Notes under the pieces: model-generated
The model's database searches: none
Told to the model about the DNA's origin: nothing
Seen by the model: only the letters and a program-made list of their open reading frames with translations
In this document: piece by piece, positions 1 to 53,552 of the stretch
Layout: the number at the start of each line of letters is the position of its first letter
How positions within the stretch are numbered: position 1 is the first letter of the stretch
Assembly (NCBI GenBank): GCA_018702695.1
Contig: JABIYR010000009.1
Span: 1 to 53,552 of the forward strand
Reading direction: 5' to 3'
From: Nitrospina sp.
GTDB lineage: Bacteria; Nitrospinota; Nitrospinia; Nitrospinales; VA-1
Length of the DNA stretch: 53,552 bases
Translations under genes and position numbers: made by a program

Positions 1-148
1 TGGCGATATGCGTGGTGGTATCTTGTGGGAAGGGAGCCATGACCTTCTGGATGCTCCATGAATCATGCGGAGCACTTTCACTGGGGGAATTGCTGACAAG
101 CAGGACGAGAGTTAATATAAATATAATTTTCAAGGTGAACCATTTCAT
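1..148 (-). CDS. Secreted protein, N-terminal fragment (truncated by window edge)
   Basis: The open frame starts at an ATG (148, reverse strand) only 2 bases after the arsC stop codon, so it is probably co-transcribed with arsC. About 49 residues are visible. A short basic start (MKWFTLK) leads into a hydrophobic stretch and then a polar, Ser/Pro-rich segment, which looks like a Sec signal peptide. A GGAGG-like sequence lies about 15 bases upstream. The mature domain lies outside the window, so function cannot be assigned. An ATG two codons further in is an equally good start. Confidence 0.6.
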   Translation of the reverse strand, partial: MKWFTLKIIFILTLVLLVSNSPSESAPHDSWSIQKVMAPFPQDTTTHIA

Positions 149-150
149 CG

Positions 151-582
151 TTATGACAAAGCCTCCGGCAGGGTTTCAACAAAGGTAAGGATTTCATCTC
201 GTACTCGGCGGTAATGATTCAGAGCTTCTGCTTCCGTTTCTGCATTTTTAGCAAGTTTTGGAGGGTCCTCAAAGCCAAAATGCACGACTCGGGTAGAGCA
301 TGAAAAAACCGGACAATGCTCATCGGCGTGCCCGCATACCGTGATGACGAAATCGAAAGGAATGGTTTCTACCTCTTCCACCGTCTGCGATTTTTGGCTA
401 AGAATATCCACTCCGACCTCTTGCATGACACGAACCGCGTTGGGGTTCAGCCCATGTGCCTCCAGCCCGGCAGAAAAAGCCTGAATCGAGTTGCTCTTCA
501 AATGTCGTGCCCAACCTTCTGCCATCTGGCTTCTGCAAGAGTTGCCGGTGCACAAAAATAGAATTTTTAGTTTATCGATCAT
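151..582 (-). CDS. arsC: Arsenate reductase, thioredoxin-coupled (low-molecular-weight phosphatase fold)
   Basis: Cytoplasmic enzyme reducing arsenate to arsenite, with reducing power from thioredoxin. The product is 143 residues, normal for the family. The phosphate-binding loop CTGNSCRS (Cys11, Cys16, Arg17) is at the N-terminus, and the redox pair Cys83 and Cys90 sits in VCGHADEHCP; together these mark the ArsC2/Wzb-like arsenate reductase rather than a plain tyrosine phosphatase. A longer frame begins with TTG at 618, but ATG at 582 (MIDKLKILFLC) matches the family N-terminus and is preferred. The next gene follows after 2 bases. No arsR or arsB is visible here, so the rest of an arsenic operon, if any, is outside the window. 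Confidence 0.9.
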   Translation of the reverse strand: MIDKLKILFLCTGNSCRSQMAEGWARHLKSNSIQAFSAGLEAHGLNPNAVRVMQEVGVDILSQKSQTVEEVETIPFDFVITVCGHADEHCPVFSCSTRVVHFGFEDPPKLAKNAETEAEALNHYRRVRDEILTFVETLPEALS

Positions 583-688
583 GTTACTGAGGATACCACT
601 GGCTAGGTGTAGGGCCAACCGGCAATATCGTTTGTAGGTTGTCTCGTTGCGCTGGTTTGCCTTGTTTTATTTTTCAGGTGTGTTGAGC

Positions 689-717
689 TTGATTTTCGTT
701 TAATTTTCGCTTATTCT
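689..717 (+). promoter_or_regulatory. Putative sigma-70 promoter for lexA-dinB
   Basis: TTGATT (689-694), a 17-base spacer and TATTCT (712-717) precede lexA by 33 bases. Two TTTTCG motifs lie within the spacer (693-698, 704-709). No canonical Gram-positive or enterobacterial LexA box is seen here; the organism's own box is unknown. It probably drives the overlapping lexA-dinB pair. Confidence 0.5.
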
Positions 718-750
718 GATGAGACAAAAAACAGCACGGAGAGGTAGAAA

Positions 751-1350
751 ATGCATCTGACCAAACGTCAGCGCGAGATTTACGAATATCTCAAGGAGCA
801 TATTCATTCTAAAGGATATGCGCCCAGTATCATGGAGATTGGCAAACAGTTTCAACTGAGTTCGCCGGCAACAGTGCACAAGCACTTGACTCATTTGGAG
901 CAGAAGGGGCTGATTCGTAGAGAAACTAATTTGAGTCGAGCGATTGAGTTGCTGGAAGAACCGGCTTTGTCGCGAGGATACCCGGTGCTGGGCTGTATCG
1001 CGGCGGGCAAGCCGATTGAGGTGATGGATCACCGTGAGGTGATGGCTTTGTTGCCGGATGCGGGAGACAAAGATATTTTTGTGCTTCGGGTCAAAGGCAG
1101 TTCGATGATCGAAGACCATATTCAAGATGGCGATTATGTGATTGTGGAGCGTCGCAATACGGCAGAAAATGGAGAAACGGTGGTGGCCTTGATCGATAAC
1201 GACCGGGCTACTTTGAAACGGTTTTATCGTGAAAAGGGCCGGGTGCGTTTGCAACCAGCTCACCCGGACATGAAGCCGATCTATGTTGATGAAGGAGATT
1301 TTGCCATACAGGGCGTGGTGGTGGGTGTCTTGCGAAAGTTTGGCAAGTGA
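751..1350 (+). CDS. lexA: LexA SOS repressor
   Basis: Transcriptional repressor of the SOS regulon that cleaves itself when RecA filaments form on damaged DNA. The 199-residue product has an N-terminal winged helix (about 1-65, with SSPATVHKHLTHL as recognition helix) and a C-terminal S24 peptidase domain. The cleavage site is Ala85-Gly86 in CIAAGK; the catalytic Ser118 (KGSSM) and Lys156 (ATLKR) are both present, so it should be active. The start is ATG at 751 after GAGAGG. Its stop codon overlaps the GTG start of dinB (GTGA), so translation of the two is probably coupled, and SOS control of dinB would be through this unit. Confidence 0.96.
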   Translation: MHLTKRQREIYEYLKEHIHSKGYAPSIMEIGKQFQLSSPATVHKHLTHLEQKGLIRRETNLSRAIELLEEPALSRGYPVLGCIAAGKPIEVMDHREVMALLPDAGDKDIFVLRVKGSSMIEDHIQDGDYVIVERRNTAENGETVVALIDNDRATLKRFYREKGRVRLQPAHPDMKPIYVDEGDFAIQGVVVGVLRKFGK

Positions 1351-2522
1351 GTCCAGAATTACGCAAAATTTTGCATGTGGATATGGACGCATTTTATGTC
1401 TCGGTGGAAGAGGTGCTCGACCCTTCATTGAAGGGCAAGCCAGTAGTGGTAGGGGGAGACCCTGAAGGTCGAGGTGTGGTCGCGGCGGCATCGTATGCGG
1501 TCAGAAAATATGGGGTGCATTCTGCCATGCCCATTGCTAAGGCCAAGCGGTTGTGCCCGCATGCCATTTTTCTGCGTGGTTCGCACCGACAGTACAGCGA
1601 ATATTCATCGAAGATATTTGCAATTTTAAAACAATATTCTCCTTTGGTCGAGCCGATGTCGATGGATGAAGCGTTTGTCGACTTGACGGGGTGCGAACGA
1701 TTGCACGGCCCGGTACTGACATCGGCGGAAAAAATTCGTCATGAAATTTATGAGACGTTGGGTTTGAATGCTTCTATTGGCATTGCATCGAACAAACTGA
1801 TGGCAAAGATCGCTTCGGCTTATTGCAAGCCCAGTGGCATGTTGTGGATCGCTCCGGGTATGGAACAACGATTTCTGGTTCCGCTCTCCCTTCAACGCAT
1901 TCCAGGTATTGGACCAAAGGGCGGGGCAGAATTGCATCGCATGGGTATTAAATCTGTAGGCGACTTGGCTCGTTTACCGCAAGACCTGCTGGAGCAAGCT
2001 TATGGGAAGTGGGGGAAATCTCTTTATCGCAAGGCAAGGGGAATCAGCGATAGCGTGGTGGTGGGAGAGGCGGAAGACCCGCGCTCAATCAGTCGCGAGA
2101 CGACCTTGGAAACGGATTCAGCGGACTCGTTATTTTTGGAGTCGCAACTCAGTTATCTAACTGAAAAAGCGGCGAGCCAACTTAGGGAAAACAATTTGTT
2201 CGCTCAAACGGTGACGTTGAAATTGCGGTTCTCTGATTTTAAGACGGTGACTCGGTCGAAAACACTGGATATGCCAACGGCGGAAGATCATGTTTTATTT
2301 CATACGGGGGTTGGGTTGTTTCATAAACTGTTCACGCGCCGGGTGCGGATACGGCTGATTGGCATTGCGTTCACTTCTTTGACGGCAAGCCCTTACCTAC
2401 AAGAAGGTTTGTTTGATCAGAAAGGCGGGCGATGTTGGGATGACTTGTATCGGGGCATCGATCGCATTCGTCATAAATATGGTTTTAAATCGCTTTTGCG
2501 GGCGCGAAGTAGCCGCCGATGA
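1347..2522 (+). CDS. dinB: DNA polymerase IV (Y-family translesion polymerase)
   Basis: Error-prone polymerase that extends past lesions and mismatched termini. It has 391 residues, full length for DinB. The palm begins with VDMDAFYVSVEE (metal ligand Asp12); the second catalytic motif SMDEAFVDL has Asp107 and Glu108. SIGIASNKLMAKIAS follows, then the helix-hairpin-helix RIPGIGPKGG in the thumb, and a C-terminal little-finger domain. No clear beta-clamp peptide was identified at the C-terminus. The start is GTG at 1347, overlapping the lexA stop. The pairing with lexA means the polymerase is co-expressed with its likely repressor. Confidence 0.95.
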   Translation: MSPELRKILHVDMDAFYVSVEEVLDPSLKGKPVVVGGDPEGRGVVAAASYAVRKYGVHSAMPIAKAKRLCPHAIFLRGSHRQYSEYSSKIFAILKQYSPLVEPMSMDEAFVDLTGCERLHGPVLTSAEKIRHEIYETLGLNASIGIASNKLMAKIASAYCKPSGMLWIAPGMEQRFLVPLSLQRIPGIGPKGGAELHRMGIKSVGDLARLPQDLLEQAYGKWGKSLYRKARGISDSVVVGEAEDPRSISRETTLETDSADSLFLESQLSYLTEKAASQLRENNLFAQTVTLKLRFSDFKTVTRSKTLDMPTAEDHVLFHTGVGLFHKLFTRRVRIRLIGIAFTSLTASPYLQEGLFDQKGGRCWDDLYRGIDRIRHKYGFKSLLRARSSRR

Positions 2523-2594
2523 TCCATCGTTGTTTAGTTTTAAAGTCAAAACTTAAAATTATTCTTCCCGACAAGGGGAGTGAGGGAGTTTGTA

Positions 2595-3731
2595 ATGAAT
2601 CATGAAAAATTAAGAAAAGAATTTCCAGTTGTTGAAGAGTTGATTTTTTTCGACCATGCCCGGGTCGCGCCGTTACCCGAACGGGTGCGAAAAGTGGTGA
2701 CGGAATTTATAGACGATGCCACGCGTTTTGGCACGGCTCATTATGAAACATGGATAACAGGAATCGATCGGGCGCGGAAAAATTTTGCCCGACTCATCAA
2801 TGCCAGTACGGATGAAGTGGCATTTGTTAAAAATACATCCGAGGGGCTTGCCATCGTTGCGAATGGGTTGGACTGGAAGTCGGGCGATAATGTGGTCATT
2901 CCCGACATTGAATTCCCCGCTAATGTGTACCCGTGGTGGAACCTGAAACGCTTGGGTGTCGAAACCCGTATGGTGCATGCGGTTGAAGGGCGGGTGTTGT
3001 TCGATGATATTGTGAAACAGGTGGATGCGCGAACACGGCTCATTTCTATCAGTTCGGTGGAATGCAATAGTGGCTTTCGCACGGACCTCAATCGCATTGG
3101 CGCGTTCTGTAAGGAAAAAGGCATCTTGTTTTGTGTGGACGCGATTCAAAGTTTGGGCGTTATACCGATGGATGTGAAACGTGACCAGATCGATTTTCTC
3201 TCAGCCGATGGACATAAATGGATGCTCAGCGTCGAAGGGCTGGGAGGGTTTTATATTTCCAAAGAGGTGCTGGAAAAAATATATCCGGTGACAGTAGGGT
3301 GGGGCAATATGGTCAATGCTGGTGATTTTATGAATTATGAATTTGGCTTCAGGCCCAATGCGCAACGGTTCGAAGAAGGTTCGCTCAATACTCTAAGCAT
3401 TCATGCATGGGGTGCGGCGCTGGAATTGTTGTTGGAGACGGGTGTTGAAAATATCGAGCAACGAGTGATGCGCCTTGGTGATGAGGTGATAGAGCAACTC
3501 CAACGACGCGATTTAAAACTATACAGTTCGACTCACCCGGCGGAACGTTCAGGGAATATTTCTTTTGTCATGGAACAGGATGTCAGCCGACTTTATGAGT
3601 GGATGCTGGAGAGAAAAGTCAAACTCACGGTTCGCGATGGTCTCGTTCGCCTCTCACCGCATTTTTATAACAATGAAGACGAAATTCTCAGATTCTTTGA
3701 TCTGCTGGATAATTATATAAAGGAGAAATAG
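2595..3731 (+). CDS. Class V aminotransferase (cysteine desulfurase / isopenicillin epimerase-like)
   Basis: PLP-dependent enzyme of fold type I, 378 residues. The cofactor Lys208 is in SADGHKWML and Asp182 (CVDAIQSLG) would contact the pyridine nitrogen. The N-terminus IFFDHARVAPLP replaces the usual YLDHAATTP of true cysteine desulfurases, and no loop cysteine motif typical of NifS or SufS is evident, so a sulfur-transfer role is uncertain; it is closer to the IPN-epimerase-like branch. ATG at 2595 has a GGAG six bases upstream, better than the GTG at 2580. A peroxiredoxin gene follows after 2 bases, so the two form an operon. Substrate unknown. Confidence 0.85.
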   Translation: MNHEKLRKEFPVVEELIFFDHARVAPLPERVRKVVTEFIDDATRFGTAHYETWITGIDRARKNFARLINASTDEVAFVKNTSEGLAIVANGLDWKSGDNVVIPDIEFPANVYPWWNLKRLGVETRMVHAVEGRVLFDDIVKQVDARTRLISISSVECNSGFRTDLNRIGAFCKEKGILFCVDAIQSLGVIPMDVKRDQIDFLSADGHKWMLSVEGLGGFYISKEVLEKIYPVTVGWGNMVNAGDFMNYEFGFRPNAQRFEEGSLNTLSIHAWGAALELLLETGVENIEQRVMRLGDEVIEQLQRRDLKLYSSTHPAERSGNISFVMEQDVSRLYEWMLERKVKLTVRDGLVRLSPHFYNNEDEILRFFDLLDNYIKEK

Positions 3732-3733
3732 AC

Positions 3734-4387
3734 ATGGCTCTATTTGAAGAGATCGCAAAATTTCAAAAGGAAATGATGCCTAAAATCCCTCAAGACGTTT
3801 TGCAGACGATGCAAAAAACATCAGCCGAAATCATAAGTAAAAATTTGCATCATGGCGCGTTGAAGTCCGGTGACACCATCCCGGCTTTCACGTTGCCCGA
3901 TGCAACCGGGGCCCCAGTCTCTTCCGATCAATTATTGAAGAGTGGTTTATTGGTGATCAGCTTTTACCGCGGAGGCTGGTGTCCGTATTGCAACCTTGAA
4001 CTGAAAGCGTTGCAGAGTGCGTTACTGAAAATTAAAACTCTCAAGGCGAACCTGATTGTTATTTCCCCAGAGTTGCAGGACCATGCGCGAGTCACACAAG
4101 AGGAGAACTCGTTGGAGTACCCGGTATTGAGTGATGTTGACAATAGCGTGGCAAAACAATTCGGGCTTGTGTATGAACTGGGGGAAGAAATGACAGAATT
4201 GTTCAAGCACACATTTAATTGGGACTTGCAGTCTATCAATGGGGCGCAAAAAGTGGAGTTGCCTTTTCCTGCGACTTATATTGTGAATCAGGAGGGAGTC
4301 GTCAAATATGCGTTTGTAGATGCAGACTACACCCAGCGAGCGGAACCCGATAAAATTATTGAGGTGCTAAGAAGTTGCGGTGACTAA
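3734..4387 (+). CDS. Peroxiredoxin-like protein (AhpC/TSA superfamily)
   Basis: Predicted cytosolic thiol peroxidase of 217 residues. The core shows SFYRGGWCPYCNLEL with Cys83 and Cys86, the CxxC arrangement typical of the Prx-like2 group instead of the single peroxidatic Cys of AhpC. About 45 residues of helical N-terminal extension precede the thioredoxin fold. There is no signal peptide. The start lies 2 bases after the aminotransferase stop. The 3' end overlaps by 4 bases the stop of the convergent lipoprotein gene. Likely role: peroxide detoxification; the specific reductant cannot be told. Confidence 0.85.
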   Translation: MALFEEIAKFQKEMMPKIPQDVLQTMQKTSAEIISKNLHHGALKSGDTIPAFTLPDATGAPVSSDQLLKSGLLVISFYRGGWCPYCNLELKALQSALLKIKTLKANLIVISPELQDHARVTQEENSLEYPVLSDVDNSVAKQFGLVYELGEEMTELFKHTFNWDLQSINGAQKVELPFPATYIVNQEGVVKYAFVDADYTQRAEPDKIIEVLRSCGD

Positions 4388-5721
4388 CCGGGCTGGATAA
4401 GGGTGATAAAATTTTTCAGGTTTTCTTTTTCTCGAATTCCTTGTGCCAGTTTTAGTGCGTCTTCTTTGGTTTTAAATTTATCTACTTGCACCCGATAAAC
4501 CAATTTTTCGCTCTGTGTCATAAAAGCGTTGTAGCCCTTTTTTGTAAGTTTACCTAAAAGGCTTTGAGCATAGGCTTTGGTTTTATAGGCCCCGACTTGT
4601 ACTGTGTAGAGTTTTTTGGGTTGTGTAGAGTTTTTTAAAAGTTTCTTGCTGGGCTTGGTTTTGTCGCGGTTGGTTTTTCCCGAATTCCCAATATGATGTG
4701 GGGCGACCAGGGTCGCTCGCAAGGCATTCAAGGGAATGGGGGTTTCCACTTTTTGTTCGATGGCTTTAGGCGTATCGGTCAACGGAGCCATTTCGGTTTC
4801 TACATCGTGAACCTTATGAACCACAGCATTGACAGCTACTCTGTTTTTCGGCTCTGCCGCTATTTTAGAGGCAGTGGGTACGAGATTGTTGTCTAAGGTC
4901 GCTACTTCTTTGGGAGCTTCTTCTGCGGTATCATTTTGCAAAACCACCACTTCTTCATCGAGTGTCAAAGCCTGAGCCCATTCCGATTTGAGCTGCTGAA
5001 GTTCTTTGATTTTATTTAAATCGTTGGTGGCTTTTTTTGCGATCAGCAGATCGTCAAACTGTGTATTGGCCACGGCATTTTCTGGTTTTTTTATCAGCGC
5101 CGTCAACTTGTCAACCATCTTGGATGTCATTTTGCTCAAGTTGAGTTTGTTGGTGACGAATTGAATGGGGGCAAATAGGGCGGTGCTGATTCCCGTGGGA
5201 ATTTTTCCAATGCCAGAAAAATCGTGTTCTGTTTGCTCGGCGCGCCAGAGAATCTCGCCGGTGCGTGTATCCACCATTTGTATGGAAACGCTAAGCTCTA
5301 TCGAGGAGTGGATGATTAAATAATTCCGCTCTACTTTGTTTATGCGGCTGAAAACAATGGCATCGGCCCCCAGAATTTCGCCAAACTGCATGGGGTTGAT
5401 GACAAGAAAACCGGATGGGTCGGTCAAATCATTTTGTTTTAGCAGTCCGTCGACAATATATTTTTCGAGCAAGTTGAATTTGGATTGCTTGAGATTGGCA
5501 TACAAGCCTTGCCGGAACATGTCGGCCATTTCTTGTTGCCCCGAATGGCTCACTTCAATCGGTAAGATAGCTACCGTTTGGTTTTTGGATAAGCTATTGA
5601 GGTTGCCTGCCACCTTGGTCTGCAAGTTTGAGGCACAGCCCGAGAATAGAACCAGAAAAATTAACAGGCTCAATGCTCTGTGTAAAATCAGGCGTGAAAT
5701 ATTTGAGGTGATAAGTGTCAT
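4384..5721 (-). CDS. Envelope lipoprotein with GNA1162/CsgG-like domain and C-terminal SPOR domain
   Basis: 445 residues. The signal peptide ends in the lipobox LFSGC (Cys29). Residues about 45-215 start with a VAILPIEV strand and contain LGADAIVFSRI and VDTRTGEILWRAE, the layout of GNA1162 (DUF799) and CsgG-related periplasmic lipoproteins. A low-complexity linker follows, and residues about 367-442 form a SPOR peptidoglycan-binding domain (LYTVQVGAYKTKAYAQ, then VYRVQVDKFKT). It should be anchored in the outer membrane and touch denuded glycan strands. The start ATG has AAGG 6 bases upstream. Its upstream neighbour (11-base gap) is a paralogue without SPOR, so the pair probably works together. 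Confidence 0.75.
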   Translation of the reverse strand: MTLITSNISRLILHRALSLLIFLVLFSGCASNLQTKVAGNLNSLSKNQTVAILPIEVSHSGQQEMADMFRQGLYANLKQSKFNLLEKYIVDGLLKQNDLTDPSGFLVINPMQFGEILGADAIVFSRINKVERNYLIIHSSIELSVSIQMVDTRTGEILWRAEQTEHDFSGIGKIPTGISTALFAPIQFVTNKLNLSKMTSKMVDKLTALIKKPENAVANTQFDDLLIAKKATNDLNKIKELQQLKSEWAQALTLDEEVVVLQNDTAEEAPKEVATLDNNLVPTASKIAAEPKNRVAVNAVVHKVHDVETEMAPLTDTPKAIEQKVETPIPLNALRATLVAPHHIGNSGKTNRDKTKPSKKLLKNSTQPKKLYTVQVGAYKTKAYAQSLLGKLTKKGYNAFMTQSEKLVYRVQVDKFKTKEDALKLAQGIREKENLKNFITLIQPG

Positions 5722-5732
5722 GCAGACCTTAA

Positions 5733-6707
5733 TTAATGAGTCGTTGAAGCATCGAATTGAGCCATGCCCTCTTTATAAAACTTTTTTCCTGTCAGTCCAT
5801 TTTTGTTTCTCAAGGTGCCAATTATCAATGAGCTGGTGACTTTGTCCGCCGCATTAATAGTGTAGCTCCCACTATAAAGCCCCGGTACGATCTCTTTTAG
5901 AGGTATATTTGATTTCCAGCTCCCGATATCAAAATAGCCTGTCAGCCCAGGGTCGCCTTTCAGGTTCACATAGATTCGGTCATTGGGTTTGAGTTTCAGG
6001 TTTGGCTTTAAGTTAGTTTCAATTTGAGTGATCTCAGGCAGGCGAATTTCACCTTTCCAGTTATCGGCCGGGTCGGGAATTTTTCGCATCATGTTGATTG
6101 AAAACAATTCTGCTGTTTTTAAATAAGCCTGATGAACTTTCACGTTGTCGATTTGATCTTGAATGATTTCGACAAGAGTCGGAGACAGAATTCCTGAATA
6201 AGTCATTTCCCTATGTTCTGTGTCCCAGAGAATGTCTCCAGTTCTCAGGTCGAGCATTTCAATTTTTGCTTTGATAGCCGTTTCAGCGTGAATCCCGCCA
6301 GTGAAGTTGTTGACAGACAGAACATTGGCGCGAACGATAGCATCGACGTTCAGAATTTCGCGAAGCTTTTCATGACTCAATGCTGAAATTTTTTTAGGGT
6401 CAGTGAAGCCTGCTTGTTGTAATTTTTTATCAATCGTTTCCAGAGGCAAGTCGACATAACCGAGATAGCTGAAATAATTGTAGAAACAGGTTCGAAACAA
6501 TTTATGAGGCGAAATTTTTTCCAGGTCCGGTTCTTGTAACGTGAAGGGCAATATAGCCACTGAACGCGGTTGCATGCTGGGGTTCGTGTGGTTCTGACGA
6601 ATTTCCAAGTCAACGGTGCCACACCCGGCTAGCAAAATGCCAACGAGTACGATGCATCGTTTCGCAAAGGAATAAATACGGTCAGGGCTCACTATGGGGC
6701 GCTCCAT
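5733..6707 (-). CDS. Envelope lipoprotein, GNA1162/CsgG-like, paralogue of the next gene
   Basis: 324 residues with lipobox LLAGC (Cys29). The N-terminal domain matches its neighbour in order of elements: SVAILPF, a middle stretch with LNVDAIVRANV, and LDLRTGDILWDTEHRE, with a shared small motif after it (YSGI versus FSGI). The C-terminal 110 residues differ: no SPOR, but a beta-rich segment (DRIYVNLKGDPGLTGYFDIG) that might be an Ig-like domain. First gene of a two-gene minus-strand operon. Likely an outer-membrane-associated assembly lipoprotein; no curli genes are seen here, so a CsgG secretion role is not supported. Confidence 0.7.
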   Translation of the reverse strand: MERPIVSPDRIYSFAKRCIVLVGILLAGCGTVDLEIRQNHTNPSMQPRSVAILPFTLQEPDLEKISPHKLFRTCFYNYFSYLGYVDLPLETIDKKLQQAGFTDPKKISALSHEKLREILNVDAIVRANVLSVNNFTGGIHAETAIKAKIEMLDLRTGDILWDTEHREMTYSGILSPTLVEIIQDQIDNVKVHQAYLKTAELFSINMMRKIPDPADNWKGEIRLPEITQIETNLKPNLKLKPNDRIYVNLKGDPGLTGYFDIGSWKSNIPLKEIVPGLYSGSYTINAADKVTSSLIIGTLRNKNGLTGKKFYKEGMAQFDASTTH

Positions 6708-7098
6708 ATAAATTGTTGATTAATTTGGCTTTATTTCTTATTTAGGGTTTCTCCAATATATGAAATTTGGTTGTTTTTGTCAATATTTTAAAGAATTTGT
6801 TTAAATTTGATGTTTTTGATGATAGGAAGCCTCGGCATCTTCGACCCACCTAGCATGATAATCAAAGAACTCAGATCTTGTCATCCTGACGAATCGAAGC
6901 AGGGTATTTGCTAGGCTCATGCACCGCTCTTGATAGAGCTGAGGGTCAAGGCCCCTTTAGTTATTCATCGGCATTTGTTGATTCGGTAATGAACAATATA
7001 CTGTTATTAGGAGGCGCGGTTTGAAGGGCCTTGATTCAAAAAAACATATTTGTTAAAGTTGCTAATATTGAGAAACGTTAATTTCGAGGGCTTTTTGA
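6708..7098. other. Divergent intergenic region, 391 bp
   Basis: This region lies between the minus-strand lipoprotein operon and the plus-strand MlaC gene and must carry both promoters. The first 80 bases are very AT-rich. A segment around 6835-6960 (containing TCTTGTCATCCTGACGAATC) is different in composition and resembles the general type of short dispersed intergenic repeat; I see no second copy in this window. A fair sigma-70 match for the MlaC gene is TTGAAG (7021-7026), 18 bases, CATATT (7045-7050). No gene is supported. Confidence 0.5.
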
Positions 7099-7728
7099 AT
7101 GAACAGTAAAAATATTTGGGTTGCGGCGTTTTTTACCGTTTCGCTATTTTGGGTTTCTGGGCCAGTGTTTGCAGAATCTCATATTACATCTGACCTGAAG
7201 GGAACGATTGATCAGGTTTTAGAGATTGTTTCAGACACTGATCTGAAAAAAAGGCCGACTGAAAGAAGAGAGAAGTTGCGTCAAGCCATAGCCTTGCGTT
7301 TTAACTATAAACAAATGGTGATGCGTTCATTGGCGAGTAATTATAAGAATCGCAGTGATAAAGAGCGCGAAGAGTTTACCGATCTATTTAAAAAATTACT
7401 CGAAAACTCTTATGCCAGCAAAATTGAGAACTATCAGGACGAGACCATTGAATATGCTGGGGAATTGGTCAAAGGCAACTTTGCTATGGTCAAAACGAAG
7501 ATTGTTCGTAAAGATGGCACGGTCAATGTTGACTATAAAATGGTCAAAGAGGGCGGTCAATGGCTGGTTTATGACTTTGTAATAGAAGGCGTGAGCCTGA
7601 TTCGTAATTACCGATCTCAGTTTTCTAAGATAATCAGCACCGAGTCGTACTCATCATTGGTCAGTAAATTGAGCAAAAAGATTGAAGACCTTGAATCCAG
7701 TAGCAAAACCGATGCGGAAAACCTTTAA
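7099..7728 (+). CDS. MlaC/Ttg2D family periplasmic lipid-binding protein
   Basis: 209 residues with a Sec signal peptide cleaved near VFAES. The mature part matches the MlaC (toluene-tolerance Ttg2D) family: RREKLRQAIALRFNY near the N-terminus, LLENSYASKIENYQ, then VDYKMVKEGGQWLVYDFVIEGVSLIRNYR. MlaC carries phospholipid between the inner- and outer-membrane Mla complexes; the relative HpnM sits with an RND exporter in hopanoid clusters. Here no MlaBDEF genes are nearby, but an RND/MMPL exporter lies one gene away in the convergent orientation, so HpnM-like function is an alternative. The GHMP kinase follows 14 bases downstream. Confidence 0.85.
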   Translation: MNSKNIWVAAFFTVSLFWVSGPVFAESHITSDLKGTIDQVLEIVSDTDLKKRPTERREKLRQAIALRFNYKQMVMRSLASNYKNRSDKEREEFTDLFKKLLENSYASKIENYQDETIEYAGELVKGNFAMVKTKIVRKDGTVNVDYKMVKEGGQWLVYDFVIEGVSLIRNYRSQFSKIISTESYSSLVSKLSKKIEDLESSSKTDAENL

Positions 7729-7742
7729 GAAAAGAGAATAAG

Positions 7743-8750
7743 GTGCCCCGCATTATTAAAAGCTCTGCCCCCACTCGTATCGATTTGGCCGGAGGTACCC
7801 TTGATATTTGGCCGTTGCACCTTTTTTTTGATAGTCCCCCTACACTTAATGCGGCGATTGATCTTTACGCAACCGTAGAAATCATTCCGCGCAAAGACAA
7901 ACGCATCATTCTGACCTCACGCGATTTGGCCTTGAGTGAAAAATTTTCCTCATTGCGGGCCCTTCCTGACAAACACCCTTTAGAGCTTATTGTGCGCACG
8001 TTGAAATTCTACGCTCCGAAATCGGGTTTAGAAATTATCACAGACTGCCAGGCCCCGGCGGGGTCGGGCATTGGCGGTTCTTCGGCGTTAAATATTGCTT
8101 TACACGGAGGTTTAAACCTTTTGACGGGGCAACGTTACGGTAAGGCTGAGATGATTGAAATTGCCAAAAATATTGAAACCCAGGTTATTAAGGTTCCGGC
8201 TGGGTGTCAGGATTATTATCCCGCCATGTATGGTGGGGTGAGAAAAGTTTTGCCGGGAGTCCAACATACCAAGACGGAAAAATTTTCCATCCGCCCGGCT
8301 GAACTGACCCGAAATTTTGTTCTGTGTTATACCGGGAAACCGCGAAACTCTGGCATCAATAATTGGGAGGTGACAAAAAATGCGGTGGATGGAAACCGAG
8401 CCGTCATCCGTCATCTGACATCCATTCGAGATTGCGCGATGGATATGGAGCAGGCGTTGAGCAGGGGTAACCTCAAAAATGTGGCTCCCATTTTTGATCG
8501 CGAATGGAAAGCCAGAAAACAATTGGCTCCAGATATAAGCACCCCTGAGATGGATCGATTGATGCGCGCCGCACGAAAAAAGGGGGCTTTGGCGGGCAAG
8601 GTTTGCGGTGCCGGTGGTGGAGGGTGTGTGGCTTTCATTGTGCCTCCTGCCAAAAAACAATCGGTGATTGATGAACTCACCTCAAAAGGAGGTTGCGTAC
8701 TTCCTTTCCGTTTCGTTTCCCGTGGCCTACAAACCGTAGTGCATCGTTAG
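7743..8750 (+). CDS. GHMP-family sugar kinase (HddA/galactokinase-like)
   Basis: ATP-dependent small-molecule kinase of 335 residues starting with GTG. Motif 1 is SAPTRIDLAGGTLD, the ATP-binding motif 2 is PAGSGIGGSSALNIAL at about 102-117, and motif 3 is KVCGAGGGGCVAFIV near residue 285. The N-terminus resembles D-glycero-D-manno-heptose-7-phosphate kinases more than mevalonate kinases, which would fit LPS heptose synthesis, but the substrate cannot be fixed from sequence alone. It lies 14 bases after the MlaC-type gene and probably shares its transcript. The downstream exporter gene is convergent. Confidence 0.8.
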   Translation: MPRIIKSSAPTRIDLAGGTLDIWPLHLFFDSPPTLNAAIDLYATVEIIPRKDKRIILTSRDLALSEKFSSLRALPDKHPLELIVRTLKFYAPKSGLEIITDCQAPAGSGIGGSSALNIALHGGLNLLTGQRYGKAEMIEIAKNIETQVIKVPAGCQDYYPAMYGGVRKVLPGVQHTKTEKFSIRPAELTRNFVLCYTGKPRNSGINNWEVTKNAVDGNRAVIRHLTSIRDCAMDMEQALSRGNLKNVAPIFDREWKARKQLAPDISTPEMDRLMRAARKKGALAGKVCGAGGGGCVAFIVPPAKKQSVIDELTSKGGCVLPFRFVSRGLQTVVHR

Positions 8751-8799
8751 CAAAAGCTCTACCTGCAAGCAATTTTTCTGACTGAAAGCGTTCCCATGC

Positions 8800-11322
8800 T
8801 TAATTTCTGCTGGTTTGTTCGACGCCCAGTGGCCGGAAGACGACGATCAAAAGTGGGAGCAAGGTGAGAGAACCGATCAAGGCCACGACCATTGCCGCGC
8901 CAGTCAACAACCCGAAGTAGATGGTAGGCATGAATTCAGAAAGTGCCAGAATAGAAAAACCTAGGGTGATGGTCACCGAGGTATAATACATGGCTTTGCC
9001 AATGCTTCCATGACACCGGTTCATGGTCGCTAAATAATTTTGGTCGGTCTCGAACTCGGTTTGAAAACGATGAATATAATGAATGGTATCGTCCACCGCG
9101 ATCCCCACCGTAATCGCGGCTATGGTGATGGTCATCATATCTAGCGGAATGCCTATCCAGCCCATGAGGCTCAATACCGTTCCTGCCGCAAGGAGGTTGG
9201 GTACGATGCCTATCAAAGCCATCGATACACTTCGAAACAAAATCATGAACATAAACATGATGGAAACAAAAACAACACCGATGGTGAGAATCTGTGAGCG
9301 GTACAGGCTCTGTAGCATATTGTTATAAAGCACCACCATGCCAGTGAAGTGAATAGTTTCAGGCTCGATCTTCAACTCATCAACGAGATAGGTACGAATT
9401 TTTTCTATAAGTTGAGAGCGTCGCAGAGTCGGGTCAGACTCAATCAAGCGCATGTTGATATGAATCTGGTTGGCATCTCGGGACAAATAGGGGTTGACCA
9501 GTGAGTCTTTGACATTCTCCGGCATGAGTTTGCGGATGAGGGCGAGGTCATAGTCATCGGGTTTGCGGCCCTTATCGAGTTGCGTGAAGACCTTGATCAG
9601 GGTGGAGATGGATTGCACCTTGCCCACTTCTGACAAACTTTCTAGATAGTCATGGATTTTCTCTACCCGGTCAAGCATGTTGGAGTTGAACCAATAATTT
9701 TGCTCTACCTCTTCCGACTCCTCCGCAAAGGGATCATCAAACCCCTCATCAAATACTTCTGTTTCGGACTGTTTATTTTCCTGTGCTTGTTTGAGGTAGT
9801 CAAAATATTTCTGGTCAGGATTCAAAATAATATCAAGCGGGGTGGTGCCTCCCAATTTTTGATCGATCACTTCCATGCCACGATAGATTTCGGTGTCGCT
9901 TTTAAAATGATCGATGAAACGGTTTTCTACTTCCAGCTTAGCAATTCCCCAAATACTGACCCCGGCAAGAATGAGTGAACCCCATAAAATGGCCTTGCGG
10001 TTGCGGTGGGTGAATGCGGCAATGGAAAGGGTGACATTGCGGGTGCCATCTTTAGAAAATCCGCGAGCTTCGGGTTTTAATAAAACCAGCGCCGCAGGAA
10101 AAAAAATGAAGTTCAACCCAAATGCCAGAGCGATTCCGATTGTCATGATCCAACCAAAATCGATCACCGGGCGGATGCCGCTGATGATCAAAGAAATGAA
10201 GGCAACAATGGTGGTGATCGCAGTATAAAAACACGGTTGAGCCATGAGGCGAACCACTTGCCAGACCAATTCCTTTTGGGTTAGGCCCGGGTTGCTATCG
10301 TTGATATCGCGGTAGCGCACAATCAGGTGAATGGTCAACGACATGGTGATGATGAGTAAGATTGAAACGAAGTTGGACGAGATCACGGTCACGCGCCAAT
10401 CCATGAGACCTAAAAACCCCACCATAACCAGAACCGTGATGATGCAACAAATCATGGGCAAAGCGACCCAGCGTTTTTTCTTGAAAAACAGACTGAGCAT
10501 GAGAATCAGAAACGCCAGTACGCCCAAGCCAAATGTTTCTAGGTCGTGTTTGATAAAACCGATCATGTCAGAGGTGATCATGGGAATCCCGCCAAGAAAC
10601 ATTTCGGCGTGGTCACGGTGCCGATCGATGATCTCTCGAACGGTTCTTATCATCTTTTCATCTTTGTCGAGCGCGTTGGCATGGTAGTTCAGAAAGGTTT
10701 GTTGGGCTTTCTCAAACAACAGCTCTTCTTCTTCGTTGAGCCCGGTTTTATTTTCCTTTTCGCGCCAGTCATTGCGTTGGTACAGGAGATCGAAATATTT
10801 TGTGTCTCGCTTGAAGTTGATCCGCATGATCGTGATCTTGCCATCGGGGCTCAATAGCAGGTTTTTATAGATAGGACTTTTCATAAACTCTCGGCGAGCC
10901 ATTTCTCGATCTACGCCGGGGGTTTCGAGGGTGCGGATATCTTTGTCGAGCTTGGATATTTCAACACGCGGACTGTTCAGCAGAGGAACATTAAGAATGC
11001 TGTCGATGGAGTGAACCCGATTTAAATTGACAAGCTCATCGCTCATCGACTTTAAATCTGCAAGCACCTCATTGGACATCAGGTCTTTGTAGGGGGCATA
11101 TGTGATGATCAGGAAATCGTCAGAGCCGTATGATTTGCTGATATTGCGATAATATTGCAGGGAGTTGTCATTTTCCAAAACCAGTGATTCTGCTGAGGCA
11201 TCGAGCTTGAAACTGGGGATATGATAAGAAAAAAAACACACCACCAGAAAAACCATTATCAGGCTGATTAAGGGTTTCTCTATCACCCATTTTCGGTAAG
11301 TATTGGCTAACAAATTCAACAA
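8800..11322 (-). CDS. RND superfamily exporter (MMPL/SSD type)
   Basis: 840-residue inner-membrane transporter. A TM helix at about 18-35 is followed by a periplasmic loop, a block of five or six TM helices (about 260-415), a second TM (about 445-460), a second large loop with an acidic insert (EVFDEGFDDPFAEESEEVEQ), and a final TM block (about 680-830) containing ITIAAITVGIAVDDTIHYIHRF, the typical acidic pair in TM helix. This is the two-fold RND layout of MMPL, HpnN and patched-like proteins that move lipids or hydrophobic substrates. The start is TTG at 11322 with GGAG 8 bases upstream; no in-frame ATG fits. Substrate unknown; the MlaC-like gene nearby suggests lipid. Confidence 0.85.
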   Translation of the reverse strand: MLNLLANTYRKWVIEKPLISLIMVFLVVCFFSYHIPSFKLDASAESLVLENDNSLQYYRNISKSYGSDDFLIITYAPYKDLMSNEVLADLKSMSDELVNLNRVHSIDSILNVPLLNSPRVEISKLDKDIRTLETPGVDREMARREFMKSPIYKNLLLSPDGKITIMRINFKRDTKYFDLLYQRNDWREKENKTGLNEEEELLFEKAQQTFLNYHANALDKDEKMIRTVREIIDRHRDHAEMFLGGIPMITSDMIGFIKHDLETFGLGVLAFLILMLSLFFKKKRWVALPMICCIITVLVMVGFLGLMDWRVTVISSNFVSILLIITMSLTIHLIVRYRDINDSNPGLTQKELVWQVVRLMAQPCFYTAITTIVAFISLIISGIRPVIDFGWIMTIGIALAFGLNFIFFPAALVLLKPEARGFSKDGTRNVTLSIAAFTHRNRKAILWGSLILAGVSIWGIAKLEVENRFIDHFKSDTEIYRGMEVIDQKLGGTTPLDIILNPDQKYFDYLKQAQENKQSETEVFDEGFDDPFAEESEEVEQNYWFNSNMLDRVEKIHDYLESLSEVGKVQSISTLIKVFTQLDKGRKPDDYDLALIRKLMPENVKDSLVNPYLSRDANQIHINMRLIESDPTLRRSQLIEKIRTYLVDELKIEPETIHFTGMVVLYNNMLQSLYRSQILTIGVVFVSIMFMFMILFRSVSMALIGIVPNLLAAGTVLSLMGWIGIPLDMMTITIAAITVGIAVDDTIHYIHRFQTEFETDQNYLATMNRCHGSIGKAMYYTSVTITLGFSILALSEFMPTIYFGLLTGAAMVVALIGSLTLLPLLIVVFRPLGVEQTSRN

Positions 11323-11603
11323 GCAGGAAACTCCATCATAATGATATTAGCTCGGGTGCAGGGAATCATTGAGAAAAACAAGTTATGAAAACTCCAGCTA
11401 AAAAAGCCGATCAATAAATTCCGGATGATTTTTCGCTGGCTGTGTTTGCATCCGCGCAGGACCCGGAGCGAAAAGAAGATGTATTTTAACCTTATCCTCA
11501 AGCGGGTGCAATCTTCAAAAGTCAGATGCAACCGCATAAGATCTAAGAAAACAATTCATTAAAAAATTGTCTGAAAACACCTGACAAAGCGTCAGTTTCT
11601 GGT

Positions 11604-11631
11604 GTCAAATATCGCATATTCGATATTTGAC
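11604..11631. promoter_or_regulatory. Perfect 11-bp inverted repeat, likely operator
   Basis: GTCAAATATCG (11604-11614), spacer CATATT, CGATATTTGAC (11621-11631). The two arms match exactly. The right arm touches the -35 element of the probable promoter of the downstream receiver gene, the usual place for a repressor or activator dimer. No T-run follows, so it is not a terminator. Which protein binds is unknown. Confidence 0.6.
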
Positions 11632-11659
11632 TTGCGCATTTGAAAGTTTGTGGTAATAT
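11632..11659 (+). promoter_or_regulatory. Putative promoter of the receiver gene
   Basis: TTGCGC (11632-11637), 16 bases, TAATAT (11654-11659), followed 54 bases later by the start codon. TTGACT at 11627 gives a better -35 sequence but a spacing of 21, so TTGCGC is preferred. Confidence 0.4.
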
Positions 11660-11713
11660 TTACCCACACTTTCTAATTGAATAATCGTTTCTCAGCCTTC
11701 TGAGGAGGATGCC

Positions 11714-12109
11714 ATGTTTTCCAATAGCAGTATTCTGATTGTAGACGATGACCCGTTTGCTAGGGGCATTATCAAGCATCATTTGAATCGTTTAGGGGTT
11801 CGGTATATTTCTGAGGCGGGGGATGGGACGCAGGCTATTGAAACACTGCGCACAGCAAGAATGGATCTGGTCATTGCAGATCGCTATATGCCTAAAATGA
11901 ATGGATTGGAATTGTTCTGTCATCTTCAGGCTAATCCAAATACACAAGACATTCCCTTCATCATGATCACAATGGAAGATTGTGAAATTAAAATTAAAGA
12001 TGCACAGGAACTGGGCATCAAACATTACCTAGTCAAACCGTTTGGCGCTGATATGTTTGATAGTAAAATAAAACAAGTTTTGCTAAGTACTCAAGAAAAT
12101 ATCGCATAA
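11714..12109 (+). CDS. CheY-like single-domain response regulator
   Basis: 131-residue receiver domain with no output domain. The acidic pocket is Asp11-Asp13 (IVDDDPFA), the phosphoacceptor Asp56 (LVIADRYMPKMNG), Thr86 (FIMIT) and Lys108 (YLVKPFG), so all residues needed for phosphorylation are present. A strong GAGGAGG precedes the start. No histidine kinase is encoded nearby, so it is an orphan regulator that may act on chemotaxis or another phosphorelay. The palindrome at its promoter suggests dedicated transcriptional control. Confidence 0.92.
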   Translation: MFSNSSILIVDDDPFARGIIKHHLNRLGVRYISEAGDGTQAIETLRTARMDLVIADRYMPKMNGLELFCHLQANPNTQDIPFIMITMEDCEIKIKDAQELGIKHYLVKPFGADMFDSKIKQVLLSTQENIA

Positions 12110-12209
12110 TAAAATTTGACCGTTGCGTGATATATCCTTTGTTTGACCGGTAAATTTTTTTGACGGTGTATTTTCTTCCCTGCAATGGGTATTTCCCGTT
12201 CCAACCATG

Positions 12210-12250
12210 TTAACCTGAGAGAGTTCCTACTCTTTGTGTTATCAGGTTAA
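12210..12250 (+). promoter_or_regulatory. Two-tier hairpin in the 5' leader of the TPR gene
   Basis: Outer arms TTAACCTGA (12210-12218) and TCAGGTTAA (12242-12250) are exact complements. Inside them AGAGT and ACTCT can form a second stem with a TCCT loop. The right outer arm contains the only AGG-like ribosome-binding candidate for the ATG at 12258, so folding would hide it. This could be a translational control element or, as DNA, an operator. Confidence 0.45.
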
Positions 12251-12257
12251 ACGTTTT

Positions 12258-12950
12258 ATGACTTCTTTCCTTAAACCAGCACTTAAATATTTTGTCATTG
12301 TTATTGTGACCGTGGGGATGGGCGTTTCGGTCTGGTTTTTGCCAAAAGATAAAAAAGATAAACAGGAAAATAAGTCGATCACCTCTCCCATCGATGCCAA
12401 AAACGAAGCCGACCGCTACCTGCAAAAAGCATCGGAAGATTTTTTCTATCATGAGTTCGACCAGGCTATCAAAAACTATGGCAAAGCCATCTTAGCTTTT
12501 GAAAAAAATAACCAGTTAAAAAAAGCGGCGAAGGTTTTTGAGTCTCTCGGAGACCTGTATAAATTTCGTGGGAAAACGCAACAAGCTCAAGAGCAATATG
12601 TGCTGGCTATGGAATACCACCGCAAGATCAGTAATCCTTTAGGTGAAGCACGAGCGATGAGCCACGCCGGTGACCTGTTAACTGAGCAGGGCGACACGGT
12701 CTCCGCAGGGGCTTGGTATAAAAAAGGCGTGCAATTGTTGATCGATGTTCCGCCAAACCAGAACCAAGCACTGTTGTTCGAAAATATGGGGCGATTTTAT
12801 TGGAAGGTTGAACAAAATATTCCTGAAGCCATCGTCTGGTATACCCGCGCTCGCAACAGCTTTTCTGCCTTAGAAAACCAAATGGGTTACGACCATATGT
12901 CGGCTGTGCTTAACAAACTACGGGGCGGCCAAAACCTGAATACCCACTGA
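12258..12950 (+). CDS. Membrane-anchored TPR protein
   Basis: 230 residues from ATG at 12258; a TTG at 12234 would add eight residues and lie inside the leader hairpin. One TM helix near the N-terminus (about 10-28, KYFVIVIVTVGMGVSVWFL), then a charged stretch and about four TPR-like helical pairs, e.g. ASEDFFYHEFDQAIKNYGKAI and KVFESLGDLYKFRGKTQQAQ. The repeats would lie outside the inner membrane and bind protein partners. No enzymatic motif. Three copies of TTTGAC(C)G lie upstream at 12115, 12142 and 12159. Function unknown. Confidence 0.7.
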   Translation: MTSFLKPALKYFVIVIVTVGMGVSVWFLPKDKKDKQENKSITSPIDAKNEADRYLQKASEDFFYHEFDQAIKNYGKAILAFEKNNQLKKAAKVFESLGDLYKFRGKTQQAQEQYVLAMEYHRKISNPLGEARAMSHAGDLLTEQGDTVSAGAWYKKGVQLLIDVPPNQNQALLFENMGRFYWKVEQNIPEAIVWYTRARNSFSALENQMGYDHMSAVLNKLRGGQNLNTH

Positions 12951-13105
12951 CACTCCCTTCCATTAAATTTCATACAATATGAGTATTTTTTTGTAATTTT
13001 AAACGCCCTTCCTGCAAGTTATCTAGCATTCGCCGTCAGGCTCAAAAATAAATAAAGTTTTATTTTCAATGGTTTACGAGTGTCTCCTGAGAGCGGTGAT
13101 TGTTG

Positions 13106-13122
13106 TTGGCACGTGAATTGCT
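13106..13122 (+). promoter_or_regulatory. Sigma-54 (-24/-12) promoter
   Basis: TTGGCACG-TGAA-TTGCT matches the sigma-54 consensus YTGGCACGRNNNTTGCW at all positions but the R. GG (13108-13109) and GC (13120-13121) have the required 12-base register. The start codon of the downstream cyclic-nucleotide-binding gene is about 90 bases away. Confidence 0.75.
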
Positions 13123-13211
13123 ATTTTGTTAGTGATTTTGGGGCGTGCAAACATAAAAAGCAGATGTTTCGCCTCAGTTAGTAAATTTCAATATTGCAAT
13201 GAAGGTGAACC

Positions 13212-13670
13212 ATGAAAATAAATATGAGTAGGTTGTCCAAAGCCGATGCGAGTTGGTTTTTAGAAAAAATGCAGAAGGTTCAAGCCTTTTCAGTCCTTTC
13301 TAATAGTGAACTCATGCACCTTATTTCACAAATGAGAAATTATGAATTCAAATCTGGGACAACGTTGGTGAATCAGGGGGAATCGGCCAACTTATTTTTT
13401 ATTGTGCACGAAGGTTTGGTCGAAGTTTCGGTGAAAAAATTTCTGTTTAGAAACAAAAAAGTAGCCCTCTTAAAATCGGGTAGTTTTTTTGGTGAAAGTG
13501 TTCTGGTTTCAAACTCCAAACGCACGGCGACCGTTAAGGCTCTCACAGACACCTCCTGCTATGTTCTACTCAAACCCAGCTTCCGGTTTATGTTACAAGA
13601 AAACCCACTTTTCAAAGAAAGCCTAAGAACAGTCTTTTCAAGACGAAAACTCCAACTAAGAAATGCTTGA
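13212..13670 (+). CDS. Cyclic-nucleotide-binding-domain protein (no output domain)
   Basis: 152 residues. A short N-terminal helix precedes a CAP_ED (cNMP-binding) beta-roll at about 25-140: FKSGTTLVNQGESANLFFIVHEGLVEVSV, then the phosphate-binding cassette SFFGESVLVSNSKRTATV. Glu and Arg of the cassette are kept, so nucleotide binding is possible. There is no helix-turn-helix, so it is not a CRP-type transcription factor; it may act by protein contact. The upstream sigma-54 promoter suggests control by nitrogen, stress or another activator-driven signal. A second protein of this type is at 52699-53205. Confidence 0.85.
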   Translation: MKINMSRLSKADASWFLEKMQKVQAFSVLSNSELMHLISQMRNYEFKSGTTLVNQGESANLFFIVHEGLVEVSVKKFLFRNKKVALLKSGSFFGESVLVSNSKRTATVKALTDTSCYVLLKPSFRFMLQENPLFKESLRTVFSRRKLQLRNA

Positions 13671-13749
13671 TATTTGTTGACACATGTACGCTATGTGGGG
13701 GTACGTCTAAGAGAGAGGCTTTAGAGGCTGTCTCAGAAGCGTGAGGAAT

Positions 13750-14106
13750 TTATTGCTCGTTACTATCGTTGGTTTCGCTAGGCTGAGGAGTTTCTTCGTT
13801 TGTTTCTGTTGCGACAGGGCTTTCGTTACTTGCCGTATCAGTGCGGGAAGATTCATCGGTGCCGGTCCAGTCTTCTTCGGTGAAGCGGTCATTCATGGTG
13901 GACAGGTCTTTTTTGGTGCGTTGAATTCTTTTTAGCAGTAAGCGAGTCTCCTCATCTGGAAACAGGTCGTTGAGGTCATTTTCTTCTTCAGGAAAAACTT
14001 CGTTGAGGTCGATTTGCTTTTCTTCCGGCAAGAGAGAATCGCTTGCTAACTCGACACCCTCATTTTCCGGTTGAGACTCGGACGCAGGTTCAATCATTTC
14101 GTTCAT
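13750..14106 (-). CDS. Small highly acidic low-complexity protein
   Basis: 118 residues, dominated by Glu, Asp, Ser, Thr and Asn, with one short basic helix (LLLKRIQRTKKDLSTMNDRF) in the middle and a C-terminal T/E/N/S-rich tail. The acidic part contains two related strings, LNEVFPEEEND and LNDLFPDEE, suggesting a small internal repeat. A GGAG lies about 9 bases ahead of the ATG. Probably disordered; no family recognised. It is convergent with the cNMP-domain gene and upstream of nothing obvious, so no role can be inferred. Confidence 0.6.
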   Translation of the reverse strand: MNEMIEPASESQPENEGVELASDSLLPEEKQIDLNEVFPEEENDLNDLFPDEETRLLLKRIQRTKKDLSTMNDRFTEEDWTGTDESSRTDTASNESPVATETNEETPQPSETNDSNEQ

Positions 14107-14207
14107 GCTTGGGTCTCCAGAAGAATTCTGTGTTCCATGTTACTAATAATTTGAGTTCAATCACAGCCCCTAAATTTCTCTGAAAACAGAAACTAGAGGA
14201 TGGTGCA

Positions 14208-14684
14208 TCAATACCTCGCCAGCCAGATTCCGAGAAAGGTGGCAATCGCTACCATCCACAGGGTCATCTTGCTCAGGCCGATCATTTTTTTAAGCGTTTG
14301 TGGAACTAGCTTTTTGTTGCCAGGGTTCAAATCGAGATCGGAGATATGGATTCGTAACGAGAAGGCAGAATACATGCTGGCAAAAAATGCCCCGGCCACA
14401 AAAACCATTTTAATACCGAAAAGATTGTAGTAGCCGGGTTTCAGCCCCACTTGCGCACTGTAGTTTTCGAGTAGAAAATATACTCCCGTTCCAACCAAGG
14501 CGAGCATGCAAGCAAAAACCGTGGGAGTTAGCAGGTCGAGAACTTTATAGGATGGAGAGTTTTCATTGCGCTCCACCTTTTTATCTTCCACCATCGGCAG
14601 ATAAATCTTCAGGCAAAAGACAAGACTGCCTAGTGCCACCCCTGCCGCCGACAGATGTATGAAAATAATGATGACATTGGTCAT
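14208..14684 (-). CDS. Four-helix membrane protein, CopD/DUF2269-like
   Basis: 158 residues with four predicted TM helices (about 3-25, 53-72, 88-107, 136-155). The first helix has a His (FIHLSAAGVALGSLVF), as in CopD-like and cytochrome-b-type four-helix membrane proteins. It follows pepA with a gap of 9 bases on the same strand, so the two are likely co-transcribed. The link to copper or haem is only by loose resemblance; a hypothetical membrane protein is the safe call. Confidence 0.65.
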   Translation of the reverse strand: MTNVIIIFIHLSAAGVALGSLVFCLKIYLPMVEDKKVERNENSPSYKVLDLLTPTVFACMLALVGTGVYFLLENYSAQVGLKPGYYNLFGIKMVFVAGAFFASMYSAFSLRIHISDLDLNPGNKKLVPQTLKKMIGLSKMTLWMVAIATFLGIWLARY

Positions 14685-14693
14685 GATGAATGA

Positions 14694-16202
14694 TTATTTC
14701 GCTTGTGTCAGGTATTGGAGAAGGAGACGCACTCCATAACCGGATGCGCCTTTTGTGGTGTAGGGCTTTTCTGCACCCCACGCGGTGCCTGCGATGTCTA
14801 TATGAGTCCAAGGTTGGTCGCCTGCAAACGCTTTGAGAAATGCGGCGGCGGTGATGGTGCCAGCCCCCACACCTGGGGATGCGATATTTTTCAAGTCTGC
14901 GATATCGCTTTTAACGGCTTTTTCAAACTCTTCCCATAAGGGCATTTCCCACACCCGTTCACCGGTTGCGTCTCCGGCTTTTTTAAGGCGTGTGATCATG
15001 TCGGGGTCCGTTCCGATCACAGCGGCACCTTGATGGCCCAAAGCCATGAGCACAGCTCCGGTCAAGGTTGCTAGATCAATCACTTCTTTTGGTTTATAGC
15101 GTCCTGCATAAGTCAGAGCATCAGCGAGAACCAATCGGCCTTCGGCATCGGTGTTGAGCACTTCTATGGTTTTGCCGGACATGCTTTTTAAAATATCACC
15201 CGGCTTGATGGCTGATCCGCCGGGCATATTTTCTACTGCTCCGACAATGCCAACAACGTTGATGGGCAGTTTCAAGCTGGAAACGGCTTGCAGGGTTGCC
15301 AGAGTGGTCGCGGCTCCTGACATATCCATCTTCATTTCGTCCATGCCAGCTGAGGGTTTGAGCGAAATACCCCCGGTGTCAAAGGTAACGCCTTTCCCGA
15401 CGATGACGGTGGGGGCTTTGCTTTTTGCGGTGCCAAAATATTCCAGCACGATCAGGGCTGGGGCTTCGTGACTGCCACGTGACACCCCGAGCAGAGCGCC
15501 CATGCCGAGTTTTGTCATTTCTTTTTTGCCCAGCACCTTGCAAGTGATTTTATTTTTACGCGCCATTTTTCTAGCATGGTTGGCTAGAAAAGTCGGGGTG
15601 GCGGTATTGCCGGGATGGGAAACCAGATCTCTTGCAGAGTGCACAGCGCTGATGATGATTTCGGCCTGTTTAATGCCTTTTTTCAAGTTCGACTGCGGAG
15701 TTCTGGATGCCGAGTTGAGAACCAATTTTTGCAGTCGACTGGGTGCTTCTTTATCGGCACTTTTATAATGGTCAAAGTGATACAAAGCCAGCCCAAACCC
15801 TTCTGCTATGGATGAAGCCAGGTCGTTATCGGAAAGAGTCTTTTTTGTTTTATCAAGTGTATCGAGAAATACAGAGGCTGATTTAAAATTAGATTTTTCG
15901 GCTACCTTCGCCGCGGTGCCAGAGGCCAAGCGCAATTTTTCCGGGCTGATTTCTTTATGCGGGCCGACTCCGACCAACAATATATTTTCAGCTTTAAAAG
16001 GTTTCCCTCCATGGAGTAATAATGTCTGGCTGGGTTTTCCGCCAAAGCGTTTATTATTGAATGCGGTGGTGATGGCACCATTGAGGGCGCGATCAACCTC
16101 TTTCAATAGGGCTGAAGGCTTTGTATCTTCCAGACAAGGAAGGATGAGGCATTCTGATTTAATATTGAATAGGCTTTGGTTGTTGAGGCTGATTTTTATC
16201 AT
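14694..16202 (-). CDS. pepA: Leucyl aminopeptidase (M17)
   Basis: Cytosolic two-metal aminopeptidase, 502 residues, full length. The N-terminal macro-like domain spans about 1-165. The catalytic domain shows the ligands Lys270 and Asp275 (VGKGVTFDTGGIS), Lys282, Asp293 (KMDMSGAATT), and Asp352, Glu354 and Arg356 in the signature NTDAEGRLVLADAL. In some bacteria PepA also binds DNA in Xer recombination and carAB control; this cannot be judged here. The start ATG has no clear Shine-Dalgarno and lies just 17 bases past a terminator-like hairpin with a U-run. Confidence 0.95.
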   Translation of the reverse strand: MIKISLNNQSLFNIKSECLILPCLEDTKPSALLKEVDRALNGAITTAFNNKRFGGKPSQTLLLHGGKPFKAENILLVGVGPHKEISPEKLRLASGTAAKVAEKSNFKSASVFLDTLDKTKKTLSDNDLASSIAEGFGLALYHFDHYKSADKEAPSRLQKLVLNSASRTPQSNLKKGIKQAEIIISAVHSARDLVSHPGNTATPTFLANHARKMARKNKITCKVLGKKEMTKLGMGALLGVSRGSHEAPALIVLEYFGTAKSKAPTVIVGKGVTFDTGGISLKPSAGMDEMKMDMSGAATTLATLQAVSSLKLPINVVGIVGAVENMPGGSAIKPGDILKSMSGKTIEVLNTDAEGRLVLADALTYAGRYKPKEVIDLATLTGAVLMALGHQGAAVIGTDPDMITRLKKAGDATGERVWEMPLWEEFEKAVKSDIADLKNIASPGVGAGTITAAAFLKAFAGDQPWTHIDIAGTAWGAEKPYTTKGASGYGVRLLLQYLTQAK

Positions 16203-16219
16203 AATAATTTTTTCACATT

Positions 16220-16254
16220 AAAAAAGGCCTGCCTTTTATAAAAAAGGGGAGGCC
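16220..16254 (-). terminator. Terminator-like hairpin in the pepA leader (possible attenuator)
   Basis: Read on the minus strand, GGCCTCCCCTTTT pairs with AAAAGGCAGGCC and is followed by six T residues, a good intrinsic terminator. It ends only 17 bases before the pepA ATG. Because no minus-strand gene lies upstream between here and the nuoF-like gene, the transcript it would stop is pepA's own leader. Confidence 0.6.
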
Positions 16255-16591
16255 GTTTGAGATCAATGAGCTGGCACGGTCTAAGTCTATATTCATGCTC
16301 CAGTACAATCAACCTCAAATTTTAGTTTCATTGCAAGGGTTGTCGGCTCTATTTGTGGGTAGCTAGACGCTTTGAGTTTTCACCGGTCAGCTGTAAAAGG
16401 CGTTACAGGTTTTACACAAAGGCCCTGGCTGATGAGGGGTGGCGAGCGATGTTTTTCTAAACCCCTTAATAAACAGGCCTTTTGCTCCTCAGGCGCGCTT
16501 TGACAGCGTCCCCGGCATGGGTGTAGGAAGTTGAAAAAAGGGGCTTTATAAAATTGCCTAAAGCCTTTGAAAATCAGGTGAGAAGCAAGGA
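16255..16591. other. Non-coding stretch between pepA and nuoF-like promoters
   Basis: No ORF with coding character. A candidate minus-strand pepA promoter (TTGATT, 15 bases, TATAGA) sits near 16285-16312. Much of 16400-16560 is GC-richer than the flanks with several runs of CCCC/GGGG; a small structured RNA cannot be excluded but none is recognised. Confidence 0.4.
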
Positions 16592-16620
16592 TTGACAATC
16601 GCGTTGCGGGTCTCTAGAAT
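16592..16620 (+). promoter_or_regulatory. Sigma-70 promoter of the nuoF-like gene
   Basis: Consensus TTGACA (16592-16597), a 17-base spacer, TAGAAT (16615-16620). Transcription would start near 16627, leaving a leader of about 134 bases before the ATG at 16761. Confidence 0.7.
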
Positions 16621-16760
16621 GGCTGGAATTTTCCCGAGTTTTATGAGACATTGTTATCCCCTAGTAGAGGCCAGTTTATTGAATGGCAGAATACTGGGGT
16701 CATCAACTATTTAAACAAAGTAAATTTTTCGAATAACGACGGGTATCAAGGAGATCGTTC

Positions 16761-18590
16761 ATGGAAGTCGTTGAAGAACAAGGCCAGACTGTTGCGCAGG
16801 AACAAGGCCAGATAAAAATAACCGTATGCCTGAGCCTGAGTGGAATTGCTGAAGGGAGTCAGGAAGTTTACGACGAGTTTCAAAAGCAGATTGGCGAGAT
16901 GGAGGCCAATGCTACGCTGGGTGAACGAAAATGCGAAATGGGCCAAGTCGGGTGTCGGGGCTATTGTAGCCGTGACGTGCTGGTGGATGTTTATGTTCCC
17001 GGTGAGCCGCGTGTGACCTACGAGAAAGTCAAACCGGCGATGGTCAAAAATATTTTGAATGACCATATTGTTGGTGGCAAAGTTTTTAAAAAGGCCGCGG
17101 CAAAAGAAGATTATTACGAGACCTTAAAAAAGCAGACCCGTGTTGCTTTGGAGCATAGTGGTTCGATTGACCCTGAAAACATTGATGAGTATATCGGGGT
17201 GGGCGGTTATGAATCGCTGAAAAAAGTTTTGCAAACCATGAAGTCTGATGAAGTGATCGCAGAGGTCAAAAAATCGGGGTTGCGTGGCAAGGGCGGCGGT
17301 GGGTTTGTCACAGCCACCAAATGGGAGAAGGCGGCCAAGGCTCCGACCGATGCAAAAGGCACACGTTATATCATGGTCAATGGGGATGAGGGCAACCCGG
17401 CATCCTATATGGATCGCAGTATCATGGAAGGCAACCCGCATCAGGTGATTGAAGGGTTGTTGATCGGGGCTTATGCCATTGGCGCTACAGCAGGAATCAT
17501 CTACACGCGTTCTGATTATTCCATTGCGGTCAGGCGGCTCAATAAGGCTTTGGAGCAAGCGCGAGAAAGAGGGTTTCTTGGCGACAAAATTATGGGGACG
17601 GACTTCAGTGTTGATTTCCGCGTGCACGAAGGGCTTGAGGCCTTCATCGGTGGAGAGTCGACGGCATTGATGCAATCGGTTGAGGGCAAACGTCCTTTTC
17701 CAAAAGCACAACCTCCTCATTCCTGCGACTCAGGGTTGTGGGGCAAACCAACGCTTTTGAACAACGCAGAAACCTGGGCTACCGTTCCCAAGATCATTAA
17801 GAATGGTGCCGACTGGTATTCGGCAATGGGCAATGAAAACGCTCAAGGTTGTAAAGTCTGGGCGATTTCCGGAAACTTGAAATACAACGGCCTGATGGAA
17901 CTGGATATGAAAACCAGCTTTCAGGAAGCCATTGATGATTATTGTGGTGGCATTCAAAAGAAAAAGGCACTCAAGGTCATTCATGTCGGAGGTGTTACGG
18001 GTGGTTTCTTGCCTCCTGAAAAAGCCGACACCCAAACAGATTATGAAAGCCTTCTGGATGCGGGCGTATTGATGGGGCAAGCGAGTTTTGCGGCTTATGA
18101 CGCATCGGCTTGCGTGATCGATCTGGCATTGTTTTCCATTGGTTTCAACGAAGGCGAAACTTGTGGAAAATGCACCCCTTGTCGAATTGGCCTGACACTC
18201 ATTAAGAATAAATTGACGGATATCGCTGAAGGCCGGGGCAAGATGGAAGACTTGGACAAGCTTCAGGCTTTATGTGAAGAGATCAGCCAAGCCTCATTAT
18301 GTGGGCTGGGAGAAACTGCCCCGAAGGCAGTTCTTACCGGGCTGAAATATTTCCGTAAAGAATATGAGCGTCATATTGTAGATCAGATCTGTGACGCGGC
18401 ACGTTGTACTGGCTTGTATCGTTATGTGGTCAAAGAAGAGGATTGTGTCGCTTGCGGTGCATGCATCAAACCCTGCCCGACCGGGGCGATTACAGGGGGA
18501 ACCCGTAAAGTCGCGGCGCATATTGATATGGATTTATGTATCAACTGCAATGCCTGTTATCAGGCATGTGGGTTCTTGGCGATTGAATAG
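16761..18590 (+). CDS. nuoF: NuoF-like NADH-binding flavoprotein with N-terminal thioredoxin-fold and C-terminal 2x[4Fe-4S] ferredoxin domains
   Basis: 609 residues, AAGGAG before the ATG. Domain order: thioredoxin-like ferredoxin (about 18-105); NuoF FMN/NADH domain with LRGKGGGGFVTATKW (174-188) and VNGDEGNPASYMDR; SLBB; [4Fe-4S] site GETCGKCTPCR with later SLCGLG; and a bacterial ferredoxin domain with CVACGACIKPCP and CINCNACYQAC. This order is that of HndC and of NuoF from fused or bifurcating enzymes. It transfers electrons from NAD(P)H to Fe-S carriers. In the first domain Cys23, Cys65 and Cys69 are kept but the second [2Fe-2S] ligand is missing (Gly/Ile), so that cluster may be absent. 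The gene stands alone, with its own promoter and terminator; no nuoE or nuoG is adjacent. Confidence 0.88.
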   Translation: MEVVEEQGQTVAQEQGQIKITVCLSLSGIAEGSQEVYDEFQKQIGEMEANATLGERKCEMGQVGCRGYCSRDVLVDVYVPGEPRVTYEKVKPAMVKNILNDHIVGGKVFKKAAAKEDYYETLKKQTRVALEHSGSIDPENIDEYIGVGGYESLKKVLQTMKSDEVIAEVKKSGLRGKGGGGFVTATKWEKAAKAPTDAKGTRYIMVNGDEGNPASYMDRSIMEGNPHQVIEGLLIGAYAIGATAGIIYTRSDYSIAVRRLNKALEQARERGFLGDKIMGTDFSVDFRVHEGLEAFIGGESTALMQSVEGKRPFPKAQPPHSCDSGLWGKPTLLNNAETWATVPKIIKNGADWYSAMGNENAQGCKVWAISGNLKYNGLMELDMKTSFQEAIDDYCGGIQKKKALKVIHVGGVTGGFLPPEKADTQTDYESLLDAGVLMGQASFAAYDASACVIDLALFSIGFNEGETCGKCTPCRIGLTLIKNKLTDIAEGRGKMEDLDKLQALCEEISQASLCGLGETAPKAVLTGLKYFRKEYERHIVDQICDAARCTGLYRYVVKEEDCVACGACIKPCPTGAITGGTRKVAAHIDMDLCINCNACYQACGFLAIE

Positions 18591-18600
18591 AACTTATTTG

Positions 18601-18636
18601 AAAAAGCCCGCTGGCATTTGCCAGCGGGCTTTTTTT
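18601..18636. terminator. Strong intrinsic terminator, probably bidirectional
   Basis: GCCCGCTGGC (18606-18615), loop ATTT, GCCAGCGGGC (18620-18629), followed by seven T and preceded by five A, so it can work in both directions between the nuoF-like gene and the convergent peptide-binding protein gene. Confidence 0.9.
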
Positions 18637-18642
18637 ACATCA

Positions 18643-20238
18643 TTATTGATTTGCCAAATGCGTTTTATGCAGTTTAATTCTTTTTAAGTATAAAAGCTCC
18701 ATGGCGTTATTTTCCAAACCTTGTACATAGGGTTTGACTAAAAGGTTCTGCGCTGAAACAAAAAGAGGAATCATGGGTGCTTCCTGTTCGGTGAGTAAAA
18801 CCTGTGCTTCATCATAGACGGCTTTTCGATCTTGCGGGTTTTTCAGTGTAGAGCCTAGAGCGACCAGCTCATCGTAACGCGGGTGCGCCCATTTCAGTCG
18901 ATTATTGCCGCTGGACCCAATAAAAAGATTCATGAAATTATCGGGGTCGGGGAAATCGGCCCCCCAGCCCAGACGAAAAATCTGTGGAGGATCCAGATCC
19001 AACCGGCTGAGAAATACCTTCCACTCCTGGCTTTCAAAGTCAACATGAACATTGAGATGTTCTTTCCACTGCGCCTGAATAAATTCTCCAATGAGTCGAT
19101 TGACATCGCCGGTATTAAAAGCGGCAGTGACTTTGGGGAACCCTTTTCCGTCAGCATACCCGGCTTGTGCTAATAGGGCTCTTGCTTTTTGTGGATCAAA
19201 CTTCGAGCCGATATTTTCATTGTAAGCAAACATGCCTTGGGGAATCCATGAGGAGGAGGGCAATTCACCGCCTTTTAGAAATTCGGGGATGCGTGCTCGG
19301 TCAATGGCATGAGCAAAGGCTTGTCGAACGCGCCGGTCATTAAAGGGTGCTTTTTGTACATTGAAGCCGTAGTAATAGCCCCTTAATTGCGGCATGTTTC
19401 TATACTCTGAGCTGGTTTTATAGTTGGGGATGGCCACCGGCGGCAGTTCGATATAATCGAGCTCATTGGTTTCGTAAAGAGTCAATGCGGTGGTGGGTTC
19501 TTGCACAACAAAAATTCGGATGGCATCCACCGCTGGCTTGCCTTCAAAGTGTTGGGGATTGGCTTTCAATACCAGTTTATATTCATGCTCCCATTGTTCC
19601 AATGTATAGGGCCCATTGGTGACAATGTTTTCCGGCTCGGTCCAAGCATCTCCATATTTGAGGATGATATCTTCGCGTGCGGGGTAGGTGACCATAAACG
19701 TGGTGATACTGGGAAAATAGGCGACAGGTTTTTTTAGCCGAACTTGCAGAATATGGGGGGACAACGCCTGAACTCCGACTTGATCGGGATCGGTGATTTT
19801 TCCTGAATTATATTGGCTGGCATTTTCAATGTCGAAAAGAAAATATGCATACTGTGCCGCCGTCTCGGGGGCCAGCAAACGTTTCCATGAATATTCGAAG
19901 TCTTTTGCCGTGACGGGTTTGCCATCGCTCCAGACAACATCGTCGCGTATAAAGAAGGTGATGGTTTTGCCGTCTTCTGAGTATTCCCATTTTTTGGCAA
20001 TGGCCGGTTGCGGATTTAATTCGGCATCGTACTGGGTCAGCCCTTCCATGATATTGGTCAGAATGATAATGGAAACACTGTCTGTCGCCAAGGTCCAGTC
20101 GAGGGTGGGGGGTTCCGTTTTAATGGACATGCGAAATACAGACGCATCGGTTGGGTACGAGGGACTGCAACCGGTGCTAGCCCAAAATGCGATTGCAATC
20201 GCTAGCCAGATAGAAAAAAGTGTGGTTTGCAATTTCAT
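18643..20238 (-). CDS. Oligopeptide ABC transporter substrate-binding lipoprotein (OppA/SBP_bac_5)
   Basis: 531 residues from the ATG at 20238 (an ATG at 20265 adds nine residues; neither has a strong ribosome site). The signal peptide ends in STGC. The mature protein follows the SBP_bac_5 pattern: EPPTLDWTLATD, IMEGLTQYD, KTITFFIRDDVVWSDGKPVTAKDFEYSW, and near the end VRQAFAHAIDR. It binds peptides in the periplasm and should hand them to an Opp/Dpp permease; no permease or ATPase genes are adjacent, so it depends on distant partners. It sits 57 bases downstream of the O-antigen ligase on the same strand. Confidence 0.9.
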   Translation of the reverse strand: MKLQTTLFSIWLAIAIAFWASTGCSPSYPTDASVFRMSIKTEPPTLDWTLATDSVSIIILTNIMEGLTQYDAELNPQPAIAKKWEYSEDGKTITFFIRDDVVWSDGKPVTAKDFEYSWKRLLAPETAAQYAYFLFDIENASQYNSGKITDPDQVGVQALSPHILQVRLKKPVAYFPSITTFMVTYPAREDIILKYGDAWTEPENIVTNGPYTLEQWEHEYKLVLKANPQHFEGKPAVDAIRIFVVQEPTTALTLYETNELDYIELPPVAIPNYKTSSEYRNMPQLRGYYYGFNVQKAPFNDRRVRQAFAHAIDRARIPEFLKGGELPSSSWIPQGMFAYNENIGSKFDPQKARALLAQAGYADGKGFPKVTAAFNTGDVNRLIGEFIQAQWKEHLNVHVDFESQEWKVFLSRLDLDPPQIFRLGWGADFPDPDNFMNLFIGSSGNNRLKWAHPRYDELVALGSTLKNPQDRKAVYDEAQVLLTEQEAPMIPLFVSAQNLLVKPYVQGLENNAMELLYLKRIKLHKTHLANQ

Positions 20239-20295
20239 AATAGAGGCTTTTTCCACTTTTTGCATTGTCGACGATCCGGAGGGCGATGGCTTATT

Positions 20296-21501
20296 TTATT
20301 CAGGGCTCTTTTTATGGGTCTGAGCCAGAGAAAGTCCCATTATAAAATAAAGTAACATGGCGACCTCTGAGTCGTAGAAGTTGACCTCAAACAAACCTCC
20401 CGCCAGAAAACCCAATATCGCCGCTGTGGAACCCAAGATCAGGCTCCGTGTATTCGCATCGGGAAATTGAGCCCACTTTTTGTAGAGGGTTATAAAATAG
20501 GTGACCCAAATTGAGAGCCAAGTTAGCACTCCGAGCGCTCCCGTATCGACTAGCAACTGGAAGACATTACTGTGTAAGCCTCGGAACAAGGCAATATACC
20601 CGGAAGGATCAGGGTATTGAGAGTGAATTGTATCGACACATTTAAAGCCACAACCTGTGATGGGGTGGTCTTTAAAGATTTCCCATGCGCCTTTCCAAAG
20701 AAAAATTCTAACCTGAAAGGTCCAGTCCCGGGTGTCAGAAAGGCTATACAAACGGTCTTTGACACCTTCAGGGGCAAACAATAGAAGACCGATCAGAGCT
20801 ATCGGAAGAGCCAGCAGGTATTTTTTGTTCCAAAAGAACGTAAGAAATATAGCTCCCACCAAAAATCCCAGCCAGGCCTGTCTTGTTAAGGTTAGCAGTA
20901 GGCAGAAGCCGATGGTTCCGACTGCCCCGAGTACCCAGTATTCTTTGGGTTCGTGAAATAAAAACCTTCCTGATGCCATCAAGCCCGTGAGCATTAAAAT
21001 GCCAGCAAAAGTCATGAAATGACTCATGGTTCCCGAGACTCGATTTTGGTTGGTGATGGCTGTATCCCAAGCTGGTAAAAAGCCATTGAAAGCCGCAATC
21101 GTTCCGGCAATGATTAGCAGTTTGATGAGCCAATCCTTTTGCTCTTCATCGCGGACGGTATTGGCGACCCAGAAAAATATGACAAATTGCAGTAATTTTT
21201 TAAGGTGCTTGATACTGTTTTCTAAATCGATCGATGTGAGGGTCGCTAAAATACAGGCAAGGCAAAAGCACAGGATCGCTATGCCAACTCGCGTACCTCG
21301 CATCTCCTTCCATGTTTGAGTGATATGAGCTTTAATCAACCAAGCTAGCGCACCCAAAGAAAAAGAGATCTGGGTGATGCTGATGGAAAATAAAGAGAAT
21401 GCCGCAAAGGCGTATAAAGAAATCTGAATCAGTTTGTCCAAAATTGGGACAGCTCGGTTTGATATGGGGACATTATTATCAGGCAAGAACTTCTCCGGCA
21501 T
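20296..21501 (-). CDS. O-antigen ligase / Wzy-like polymerase
   Basis: 401-residue inner-membrane protein with about ten to twelve hydrophobic helices and one large periplasmic loop (about 255-320). The loop has GCGFKCVDTIHSQYPD and RGLHSNVFQLLVDTGALGVLTWL, the Wzy_C pattern in which a conserved His-Asn stretch is needed for transfer. WaaL ligases attach undecaprenyl-linked O-antigen to lipid A-core; Wzy polymerases look alike and cannot be excluded. The gene leads a two-gene minus-strand unit with the peptide-binding lipoprotein and opens the polysaccharide region. Confidence 0.85.
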   Translation of the reverse strand: MPEKFLPDNNVPISNRAVPILDKLIQISLYAFAAFSLFSISITQISFSLGALAWLIKAHITQTWKEMRGTRVGIAILCFCLACILATLTSIDLENSIKHLKKLLQFVIFFWVANTVRDEEQKDWLIKLLIIAGTIAAFNGFLPAWDTAITNQNRVSGTMSHFMTFAGILMLTGLMASGRFLFHEPKEYWVLGAVGTIGFCLLLTLTRQAWLGFLVGAIFLTFFWNKKYLLALPIALIGLLLFAPEGVKDRLYSLSDTRDWTFQVRIFLWKGAWEIFKDHPITGCGFKCVDTIHSQYPDPSGYIALFRGLHSNVFQLLVDTGALGVLTWLSIWVTYFITLYKKWAQFPDANTRSLILGSTAAILGFLAGGLFEVNFYDSEVAMLLYFIMGLSLAQTHKKSPE

Positions 21502-21775
21502 TTAAAAATAAGGGTTTGAGTGAATCATGCGATAGGAACCATCCTTTTAAAGCGACCTCCCTGTTAATTTAGGTGAATTGCATCGCTTTGTTGACATTAT
21601 GAACTAAAATCAGTTTGGACCCAAAAATACTTTTGATGGACACCAGAAATGAAGTCGTGGTTAGGTTTCTGCTATATAATGAGCAAGAAAACCATTGATT
21701 TAACAGGATAAGTCATTTATTTCTTTACTTTTCTCTTCACCTTTATAGAATGGAGTTTTACCCAGCATTGGGGAG

Positions 21776-22441
21776 ATGATGGCAGACGATATTTCCTATA
21801 TAAGAAAGTGGATCAAGCGTGGCTTGAGTAAAGATGGAAAAACTCTGGATTTTTCCGGACGAGGGATTGATAACGAAATTGCTACAGATCTAGCTGAAAA
21901 CGTGGCGCTTCCTGATATTGAGATCTTGTACCTTCATACCAATAAGATTAAAGACTTAGGTGTGGAGGAAATGGCCCAGTCAGAATTTTTTGAGCCGCTT
22001 AAAGAACTCTGGATGTATGAAAATGTGATTGGTGATGCAGGAGCTATAGCTCTGGCAGAATCGGAACAATTGACCCGCTTGCGTTACCTTAGTTTGTATA
22101 CGAATAAGGTTGGGGATGAAGGGGCCATTGCCTTGGCAAACTCTAAGCGACTTTCCAAGCTGGAAGTTTTGGACCTTTCGTTTAATCGAATCGGAGACCT
22201 GGGAGCGGAAGCTCTAGCAAACTCCACCCATCTTAGAAACTTGAAGGAATTGCATCTTGATGCCAATAAAATTGGTCTCAGAGGGATGCGGGCTTTGGCT
22301 CGCCTTTCTGGGTTGCAAAACCTACAAACCTTAAACTTGTCTTATAACCAAATCGATCCTCAAGGACTGGAATTGTTCAGTGATTCTAAGCGTTTGCGGG
22401 AAATGACTGCGGTGAAAACAGACTATCCTCTTGGCGATTGA
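21776..22441 (+). CDS. Leucine-rich repeat protein, ribonuclease-inhibitor type
   Basis: 221 residues, no signal peptide or TM segment, so cytoplasmic. After a lead-in (IRKWIKRGLSKDGKTLDFSG) there are about seven LRRs of 24 residues with the RI pattern LxxLxLxxNxIGDxGAxALAxS, e.g. LRYLSLYTNKVGDEGAIALANS and LEVLDLSFNRIGDLGAEALANS. These form a protein-binding horseshoe. It is followed after 3 bases by a longer LRR gene and shares its N-terminal block (LSKDGKTLD) with a third LRR protein at 49106. Partner unknown. A TATAAT at 21675 lies 96 bases upstream without a good -35. Confidence 0.88.
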   Translation: MMADDISYIRKWIKRGLSKDGKTLDFSGRGIDNEIATDLAENVALPDIEILYLHTNKIKDLGVEEMAQSEFFEPLKELWMYENVIGDAGAIALAESEQLTRLRYLSLYTNKVGDEGAIALANSKRLSKLEVLDLSFNRIGDLGAEALANSTHLRNLKELHLDANKIGLRGMRALARLSGLQNLQTLNLSYNQIDPQGLELFSDSKRLREMTAVKTDYPLGD

Positions 22442-22444
22442 TGC

Positions 22445-23923
22445 ATGCGGCTTGAAAATAAAGATGTGAGCTTAATTAAGACTCTGAATGAAAAATTAGC
22501 CGATAAGAATTCAATTCTAGATCTTTCCTATGAGCGAATAGGAGATTCGGGAATTGTTTTTTTATGCCGGAATAAAGATTTATCCCATGTCAAGAAGCTG
22601 GATTTGAGCTGGAATGAACTCACCAACGATGGTTTGAGTGCTCTTTCTGAGACAGCTTCTCTTGGTGGGTTGATGCATCTGGTTCTCAATGCCAATCAGA
22701 TTGGAGACGAGGGAGTCCGGTGCCTAGCGGCTTCTAAAAAACTGCCTAACCTTGAGTCGGTGGAACTGGTCAATAATGAAGTCTCCGACTTTGGGGCCTT
22801 GAGCCTTGTTAAGTCCCAGTCTCTGTTGAACCTTGGGTTCATTGACTTGGAAATGAATCAGGTGGGACGGCAGAAACTGACTCAATTCCCAGATGGGGCG
22901 GTTGTTTCCAAGCTTCGTGTTCTCAATCTTCGCCGTAATCTTTTGACGGATGAAACCATCTCAGATTGGGCGCAGGCGGGAGCTTTTGAAAAAGTGGTCC
23001 ATCTGAATCTGGGTTGGAATCATATTACCAATAAGGGAGCGAGTATTCTTGCGCATTCCCCCACATTGAGTCGATTGGAAATTTTGGCTATCGATTCCAA
23101 TGATATTGGTGACCTCGGAGCTAAGGACATTGCTAGTTCCAAACACTTGAATAATCTGGTTCAGCTTTACATGCAGGATAATGATTTTGGGCGCACCGGT
23201 GAAATGGCATTGCGGACAATGCGGTCACGAATTTTGGTTGAGAAGAAAAAAAACGAGGATAAACTCAACCTCAATGAGCAGAGTTTAGACAATAAGGACC
23301 TGGCGTCTTTGGCGCAATATGAAAGGCTGAATGAAGTGGCCTCTCTCTCTCTGAGGAATAATCATTTTGATTATCGTGGCATTCAGGAGCTTGCGAATTC
23401 TCCCTATCTTTTAAACCTAAGATCTTTGAACTTGATGAGTAATAAGGTGGGGGACAAGGGTCTTCTTTTGCTGGCAGAGTCTCCGAACCTGTCGCAATTG
23501 GAAAGTTTAAACTTGGAAAATACCGGAATCACCGCTCTCGGAATTCTGGCCCTTTCCCAATCGCCGTATCTTAAAAAATTGAAAGAACTGAATTTGAGCG
23601 ACAACAAACTAGGAGAAAAAGGGTTTCATGTTTTAGCGGGTTCGGATAATTTTAGAAACCTGATCAAGCTGAGTACTTCCGGAACGTCAGTGGGAGATGC
23701 GGAATTTCAGGCCCTAGTCCAGTCCCAGACGTTGACTCAATTGGAAGAACTGGAAACAATGGGTAACCTCATTACCCGGAAAAGTTTGGATCTCTTAGCA
23801 AGCTCCCCGAAATTAGCGCAGTGGAAAAAGATGGATCTACGTCGCAACCAACTTAAGGATGTGGACCTTATCTTCCTGGCGGATTCGCCAAAATTCAAAA
23901 ATTTTGCGACACTAAGGTTTTAA
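22445..23923 (+). CDS. Long leucine-rich repeat protein, ribonuclease-inhibitor type
   Basis: 492 residues, no signal peptide. Two LRR blocks, about 1-265 and 280-492, separated by a basic stretch (RTMRSRILVEKKKNEDKLN). The second block begins with its own entry motif (LNLNEQSLDNKDLASLAQY), as though two LRR proteins had been joined. Repeats follow the RI pattern (LMHLVLNANQIGDEGVRCLAAS). It starts 3 bases after the smaller LRR gene and is surely in the same transcript. A scaffold for protein contacts is expected; no catalytic part is present. It separates the O-antigen ligase from the sugar-transfer genes, though a functional tie is not shown. Confidence 0.88.
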   Translation: MRLENKDVSLIKTLNEKLADKNSILDLSYERIGDSGIVFLCRNKDLSHVKKLDLSWNELTNDGLSALSETASLGGLMHLVLNANQIGDEGVRCLAASKKLPNLESVELVNNEVSDFGALSLVKSQSLLNLGFIDLEMNQVGRQKLTQFPDGAVVSKLRVLNLRRNLLTDETISDWAQAGAFEKVVHLNLGWNHITNKGASILAHSPTLSRLEILAIDSNDIGDLGAKDIASSKHLNNLVQLYMQDNDFGRTGEMALRTMRSRILVEKKKNEDKLNLNEQSLDNKDLASLAQYERLNEVASLSLRNNHFDYRGIQELANSPYLLNLRSLNLMSNKVGDKGLLLLAESPNLSQLESLNLENTGITALGILALSQSPYLKKLKELNLSDNKLGEKGFHVLAGSDNFRNLIKLSTSGTSVGDAEFQALVQSQTLTQLEELETMGNLITRKSLDLLASSPKLAQWKKMDLRRNQLKDVDLIFLADSPKFKNFATLRF

Positions 23924-23987
23924 TTTCAGGCCCTTTCCATTTCAAAATTGCTTCGCTCTAAAAATAGAAAGCTCTAAAGGTTAGAAC

Positions 23988-25715
23988 ATGCCTAAGCGTT
24001 TAGCTATACTTTATGATTGCCCCTACCCTTTTGTGCAGGGAGGAGGGCAAAAACGATTGTTTGAAATAGCTCAGTATCTATTGAAGCATGACTGGGAGGT
24101 GGAGTGGTATGCTCTTAAGTTTTGGGAAGGACCTGATAGCTTAAAGAGTGAGGGCATAACCTATACTGCCGTGGGAAAACAGGTCGAGCTGTATGACTCT
24201 AACGGCAAGAGAAGAGTTTGGGAGACCCTATACTATGGAGCGATGATTGTTCCGCATGTAGAGTTGCGTCGGTTTGATATTTTGCTTGCTGGTCAGTGGC
24301 CATTATTTCATTTGATTCCGGCGCGTATTTTTTGCTTATTGGGCAAGTCAAAACTTGTGATTGATTGGTGGGAAGTGTGGGGCCAGGATCATTGGATTAA
24401 CTATTTTGGGCTTAAAGGCATATTTGGGTTGTGCTTGGAAAAACTGCTGAGCCGGATCACTCCCCATATTATTGCCATCACCCAAAAAGGAAAAAAACAG
24501 CTTCAAAGTTTGGGTGCTAAAGAAGATGACATTATTTTTATTCCTAACGGGATTGATTTTGAAAAAATTCTGCGTGCAACTACAAAGTCAAAAGAGTTCG
24601 ACCTGGTTTATATGGGGCGCCTTCAGAGTCATAAAAATATTGCAGATATTTTGCAGGCCGTAGCTTTATTAAAAGGCAAAGGGTGCTCTGTTAAATTGCA
24701 GATCATAGGGGGTGGCCCTGAAAAAAACAATTTGGAGGAATTAGTATCTACTTTGAAAATTGATGACGAAGTTTTTTTTCATGGCGAAATTGAATCAGAC
24801 GAAGAGGCTTATGCATGGATGAAAGCCTCCCGTTTTTTTGTTTACCCCTCAACGAAGGGGAGTGGTAGCATTTCTGTTCTTGAGGCCAATGCTTGTGGGC
24901 TTCCCGTTATTGCTTATAAGACCGATCAGGGGATGGCAGAAGAGCTTATAGAAGAAGGCGTTAATGGGTATTGGGCAGATTCCCCCACCCCCGAGGCATT
25001 GGCAAATAAAATATTCCAAGTTTTTACGGGTAGTTCCTTCAATCAAGGAATGTTTGCGCAGAGTCAGCAAAGAGCGAAATGGATTGATCGATGGGATAAG
25101 CTAGAGGTGGATTACCGTAAGATAGAAGTTATAGAAAAAAAAAAAAAGCGATTTGACCTCGTGTATATGGGACGTCTTAAAGGGCATAAGAATGTAGACC
25201 ACCTGCTTCAAGCGGTTGCGCTTTTAACGAAAATGGGCGATTTTGTGACGTTGCAGGTAATTGGTGGAGGGCCTGAGCTTAAGAAACTGAAAGCGTTAGT
25301 GCAAACGTTGAATATTGCCGATAATGTTGTATTTCACGGGGAAATAAGTTCAGATAGTGAAGCGTACTCATGGATGAAGGCATCAAGATTCTTTATTCAC
25401 CCCTCAACGAAAGAAGGAGGTGGTAGTATTACGGTTCTTGAAGCCAATGCATGCGGTCTTCCCGTTGTAGCCTATAGGCATAAAAATGGAATTGCTGATG
25501 AATTGATCGATGAGGGAATTAATGGTTACTGGGTTGAAGAAGTTAGTCCCAAAGCTCTGGCAATAAAAATCCGCCAACTTCTTCTGGATAAAAGTCTGGA
25601 CAAAAATATCAAAGGCGACTCCATTAAGTATGCTAGAAGGTATGATTGGCAAAACATAGCTAAAGAATATGATGATTTTTTTTCAGGGATTATGGCAGGA
25701 GGGAGACAGTTATGA
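23988..25715 (+). CDS. GT4-family glycosyltransferase with tandemly duplicated nucleotide-sugar (donor) domain
   Basis: 575 residues. Residues 1-200 form one GT-B acceptor domain (AILYDCPYPFVQGGGQKRLFEI). Residues about 203-370 form the donor domain: FDLVYMGRL, IGGGPE, FVYPSTKGSGSISVLEANACGLPVIAY. After a short linker a second donor domain (about 388-560) repeats all these motifs: FDLVYMGRL, IGGGPE, FIHPSTKEGGGSITVLEANACGLPVVAY. Each has the E-x7-E-like motif. A normal GT4 has about 380 residues, so this is an internal duplication without a second acceptor domain. A run of 13 A lies right at the junction. It overlaps the cupin gene by ATGA. Probable role: surface polysaccharide synthesis. Confidence 0.85.
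   Translation: MPKRLAILYDCPYPFVQGGGQKRLFEIAQYLLKHDWEVEWYALKFWEGPDSLKSEGITYTAVGKQVELYDSNGKRRVWETLYYGAMIVPHVELRRFDILLAGQWPLFHLIPARIFCLLGKSKLVIDWWEVWGQDHWINYFGLKGIFGLCLEKLLSRITPHIIAITQKGKKQLQSLGAKEDDIIFIPNGIDFEKILRATTKSKEFDLVYMGRLQSHKNIADILQAVALLKGKGCSVKLQIIGGGPEKNNLEELVSTLKIDDEVFFHGEIESDEEAYAWMKASRFFVYPSTKGSGSISVLEANACGLPVIAYKTDQGMAEELIEEGVNGYWADSPTPEALANKIFQVFTGSSFNQGMFAQSQQRAKWIDRWDKLEVDYRKIEVIEKKKKRFDLVYMGRLKGHKNVDHLLQAVALLTKMGDFVTLQVIGGGPELKKLKALVQTLNIADNVVFHGEISSDSEAYSWMKASRFFIHPSTKEGGGSITVLEANACGLPVVAYRHKNGIADELIDEGINGYWVEEVSPKALAIKIRQLLLDKSLDKNIKGDSIKYARRYDWQNIAKEYDDFFSGIMAGGRQL
25135..25147 (+). repeat. 13-A homopolymer at the domain junction of the glycosyltransferase gene
   Basis: Thirteen consecutive A residues encode lysines between the first and second donor domain. 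Loss or gain of one base would end the protein soon after the first complete GT-B unit. It may be a slippage (phase-variation) site or only a linker; it is also a place where sequencing errors gather. Confidence 0.8.
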
Positions 25716-26116
25716 TTGAAAATATAAATGGGGTTCAAGGATGTTTGGCAATGATCATCCAAAAGGATTTCGGGTCATATGGTAGTCATTTTGCTACTTC
25801 ATTGGAAAACCCACTGCAAGTAGGTGTAATAGAACGAGAAGCTGGAGATGTTATCTCGTCTCACAAACATTTGCCTGTTCAGATGGACCATTGTGGAACG
25901 CGTCAAGAATTTCTTCATGTTATGACGGGTAAAGTGCGTGTAACATTTTTTGATATTGACGGTCAAAGGGTGATCGATAAAGTTTTGGTCCAGGGGGATT
26001 CACTTTTACAAATATCTGGAGGGCATGGGTTTGAGTTTGAAGAACCCACAAGGTTGATTGAAGTGAAGCTGGGGCCTTACACAACTCTGGAAAATGATAA
26101 GCAAATGTATGAATAA
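25712..26116 (+). CDS. Cupin-fold protein
   Basis: 134 residues. A double-stranded beta-helix is suggested by GVIEREAGDVISSHKHLPVQM, the cupin motif 1-like EFLHVMTGKVRVTFFD, and the motif 2-like GDSLLQISGGHGFEFEE. His residues for a metal site are present (HKH, and GGHGF). In polysaccharide clusters such cupins are often sugar isomerases or epimerases (FdtA/WxcM or RmlC-like). The start overlaps the preceding glycosyltransferase stop (ATGA), and its own stop overlaps the next aminotransferase start, giving a translationally coupled trio. Exact reaction unknown. Confidence 0.75.
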   Translation: MIENINGVQGCLAMIIQKDFGSYGSHFATSLENPLQVGVIEREAGDVISSHKHLPVQMDHCGTRQEFLHVMTGKVRVTFFDIDGQRVIDKVLVQGDSLLQISGGHGFEFEEPTRLIEVKLGPYTTLENDKQMYE

Positions 26117-27221
26117 AACAAAAATTCCAGTCAATGAGCCTTATTTGGGCCAACGGGAAAAAGAATTGGTCAATGAATGCCTGGAGTCGGGTTGGATTTC
26201 TTCTGCTGGAAAATACATTGAAAAATTTGAAAACCAGTTTGCAGAATATTGTGAATGCGCCGAGGGGGTTACAACCACAAGTGGTACAACTGCAATTCAC
26301 CTTGCCTTAAAAAGTTTAGGAGTTGGGCCTGGTGATGAGGTGTTGGTGCCAGCATTCACAATGGTTGGCAGCGTATACCCCATTGTACAATGTGGAGCTT
26401 CACCTGTTTTTGTAGACAGTGAACCCGATACGGGAAATATGGATATTCAGGATCTTGAGAGCAAGATCACTGCATCGACCAAGGTTATTCTCATTGTTCA
26501 CATATACGGTCACCCTGCTGACATGGATCCAATATGTGATTTGGCACGATCCAGAAACCTGAAAATCTTGGAAGATGCTGCAGAAGCTCATGGAGCTTTG
26601 TATAAAGGCCGTAAGGCTGGAAGTCTGGGTGATGTGGGGTGTTTTAGTTTTTATGCAAATAAAATTATTACAACGGGTGAAGGAGGGATGATTGTTTCCA
26701 ACGATAAGGACTTGATAAAAAAAGCGAGACAATTAAAAGATCTTGCTCATGGTAAAATCCGATTTACTCATGAACTTCCTGAAGCATTTAATTATAGAAT
26801 GACAAATATCCAGGCGGCGATTGGGTTGGGTCAACTAGAAAGAATTGAAGAGACGGTCAAGAAAAAAATTGCGAATGCCGAACAATATTCAAATTTATTA
26901 AAAGGTGTTTCTTGTTTAAAGCTCCCTGTTTGCCGCCCCTGGGCCAGAAATGTATATTGGATGTATGGAGTTCAATTGTTGGACAACGACCGATTTGCAA
27001 GAGATGAACTAATGACCGCTTTGAAAAATGAAGGGGTTGATACCAGGTCATTTTTTTACCCACTAAATACTCAGAAGGCTTTTCAAGGGTATGGAAAGCA
27101 GGACTGCCCTAAAGCAGAAATCCTTGGCAAACAAGGCTTCTATCTCCCCTCGGGGCAAACCCTGAAACCTAATCAGATCCAGAGGGTTGCCGAAATTCTT
27201 GTAGAACTTCTTCAGGCGTAG
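26109..27221 (+). CDS. DegT/DnrJ/EryC1/StrS nucleotide-sugar aminotransferase
   Basis: PLP-dependent enzyme transferring an amino group to a keto-sugar nucleotide, 370 residues. Family signs: IPVNEPYLGQREKELV, SGTTAIHLALKSLGVGPGDEV, FTMVGSVYPI, the EDAAEAHGA stretch (cofactor Asp), and the PLP lysine in FYANKIITTGEGGM. The C-terminus has NYRMTNIQAAIGLGQLERIEE. The start at 26109 (MNKTKIPVNEP) matches the family better than ATG 26094; both overlap the cupin gene. A perosamine-synthase-like role in making an amino sugar for the surface glycan is plausible. Confidence 0.92.
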   Translation: MNKTKIPVNEPYLGQREKELVNECLESGWISSAGKYIEKFENQFAEYCECAEGVTTTSGTTAIHLALKSLGVGPGDEVLVPAFTMVGSVYPIVQCGASPVFVDSEPDTGNMDIQDLESKITASTKVILIVHIYGHPADMDPICDLARSRNLKILEDAAEAHGALYKGRKAGSLGDVGCFSFYANKIITTGEGGMIVSNDKDLIKKARQLKDLAHGKIRFTHELPEAFNYRMTNIQAAIGLGQLERIEETVKKKIANAEQYSNLLKGVSCLKLPVCRPWARNVYWMYGVQLLDNDRFARDELMTALKNEGVDTRSFFYPLNTQKAFQGYGKQDCPKAEILGKQGFYLPSGQTLKPNQIQRVAEILVELLQA

Positions 27222-27234
27222 CCACCCAAAGTCG

Positions 27235-28245
27235 TCACCCTGTTAATGGAAATTTAGATTTGATAATGTGCGCAAATAATCTATGTGTCTCGTCATTCCA
27301 GTGACCATCACAAGCAAAAGTAATAGCGTCAAGGGCGATATTCAGTTTTTCTAGTTCTCCCACTAAATCTATAAATAGAATCTTATGCTGTGTTAAAAAT
27401 TGAGAGATGATTTTATAGTGATTTCGGTCAGGGGAGAAAATAATGACTCGATGACCAACATGATTGGCTTTTGATAGTTTGTTGATCTGAATAACGGCGC
27501 CTTTAATCTGTTTCCAGTTTTTCGACCAATCTCTTGATCCGTAGGGAATATTTGAGGGGCTGAAACCATTTTCACTGCTAGCGAGCTTGTTTTTGTAGTA
27601 GAGGAAGGTTTTTTTTAAATAACCATATAATTCGTAGTTAGCTAAGGCCTCTCTTAACTGTTCTTTTATGCCCATCGCAGGGGGTTTCAATGTCTCATAG
27701 TGGTTCAGGTCGCTAAAATTTAAATGAACCAAAGCGCGATTCGACCAACCAAACTCTTGAGGGTCCACCTCTTCTAAATCTCTCCCCCACCCCTCATCTA
27801 ATGAAATAAATTCAATGAGATACTTAGCACGCTCTAATTGCGCAAACTTTTTTAAGATTTCTAGGTGCTGAGTAGGGCCAGTCCCTCCCAGCCCATAATT
27901 CAAAAAATTCAGTTTCCCAGAATATTCTCTATAAAGACTATTGTGGATTATATTTTTATTTTTTATCATAAGTGCTTCAATATAAGAGTCTCCTAGGATA
28001 ATGACATCCTTTTTGTCAGGGTTGAAGTTATAGTTGTTTTTGATCAGACCTCTCTCGTCAAACATATATGGTGTACTGTAACAATCTTTTTCATAAACAT
28101 ATTGAAAGTTTCTTTTATGCCACATTCCAATATCAGGGTCATATTGGACAGGCGAAATCCCTCCCCTAAAAGGCGAATAGGTTAAAAAAATCTCAAAAAA
28201 AACTGTGGCTAGAAATATGCTTATTGCAGTTTTGAAAAGTATCAT
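27235..28245 (-). CDS. SGNH-hydrolase-like membrane-anchored protein, MBOAT partner
   Basis: 336 residues. One N-terminal TM helix (about 6-22), then a periplasmic SGNH domain: block I GDSYIEA (Gly-Asp-Ser), a block with NYGLGGTGPTQ (Gly and Asn), and block V CDGHWNDETH, whose Asp and His complete the triad. It starts 8 bases after the MBOAT gene. In AlgI/AlgJ, PatA/PatB and DltB/DltD systems an MBOAT passes an acyl group across the membrane to an SGNH protein that esterifies a glycan. This pair probably O-acetylates the cell-surface polysaccharide. Confidence 0.85.
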   Translation of the reverse strand: MILFKTAISIFLATVFFEIFLTYSPFRGGISPVQYDPDIGMWHKRNFQYVYEKDCYSTPYMFDERGLIKNNYNFNPDKKDVIILGDSYIEALMIKNKNIIHNSLYREYSGKLNFLNYGLGGTGPTQHLEILKKFAQLERAKYLIEFISLDEGWGRDLEEVDPQEFGWSNRALVHLNFSDLNHYETLKPPAMGIKEQLREALANYELYGYLKKTFLYYKNKLASSENGFSPSNIPYGSRDWSKNWKQIKGAVIQINKLSKANHVGHRVIIFSPDRNHYKIISQFLTQHKILFIDLVGELEKLNIALDAITFACDGHWNDETHRLFAHIIKSKFPLTG

Positions 28246-28253
28246 CAGTAAAA

Positions 28254-29657
28254 TTAAAAATTAAAATAAAGGAATTCCATTGTCTTATTGTTCGATATTT
28301 GGAAATTGTTAAGTTGGAGTAGGGAAAAAAATGCCAAAAATAAGGCAATGTAAATGGCCTCGGTTTTAGTATTGACTTGCCTTGCCCACTGCATGGAGTT
28401 CTTGGCTCCAAAGACTATCCCTAGGAAGAAAAGAATATAAAGTGCTGGTAATAATTCAAAGGCCCCTACTCCATTAAAGCCCAACATTGCTGTTAGAATT
28501 TGGACTGCGTTCTTCCACTCATCGGCTCTAAAAAAAACCCATGCAAAATTTACAAACAGGAATGTTAAAGCTCCTGAGAAAAAATAATGCATTTTGAATT
28601 CCGTCTTTAACCAAAAATGGTGAACGATAAGAGCGATACCATTTAGCAAACCCCAGAAAATGAAAGTCCAACCGGCACCATGCCACAATCCGCATAGAAA
28701 AAATGTTGTGATGAGATTAATACAGGTGCGTAATAAACCCGATCTATTGCCTCCAAGTGGAATGTATATATAATCCAACAAGAAGCGACTCAAGCTCATA
28801 TGCCACCTTCTCCAGAAATCCCTTATGTTAAGGGCTTTGTAAGGAGAATTGAAATTTTCTGGAAGACGTATATTGAACACAAGAGCACTTCCTAACGCCA
28901 TATCGGTGTAACCACTAAAATCAAAATATAATTGGAGGGTAAAGGAAAGGGAGGTGACCCAGGCTTGAAGAAGAGTGATTATTTCAGTCGCGTCAAAACC
29001 GCGCGAAGCCCATATTGCAAAGGTATCTGCAATAACTACTTTTTTAAATAATCCTATCGAAAAGACGAGCAAACCCGAAACAACATTTTTAGGATTAATT
29101 CGCCTATTAATAGGCTCATTAAGTTGTGGCATCATTTCAAGGTGATGGACGATTGGACCTGCTATTAATTGAGGAAAAAATAAAACAAAAAGAGCATAAT
29201 CGAATAGATTTGTTTCTTTTACGGCTCCTTTGTAGCTATCAACGAGATATGCAATTTGTTGGAAAGTGAAAAAGCTGATTGCCAAGGGAAGAATGAAATT
29301 CAGAGGCTCAATTTTCGCATGAAAAGCCCAGTTCCAGTTTTCAATGAGAAAGTCCGTATACTTAAAGTACCCAAGTAGAGCAAGGTTTCCCAGAATCCCA
29401 AGCGCAAGAAATATTCTTCTAAAGTCAGTATGTTTTGATTGAGGAAATATGAGAATTCTGTTAATTCCGTAATTGAAAATGATTGAACCCAGTATTAACG
29501 GAACATAAAAAGGGTTCCACCATCCATAAAAAAATAATGATGCTCCCAGTAGCCAGATCCGAGATGCCTTATTACCCCAAAAACCATTCAGAAAGAAGAA
29601 TACAAAAAAAGTGGTAGGGAGAAATATTAAAATGAATTCAAAAGAGTTGAATAACAT
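28254..29657 (-). CDS. MBOAT-family O-acyltransferase (AlgI/PatA-like)
   Basis: 467-residue polytopic inner-membrane protein with about eleven hydrophobic helices. AlgI-type signatures are seen in order: FFYGWWNPFY, FFTFQQIAYLVD, FFPQLIAGPIVHH, QLYFDFSGYTDMALG, NFNSPYKALNIRDFWRRWH and the catalytic His in FFLCGLWHGAGWTFIFWG. It moves acyl (often acetyl) groups from the cytoplasm to the periplasm. It is followed by the SGNH partner on the same strand. The frame begins at an ATG at 29657 in an AT-rich leader. Confidence 0.92.
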   Translation of the reverse strand: MLFNSFEFILIFLPTTFFVFFFLNGFWGNKASRIWLLGASLFFYGWWNPFYVPLILGSIIFNYGINRILIFPQSKHTDFRRIFLALGILGNLALLGYFKYTDFLIENWNWAFHAKIEPLNFILPLAISFFTFQQIAYLVDSYKGAVKETNLFDYALFVLFFPQLIAGPIVHHLEMMPQLNEPINRRINPKNVVSGLLVFSIGLFKKVVIADTFAIWASRGFDATEIITLLQAWVTSLSFTLQLYFDFSGYTDMALGSALVFNIRLPENFNSPYKALNIRDFWRRWHMSLSRFLLDYIYIPLGGNRSGLLRTCINLITTFFLCGLWHGAGWTFIFWGLLNGIALIVHHFWLKTEFKMHYFFSGALTFLFVNFAWVFFRADEWKNAVQILTAMLGFNGVGAFELLPALYILFFLGIVFGAKNSMQWARQVNTKTEAIYIALFLAFFSLLQLNNFQISNNKTMEFLYFNF

Positions 29658-29953
29658 TCAAAAAAAGACCAAAAAGTAAAATGTAAAAAAACGCATATAC
29701 AGCTGGGTATCAGGCAATTATGGTATGAGATGACATATTCTGATGTGAAAAGTACCTACTGTGATAATTGTGCGATATGGAGTAAGAATTCATTCTATAA
29801 AGGTGAAGAAAAAAGTAAAGCAATATATTTTAGGCCAAGAGATTTTGAAATCTTGATGTCAAGTCTTGATTTTTGTGCGTGTTTGATACGTCCTGATACC
29901 CTAGATAGAATATGCGTGGTTCAAACAAAATTTAGGGTCTAACAAGTTTTGGT
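29658..29953. other. AT-rich non-coding stretch
   Basis: Between the MBOAT gene and a decayed gene. A 70-codon open frame at 29730-29942 has four cysteines but no ribosome site and no familiar features, so I do not call it. Promoters for the MBOAT operon must lie here. Confidence 0.4.
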
Positions 29954-30142
29954 TCATAATAAAAAGAATTTGAGTCGGCGCGAGCTCTTGAAGTCAGGTG
30001 TTTTTCTAAGGCCTAACCTCGAAAAAAACTGCACGCCTCCTTGCAACACTTGAGGAATTATATACCGATACTTTGCGAGTTTTTCTTTTAAATTCAAATC
30101 ATAGTACTCAGCTTCTTGGGCGTTGAGATAAAATGGCCTTAG
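29954..30142 (-). pseudogene. C-terminal remnant of a decayed protein-coding gene
   Basis: A minus-strand frame of about 62 codons ends at TGA 29954-29956 and has good coding character (NAQEAEYYDLNLKEKLAKYR, then IIPQVLQGGVQFFSRLG), but it opens right after a stop codon and has no start codon. A second frame just upstream (FEHKSHDTQITKAILSQR) continues towards the same point, as expected for a frameshifted ancestor. The family is not recognised; the location within the polysaccharide region suggests a former glycan gene, perhaps a transferase. Confidence 0.4.
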
Positions 30143-30274
30143 TTATCTGCGTGTCATGTGATTTATGTTCAAATCTGTATAGTGAAAGATGAAAAGCGAA
30201 TGCACAGGGTTTTTGATATGGAAGAAACCATATAAGATCACTAAAAATAGAATAATTTTAAGTTTAAAGGATTA

Positions 30275-32668
30275 ATGACTTCTCATACCATGAAGGAAAA
30301 AACTAATACCGCGGCAAGGCTGGTTAAGAATTCAGCGTGGTTGTTTTTTTCTGAAATACTTTCTAAGCTAACAGCTCTTGGTACTCAGATAATTGCGGCT
30401 CGATATTTGGGAGACGAGGGATTTGGAGTTTTTGGGTTTGCTTTTATTGCCACGGGAATCGTGTTGGACTTTATTGATAATGGATTGAAAGTGTTTCTGA
30501 CGCGCGCCATCTCGCGGGAGCCTGAATTGATGGGTGATTATCTTCGTAATATATTTGCACTCAAGTGGATTCTTACTTTTTTTTCAGTCCTCGTTTTCTC
30601 AGCAGGTCTTATTTTAATCCCTCTGGATAGTGAAACACTCAAGGTTGTTTCCATTGTAGGCATTGCATTAGTGATTAATGGGTACGCGGAAATGTACCTA
30701 GGTGTTTTTCGCGCATTCGAGAAAATGCTGTTGGTCTCGAAGTTAATGGTTTTTCAGCGTGCATTATTTTTTGTGCTGGGACTACTCGTGCTGCTGACGG
30801 GGTCACATGTGATGGAATTTTCAGAGGCATTTCTTCTTACTTCTATAATTTGCTTTTTTGTCACTCGAAAGCAGATGAGTAAGCCTGCGCAGGGCTTGAG
30901 AAGAAAGTTTGACTGGGTTTTGATCTGGAAAATTTTAAAAGATTCAATGCCAATATGTGGGGTCGTTTTTTTTAGTTACATCTATTTCTGTATCGACTCT
31001 GTTCTCTTGTTCCTCATGGTTGGAAAGGCAGGGACAGGCTGGTATTTTGCTGCATTCAAAATTATTGAATCTTTAGCCCTGCTTTTGGCTAGTGTTCGCG
31101 GGGCACTTTTCCCAATTCTTTCAAGAATCTGTTCACATGATGGAGGTCGTTTTGAACGGCTATGGAAAGAGGCGGCACGATACCTGCTTATTGTTGGTCT
31201 TCCTATTTCTGCTGGGACAGCGGTTCTTTCTCCTCAACTGATTGATATTTTGTACGGGGCAGACTATGAGATAACGGGGTTGGTTCTGCAGGTCATGGCA
31301 ATTCCATTCTTTCTTCTGGTCATCAATGAATTCATTGCCTATCTTTTATTGTCGGCAGATAAAACGAGCAAGGTTTTAAAAATTGTAAGAACAGGAGCGC
31401 TGATAAATATTGTTTTAAATATTCTAATTATTCCGCAGTGGGGCTTGATAGGGGCGGCTATAAGTGCTGGTTTGACAGAGTTATTATTGTTTGTATTGTT
31501 TTTTAGAGCCATCAATAAATATTATGAGGAGACATCTTTCTTGTCTCTTGTCTGGAGACCAGCTTTAGCGGCAGTTGGAATGGCTTGGGTTATTGTTCAA
31601 ATGTCATGGGCAATTATTCCATCAGTTTTACTCGGTATAAGTGTTTATTTTTTAATCTTGATCTTGCTTCAGACTTTTAATGAGTATGATTTTTTGGTGT
31701 TGAGATGTGTTTTTAATCGAACGAGTGATGAAAATCTGGTTGCGAAGCTTCCAGAGGTTTCCCTTCCCCTGTCCATCGTTATCGTTAGTTACAAATCGTT
31801 ACAACATATTACAGAGTGCCTGAATTCCATTCAGGCTAATTTGGGGCAGAGTGAGTATGAAATCATTGTTGTCGACAATGCCTCAGGCGATGGAACTGTT
31901 GAGAGCCTGAGGCAATCGTTTCCTAAAGTTCACTTGATTGCCAATGACCAGAACTTGGGTTTTTCAAAAGCCAATAATCAAGCCATAAAAATTTCTCGTG
32001 GCGAATATATACTCTTGCTCAATAATGATACAGAAGTGCTTCATGGGTCTTTGGAAAATATGATGAATATAATGGCAAAATCACCACAGATAGGATTGCT
32101 GGGGTGTCGTTTGCTAAACCCGGATCAAAGCCTTCAGGAATCATTTGGCGATAAAGCAGGTTTTGTTCAAGAGTTTTTCAGGAAATTCTTGTGGAACAAA
32201 ATTTATAAGAGTAACTCCAAATTTAAATTTCTATTGAACTGGACGCATTCGGAGGAAAAGGAGGTAGGTTGGGTTCGGGGTGCCTGCATGTTATTCCAGA
32301 GGAATGCGATCGCAGATGTTGGGTTGATGGATGAAAATTATTTCATGTATTTTGAGGATATGGATATAGGCTTGAGTTTGCGCAAAAGAGGCTGGGAGGT
32401 TCGGTTTACTCCAGAAGCATCTATCATTCATCATCAGGGTGTGAGTCAGTCGAAAGCTCCGCATCTAAAGGCCATGGCATATAGAAAGAGCCAATTGTAT
32501 TATTATAAGAAAAATTATGGGCAGGTTGGATTGCGGGGGCTCAAAGCATATCTATTTTTGAAGTTTTTAAGCAATGCAGTCGTGAGTTTTGTTTACAGAC
32601 GAAATGAAAGCGAAGAGGTTGTTCGGTTTCGCAGAGAAGAACGAGAACTGATTCGAACTTATCAATGA
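30275..32668 (+). CDS. Fusion of a Wzx-type polysaccharide flippase with a GT2 glycosyltransferase
   Basis: 797 residues in one uninterrupted frame. Residues about 10-470 are a polytopic MATE/PST-type flippase: NSAWLFFSEILSKLTALGTQ, IIAARYLGDEGFGVFGFAF, GLIGAAISAGLTELLLF. From about 497 a GT2 domain begins: LSIVIVSYKSLQHITECL, VVDNASGDGT, LLLNNDTEV (DxD region), GWVRGACMLFQRNA, and YFMYFEDMDIGLSLRKRGW with the ED motif. It resembles rhamnosyltransferase-type GT2 enzymes. The two activities are normally separate proteins; fusing them could couple the last cytoplasmic sugar addition to export of the lipid-linked unit. The spacing (AAAGGATTAATG) supports the start. The ATG at 30290 is an alternative. 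Confidence 0.88.
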   Translation: MTSHTMKEKTNTAARLVKNSAWLFFSEILSKLTALGTQIIAARYLGDEGFGVFGFAFIATGIVLDFIDNGLKVFLTRAISREPELMGDYLRNIFALKWILTFFSVLVFSAGLILIPLDSETLKVVSIVGIALVINGYAEMYLGVFRAFEKMLLVSKLMVFQRALFFVLGLLVLLTGSHVMEFSEAFLLTSIICFFVTRKQMSKPAQGLRRKFDWVLIWKILKDSMPICGVVFFSYIYFCIDSVLLFLMVGKAGTGWYFAAFKIIESLALLLASVRGALFPILSRICSHDGGRFERLWKEAARYLLIVGLPISAGTAVLSPQLIDILYGADYEITGLVLQVMAIPFFLLVINEFIAYLLLSADKTSKVLKIVRTGALINIVLNILIIPQWGLIGAAISAGLTELLLFVLFFRAINKYYEETSFLSLVWRPALAAVGMAWVIVQMSWAIIPSVLLGISVYFLILILLQTFNEYDFLVLRCVFNRTSDENLVAKLPEVSLPLSIVIVSYKSLQHITECLNSIQANLGQSEYEIIVVDNASGDGTVESLRQSFPKVHLIANDQNLGFSKANNQAIKISRGEYILLLNNDTEVLHGSLENMMNIMAKSPQIGLLGCRLLNPDQSLQESFGDKAGFVQEFFRKFLWNKIYKSNSKFKFLLNWTHSEEKEVGWVRGACMLFQRNAIADVGLMDENYFMYFEDMDIGLSLRKRGWEVRFTPEASIIHHQGVSQSKAPHLKAMAYRKSQLYYYKKNYGQVGLRGLKAYLFLKFLSNAVVSFVYRRNESEEVVRFRREERELIRTYQ

Positions 32669-32724
32669 CATGGAAGGTAAGAAGATAGAGCTGGGTTATA
32701 CTTTTAACTCATCAGTCGTTGAGC

Positions 32725-33804
32725 TTAAAGGGGAGGGAGTTTTATTTTTAAATGGCTCATTACCTCGCTCACTTCAATAGATGTCAGGCAACTCAGGTGA
32801 TCACACTCCGGAAACTTGCCATGATGGAAACAGGGCGAGCACTCGATTTTTTTGAATAAGATGGTGTTGTGAGAATCGGGTGATGCCCATTGATTTGGGT
32901 TGGTCGGGCCATAAATAGAAATAGTAGGTTTTTGCATAGCGGTTGCGATATGAAGAGGGCCGCAGTCGTTGCCAATAACTGCCTGGCAACGTTCAAATAA
33001 TGATGCCATCTGTCCCAAGCTTAAATGTGTTGCATCAATACAGTTGGAAGACTCCAATGCTATGGTTTTTGCCACCTCCCGGTCTCCCGGCCCCCCTACC
33101 AAAAATATTTTACCGCCATATTCTTTTTTGAATTGTTTGGCCAACTCGATATAACGGTCAGCAGGCCATCGGCGAGTTGCCATGAGGCCTTGAGCCACAT
33201 TATGTCCTCCTCCAGGGATTACGGCTAACACAGGGGTTTGTTCCAATACTTGATGCTGGCTGAGAAAGTCTGGAAGAAATATTTTGTCGTCTTTGGAATA
33301 ATAGTAAAAAGTTCTCTCATATTTTACTTGCAAGTTTAACAGTCGCAATAAGTCCAAATAGCTTTCTCTCTCATTCTGATTGGGTTTCTGGGGGGCGGAG
33401 TCTGTTAACGTGATACCTTCGTTCCCTCTTGCAAAACCTACACGACGCGGTATGCCGACTAGATAAGCCAATACATTAAATTGCCAAGCACGATGCATTA
33501 TGAAGGTAAGGTCGAAAGAATGCTTGCGCAATTGGAATACGATGCGAAACAACTCACGCAGTCGGTTGAACAGGTTGCCTTTGTATAGGGTATTGTCGTC
33601 CGCTAGTATGAATTCATCAATGCAAGGGTTATGTTTGACCGCGTTAAAGCAGGACTTCCCGGTCAACAAAAGAATATGCGCCTTTGGATAAACTTTTCTA
33701 AGGTTATCGAAGAAGGTGGAGGCCATTACCAAATCCCCCATAGCTCCTATTTTTATGAGGAGAATTTTTTTAGCATTAGGTTTTGACGGGAAGTGTGATG
33801 TCAT
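32725..33804 (-). CDS. GT9-family (ADP-heptose:LPS heptosyltransferase-like) glycosyltransferase
   Basis: 359-residue GT-B enzyme. N-terminal KKILLIKIGAMGDLVMASTFF is the GT9 signature; the C-terminal half has KIFLVGGPGDREVA, VIGNDCGPLHIATAMQKPTISIYGPTNP and a Cys/His-rich tail (CSPCFHHGKFPECDHLSCL) that is common in this family. It adds a heptose or similar sugar to the inner core of LPS at the cytoplasmic face. It lies convergent to the flippase-GT2 fusion and closes the polysaccharide region. Confidence 0.9.
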   Translation of the reverse strand: MTSHFPSKPNAKKILLIKIGAMGDLVMASTFFDNLRKVYPKAHILLLTGKSCFNAVKHNPCIDEFILADDNTLYKGNLFNRLRELFRIVFQLRKHSFDLTFIMHRAWQFNVLAYLVGIPRRVGFARGNEGITLTDSAPQKPNQNERESYLDLLRLLNLQVKYERTFYYYSKDDKIFLPDFLSQHQVLEQTPVLAVIPGGGHNVAQGLMATRRWPADRYIELAKQFKKEYGGKIFLVGGPGDREVAKTIALESSNCIDATHLSLGQMASLFERCQAVIGNDCGPLHIATAMQKPTISIYGPTNPNQWASPDSHNTILFKKIECSPCFHHGKFPECDHLSCLTSIEVSEVMSHLKIKLPPL

Positions 33805-33938
33805 TTAGGTGCTTTTTTATTTAGCAGAAACTCTAGATAATAGTGCTCCTAGAGCTTATTTGCTGAGTGAGGAGGGAGGGAAAGGTTGAGTCGATAAGTC
33901 AGCAAGACTGAGGCGATAAAAGAGGGTTCTTGTCAATT

Positions 33939-35150
33939 CTAATTCGATTCCATGGCATCGTTGAAAAATGCGAAAAGAATTTCAAGTTGAGCGAGCAGTT
34001 CTTTTTCCTCAAGCGAGTGGATGCGAAAAGAAACTGCACCCGCATGACCGCCACCTCCCATATATAGATCTCCAAATAATTCTTTGATTTTGTCTTCAGC
34101 AATACGTAAGTCTATGCCGGAAAAATCGACGGCTCTGCGAATTTTTATAAAGACACAGTCTATGCCTTCGGCATTTTTCCCTTCAAAAATAAGGACTCCG
34201 GCATGGCCAGATTTTTCAGGTACAGCATTCACCAAAAAATTCATGATATCGACAAACCAGTCAGATTGAAACGCCTGACAGTTCCCTTTTACCTCCTTAT
34301 AGATTGAAGGCAGAAGGCTTAAAAAACCCATTTTACCCTTGTTCTCAATGCGTGCACTCAGCAAATCAAAACAGCCTTGCTGGTCTTGTGTCAGCCGGTT
34401 TAAATAATCCATGATTTGTTTGGGATCGCCAAACTTTGAAACTTTACAGTCTTCTACTCGTTTTTCATCTGCGTCACGCCAGCGGGTGATGATTTGTAGC
34501 TGGTCTCCGAGTTTGCTCATCCAACGGTCGTAATCATCCTTGTAGTGGATGACCTTGCCCCCCACGGTATCACCGAGCATTCCAGTTATCAGCCCGAGAA
34601 TGATATTGCGCTGACTGAACGGATTAGGTCCCTCAGGGTTTTTTTTATGCAGTATCTCCAAAATGTCGCCAATGATTTCTGTGTTGGCATTGGCGTTTCG
34701 AAATAATTTAATTCCGTAATCAGTCAGCTCTTCGCTATCGGCTCCGAAGTGATGATCAATTTCTAGAACTTGGGGTTTTTTTGACAAGATATGATCTGAA
34801 ATGAAAGTATAAAATGGCACTAATTTTGTGTTTGCTGTATCACAGAATATGACTGTTTCAACCTCATCCTTGATGGACTCAATCTCTTCTTTGCTTCTGA
34901 GAATGCAAATGGAGTTGTAGAGAATAATTTTTTCAAAAAAATCCAGGTTGTCACCCAGTGTCTCAGGAATGACCAAAAATACTTTTTTATCCAGCTGGTT
35001 TAAGTAAAGAGAAAGAGAAAGCATCGAACCCACAGAGTCCGGGTCGATATCACCACTGAACAAGAAGCAGTTGCTGGAATTAATCAGGTCTACGGCCTGG
35101 CTCAGGTTGGTGTCCCAAGTTGGCCCATCAATGGGTTTTTTCTCTTTCAT
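33939..35150 (-). CDS. DHH-family phosphoesterase (NrnA-like)
   Basis: 403 residues. The DHH domain has motif I near residues 32-42 (SGDIDPDSVGS), motif II Asp104 (FCDTAN), and motif III Asp132-His133-His134 (EIDHHFGAD). The C-terminal DHHA1 part ends with MGGGGHAGAVSFRIH. Such enzymes degrade nano-RNA, pAp or cyclic dinucleotides in the cytoplasm. The usual His that opens motif I appears to be replaced by Ser-Gly, so metal binding may be altered; an inserted stretch lies between the two domains. No linked gene hints at a substrate. Monocistronic. Confidence 0.85.
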   Translation of the reverse strand: MKEKKPIDGPTWDTNLSQAVDLINSSNCFLFSGDIDPDSVGSMLSLSLYLNQLDKKVFLVIPETLGDNLDFFEKIILYNSICILRSKEEIESIKDEVETVIFCDTANTKLVPFYTFISDHILSKKPQVLEIDHHFGADSEELTDYGIKLFRNANANTEIIGDILEILHKKNPEGPNPFSQRNIILGLITGMLGDTVGGKVIHYKDDYDRWMSKLGDQLQIITRWRDADEKRVEDCKVSKFGDPKQIMDYLNRLTQDQQGCFDLLSARIENKGKMGFLSLLPSIYKEVKGNCQAFQSDWFVDIMNFLVNAVPEKSGHAGVLIFEGKNAEGIDCVFIKIRRAVDFSGIDLRIAEDKIKELFGDLYMGGGGHAGAVSFRIHSLEEKELLAQLEILFAFFNDAMESN

Positions 35151-35318
35151 GCTAAACCTTTTAACGAAGGTGAAATTTTGCGGAATAATCGGGTATTATA
35201 AGAGGTTTCCCTAGAGGTTGACAAATAAATTTGGCGAATTTCAAGGTGAATTAAAGGTTTTTTTTGAGGGATAGTTGCAATAACTTCAGGTGTTTAGCGG
35301 GGGCTCGGTTGGTTAGAT

Positions 35319-35738
35319 TTACAAAAACCCTGGGTTGTCGTCAAAAATTTCGTTGTAATCCTCCTTGTTCACCCCATTAGTAGGGGCAGGGCGACACCAA
35401 TCAAATTTAGCATCCCCCTCCTCATCATCCAAGGCCTTGTCCTGAGCCTTTGTAATCTTATCTGCAAAATCCTTCATGTCCAATATGGTGAAATCTTGGG
35501 CCCCGCATTGACATTCAGACTCGCCATTAACGAATTCAGTCTCGGATTTGAGCAAATAGGCCCTTCCGCAGGAGTCACAGGTGTGACCCTGATGGGTGTC
35601 GGCCAAATTATAAGCCAGCATATTCTCCCGGCATTGGTTGCATATTGCGTGATCGCCAAGACGGAACCCCTGAATCAGGTTTTCTAGGCTACAACCGCCA
35701 CACTCTATGAGTAGTTCGAAAGGGCTATTTTCAGTCAT
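35319..35738 (-). CDS. Small protein with two zinc-ribbon-like CxxC pairs
   Basis: 139 residues from ATG 35738; a longer frame extends into the neighbour but is unlikely. Four cysteine pairs are seen: CGGC (14-17), CNQC, CDSC and CQC, spaced as two zinc ribbons, followed by an acidic C-terminal tail (LDDEEGDAKFDW). No catalytic motif. The ATG is 7 bases past the stop of the ferritin-like gene, so the two are co-expressed. Function unknown; a metal-binding or redox partner is a guess. Confidence 0.65.
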   Translation of the reverse strand: MTENSPFELLIECGGCSLENLIQGFRLGDHAICNQCRENMLAYNLADTHQGHTCDSCGRAYLLKSETEFVNGESECQCGAQDFTILDMKDFADKITKAQDKALDDEEGDAKFDWCRPAPTNGVNKEDYNEIFDDNPGFL

Positions 35739-35745
35739 GGTTTGA

Positions 35746-36114
35746 TTACGAGTCTGAGCCTTCAGGAAATATTTTAGACATATCGCCCATTTTTTCCATG
35801 GCTTCTTCTTTAGACATTTTAGTGATATCAATGCCCATTTCCGCTAAGGCTCCAGAGAAGGGGCATTTGCTGGCACTGCTTTTTGGTTCTTCGCCTTCAA
35901 CGGCGGGTGCGGGCTTTTCAGTTTCTATCTCTCCCGCTTCTGCCATGATGACCCAATGCATTGATTCAATGGTTTGCTTTTTTTCGGAAGCGATTTTTTC
36001 AATCGATTCTTTGGTTTCAGGGTGCTTGACCATTGCGGCGGCTTCCTGATATTTTTCCAAGGCTTTTTTCTCAAATTCAACAGCTTCTCTCAATGCTGTA
36101 GCGGACTTAGACAT
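35746..36114 (-). CDS. Ferritin-like/rubrerythrin-like helical protein
   Basis: 122 residues from ATG 36114 with AGGAGA 8 bases upstream. The N-terminal half is a helical hairpin resembling half a rubrerythrin (LREAVEFEKKALEKYQEAA, then IEKIASEKKQTIESMHWVI), with Glu and His at diiron-like positions. The C-terminal half is a Pro/Glu-rich linker and a short KCPFSGALAEMG segment, a motif seen in other rubrerythrin-related proteins. With only one hairpin it would need to dimerise to hold a diiron site. Operon with the zinc-ribbon gene. Confidence 0.6.
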   Translation of the reverse strand: MSKSATALREAVEFEKKALEKYQEAAAMVKHPETKESIEKIASEKKQTIESMHWVIMAEAGEIETEKPAPAVEGEEPKSSASKCPFSGALAEMGIDITKMSKEEAMEKMGDMSKIFPEGSDS

Positions 36115-36280
36115 TGTCGGATCTCCTGACAAAATTAATGAACTCATTTCGTAATACTTTAATTAGAACTTAAAAATATACCAAATCCTGTGCTCAAATA
36201 GCAATAACCTTATCCATTACGCATTGAATCTGTTGTGTCGGTGTGTTGCGAGAGTTGATGAAACCTGACATAATGCGCTC

Positions 36281-37711
36281 ATGAAAAAGATTATTATCAT
36301 AGGAGGCGGCATCGCTGGGCTGGCGGCGGCAACCCGTATTCAGCAGGAAATTTCAGCAGGAACCCAGCTAGAATGTGCTCTATTTGAAGGCAGTGAGCGA
36401 TTTGGAGGTAAAATTTCCACCGAAAAGATGGACGGATTCGTCATAGAGCGAGGCCCCGATTCCTTCATCTCGCAAAAACCTGCGGCGATTCAGTTCTGTA
36501 AGCAGCTCGGCATTGAAGACCATTTGGTCGGCACCAATCCAGAAACTCCCAACACCTATGTGTACACGGGAGGTAAGCTTGTGACCATGCCAGATGGTCT
36601 GAGTCTGATGATTCCGACAAAGTTTTTGCCTTTCGCGTTCACTCCTTTGTTCAGCCTAATGGGGAAAATTCGTATGGCATTCGACCTACTGATTCCCAAA
36701 AAGGCCGATGACAGCGATGAAAGCTTGGCTTCGTTTGTGCGTCGACGCATGGGCGAGGAAGCATTAAGAAAAATGGCCGAACCCATGTTGGCAGGCATTT
36801 ATGCCAGTGATCCCGAAACGATGAGCATTGGCAGTACCTTCCCCATGTTTGTCGAAACGGAGCGTAAATACCGATCTCTCATTCTGGGAATGTTGGCAAG
36901 AAAAAAAGCCATGTTACTGAACGCCAATAAACGACCGGCCAGCAAGTTCAGCTTATTCATGACATTAAAGGATGGTTTGGGGGAAATGGTCGATACGGCG
37001 ATTAAAAAGTCTCCCGATGTTCAGTTTCAATCTGGGGCAAGGGTGGAATCTATCTCCGGCAAAGAAGGCGACTGGTCGGTGTATCTGGAAGGCGGAGGAG
37101 AATACAAAGCCCAAGCTGTTATTCTGGCGACACCAGGTCATATTACGGCTCGGCTCCTGCAACCAGTTGCTCCTGCTGCCGCAGAAGTTTTAAAGCAAGT
37201 CAAATATGTTTCCACCGCTACCGTTACCCTTGGTTATAAAAAAGAAGGTTTTTCTCACGCTCTGGATGGGTTTGGTTTCGTGGTCCCCAAATGCGAAAAT
37301 CGCAGCATTCTTGCCTGCACTTGGACCTCATCAAAATTTCCTCATCGCGCTCCAGAAGGGTATGTCATGCTACGTTGTTATTTGGGCGGTGCGTTGCGAG
37401 AAGATATTGCCGAAAAAGATGAACACACCATGACCCGCTTGGTCAGGCAAGATCTCAAAGAAATAATGGGCATCGAAGAAAAACCGGTGTTTTGCAAAGT
37501 ATTTCATAACCGAAAATCCAACGTACAGTATCAAGTGAATCATTCCGTACGCATTGATACCCTCATGAAAGAATTGGATGCTTTCCCAGGCCTATTTCTG
37601 GCAGGCAGTGCTTACCGTGGAATAGGAATACCTGACTGCATTCAGAGTGGCAATGAATCGGCTGAATCAGTGATTCAATTTCTTGCGGACAAATCCAAAG
37701 CGGAAATTTAG
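36281..37711 (+). CDS. hemG: Protoporphyrinogen oxidase, HemY type
   Basis: FAD enzyme oxidising (copro)protoporphyrinogen IX with oxygen in haem synthesis, 476 residues. The dinucleotide site KKIIIIGGGIAGLAAATRI opens the protein; GGKISTEKMDGFVIERGPDSF is the next FAD contact. The family's SLASFVRRRMGEEALRKMAEPMLAGIYASDPE and the C-terminal LAGSAYRGIGIPDCIQSG are present. The oxygen-dependent type implies aerobic or microaerobic growth; the many c-type haem sites further on would need it. Whether the substrate is copro- or protoporphyrinogen is not clear. FIST gene follows after 37 bases. Confidence 0.93.
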   Translation: MKKIIIIGGGIAGLAAATRIQQEISAGTQLECALFEGSERFGGKISTEKMDGFVIERGPDSFISQKPAAIQFCKQLGIEDHLVGTNPETPNTYVYTGGKLVTMPDGLSLMIPTKFLPFAFTPLFSLMGKIRMAFDLLIPKKADDSDESLASFVRRRMGEEALRKMAEPMLAGIYASDPETMSIGSTFPMFVETERKYRSLILGMLARKKAMLLNANKRPASKFSLFMTLKDGLGEMVDTAIKKSPDVQFQSGARVESISGKEGDWSVYLEGGGEYKAQAVILATPGHITARLLQPVAPAAAEVLKQVKYVSTATVTLGYKKEGFSHALDGFGFVVPKCENRSILACTWTSSKFPHRAPEGYVMLRCYLGGALREDIAEKDEHTMTRLVRQDLKEIMGIEEKPVFCKVFHNRKSNVQYQVNHSVRIDTLMKELDAFPGLFLAGSAYRGIGIPDCIQSGNESAESVIQFLADKSKAEI

Positions 37712-37748
37712 CATCTAATCTCTCAGACCATATTAAAAAGGAGTTTTT

Positions 37749-38942
37749 ATGAAATGGGTTTCCGCCCTGTCCCGGCAAACAGATATTGACGGGGCTATAC
37801 AAGAAGCGGCTGAATCGATCACCCAACAACTGGGTAGCGATCAAGCCGATTTGACCATTGTGTTCGTTTCCCCCCAGTTCAAGGAATTTTATGACAAGGT
37901 TCCCGACTTGATCAGCCGGTATTTTAAACCGGGTCTGGTCTTTGGCTGTTCAGGAGGGGGCATCATTGGCAATGGCGAAGAGGCTGAGCAACAGGCGGCC
38001 ATCAGCATCACCAGCGCACAATTGCCGGGTGTGAAAATTCAACCCCTGCAATTTGAAACCACCGAGTTGCCAGACCAAGACACCTCTCCTTCTGTATGGA
38101 GAGAATGGCTGCAGGTGCAAGTGGAAGACAACCCACATTTTGTTTTTCTAGCAGACCCTTTTTCATTTCAAGGGGAAGAGTTTCTGGCAGGAGTAGATTT
38201 TGCCTACCCCAATAGTAAAAAAGTAGGTGGGCTGGCGAGCGGGGCTCAAGCCTTGGGTGGCAATGCCCTGTATCTGGGAAATAAAATTTATAACAGTGGG
38301 CTGGTGGGCATTGCATTGAGTGGTGATATTGAAGTCGATACCATTGTCGCGCAGGGGTGTCGCCCCATTGGGGAACCTATGCCCATTACGAAATGCAAGG
38401 AAAACCTGTTGCAAGAGCTGGACGGGAAACCTCCACTAGAAATACTTAAAGAGATCCACGAAACATTATCAGATTCCGACAAAAAACTGATCCAGAGCTC
38501 GCTGTTTTTGGGGATAGAAATGGACCCCATGAAAGACAACCCGAAACAGGGTGATTTCCTCATTCGTAATTTGATGGGTGTTGATCGAGAAAGCGGTGCG
38601 GTGGCGATTGGAGCTTTATTGAGAAATGGACAATTGGTGCAGTTTCATTTGCGTGATAAAAAAATGTCGGCAGAAGATTTGGATGTCATGTTGACCCGTT
38701 ACCTCAATAAAGGCAATGCTGAAAATGCTAAAGGGGCCTTGCTGTTTTCATGTCTGGGGCGAGGCCAATATCTTTATGGAAAAGCCAATCACGACACCGA
38801 TATGTTTCACGGTAAGCTGGGGAAGATTCCTCTCGGTGGTTTCTTCTGCAATGGCGAGATTGGGCCAGTGGGAAACACCACGTTCTTGCACGGTTATACC
38901 AGTTCTTTCGGGATTTTTAGAAAAGCCAGTTCCCATCAATAG
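37749..38942 (+). CDS. FIST-domain sensory protein
   Basis: 397 residues covering both FIST_N (about 15-205, FGCSGGGIIGNGEEAE) and FIST_C (about 215-375, ending GGFFCNGEIGPVGNTTFLHGYTSSFG). FIST proteins bind small ligands, perhaps amino acids, and are usually fused to signalling domains; here it stands alone and is cytoplasmic. It lies between hemG (37 bases) and an MBL-fold hydrolase (114 bases) on the same strand. The ligand is unknown. Confidence 0.88.
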   Translation: MKWVSALSRQTDIDGAIQEAAESITQQLGSDQADLTIVFVSPQFKEFYDKVPDLISRYFKPGLVFGCSGGGIIGNGEEAEQQAAISITSAQLPGVKIQPLQFETTELPDQDTSPSVWREWLQVQVEDNPHFVFLADPFSFQGEEFLAGVDFAYPNSKKVGGLASGAQALGGNALYLGNKIYNSGLVGIALSGDIEVDTIVAQGCRPIGEPMPITKCKENLLQELDGKPPLEILKEIHETLSDSDKKLIQSSLFLGIEMDPMKDNPKQGDFLIRNLMGVDRESGAVAIGALLRNGQLVQFHLRDKKMSAEDLDVMLTRYLNKGNAENAKGALLFSCLGRGQYLYGKANHDTDMFHGKLGKIPLGGFFCNGEIGPVGNTTFLHGYTSSFGIFRKASSHQ

Positions 38943-39056
38943 GTTTGGGACCCGCAGGTCATGATTTTTGTGGCGAGTGAAGGGTGAACTCGGCGTGACG
39001 AGATTGTTCTTTTACAACCGCCACAAAAACCTGATGTTTTCACAGACGGTGCATTC

Positions 39057-39827
39057 ATGAAGATTACCATATTGGGTTCGGGGACTGCCGTACCCTCGCT
39101 GGAGCGGTGTTCCTCTAGTGTGCTCATTCAGGAGGCAGGCACCTATACCCTAGTTGATTTTGGCTACGGGACCCTGAGACAGCTTTTAAAGCTAGGCATC
39201 ACCTACCACGATATCGATCGCATTTTTTTTACCCATAATCACCCCGACCATGTCAGTGACTTAATCCCTTTTTTATTTGGCGCGCGACATCGCCCCTCAG
39301 CAAGAAAAAAGAATTTGGAAATTGTGGCGGGGCCAGGGTTCCGTGAATTTTTCAACGCCCTCATGCAGGCTTTCAAACATTGGCTGATTCCGACCGATTA
39401 CCAACTCACCATTACCGAGGTCGATGAAGGAGCAAAACAGTTTGGGCGGCATCAAGTTGTTTTCAAAAAGGTTCGGCATATAGAGATGAGCCGAGGCTAT
39501 CGGTTTGAGAATTCTGCTGGAAAGTCGGTGGTGTTGTCGGGGGATACTGATTATTGCTCGGCAATGATCGAATTAGGTAAAGAAGCCGACCTTATGATTC
39601 TCGACTGTGCCATGCCGGATGGAGAAAAAATATCCGGGCATCTGGTTCCTTCGTTGGCAGGTAAGCTGGCTCAGGAAGCCCAATGTAAAACACTTTGTCT
39701 CACCCATTTTTATCCACCCTGCGAAATGGATGTCATCGGCGAAACCGTGTCGGGTATCTATGACGGTGAACTGGTTTTAGCTTATGATCTCATGTCATTT
39801 GAACTGGGCGATTGCAATGCCGACTAA
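39057..39827 (+). CDS. MBL-fold metal-dependent hydrolase (RNase Z-like)
   Basis: 256 residues. It opens with the MKITILGSGTAVPSLER strand and has THNHPDHVSDLIPF (HxHxDH, two-zinc site), later GDTDYC and TLCLTHFYPPC. The layout is that of the ElaC/RNase Z-related branch, but the flexible arm of true RNase Z is not clear, so tRNA 3' processing is only one option; phosphodiesterase or lactonase activity is possible. Last gene of the hemG-FIST run. Confidence 0.85.
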   Translation: MKITILGSGTAVPSLERCSSSVLIQEAGTYTLVDFGYGTLRQLLKLGITYHDIDRIFFTHNHPDHVSDLIPFLFGARHRPSARKKNLEIVAGPGFREFFNALMQAFKHWLIPTDYQLTITEVDEGAKQFGRHQVVFKKVRHIEMSRGYRFENSAGKSVVLSGDTDYCSAMIELGKEADLMILDCAMPDGEKISGHLVPSLAGKLAQEAQCKTLCLTHFYPPCEMDVIGETVSGIYDGELVLAYDLMSFELGDCNAD

Positions 39828-39835
39828 TAAAAAAA

Positions 39836-40003
39836 TCACTCGGAATCTTTCCCTCCCCCTCTGCGGTCTTCGATAAAATCCACCACAAACATGAACCCAC
39901 GGATAATTCCGAGAGTCGCAAAAATACCCACGAGTAGCTGTAACAGGGGCGGTAAAGTAACGACGATATCTTTAATGCTTTCAATGAGCTGTGTAATGTC
40001 CAA
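39836..40003 (-). CDS. Small single-helix membrane protein (55 aa)
   Basis: Starts with TTG at 40003, with AGAGGT 6 bases upstream. The product begins as LDITQLIESIKDIVVTLPP, has one hydrophobic helix (about 20-42, QLLVGIFATLGIIRGFMFVV), and ends with the charged tail DFIEDRRGGGKDSE. Amphipathic and hydrophobic character, the ribosome site and a clean stop all support a real gene. It ends 8 bases from the stop of the convergent MBL gene. Function unknown. Confidence 0.55.
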   Translation of the reverse strand: MDITQLIESIKDIVVTLPPLLQLLVGIFATLGIIRGFMFVVDFIEDRRGGGKDSE

Positions 40004-40312
40004 GAAATACCTCTGATACGTAGATTGAGAAAAGAGTCCCTATTTTAATTGTCGGGACAAGAATACAGAAGCTTGAAATATTGTGCAATTCTCATCTCAC
40101 TAAATTCTTGGTCACAGCCGGTGGCTGGCATTGCATTTGAGAGCAGAAGGCAACGCGTGAAATTTGCAATGTTCAAGGTAGAGCCTTTAAAAATCAGAGG
40201 AATATGTGGCAAGCCTTAAAAACATTTTATTCTTCCAGAATTGGGGGTATATTCCATTTTTTTCTCCGGTATAATTGAAGGCTATGGCTCTATATTAAAA
40301 AGGGGTGAGCGC
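40004..40312. other. Non-coding region upstream of the DUF1566 gene
   Basis: About 309 bases between a minus-strand small gene and the plus-strand DUF1566 gene. No gene seen. A perfect -10 hexamer TATAAT (40270-40275) lies 37 bases before the ATG at 40313, but no fitting -35 is present, so an activator may be needed. Confidence 0.4.
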
Positions 40313-40798
40313 ATGCCAGCTTTATCATATTTTATTTCAGCAATTTTCTTTGTTTGTTTTCTTAACGCTCCGGTCGGGGCGGCATCCTTCACTGATAATC
40401 AAAATGGAACCGTGACAGATTCTGCAACGGGTTTGGTTTGGCAGAAAAGCGACTCCTTTCATGACCTGAAAAAAGGCCTCAACTGGTATGACGCTTTAGA
40501 TTATGTCACGCGAAAAAACTCAGAAAAATTCGCTGGGCATGATGATTGGCGTCTGCCTACCTTAAAGGAGTTGAATGCCTTATGGCGGGCTTCAGGAAAG
40601 ATCAAAAGTAAGGATGGGGAAGTTCTGGGTCTGGCTCCGGAATTTGACGGCGGTGGAAGCTATTATATTTGGACCGGAGATGAACGAGGGTTAGACCATG
40701 TCTGGTATTTTGGTCTCGGTCAGAAAGAAAACTATTTTAACCTGAAAGATCTGGCAGACTTGGAGCAAGGTGTCAAAATGGTTCACTCACTACCATGA
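40313..40798 (+). CDS. Secreted DUF1566 (Lcl C-terminal) domain protein
   Basis: 161 residues from ATG 40313, which has AGGGGTGAG upstream; longer frames lack a signal peptide. The Sec signal is cleaved near GAA-SF. The mature part FTDNQNGTVTDSATGLVWQK, then DDWRLPTLKELNAL, matches DUF1566, a C-type-lectin-like surface fold. Likely periplasmic or surface located, perhaps binding a glycan or protein. It lies 61 bases upstream of the cytochrome gene and may be co-transcribed with it. Confidence 0.8.
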   Translation: MPALSYFISAIFFVCFLNAPVGAASFTDNQNGTVTDSATGLVWQKSDSFHDLKKGLNWYDALDYVTRKNSEKFAGHDDWRLPTLKELNALWRASGKIKSKDGEVLGLAPEFDGGGSYYIWTGDERGLDHVWYFGLGQKENYFNLKDLADLEQGVKMVHSLP

Positions 40799-40859
40799 CA
40801 AGGGGTGAGGTTCGACAGGGCTATATTATTCAAGTTTCATATATGGGGTGGGACTAAAA

Positions 40860-42539
40860 ATGAAACCAAATATCTCCTATTCAAAGCTTGCTTTACTGGT
40901 GTGGGCCGTTTTAGGTTACGCCCCTTCATCGGCGCTAGCGCAAATGCATGATATGGATCATGCCCCATCTGGGCAGGAGTACCGAATGCCTATGGAGCAT
41001 GAAGGTCATGGTGCGGAACACGGTGAGGAAAATTTATTTCATACTCGAGGGTCGCACGACCAACCCGGTTTATCCAAGCCTGAAGAGAAAGATGCCAAAA
41101 GCTTGCTGGCACGCGGCCGGAATATTTATTTACATATGTGCGTGTTCTGCCATGGAAAAGATGGCAATGGTGGCGGCAAGGCGGTGGAATATTTATACCC
41201 GTGGCCGAGAGATTTCAGGAAGGGAATTTTTAAATTCCGCTCCACTCCCACAGGCACGCTTCCTCGTGATGAAGATTTATACCGAACCATCATAAACGGC
41301 ATTCCCGGTACCTCTATGCCTGCATGGAGAGAGGCGTTGAGTCCGGAAGACACTTGGGCTTTGATTCACCATATTAAGAATTTTTCAGCACGCTTCAAAA
41401 CTGAAACGCAGGGAGAAAAAATAGCCATGCCAGCCTCGGTGGTTTCGTCCCCTGCATTGGTGGCGCGAGGCAAGGAATTATTTACAGAATTAAAATGCTC
41501 GCGCTGTCATGGTGATTCTTTAACTGGCGATGGGGAACTGGCAGAATCTCTCATGGATGCTTGGAAACATGCGGTATTTGTGCACGACCTGACCAACCCC
41601 AATTATATTAAGAGCGGTCATACGCCAGAGGATCTTTTTAGAACCATTACCTCAGGGTTGGATGGAACGCCGATGGGCTCTTATGTTCATGTGCCAGAAG
41701 AAGACCGTTGGGCGTTGGTGCATTATATTCGGTCCAAGTCAGTGAAGGAATTTAAAGAGGCGGAGTTTGAGACCGATATTTATTCGTTGCCGGTCGAGGT
41801 GGAACTGAATACCGAACCTTTCAGTCCGGTGTGGAAGGGCGTGGCGAGTACAAGTTTGGTATTGCGCCCGTTGTCAGCAAGGCGGGGAGCGGTGGAGTTT
41901 ATCAATGTCGCATCGGTGAACAACGGTGAGCAGTTGGCAGTGCGCTTGCAATGGGAGGACCCCACTCACGATGCTTTTTCTGAATTACATTCCGATACGT
42001 TTCGAGATGGAGCGGCCGTACAGTTTGCATTGGGAGCGGTTACGCTTCATACCCACGGTCATAATGAACCCTTTTTTGGCATGGGCAACCGTAGCAAACC
42101 GGTGAATATCTGGCATTGGAAAGCCGGCCTAGAAGAAGCACTGGAGGCTGAAGATGACTTGGAGTATGCCGGAGGAGGCGTGGATATGGACGCTCTGATC
42201 TATGGCGGCATCATGTCGAACCCGGTGTATCGGCTAAACACCACCGGTGAAAACCCGGTGGAAGAATTGAATGCGGAAGGCTTTGGCACGATAACACCTC
42301 AACCTGCTGCGAATCAAAATGTTGAAGGTTCTGGAGAATGGAAAGATGGCATCTGGACGGTGGTGTTTCTCCGCGATATGCCAAAAACAGGAAAATGGGA
42401 TGTGGATTTTGCCCAACGTATTGACCCGGCATTGATGGCATTTGCGGTTTGGGATGGCGTCAAAGAAGACCGGAACGGACGAAAAGTGATCAGCGTCTGG
42501 CAACGATTCAATATTAAAAAACCGAAGGTTGCACCTTGA
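40860..42539 (+). CDS. Dihaem cytochrome c fused to ethylbenzene-dehydrogenase-type haem domain (NxrC/EbdC-like)
   Basis: 559 residues from ATG 40860 (GTG 40848 possible). Signal peptide cleaved near ALA-QM. A His/Met-rich segment (about 28-65) could bind copper. Two cytochrome c domains have CVFCH (94-98; axial Met153 in GTSMPAW) and CSRCH (213-217; Met272 in GTPMGSY). Residues about 320-545 are an EB_dh-type haem domain (MGNRSKPVNIWHWKA near 408-422, offering Met and Lys ligands as in EbdC). Such proteins serve as gamma subunits of DMSO-reductase-family molybdoenzymes, including nitrite oxidoreductase, or as stand-alone electron carriers. No molybdoenzyme genes are adjacent. Its TGA overlaps the next gene's TTG. 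Confidence 0.88.
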   Translation: MKPNISYSKLALLVWAVLGYAPSSALAQMHDMDHAPSGQEYRMPMEHEGHGAEHGEENLFHTRGSHDQPGLSKPEEKDAKSLLARGRNIYLHMCVFCHGKDGNGGGKAVEYLYPWPRDFRKGIFKFRSTPTGTLPRDEDLYRTIINGIPGTSMPAWREALSPEDTWALIHHIKNFSARFKTETQGEKIAMPASVVSSPALVARGKELFTELKCSRCHGDSLTGDGELAESLMDAWKHAVFVHDLTNPNYIKSGHTPEDLFRTITSGLDGTPMGSYVHVPEEDRWALVHYIRSKSVKEFKEAEFETDIYSLPVEVELNTEPFSPVWKGVASTSLVLRPLSARRGAVEFINVASVNNGEQLAVRLQWEDPTHDAFSELHSDTFRDGAAVQFALGAVTLHTHGHNEPFFGMGNRSKPVNIWHWKAGLEEALEAEDDLEYAGGGVDMDALIYGGIMSNPVYRLNTTGENPVEELNAEGFGTITPQPAANQNVEGSGEWKDGIWTVVFLRDMPKTGKWDVDFAQRIDPALMAFAVWDGVKEDRNGRKVISVWQRFNIKKPKVAP

Positions 42540-43822
42540 AGAAAAATATTTTATGGGTCGTGCAATGCTTCTTTTTAGTTTTGATGTTTTCTCCTGTGCA
42601 GGCAGAGTCTGCAATCGGGGTGGGAGAATTGAACCGTTTACTACAGGTGCATCAGCCGAAAAAGCTACAGTCAGATATAGATCTGAATTCGGGTGTATCA
42701 AAAAAAATAAAACTTCGGCCAGAAGGGGAGGAAACGCTCTTCACCATTCCAGGGTTCAAAGAATTTGGTTGCGCCGAGTGTCATCAGGCCGAACGATTGC
42801 TGGACCAGTCTATCGACCGGATGAAAAAAACGCTGGATCGTTTGGCTGCGACCTTTCCTACTTCGCCGCTATTGAAGCAATTCATCATCCAGTCTTGGTC
42901 GGATGAGTGGCTTCGCCCCAGTCAATTCGCGCACACTACTTTTGATACCATTCGCATTTCTCCCGCCGCTATTTTAGTGGACAGTCGAGCCTACGAGAAC
43001 GCAACACATCTGCATGAGTCGTTGCATTTGACGCAACCCTTTTTGGGGGTGGCGAATGAGTTGGAAGCATATGGTTTGAATATCCGCGCTGACCCGCGTT
43101 TTCTGTTTTTGAATTTCCCTTATTTTTCCGACACCATCACGGGTTTTTTTATTCCTGATTTTGCCGATATCCTGGCTAGATTTTTTGACCGCGAAGTCAA
43201 AGAGACGATGAAGGTTTTAGGAGAAGATAGCGTTGTCCCGAAAGAGGTGCAATGGTATTTGATGCCTTTCGAAGATGACAACTTGAGGCGGGTGGCGACC
43301 GCCATTGAAAAGATGGAACCCGTGTTGCAAGAAGTGTCCCGCTTGAATCGGGTGTATCCTTTGCGCTCCGCATACCTCGGCGAACAGACCCATGCGGTCT
43401 CCTTATTGCTGGATATCGCGGCGGTAAAAATACTACCGCTTCCGCCTTTGAAGTTATCCTCCGCGGCATTGCAAGAAGGGTTTGAAATAATAGAAGTGCA
43501 ATTCAATAAGTTGGATAACACTCGGCTGGGCTATCGCATAGACCGTAAACGCGAGGCCCTCATGACGTTGACTTATCATATGCGGCTGAAAGACTCCGCC
43601 ACTCGATTGGGAATTTATTTCCGGTTTTTAAAACAACGTTTCATCAATGCCGATGGAGAAATAAAGCTGGTAGTCCCTGATGAGGACGATTTGAAATTAT
43701 TTGTGCAAGAAAAACAAAAGGCCATTGCAAAAATGGCAGAGTCTCCCAAACTCACCCCGATTGAGAAGGCAGGGGCTTTGAGGATGTTGAAAAGTATTCC
43801 CAGTTTCATTGCGAGCGAATGA
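42536..43822 (+). CDS. Secreted monohaem protein with an HExxH motif
   Basis: 428 residues starting with TTG at 42536, overlapping the cytochrome stop. Sec signal cleaved near VQA-ES. One haem c motif, CAECH (79-83), is followed by HLHESLHLTQP, an HExxH zinc-site motif (160-164), with Glu175/Glu177 as candidates for a third ligand (NELEAY). The rest is mainly helical and unrecognised. The protein could be a haem-bearing metallopeptidase, or a metal site used for electron transfer. The strict overlap with the dihaem/EB_dh cytochrome argues for a shared complex in the periplasm. Confidence 0.75.
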   Translation: MKKNILWVVQCFFLVLMFSPVQAESAIGVGELNRLLQVHQPKKLQSDIDLNSGVSKKIKLRPEGEETLFTIPGFKEFGCAECHQAERLLDQSIDRMKKTLDRLAATFPTSPLLKQFIIQSWSDEWLRPSQFAHTTFDTIRISPAAILVDSRAYENATHLHESLHLTQPFLGVANELEAYGLNIRADPRFLFLNFPYFSDTITGFFIPDFADILARFFDREVKETMKVLGEDSVVPKEVQWYLMPFEDDNLRRVATAIEKMEPVLQEVSRLNRVYPLRSAYLGEQTHAVSLLLDIAAVKILPLPPLKLSSAALQEGFEIIEVQFNKLDNTRLGYRIDRKREALMTLTYHMRLKDSATRLGIYFRFLKQRFINADGEIKLVVPDEDDLKLFVQEKQKAIAKMAESPKLTPIEKAGALRMLKSIPSFIASE

Positions 43823-43910
43823 CGGGCCGTTGCAAGAGAGGGTCCGCTTTAGCTTCCTTTTTCAGTGCAGGGCTGAGGGTATATTCTTTTTTGCTAAAAA
43901 ATAATAGTTA

Positions 43911-45323
43911 TTAAATTTCTAGTTTCATTTTTTTGATGCGTGAGTAGAGGGTGGTGGGCTTCATTTTAAGGAGTTCTGCCGCGCCATTCATTCCAGTTAC
44001 TTTGCCACTGCATTGGCGCAATGCGTTGAGAAGGTTTTCTCGTTCCTTGTCTTTCATTTCTTGCTCTGTGAAGAGGGCGCCTTCTGCTATGGGGGATGAG
44101 GGTTCGGTACTTTTCTTTGCAGTTTTGACAGAGGGTAGATTCAGCAATAGTTTCCCACCTTTTGACAGGATAGCGGCCCTCTCTAGGACATTTTGCAATT
44201 CCCTGATATTTCCCGGCCAGTCGTAATTTTGCAGATCGAGTAAATTGGCTTGAGTGATTCGAGGTAGAACGACATTCAGTTTTTGCGCGGCGATTTTTAA
44301 GAAATGAGCCGCCAAGGCAGGAATGTCCTCCATACGTTCGCGCAGAGATGGAGCTTCAACAGGAAATACATTCAGTCGGTAAAATAAATCTTGACGAAAT
44401 CGTCCGGCATGCATTTCATCCTTTAGGTTGCGGTTGGTGGCGGCGATAATACGCACATCGACGTGTCGGGTTTTATCGTCTCCCACTTTTTCATAAGTGC
44501 CTTCCTGAAGCACGCGCAGTAATTTACTTTGCAGGTCTAACGGAATTTCCCCCACTTCATCGAGGAACAGGGTTCCCCCTTCAGCCATTTCAAAACGCCC
44601 GGCGCGATCTTTAATCGCTCCGGTGAAAGCCCCTTTGATGTGCCCAAAAAACTCGCTTTCGTATAGCTCTTTGGGGATCGAAGCGCAGTTGACTTTTATC
44701 AATGTTCTTTTATTGCGTGCGCTTCGATTGTGAATTTCACGCGCCACCAATTCTTTTCCGGTCCCCGATTCTCCGGTGATGAGGACGTTGGCTTCAGTCG
44801 GCGCGACCAGTTCAACCTGACTTAAAATGGCTCCCAGCGCCGGACTCCTGCCGATAATTTCTCCATAGGCTTTGGCACTCATTACTTCTTGACTGAGGTA
44901 CGCGTTTTCTAATTCCAACTGCTGTTTGAGTTTTTGTATTTCTTCTTCATCTTTTTTGCGTTGACTGATGTCATTGAATACCACCACGGCCCCAACGCAC
45001 TCCTCATCCTTAAATATAGGGGTGCTGGTGTAGTCAACCGGAAAGGAAGTGCCGTCTTTTCTCCAAAACACTTCATCGGAAACTTTATAAACCTCCGTTT
45101 TTTTAAAGGCCGCATAAATGGGGCAATCAAGATGGGAGTAGGGACTGCCATCGGGTTTGGAATGATGCACCATTTTATGCTGACATTCACCGATCATTTC
45201 TTCGGCATTGTAGCCGGTCATTTTCTGTGCCGCAGGATTGATAAAGGTGGTGTAACCGGCGGAATCGAGGCCATATATGCCTTCGCCGGCGGATTCAAGA
45301 ATGAGTTCAATGGGATATTTCAT
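43911..45323 (-). CDS. PAS-AAA+-Fis sigma-54-dependent transcriptional activator
   Basis: 470 residues. PAS sensor about 1-118, with [18 protein letters not shown], a His/Cys-containing pattern seen in some PAS regulators; short coiled coil; AAA+ domain about 150-385 with Walker A GESGTGKE, the sigma-54 contact loop GAFTGA, Walker [13 protein letters not shown]; and a C-terminal Fis-type HTH ([21 protein letters not shown]). It activates sigma-54 polymerase by ATP hydrolysis. The divergent operon beginning at 45557 has a matching -24/-12 promoter, so it is the likely target. The PAS ligand is unknown (redox, haem or small molecule). Confidence 0.93.
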
Positions 45324-45386
45324 GGTCTGTGAGTAGTCAGGGGTTGATGGTCTGTGAGTCCTAGTATAAACGAAAATTCAAATTAT

Positions 45387-45410
45387 AATTACGTAAAATC
45401 GTGAATTACG
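45387..45410. promoter_or_regulatory. Candidate upstream activator sites (direct repeat)
   Basis: AATTACG occurs at 45387-45393 and again at 45404-45410, 17 bases apart, 79 or more bases upstream of the -24 element. Position and spacing fit enhancer sites for the divergently encoded activator. A TTACGTAA palindrome lies in the first copy. Confidence 0.4.
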
Positions 45411-45488
45411 AAATATAGATTATTATTTTATTTCATATTCTGTCAGTTAAGTCTTTATGAATAGGCTAGTTATGTTGTTTTTTAGGCT

Positions 45489-45505
45489 TTGGCACGCAGT
45501 CTGCT
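45489..45505 (+). promoter_or_regulatory. Sigma-54 (-24/-12) promoter of the SDR operon
   Basis: TTGGCACG-CAGT-CTGCT: the GG and GC pairs have the required register, and only the R position and the first T of TTGC differ from YTGGCACGRNNNTTGCW. The predicted start is near 45516, about 40 bases before the SDR ATG. Confidence 0.75.
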
Positions 45506-45556
45506 ATGTGGAGGGAAGAATATGATTAAAACATTTTTTGAGAAGGAGTCCCTCTG

Positions 45557-46294
45557 ATGAGCAGGAAAAGAGAAACAGTACTGGTAACGGGTTCTTCGAG
45601 TGGTATCGGGCTCGATATTGCCCGGGGATTTTTGGAGAAGGGCTTCAACGTGGTGTTGAACGCGAGGAATGAGAAAAAACTTTCTGAGGCGGCCCGGGTT
45701 TTGGGTCAAGACAACCCTATTGCTTGGGTTGCGGGTGATATTGGCAATAAAGAAACCGGTGAAAAAATGGTTCGTGCGGCGGTTGACCGTTTCGGCGGTG
45801 TCAATGTGTTGGTCAACAATGCCGGGATATTTGGAGTGAAACCTTTTCTGGAAAACTCGGAAGAAGATCTTGATGCGTTCATTCATACCAACCTTAAGGG
45901 AACCTACTTCGTCAGTCAGGCGGCGGTGCGGCAAATGAAGAAACAAGGTGGCGGCAGTATTGTGAATATTGGCACGGTGCTGGTTTTGCATCCGACGGCA
46001 AGTCTTCCCGCAACAGCCCCTCTGGTTACCAAGGGGGGTGTGCATGCCTTGACTACAAGTCTGGCCAGTGAACTGGCGGCCGATAATATTCGTGTCAATG
46101 CAGTAGCTGCCGGAACTATTCGTACTCCTTTATGGGGGGATGCGGATGTGGATTCTTTTAGTGGGACAACATTGATGAATCGAGTCGGCGAGGTCGGCGA
46201 AATAACGGAGGCGGTGTTCAACCTTGCCGCCTCCAGTTTTACAACGGGTGTGATCCTCCCTGTGGATGGCGGGTATGTCCACGGTCGATCTTAA
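45557..46294 (+). CDS. SDR-family protein lacking the catalytic Tyr
   Basis: 245 residues with the classical SDR layout: cofactor site VTGSSSGIGLDIARG, NARNEKKL after strand 2 (NADP-type Arg), NNAGIFG, and the C-terminal VLPVDGGYVHG. The active-site helix reads TAPLVTKGGVHAL: the Lys is kept but the Tyr of YxxxK is Pro, and the catalytic Ser region reads NIGTV. Oxidoreductase activity of the normal kind is therefore doubtful; it may bind cofactor or use another residue. AAGGAG ahead of the ATG. It is the first gene of the sigma-54-driven operon, 40 bases ahead of the AhpD-like gene. Confidence 0.88.
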   Translation: MSRKRETVLVTGSSSGIGLDIARGFLEKGFNVVLNARNEKKLSEAARVLGQDNPIAWVAGDIGNKETGEKMVRAAVDRFGGVNVLVNNAGIFGVKPFLENSEEDLDAFIHTNLKGTYFVSQAAVRQMKKQGGGSIVNIGTVLVLHPTASLPATAPLVTKGGVHALTTSLASELAADNIRVNAVAAGTIRTPLWGDADVDSFSGTTLMNRVGEVGEITEAVFNLAASSFTTGVILPVDGGYVHGRS

Positions 46295-46334
46295 TTTATT
46301 TATAAAAAACCAACTTAAAAATAAGGAGAACATC

Positions 46335-46880
46335 ATGCCAAGAATGAATGCAATTGAACCGGAAAATGCTAACCAAGAAATGCAGGAACTGTATCAGCAA
46401 GTTGAAAACAATTTGGGAATGCTCCCCAATATGGTGAAAACTCTGGCCAATGCACCGGTGGTGGCAAAATCCTATATCAGCTTTTGGAACCTGATGGAGC
46501 AAGGGGTATTGCCGACATCTTTAAAGGAAAAAATTTCCCTGCTGGTTTCCGAGGCCAATGGTTGTTCATATTGTATATCGGTTCATTGTGCTTTGAGCAA
46601 GGGCGCAGGGCTGGCCGATGAAGAGGTGTTGGACAGTCGTCAGGGGCAGTCTCCTGACCGCAAGACCGATCAGGCTCTTAAGTTTGCCAGCCGGATTCTT
46701 GATACTCGAGGCGCGGTGACGACGGATGAGATGGATGCTTTACGCAATGTGGGTTACACCGATCAGGAGATCACAGAAATGGTTGCCCTGATTGTGTTTG
46801 TTCAGTTCAGCAACTATTTCAATAATGCAGTGGGGACGGTCAACGATTTCCCCAAGGCAGATGCGTTGGTGGCAAATTAA
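46335..46880 (+). CDS. AhpD-like / carboxymuconolactone decarboxylase-family protein
   Basis: 181 residues from ATG 46335 with AAGGAG 7 bases upstream. The CMD core has the redox motif CSYCISVHCAL with the catalytic CxxC and following His, as in AhpD and peroxidase-related proteins. It likely reduces peroxides or acts as a thiol reductant partner in the cytosol. It follows the SDR gene and precedes the flavin-binding-type gene, suggesting an oxidative- or electrophile-stress operon. Confidence 0.88.
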   Translation: MPRMNAIEPENANQEMQELYQQVENNLGMLPNMVKTLANAPVVAKSYISFWNLMEQGVLPTSLKEKISLLVSEANGCSYCISVHCALSKGAGLADEEVLDSRQGQSPDRKTDQALKFASRILDTRGAVTTDEMDALRNVGYTDQEITEMVALIVFVQFSNYFNNAVGTVNDFPKADALVAN

Positions 46881-46886
46881 ATAGCT

Positions 46887-46912
46887 CGGGCCCGAAAATA
46901 ATATCGGGCCCG
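46887..46912 (+). terminator. Hairpin with U-rich tail between AhpD-like and PNPOx-like genes
   Basis: CGGGCCCGA (46887-46895) and TCGGGCCCG (46904-46912) are exact complements around an 8-base loop, followed by TTGTTATTTTT. The tail is imperfect, so it may weaken rather than stop transcription into the next gene or stabilise the upstream message. Confidence 0.65.
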
Positions 46913-46940
46913 TTGTTATTTTTATGAAAGGGAAAGAATC

Positions 46941-47558
46941 ATGAAAAAACCAGTCAGTGATATTGCTTTCACATCTGCAGTGAAGACTCAACAAGAGCGT
47001 TTTGGTTCTCGCGCCGGATACGCGAACATGGAAGAAAGTATTGGATGGAAGGATATCGTTTCGCAAGATTTGAAGGGCTTTATTGCAGAGCGGGATTCTT
47101 TTTACTTAGCGACCTCCAATGCAGAAGGGCAACCTTACATCCAGCATAGAGGTGGCGATAAAGGCTTGCTTAAAGTTGTGGACGAAAAAACTCTGGCCTT
47201 CGCCGATTTTTCTGGTAATCGGCAATACATCACTCTGGGAAATCTGTCAGAAAATAACCGGGCTTTCATTTTCTTAATGGATTATGAAAACCAGCGCCGG
47301 ATAAAAATCTGGGGCACGGCACATGTTGTGGAGGAAGACTCGTCTTTAAAGGCTCAAGTGGTGGACCCGGAATACTCTGCACGTGTGGAGCGATACATTG
47401 TTTTCAACGTGGAAGCCTGGGATGTGAATTGCCCGAAGCATATTCCTCAGCGCTATAGCAAAGAACAGCTACAGGCGTTGACACGACCTTTGGCCGATGA
47501 AGTGAAGAGGCTTCAGGAAGAGAACCGTTTATTAAGACAAGAAATGACAACTCATTAG
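46941..47558 (+). CDS. Pyridoxamine-5'-phosphate-oxidase-fold flavoprotein
   Basis: 205 residues. The split-barrel FMN-binding domain covers about 30-165: FIAERDSFYLATSNAEGQPYIQHRGG, FADFSGNRQYITLGNLSENN, then RIKIWGTAHVVEE. The C-terminal helix is charged (VKRLQEENRLLRQE). This branch of the fold (general stress type) reduces or binds flavin substrates; vitamin B6 synthesis is unlikely. The upstream hairpin may lower its expression relative to the first two operon genes. Confidence 0.85.
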   Translation: MKKPVSDIAFTSAVKTQQERFGSRAGYANMEESIGWKDIVSQDLKGFIAERDSFYLATSNAEGQPYIQHRGGDKGLLKVVDEKTLAFADFSGNRQYITLGNLSENNRAFIFLMDYENQRRIKIWGTAHVVEEDSSLKAQVVDPEYSARVERYIVFNVEAWDVNCPKHIPQRYSKEQLQALTRPLADEVKRLQEENRLLRQEMTTH

Positions 47559-47633
47559 TCTGGAGATATTTTAAAAAATAACATCCAGTTTTGATAGTAG
47601 AGCTGGTACTTATAATTAATTAAGGAGAATGCA

Positions 47634-48113
47634 ATGTCACTCAGTCAAATCAATCGTCCCCCGCTTCCTCCCTTTACTTGGGAAACAGCGTCCGAGAAAG
47701 TGAGAATAGCGGAAGATGCCTGGAATACGCGTGACCCGGAACGGGTGGCATTGGCTTACACCCTTGACAGTGCCTGGAGAAACCGTGATGTGTTTCTTTC
47801 GGGACGCAAGTCTATCGTACAGTTTTTGCAAAATAAATGGGCGAAGGAACGAGACTATCGTCTCATCAAGGAGTTATGGGCTTTTGCGGGGGCGCGTATC
47901 GCGGTACGTTTTGCTTATGAATGGAATGACGGTGCTGGCAGTTGGTTTCGTTCCTTTGGAAACGAGAACTGGGAGTTTGCTGAAAATGGGCTCATGCAAA
48001 GACGCATCGCAAGTATCAATGACCGTCCTATTAAGGAAAAAGACCGTAAGTACAATTGGCAACTGGGGCTTCGCCCAGAGGGTCACAAAGGTTTATCTGA
48101 CTTGGGTCTTTGA
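47634..48113 (+). CDS. DUF1348 (NTF2-like) protein
   Basis: 159 residues, typical DUF1348: [32 protein letters not shown], then [35 protein letters not shown] and [13 protein letters not shown]. The fold is the NTF2/SnoaL cone. Activity is unknown for the family. AAGGAG precedes the ATG. It closes the set that begins with the SDR gene, 75 bases after the PNPOx-like gene, and might be under the same sigma-54 promoter. Confidence 0.9.
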
Positions 48114-48249
48114 CGTTGAGAATTTATCTTCAAGAAGCATCTTGCCCTGCCGCTTCATCTAAGAGAAACAGACAGAGATAGATCAGACAAACCGATAGAG
48201 TCTGATTGAAACCCAATAAACCGTGGGGTGCCTTGGGTTCGGTCGGTGT

Positions 48250-48783
48250 TTAGAGCTTGTTGGCGGCGGTGACGAGAGCGGGGCCCTTGACATGGTCTTC
48301 CAAAGTTTCCGCTTGTACTTTATCTTGCAGTTTCATCAAGGCATCGATCACCATTTCGGGTCGTGGTGGGCATCCTGGAATATAAACATCCACCGGGATC
48401 AATGTGTCAATTCCCATCACTGTGGAATAGTTATCATAAAATCCGCCAGAAACCGTACACACTCCATAGGCAACCACCCATTTGGGTTCGGTCATTTGGT
48501 TGTAGACCTTGGTCAGAATGGGTGCTTGTTTATGACTGATCGTGCCTACTACCATGAGCAGGTCGGCCTGACGCGGTGAAAACCTTGGGAACGCCGCTCC
48601 CATCCGGTCGAGGTCGTAACGTGGGCCAGCCACAGACATGAACTCCATTCCACAACATGCAGTGATGAATGGGTAAATGAAAAACGAATATTTTCGTGCC
48701 CAGTTAATTGCCTGAGTCATTTGAGTTACGATTACGTTATTGCCGAGACTCATCTCGGTCTCGGTTCTGTATAATCCAGCCAT
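48250..48783 (-). CDS. nuoB: NADH-quinone oxidoreductase subunit B (orphan)
   Basis: Peripheral-arm subunit of complex I that holds cluster N2. The 177 residues contain the four ligands Cys43, Cys44 (TACCGMEF), Cys109 (GVCTVSGG) and Cys138 (PGCPPRPE). ATG 48783 has GGAG 8 bases upstream and is preferred to ATG 48819. No other nuo gene is within 30 kb; the NuoF-like protein at 16761 is the closest. It may be an extra copy, or the complex's genes may be scattered. Monocistronic on this view. Confidence 0.93.
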   Translation of the reverse strand: MAGLYRTETEMSLGNNVIVTQMTQAINWARKYSFFIYPFITACCGMEFMSVAGPRYDLDRMGAAFPRFSPRQADLLMVVGTISHKQAPILTKVYNQMTEPKWVVAYGVCTVSGGFYDNYSTVMGIDTLIPVDVYIPGCPPRPEMVIDALMKLQDKVQAETLEDHVKGPALVTAANKL

Positions 48784-48972
48784 GCCATCCACTCCATGAA
48801 TTGAGGTTATGGGATGCATAATAAAATATTTTGAGCAAAATATCCAAGAAAATCTCCATTCTCCGGCAAGGTATGGGAGAAGCGGGCCTCAATGAGCTAA
48901 AACTATTGTTTAGCGGCAGGGAAAACCGGGGCAGAGTGCCTTTTAATCTAACTCCCGTTACAGGAGTGGGCC

Positions 48973-49002
48973 TTGCTTGCTGGCTATAAACAAGTGTATA
49001 AT
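48973..49002 (+). promoter_or_regulatory. Sigma-70 promoter of the LRR gene
   Basis: TTGCTT (48973-48978), 18 bases, perfect TATAAT (48997-49002). Start predicted near 49009, giving a leader of about 97 bases. Confidence 0.55.
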
Positions 49003-49105
49003 CGGATAAATTAGTGAGAATGGGTTCCTAATAGAAAAATCAGCCTCTTGCAGGGTTTCTGTGCTGTGCTGGGTTGTCTGAAATAATTGTTGGAGAATAA
49101 GAATT

Positions 49106-49654
49106 ATGGATTATAGCGGCAACAAAACTTCTGCCGGTCAGGAAAGAATTCTGGCTGAAACGGAGTCGATTATCCGAATGCATTTGAGCAAGGACGGAAA
49201 AACCCTAGACCTCACTGCTGTTTATTTGAAGGAGTATGGAGCTAAGGATATCGCCCGCATGGAGTTTTTGCGGCCTTTAACAAACCTAGCTTTTGGAACC
49301 AATCTATGCGGTGCTAAAGGGGCCAAGTATTTGGCTCAATCGGAAGTGCTGGTCAACCTGACTTCCCTAAACCTGTTTTATAACCGGATCGGCAATGAAG
49401 GCGTGAAATACCTCGCTGTCTCTGACAATCTTTTGAGCTTGCAGAATCTGGTTATTACGGATAATGAAATCACCGATGAAGGAGCCATCACTTTGGCGAA
49501 ATTTCTCCCTCTGTTCACCAACCTGGTGCGTCTAGACTTACGCCTCAACCGGATTAAAGATGATGGAAAAGATGCCCTACGAGAAGCGCAAAAAATGTCT
49601 AGCGTTAAACACCTGCTCCTCGACAAAGTAGAAGGTTTTCAGGTGAAAAGTTAG
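49106..49654 (+). CDS. Leucine-rich repeat protein, paralogue of the 21.8-kb LRR gene
   Basis: 182 residues, no signal peptide. The N-terminal block IIRMHLSKDGKTLDLTAVYL parallels the start of the LRR protein at 21776. Four to five RI-type repeats follow (LTSLNLFYNRIGNEGVKYLAVS; LVITDNEITDEGAITLAKF). TTGGAG about 10 bases ahead of the ATG. A short GC hairpin (CCGGGC/GCCCGG, near 49655-49670) follows the stop but is trailed by A rather than T. It is monocistronic; its partner is unknown. Confidence 0.85.
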   Translation: MDYSGNKTSAGQERILAETESIIRMHLSKDGKTLDLTAVYLKEYGAKDIARMEFLRPLTNLAFGTNLCGAKGAKYLAQSEVLVNLTSLNLFYNRIGNEGVKYLAVSDNLLSLQNLVITDNEITDEGAITLAKFLPLFTNLVRLDLRLNRIKDDGKDALREAQKMSSVKHLLLDKVEGFQVKS

Positions 49655-49739
49655 CCGGGCCTCACGCCCGGTGAAAAAAAATCTATACCTACTGTATTCT
49701 TTCTCACCTTGACTTGTTATATGCCGTCGCCACGGGCGG

Positions 49740-50585
49740 TTAGCCCAATGGGTTTAAAGTCACCCTGTCGTTGTCGAATAGAGGCTGAATATCGCTGAAG
49801 TCGATTCCCACCAGATCAATGCATTGCCGTATGTCAGAACTTTGATAAATAATCTGCCATAAGCGATTACCCAATTCCTGAATATTTTCCAAAAGCGGAG
49901 TCAGCCCGTCATGGGTGCGTAATATTTCAAATAGATCGATCTCCAAGGGTTGCCATTTTTGCTGAACTTTCAGGATTTCTCGATACAGCTCCAACTCATG
50001 CTCAATGAGAGGAAAGGTGCTTCGAAGAGGGTGTGCTTGAGACGATTTTGGGAACAGCGATTGAAACTCTTTTTCAATTTTTCCCACCTTCCAGCCAGTG
50101 AGTAGGTAGCCCGTTAAGTCGCCGTGTAATAAGTTGATGGTTTTAGCCAGTTGCTGGACCGGGTCAATTTGTTCCGCGTGCATTTCTTTTATGAGCACCG
50201 CATTGGGGTAGTCGTTGCTGATACGTTGTTTGATTTGAAAAAGGCTGGCATAAAGTTCGCGCAATACTGAGTTCAAATTTCCAATGGCGATGGGGTCGTT
50301 TGGGTCACGGCTGTCTTTTAAAGAAATGGTTTCTACTTCCAAGTCTCTTTGGGTGGTTTCGATAAAATTGATTTGTGGAATATCTAGCAGGCGGTAAAAA
50401 GTCTCTGGTTTTAGAGCCAAGTCAAAACCAAACTGGTTCAGCACATATTCACGGATTTTTCGACATTTGACGACATCACGAAATGTTTCGACCGCTTGTT
50501 GCAACGGTTCGTTGGTGTCCGCAAAAGGTTGGACAGCCGTTTCAGAACCCAATAGTTTTTGTAAGACGCGTTTTGGTTCTCTCAA
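49740..50585 (-). CDS. Hypothetical soluble helical protein
   Basis: 281 residues, no signal peptide, TM helix or known motif. It is mostly alpha-helical with scattered Pro, including a stretch LLHGDLTGYLLTGWKVGKIEKEF. It is divergent from the 629-residue protein at 50805, sharing a 219-base AT-rich promoter region, which may mean shared control. Not recognised as any family; a real gene by its length and codon pattern. Confidence 0.7.
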   Translation of the reverse strand: MREPKRVLQKLLGSETAVQPFADTNEPLQQAVETFRDVVKCRKIREYVLNQFGFDLALKPETFYRLLDIPQINFIETTQRDLEVETISLKDSRDPNDPIAIGNLNSVLRELYASLFQIKQRISNDYPNAVLIKEMHAEQIDPVQQLAKTINLLHGDLTGYLLTGWKVGKIEKEFQSLFPKSSQAHPLRSTFPLIEHELELYREILKVQQKWQPLEIDLFEILRTHDGLTPLLENIQELGNRLWQIIYQSSDIRQCIDLVGIDFSDIQPLFDNDRVTLNPLG

Positions 50586-50804
50586 ATGCCTTTTCCTTTG
50601 TTATTTCGCACGGTGGTTATATTTTTGCGCGTATCCTTAAATCAAACTTACATGAATTGTTGATTAAATGTTGCATGAACCCCCTGAATACAGCAACATG
50701 GAAATATTATTCAACATGATTATGCGGGTTTTGATTTACGAAGGCCATGAATTACATGGGATTTTTTCAAAACTCTCAATACGACGCAACCTCTTTTTCA
50801 TAAA

Positions 50805-52694
50805 ATGATTTCAGGAAAAAATATAATTTGCCTTGAAGAAGACCTGAAAGAATCGGAGCACTTATTGGTTCTTTTTAGGGAGCGGCTTGAGAACGCATCA
50901 GAAATTATTGCCGATGACGGTGACCCCGAGCAAGAAAAAAAACGTATTCTCAAGCTGGTTTCCTCTCGCAAGAAAGGTTTGTCCGCGATCCGCGAGATGG
51001 TTAACGGTAAAAGAGATTTAGACGCTTCCAATATCAGGCACCCCAAATACTTCTCTCGATTGAAGCAAATCGGTCAGATTCTGCTAGGTATCCGGTCTAC
51101 GGCAGAGACCCTTGCCTTTGAGCAGTATGAATGCAAGCTAGACGTGGTGACGCAGGAGTTAAGCAAGTCTTTGGCGAGCATCGCAGGTTTGTTTCAGTTT
51201 ATTACCCCAAATATTAGAAACGAAATAAACATTCTTAACAAGTATTATCGGCTTCCTTCCAATATTCAAAACTCCATCATACCTGAGCTGGAAGCGTTGA
51301 TGGAACAATTTGAGGAAGGAGAAATAACGCTTGATGCGTTTATAAATGGCTACGAAAAAGAAGGTGAGCGAACTCAAGGCTACGATGAATTAAGAGTTCA
51401 GGATGGCCTGTTCTCAAAATACCAATTCTACGAAAACAGCCCGCAGGATTTTGCGGAGATCAATTTGAATTTTCAGAAATTTTTTAAGCCGGCTATTGAT
51501 TTTATGTCAAAGCGGACCTCAGAGCCAGATTTTAGGAAATTGCTGGATCGCATGCAAAAACTCCCAGATACGATCACCCGGTCGAATGAAATCTTTGAGA
51601 TTCATATCTCTATCAATCAGGTTTACCTGAAAATCGGCAAAAAATATTCGTTCCATGATCGGTTTAAGGAGCTCACGGCTCCATTAGAGGAATTCAACAA
51701 ACTCAAAAACAATTTAATCTATTATCACGAGGAAGCTTTCGACAAAAATATTAAAGATTTGGAGGGTATTTTTAAGGAGGAGGCCGATCTTAAAAGATTT
51801 GAAGACATCATTGAAGAGGTCAGGAAGCAATTAGAGCTAAAGACCATGTCTTTTGATCGTCTGCCAATGATTTTTAATAAACTGGAACAGCGTGATTTTA
51901 ATATTGTCTTGCAACAGAAAGATGCGGACGACATCACTATTGAGATCACTCCGCATCACGAGCAAAAATTTGGCAGAAAAAATTTGGAAAGGATTAATAT
52001 CATTATTCAGGAAATCGATTTCTGGTATCCGGTTGAGAATAAACAATTGCTGTTTCAAGATCTTTCCTTGATGACCCGCAAGTTCCAAAATGATGAGGCG
52101 ATAGATGAGAAAAGGTTTTATGACCTGATCAAGTCTTATGACAAAGAGATAGAAAAGAATACCCGTATCTATTATCCCAAAAAAATCAAATTTTTGAAGA
52201 CCGCTTACGCGCTTTTTCACAAATTTATCATGAACCCAGATAACAGGCGCAAGCTCGCCAGCCGTTTGAGCAACCCTAAAATTTGGCCAGAAATCGTCCC
52301 TCGACTGAAAGCCGTCAGCAAGTCTATTTTAGTTCTAAACGCTGAAAGCCCTTCTCTTGCAGGCAATGTCAATAAATTCGTTTTCATTAAATTAGCTACT
52401 GAAGAGCTTTGCCAACTGCTTTACGATCTTTCAATGCAATTGTTCGCGGCCTATCGAGGTGTGGATCTTAGAAGCGTGGGCAAGATGACAACCATTATGT
52501 CGGTTTATAATGAGTTTTATGATGTTTACAGCCTGTGGTCTGTGTTCGACTACTATTTCAATAAAAACCATATAGCTAATTTTTCAATCAATGACGATGT
52601 TGTGATTCAGGTTACAAAAAGTACGCATTGTCAGGAACGTTTGAGCATTCTTTTTCCAAAATCAAAACCCGAATCCCCTCCCATATCAGGATAA
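50805..52694 (+). CDS. Large hypothetical helical protein, partner of a cNMP-domain protein
   Basis: 629 residues, no signal peptide or TM segment, rich in Lys, Glu, Asp and aromatic residues, with long predicted helices and coiled-coil-like parts (about 10-60; 330-375). Not recognised: no kinase, cyclase or nuclease motif was found. The last quarter (LASRLSNPKIWPEIVPRLK, FVFIKLATEELCQLLYDL) is more hydrophobic and could be a binding domain. It lacks a strong ribosome site. The cNMP-binding gene follows after 4 bases, so the pair is an operon, perhaps with the large protein as effector of a nucleotide signal. Confidence 0.7.
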   Translation: MISGKNIICLEEDLKESEHLLVLFRERLENASEIIADDGDPEQEKKRILKLVSSRKKGLSAIREMVNGKRDLDASNIRHPKYFSRLKQIGQILLGIRSTAETLAFEQYECKLDVVTQELSKSLASIAGLFQFITPNIRNEINILNKYYRLPSNIQNSIIPELEALMEQFEEGEITLDAFINGYEKEGERTQGYDELRVQDGLFSKYQFYENSPQDFAEINLNFQKFFKPAIDFMSKRTSEPDFRKLLDRMQKLPDTITRSNEIFEIHISINQVYLKIGKKYSFHDRFKELTAPLEEFNKLKNNLIYYHEEAFDKNIKDLEGIFKEEADLKRFEDIIEEVRKQLELKTMSFDRLPMIFNKLEQRDFNIVLQQKDADDITIEITPHHEQKFGRKNLERINIIIQEIDFWYPVENKQLLFQDLSLMTRKFQNDEAIDEKRFYDLIKSYDKEIEKNTRIYYPKKIKFLKTAYALFHKFIMNPDNRRKLASRLSNPKIWPEIVPRLKAVSKSILVLNAESPSLAGNVNKFVFIKLATEELCQLLYDLSMQLFAAYRGVDLRSVGKMTTIMSVYNEFYDVYSLWSVFDYYFNKNHIANFSINDDVVIQVTKSTHCQERLSILFPKSKPESPPISG

Positions 52695-52698
52695 AACT

Positions 52699-53205
52699 AT
52701 GACAAAACAAGAACGATTGAAACTCATGTCCGAAGTGCCGTTTTTTCAGGATCTAGATGATCTCAAGCGAGATCAACTGGCAGACTCCGAAGATTACTTT
52801 CAGAGCTTTAAAGAAGGGGAATACATCATCTGTCAGGGGGAAACCGAGACACCGATATATATATTATTGAAGGGCAAGGCAATCGTCACCCGGAACCAGA
52901 ACCCGAACTCTGAACTGGCAAAATTAAAATACGGTTCCGTTTTTGGTAGCGTTTCTTTGGCAGAGAGCGCATTGCGTCAGACCAATGTAGTGGCTCAGAA
53001 TGAAGTGCTGGTTTTCCGAATCGAAGAAGATTTAATCGAATCATTTGATGAAAAAACGAATAAGATATTTAACCGTTTGCGCAGACAGGTTCTTGTCGAA
53101 AGGTTAGAAAGGTTGACGTTGATCATTGCCGATCTCAAATCAGAAATTGAATTGTTAACAACAGAGGATGGCGATGAAACCACGGAGTTCGATTGGGATT
53201 TTTGA
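52699..53205 (+). CDS. Cyclic-nucleotide-binding-domain protein, partner of the 629-aa protein
   Basis: 168 residues. Beta-roll about 15-125: FQSFKEGEYIICQGETETPIYILLKGKAIVT, then the cassette region KYGSVFGSVSLAESALRQTNVVAQN, in which the usual FGE is FGS and the Arg of the RxA motif is Arg-Gln-Thr, so cNMP affinity is uncertain. The C-terminus is a helix (RRQVLVERLERLTLIIADLKSEIELL) that could form a coiled-coil dimer, with no DNA-binding domain. It resembles the protein at 13212 in size and plan. Operon with the preceding gene. Confidence 0.85.
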   Translation: MTKQERLKLMSEVPFFQDLDDLKRDQLADSEDYFQSFKEGEYIICQGETETPIYILLKGKAIVTRNQNPNSELAKLKYGSVFGSVSLAESALRQTNVVAQNEVLVFRIEEDLIESFDEKTNKIFNRLRRQVLVERLERLTLIIADLKSEIELLTTEDGDETTEFDWDF

Positions 53206-53400
53206 AAAAGTAGGCTTCCCCCTCCATAAGGCATGCTAAAAGGGTGGCCAATAAAGCGCCGCCACTGAGATGAGCGAATAAATTTCAGATTAGTCAGGTT
53301 GGTGGTTGGAATTGTTCATGGAAACTGCTAACATCGCTCTCCAATACATTTCGGCGGTTCCCAATTCCAGCCGGAATATTTTGTCAGGCAAGAAAATAAA

Positions 53401-53441
53401 GCCGGGGTGGTGGAATTGGTAGACGCAAGGGACTTAAAATC
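53401..53441 (+). tRNA. 5' half of tRNA-Leu(UAA); 3' half absent or displaced
   Basis: The sequence has the 5' acceptor strand GCCGGGG, a long leucine-type D arm (GTGGAATTGGTAGACGC) and anticodon stem-loop AGGGA-CTTAAAA-TC with anticodon TAA. After this the anticodon stem fails (TCACC instead of TCCCT), and no variable arm, T arm or 3' acceptor strand follows in the remaining 111 bases. It is either a remnant left by a mobile element that recombined in the anticodon loop, or a gene interrupted by an intron that runs past the window end. Confidence 0.65.
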
Positions 53442-53552
53442 ACCTCATATTTCACCAAGTCCAGTCATATCAAGGGCGAATTCACTTTTAGCAGTTATAG
53501 AAGAGTTATAGAAGAATTAGTGGGTGTATTTTCTGTAAATTCTGTAAATCAA

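Follow-up and report, generated by a model that had tools for sequence, protein, structure and literature searches.

We propose that the Nitrospinales carry a three-gene periplasmic module in which a putative metallohydrolase, predicted to hold a haem c within a gluzincin-like core, is encoded beside an alternative gamma-type protein of nitrite oxidoreductase (NXR). This reading, which leans in part on structure models, is given a probability of roughly 0.45. In the literature consulted on the Nitrospinales, which are major marine nitrite oxidisers, neither the acceptor of the electrons leaving NXR nor the function of the several NxrC-like proteins is settled, and a partner protein conserved throughout the order provides a concrete handle on one alternative NxrC. 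Three co-directional neighbouring genes, here named LCL, CYT and HEX, make up the module in the window, i.e., in the whole stretch of 53,552 nucleotides, which belongs to the Nitrospina lineage (Nitrospinota):

40241–40798, plus strand: LCL, a secreted Lcl_C/DUF1566 protein (PF07603, 73.5 bits), first gene of the cassette
40860–42539, plus strand: CYT, a periplasmic cytochrome of 559 residues (PF13442, PF00034, PF09459)
42536–43822, plus strand: HEX, a secreted protein of 428 residues with one CxxCH and one HExxH, an orphan by sequence
42770–42784, plus strand: CAECH, haem c attachment site, HEX residues 79–83 (C79, C82 and H83 invariant)
43013–43027, plus strand: HESLH, HEX residues 160–164, at the end of the predicted helix 156–164 (H160, E161 and H164 invariant)
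43055–43072, plus strand: NELEAY, HEX residues 174–179, at the start of the predicted helix 172–185 (N174, E175, A178 and Y179 invariant)

CYT extends from an ATG at 40860 to a TGA stop at 42537–42539, and HEX starts with a TTG at 42536, such that the two genes overlap by four bases. Both reading frames, their motifs and this overlap are located where the preliminary description of the DNA had placed them. The overlap occurs in some genomes only, while in others the two genes lie up to about 230 bases apart; it was therefore rejected as a conserved form of coupling. Frequent neighbours of the cassette, located in the window at 36281–39827 and 48253–50585, are a flavin amine-oxidoreductase family protein, which is probably a protoporphyrinogen oxidase, a FIST protein, a metallo-beta-lactamase-fold protein, a NuoB-like protein, a leucine-rich-repeat protein and an orphan protein.

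The three genes are mostly kept together across genomes, in support of a conserved periplasmic module of a DUF1566 protein, a cytochrome and an HExxH protein. A pair not kept together in related genomes would, according to the preliminary description, have refuted its view, and the pair withstood this test. Of the 47 loci with enough upstream sequence, 44 have CYT as the gene immediately preceding HEX in the same orientation, a count that leaves aside five further HEX loci cut at contig edges. Exceptions are given by G050, G052 and G059, and by G046, which was seen separately; there CYT stays with LCL at another place. The association of HEX with CYT is therefore not absolute. LCL and CYT are neighbours in 47 of 48 cases, with the remaining one located at a contig edge, and a comparison of both counts identifies LCL and CYT as the tightest pair and HEX as a very frequent third member. 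G051 has an extra LCL–CYT pair in reversed gene order and without HEX, beside apparently heavy-metal-related genes (L128:5532-8175). Directly after LCL and CYT, G046 shows three identical tandem ORFs of 94 residues, 562 bases apart (L123:8625-10030). The encoded protein looks like a GIY-YIG protein, and the triplet could be real or an assembly artefact.

CYT had been described as a fusion of a dihaem cytochrome c with an EB_dh domain, and this architecture is confirmed. Two CxxCH sites are present at residues 94–98 and 213–217, the C-terminal EB_dh domain scores 98.9 bits against a Pfam cut-off of 33.3 (PF09459), and the known structures 7b04_C and 2ivf_C match the protein. Candidate ligand pairs of the haems c, H98/M153 and H217/M272, are invariant in 51 orthologues, where the distal methionines M153 and M272 are assigned by conservation only. 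M408 and K542, the predicted ligands of haem b, are kept in 51 of 51 orthologues and align with Met155 and Lys305 of NXR-C from Kuenenia stuttgartiensis (7b04 chain C). The latter protein shares with CYT the EB_dh fold and the Met and Lys positions predicted to ligate haem b in CYT, but it lacks haem c domains and is encoded together with nxrAB.

Judged by its sequence, CYT is a member of the alternative NxrC kind, which was already described for N. gracilis in 2013. According to the parts of that account dealing with these proteins, alt_NxrC1-4 are periplasmic and combine one to three haem c sites with an EB_dh haem b domain (PMC3578206). CYT has the same make-up and location, and with two CxxCH sites and one EB_dh domain it falls within the definition given there (1–3 CxxCH plus EB_dh). 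A type II DMSO reductase gamma subunit or NxrC has an EB_dh domain and Met and Lys as axial ligands of haem b, both in line with CYT, and is encoded in an operon with alpha and beta subunits; no nxrAB is found beside the cassette in the loci examined. CYT may correspond to alt_NxrC2 or alt_NxrC4 of N. gracilis, both of which are predicted to be soluble. Partners of the Lcl_C or HExxH type are not mentioned in the passages of PMC3578206 on these proteins. In the portion of PMC6606698 concerned with Nitrospira moscoviensis alt_nxrC_2, this protein likewise combines haem c with an EB_dh haem b domain; in contrast to CYT, it carries a transmembrane helix and is found together with a bd-like oxidase. 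The earlier view of the cassette as a new module is retained for the conserved gene set and for HEX, and given up for the cytochrome, which is of a known kind.

HEX, in turn, constitutes a new orphan family as far as its sequence can tell. No match was obtained in Pfam, in NCBIfam above the cut-off or among PDB sequences, nor did searches with profiles or with the core by itself yield any. Its N-terminus resembles a signal peptide, and a CxxCH in an exported protein is the usual mark of a c-type cytochrome; among the Pfam cytochrome families no match was found in spite of the invariant motif. All 50 homologues share C79, C82, H83, H160, E161, H164 and E175. N174, A178, Y179 and N182 are also invariant (48–50 homologues), and E177, named beforehand along with H160, H164 and E175, is kept in 49 of 50 and, in the set of 48 sequences, in 47. 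Poor conservation of these His and Glu residues, which the preliminary description had set as grounds for refutation, was thus not observed. The homologues compared diverge to about 38–45% identity, and at such divergence the identity of these residues in all 50 sequences argues against motifs that arose by chance. Further invariant polar residues among 48 sequences are H39, Q115, Q119, H133, D137, R140, Y196, Q322, N328, Y333, R337 and E340. Invariance amid divergence of this extent is the pattern of an enzyme active site, here read from the alignment.

The full-length protein was modelled by AlphaFold2 with a pLDDT of 91.8 and a pTM of 0.88. From the N-terminus, the model runs through two strands, the segment with CxxCH and a long helix to a set of three strands; the HExxH helix 156–164 and the NELEAY helix 172–185 come next, and an all-helical C-terminal half, about 200 residues in length, completes the chain. 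The core elements of HEX, in the succession of two strands, a backing helix, further strands, a helix, the helix with HExxH and the helix with the Glu, follow the thermolysin-like order. In Foldseek searches of the PDB and of viral models, the full-length model gave no convincing or significant match. The isolated core (residues 50–222), modelled alone with a pLDDT of 82, retrieved gluzincin-type metallopeptidases as 48 of its 50 best PDB matches. These are composed of 45 M1-type entries, including the lanthipeptide peptidase EryP and many repeat entries of the same enzymes, and three entries of the minimal gluzincin selecase; the remaining two are an uncharacterised B. anthracis structure and an unrelated protein. 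The best scores are a probability of 0.98, an E-value of 0.02, with none reaching 0.001, and a TM-score (query) of 0.41–0.50, and the best superpositions show an rmsd of about 4 Å over about 125 columns. Individual scores are thus modest while the list as a whole is consistent, and it is for this consistency that we call the predicted core fold gluzincin-like. Since the modelled core resembles gluzincin metallopeptidases, a haem-metallopeptidase, one of the options raised in the preliminary description, appears to be the best reading of HEX.

Within such a core, E175 is predicted to be the third metal ligand. The third-ligand motif of M1 peptidases is N-E-G-F-A, to which N-E-x-x-A at HEX residues 174–178 would be the counterpart. 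HEX accordingly resembles M1 aminopeptidases, EryP and selecase in its predicted core fold, in the HExxH motif and in a following helix with N-E-x-x-A. It differs from the gluzincins in having no detectable sequence relationship to them and in its covalent haem c site: the CAECH motif lies inside the predicted core, after the second strand and before the backing helix. Membership in family M1 itself is not supported. The M1 profile PF01433 matched none of 48 HEX members, ten residues instead of the 18 of M1 separate HExxH from E175, which is short for a gluzincin, and a GAMEN-like motif as well as the N-terminal M1 domain are lacking. Against alignments of M1 and of Peptidase_MA_2 that had been assembled from relatives, hhalign reported no match, with probabilities below 1%, where the Peptidase_MA_2 result weighs less because one or more frames in its control alignment had been chosen wrongly.

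A haem bound covalently within the core would be odd for a plain peptidase and invites a different chemistry. HEX could be a non-proteolytic redox enzyme or sensor that unites the haem with a nearby mononuclear metal (Fe, Cu or Zn) in the HExxH/Glu site of a gluzincin scaffold and acts on a small molecule such as NO, nitrite or peroxide. The invariant H39 and H133 outside the motifs could then serve as further ligands, the HExxH-x10-E spacer is shorter than that of M1 peptidases, and the partner CYT is an electron-transfer protein. Nevertheless, we regard this as unlikely: nearly all structural neighbours found are hydrolases, and E161, the general base that a purely redox site would not need, is invariant.

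As an orphan restricted to one lineage, a near-constant companion of a cytochrome and a protein with an all-helical half of about 200 residues, HEX could also be thought of as an assembly or scaffolding factor for CYT or for the NXR complex, with a structural haem and a structural or vestigial HExxH. Precedent for a monohaem structural NXR protein is given by NXR-T of K. stuttgartiensis (Kustd1705), which resembles HEX as a monohaem c protein and is NXR-associated in a nitrite-oxidising organism (PMC8387239). However, NXR-T is a four-helix bundle with its haem near the C-terminus, whereas HEX has a predicted mixed alpha/beta core and its CxxCH at residues 79–83 of 428; homology of the two proteins was rejected on fold and haem position. 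Since the complete invariance of E161 and of many further polar residues also argues against a vestigial site, we consider a scaffolding role quite improbable.

For the preferred reading, a haem-bearing metallohydrolase next to an alternative gamma-type protein, the following mechanism can be envisaged. The Met/Lys-ligated haem b in the EB_dh domain of CYT would take electrons, most simply from the iron-sulphur chain of the NXR beta subunit or else from another periplasmic donor, and the two His/Met haems c would pass them to a soluble cytochrome c or a terminal oxidase. What is observed comprises the genes with their signal-like N-termini, their strict conservation, distribution and association, the candidate CYT ligands and the predicted HEX core; for HEX, we infer metal binding and the identity of the metal, hydrolytic activity, substrate, gating by haem and the link to NXR. 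H160 and H164 of HExxH together with E175 of NExxA would bind one metal, probably zinc, and E161 would act as the general base. The haem c inside the core might act as a redox sensor for this electron pool, or be coupled to its redox state, or else bind NO or O2, and in this way gate how a periplasmic protein that partners CYT or NXR is cleaved or matured. HEX would probably help to mature periplasmic electron-transfer proteins, to control their quality or to turn them over under redox gating. The narrower proposal of a redox- or gas-gated periplasmic protease with covalent haem c in its gluzincin core, working specifically for the electron chain by which marine nitrite oxidisers oxidise nitrite, appears rather doubtful to us. 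In the literature searched, no gluzincin with haem c was found. Provided that the active site is real, HEX would unite a covalent haem with a metallohydrolase centre within a single core, a combination undescribed in that literature, and would suggest redox control of periplasmic proteolysis.

The link of the cassette to NXR has to be seen at the level of the genome. Among the window genes examined (about 34–53 kb), no molybdoenzyme gene was noticed, in agreement with the preliminary description, which had suggested a search for nxrA/nxrB-like genes lacking a gamma subunit. CYT is not an orphan gamma subunit, since the same genome encodes nxrA and an nxrC-like gene elsewhere: a fragment of nxrA (153 aa), 97–100% identical to NxrA of many other Nitrospinales, is located at a contig end, and the other EB_dh genes include an nxrC-like one (C69) that is flanked by the same neighbours as nxrC in a relative. 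The missing molybdoenzyme near the cassette therefore has an ordinary explanation, and an nxrAB devoid of a gamma subunit is ruled out by the gene on C69. G005 carries the cassette and nxrABC on a single contig, about 6.4 kb apart and convergent (L143:524-14192, C14).

The distribution of HEX, which was found only in the Nitrospinales, the clade with the Nitrospina-type NXR, is in accordance with that of nitrite oxidation. A profile of 26 homologues identified HEX in 55 of 77 Nitrospinota genomes: 55 of the 64 Nitrospinales have it, whereas all 13 remaining Nitrospinota gave no match. With a profile of 48 sequences, no HEX was found outside the Nitrospinales across 387 genomes (best outsider E-value 0.057), including none in 310 genomes beyond the Nitrospinota. 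Two HEX core peptides searched against 84,980 species genomes returned only loci of this group. HEX essentially occurs in one copy per genome; where two matches were obtained, in two genomes, they are split fragments. Nine Nitrospinales genomes lack HEX, and real loss is not supported for eight of these, in which a conserved neighbour gene is missing too, so that an assembly gap is likely. In G049, the neighbour gene, CYT, LCL and an nxrB end are present while HEX was not detected within the 16 kb read, and this genome is therefore likely the one true absence or relocation.

Almost all HEX loci come from Nitrospina, Nitrospinaceae or Nitrospinota. A locus labelled as a Nitrospirae MAG (L091) matches, by contig position, G024 of the same family as the window, and two from a bin labelled Nitrospirota (L102/L108) match G062 of the same order. 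The cassette, with HEX cut at the contig end, is also found on a contig binned as Alphaproteobacteria (L101, OFTM99), probably a Nitrospinota contaminant from binning.

The NxrA N-terminus of this genome is 91–100% identical in many Nitrospinales and at most about 55% identical in other orders. Since nxr copies are reported to bin badly, cases of missing nxr within the Nitrospinales are expected, and only the class Nitrospinia has been argued to oxidise nitrite (PMC10839748). Both lines agree with a HEX that follows the nitrite oxidisers, a pattern that common descent would equally produce.

Vertical inheritance alone would thus yield the observed distribution, and the module may serve a pathway other than nitrite oxidation, e.g., one in which an unlinked molybdoenzyme oxidises a different substrate, whatever the chemistry of HEX. 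We take this for a real possibility, though one we lean against. The role of the alternative NxrC is left open in the relevant parts of published genome papers, and G012 encodes a CYT paralogue of about 40% identity, followed by an FGE-sulfatase-domain protein and a sulfite-oxidase-family molybdopterin protein (L133:4867-8219), which suggests that cytochromes of the dihaem-EB_dh type in this group may work with molybdoenzymes other than NXR as well. On the other hand, no other molybdoenzyme was noticed among the annotated genes of the conserved cassette neighbourhood, and the cassette is nearly universal in nitrite-oxidising Nitrospinales, including a genome of only about 1.7 Mb. FGE and Lcl_C domains are both regarded as C-type-lectin-like, and the FGE neighbour in G012 may parallel the pairing of LCL with CYT. 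A second CYT paralogue of about 52% identity (L129, L130, L131, L132) is nearly universal in the order and has a conserved locus of its own, composed of a secreted protein of about 160–200 residues without a Pfam match, an NHL-repeat protein and often a STAS protein.
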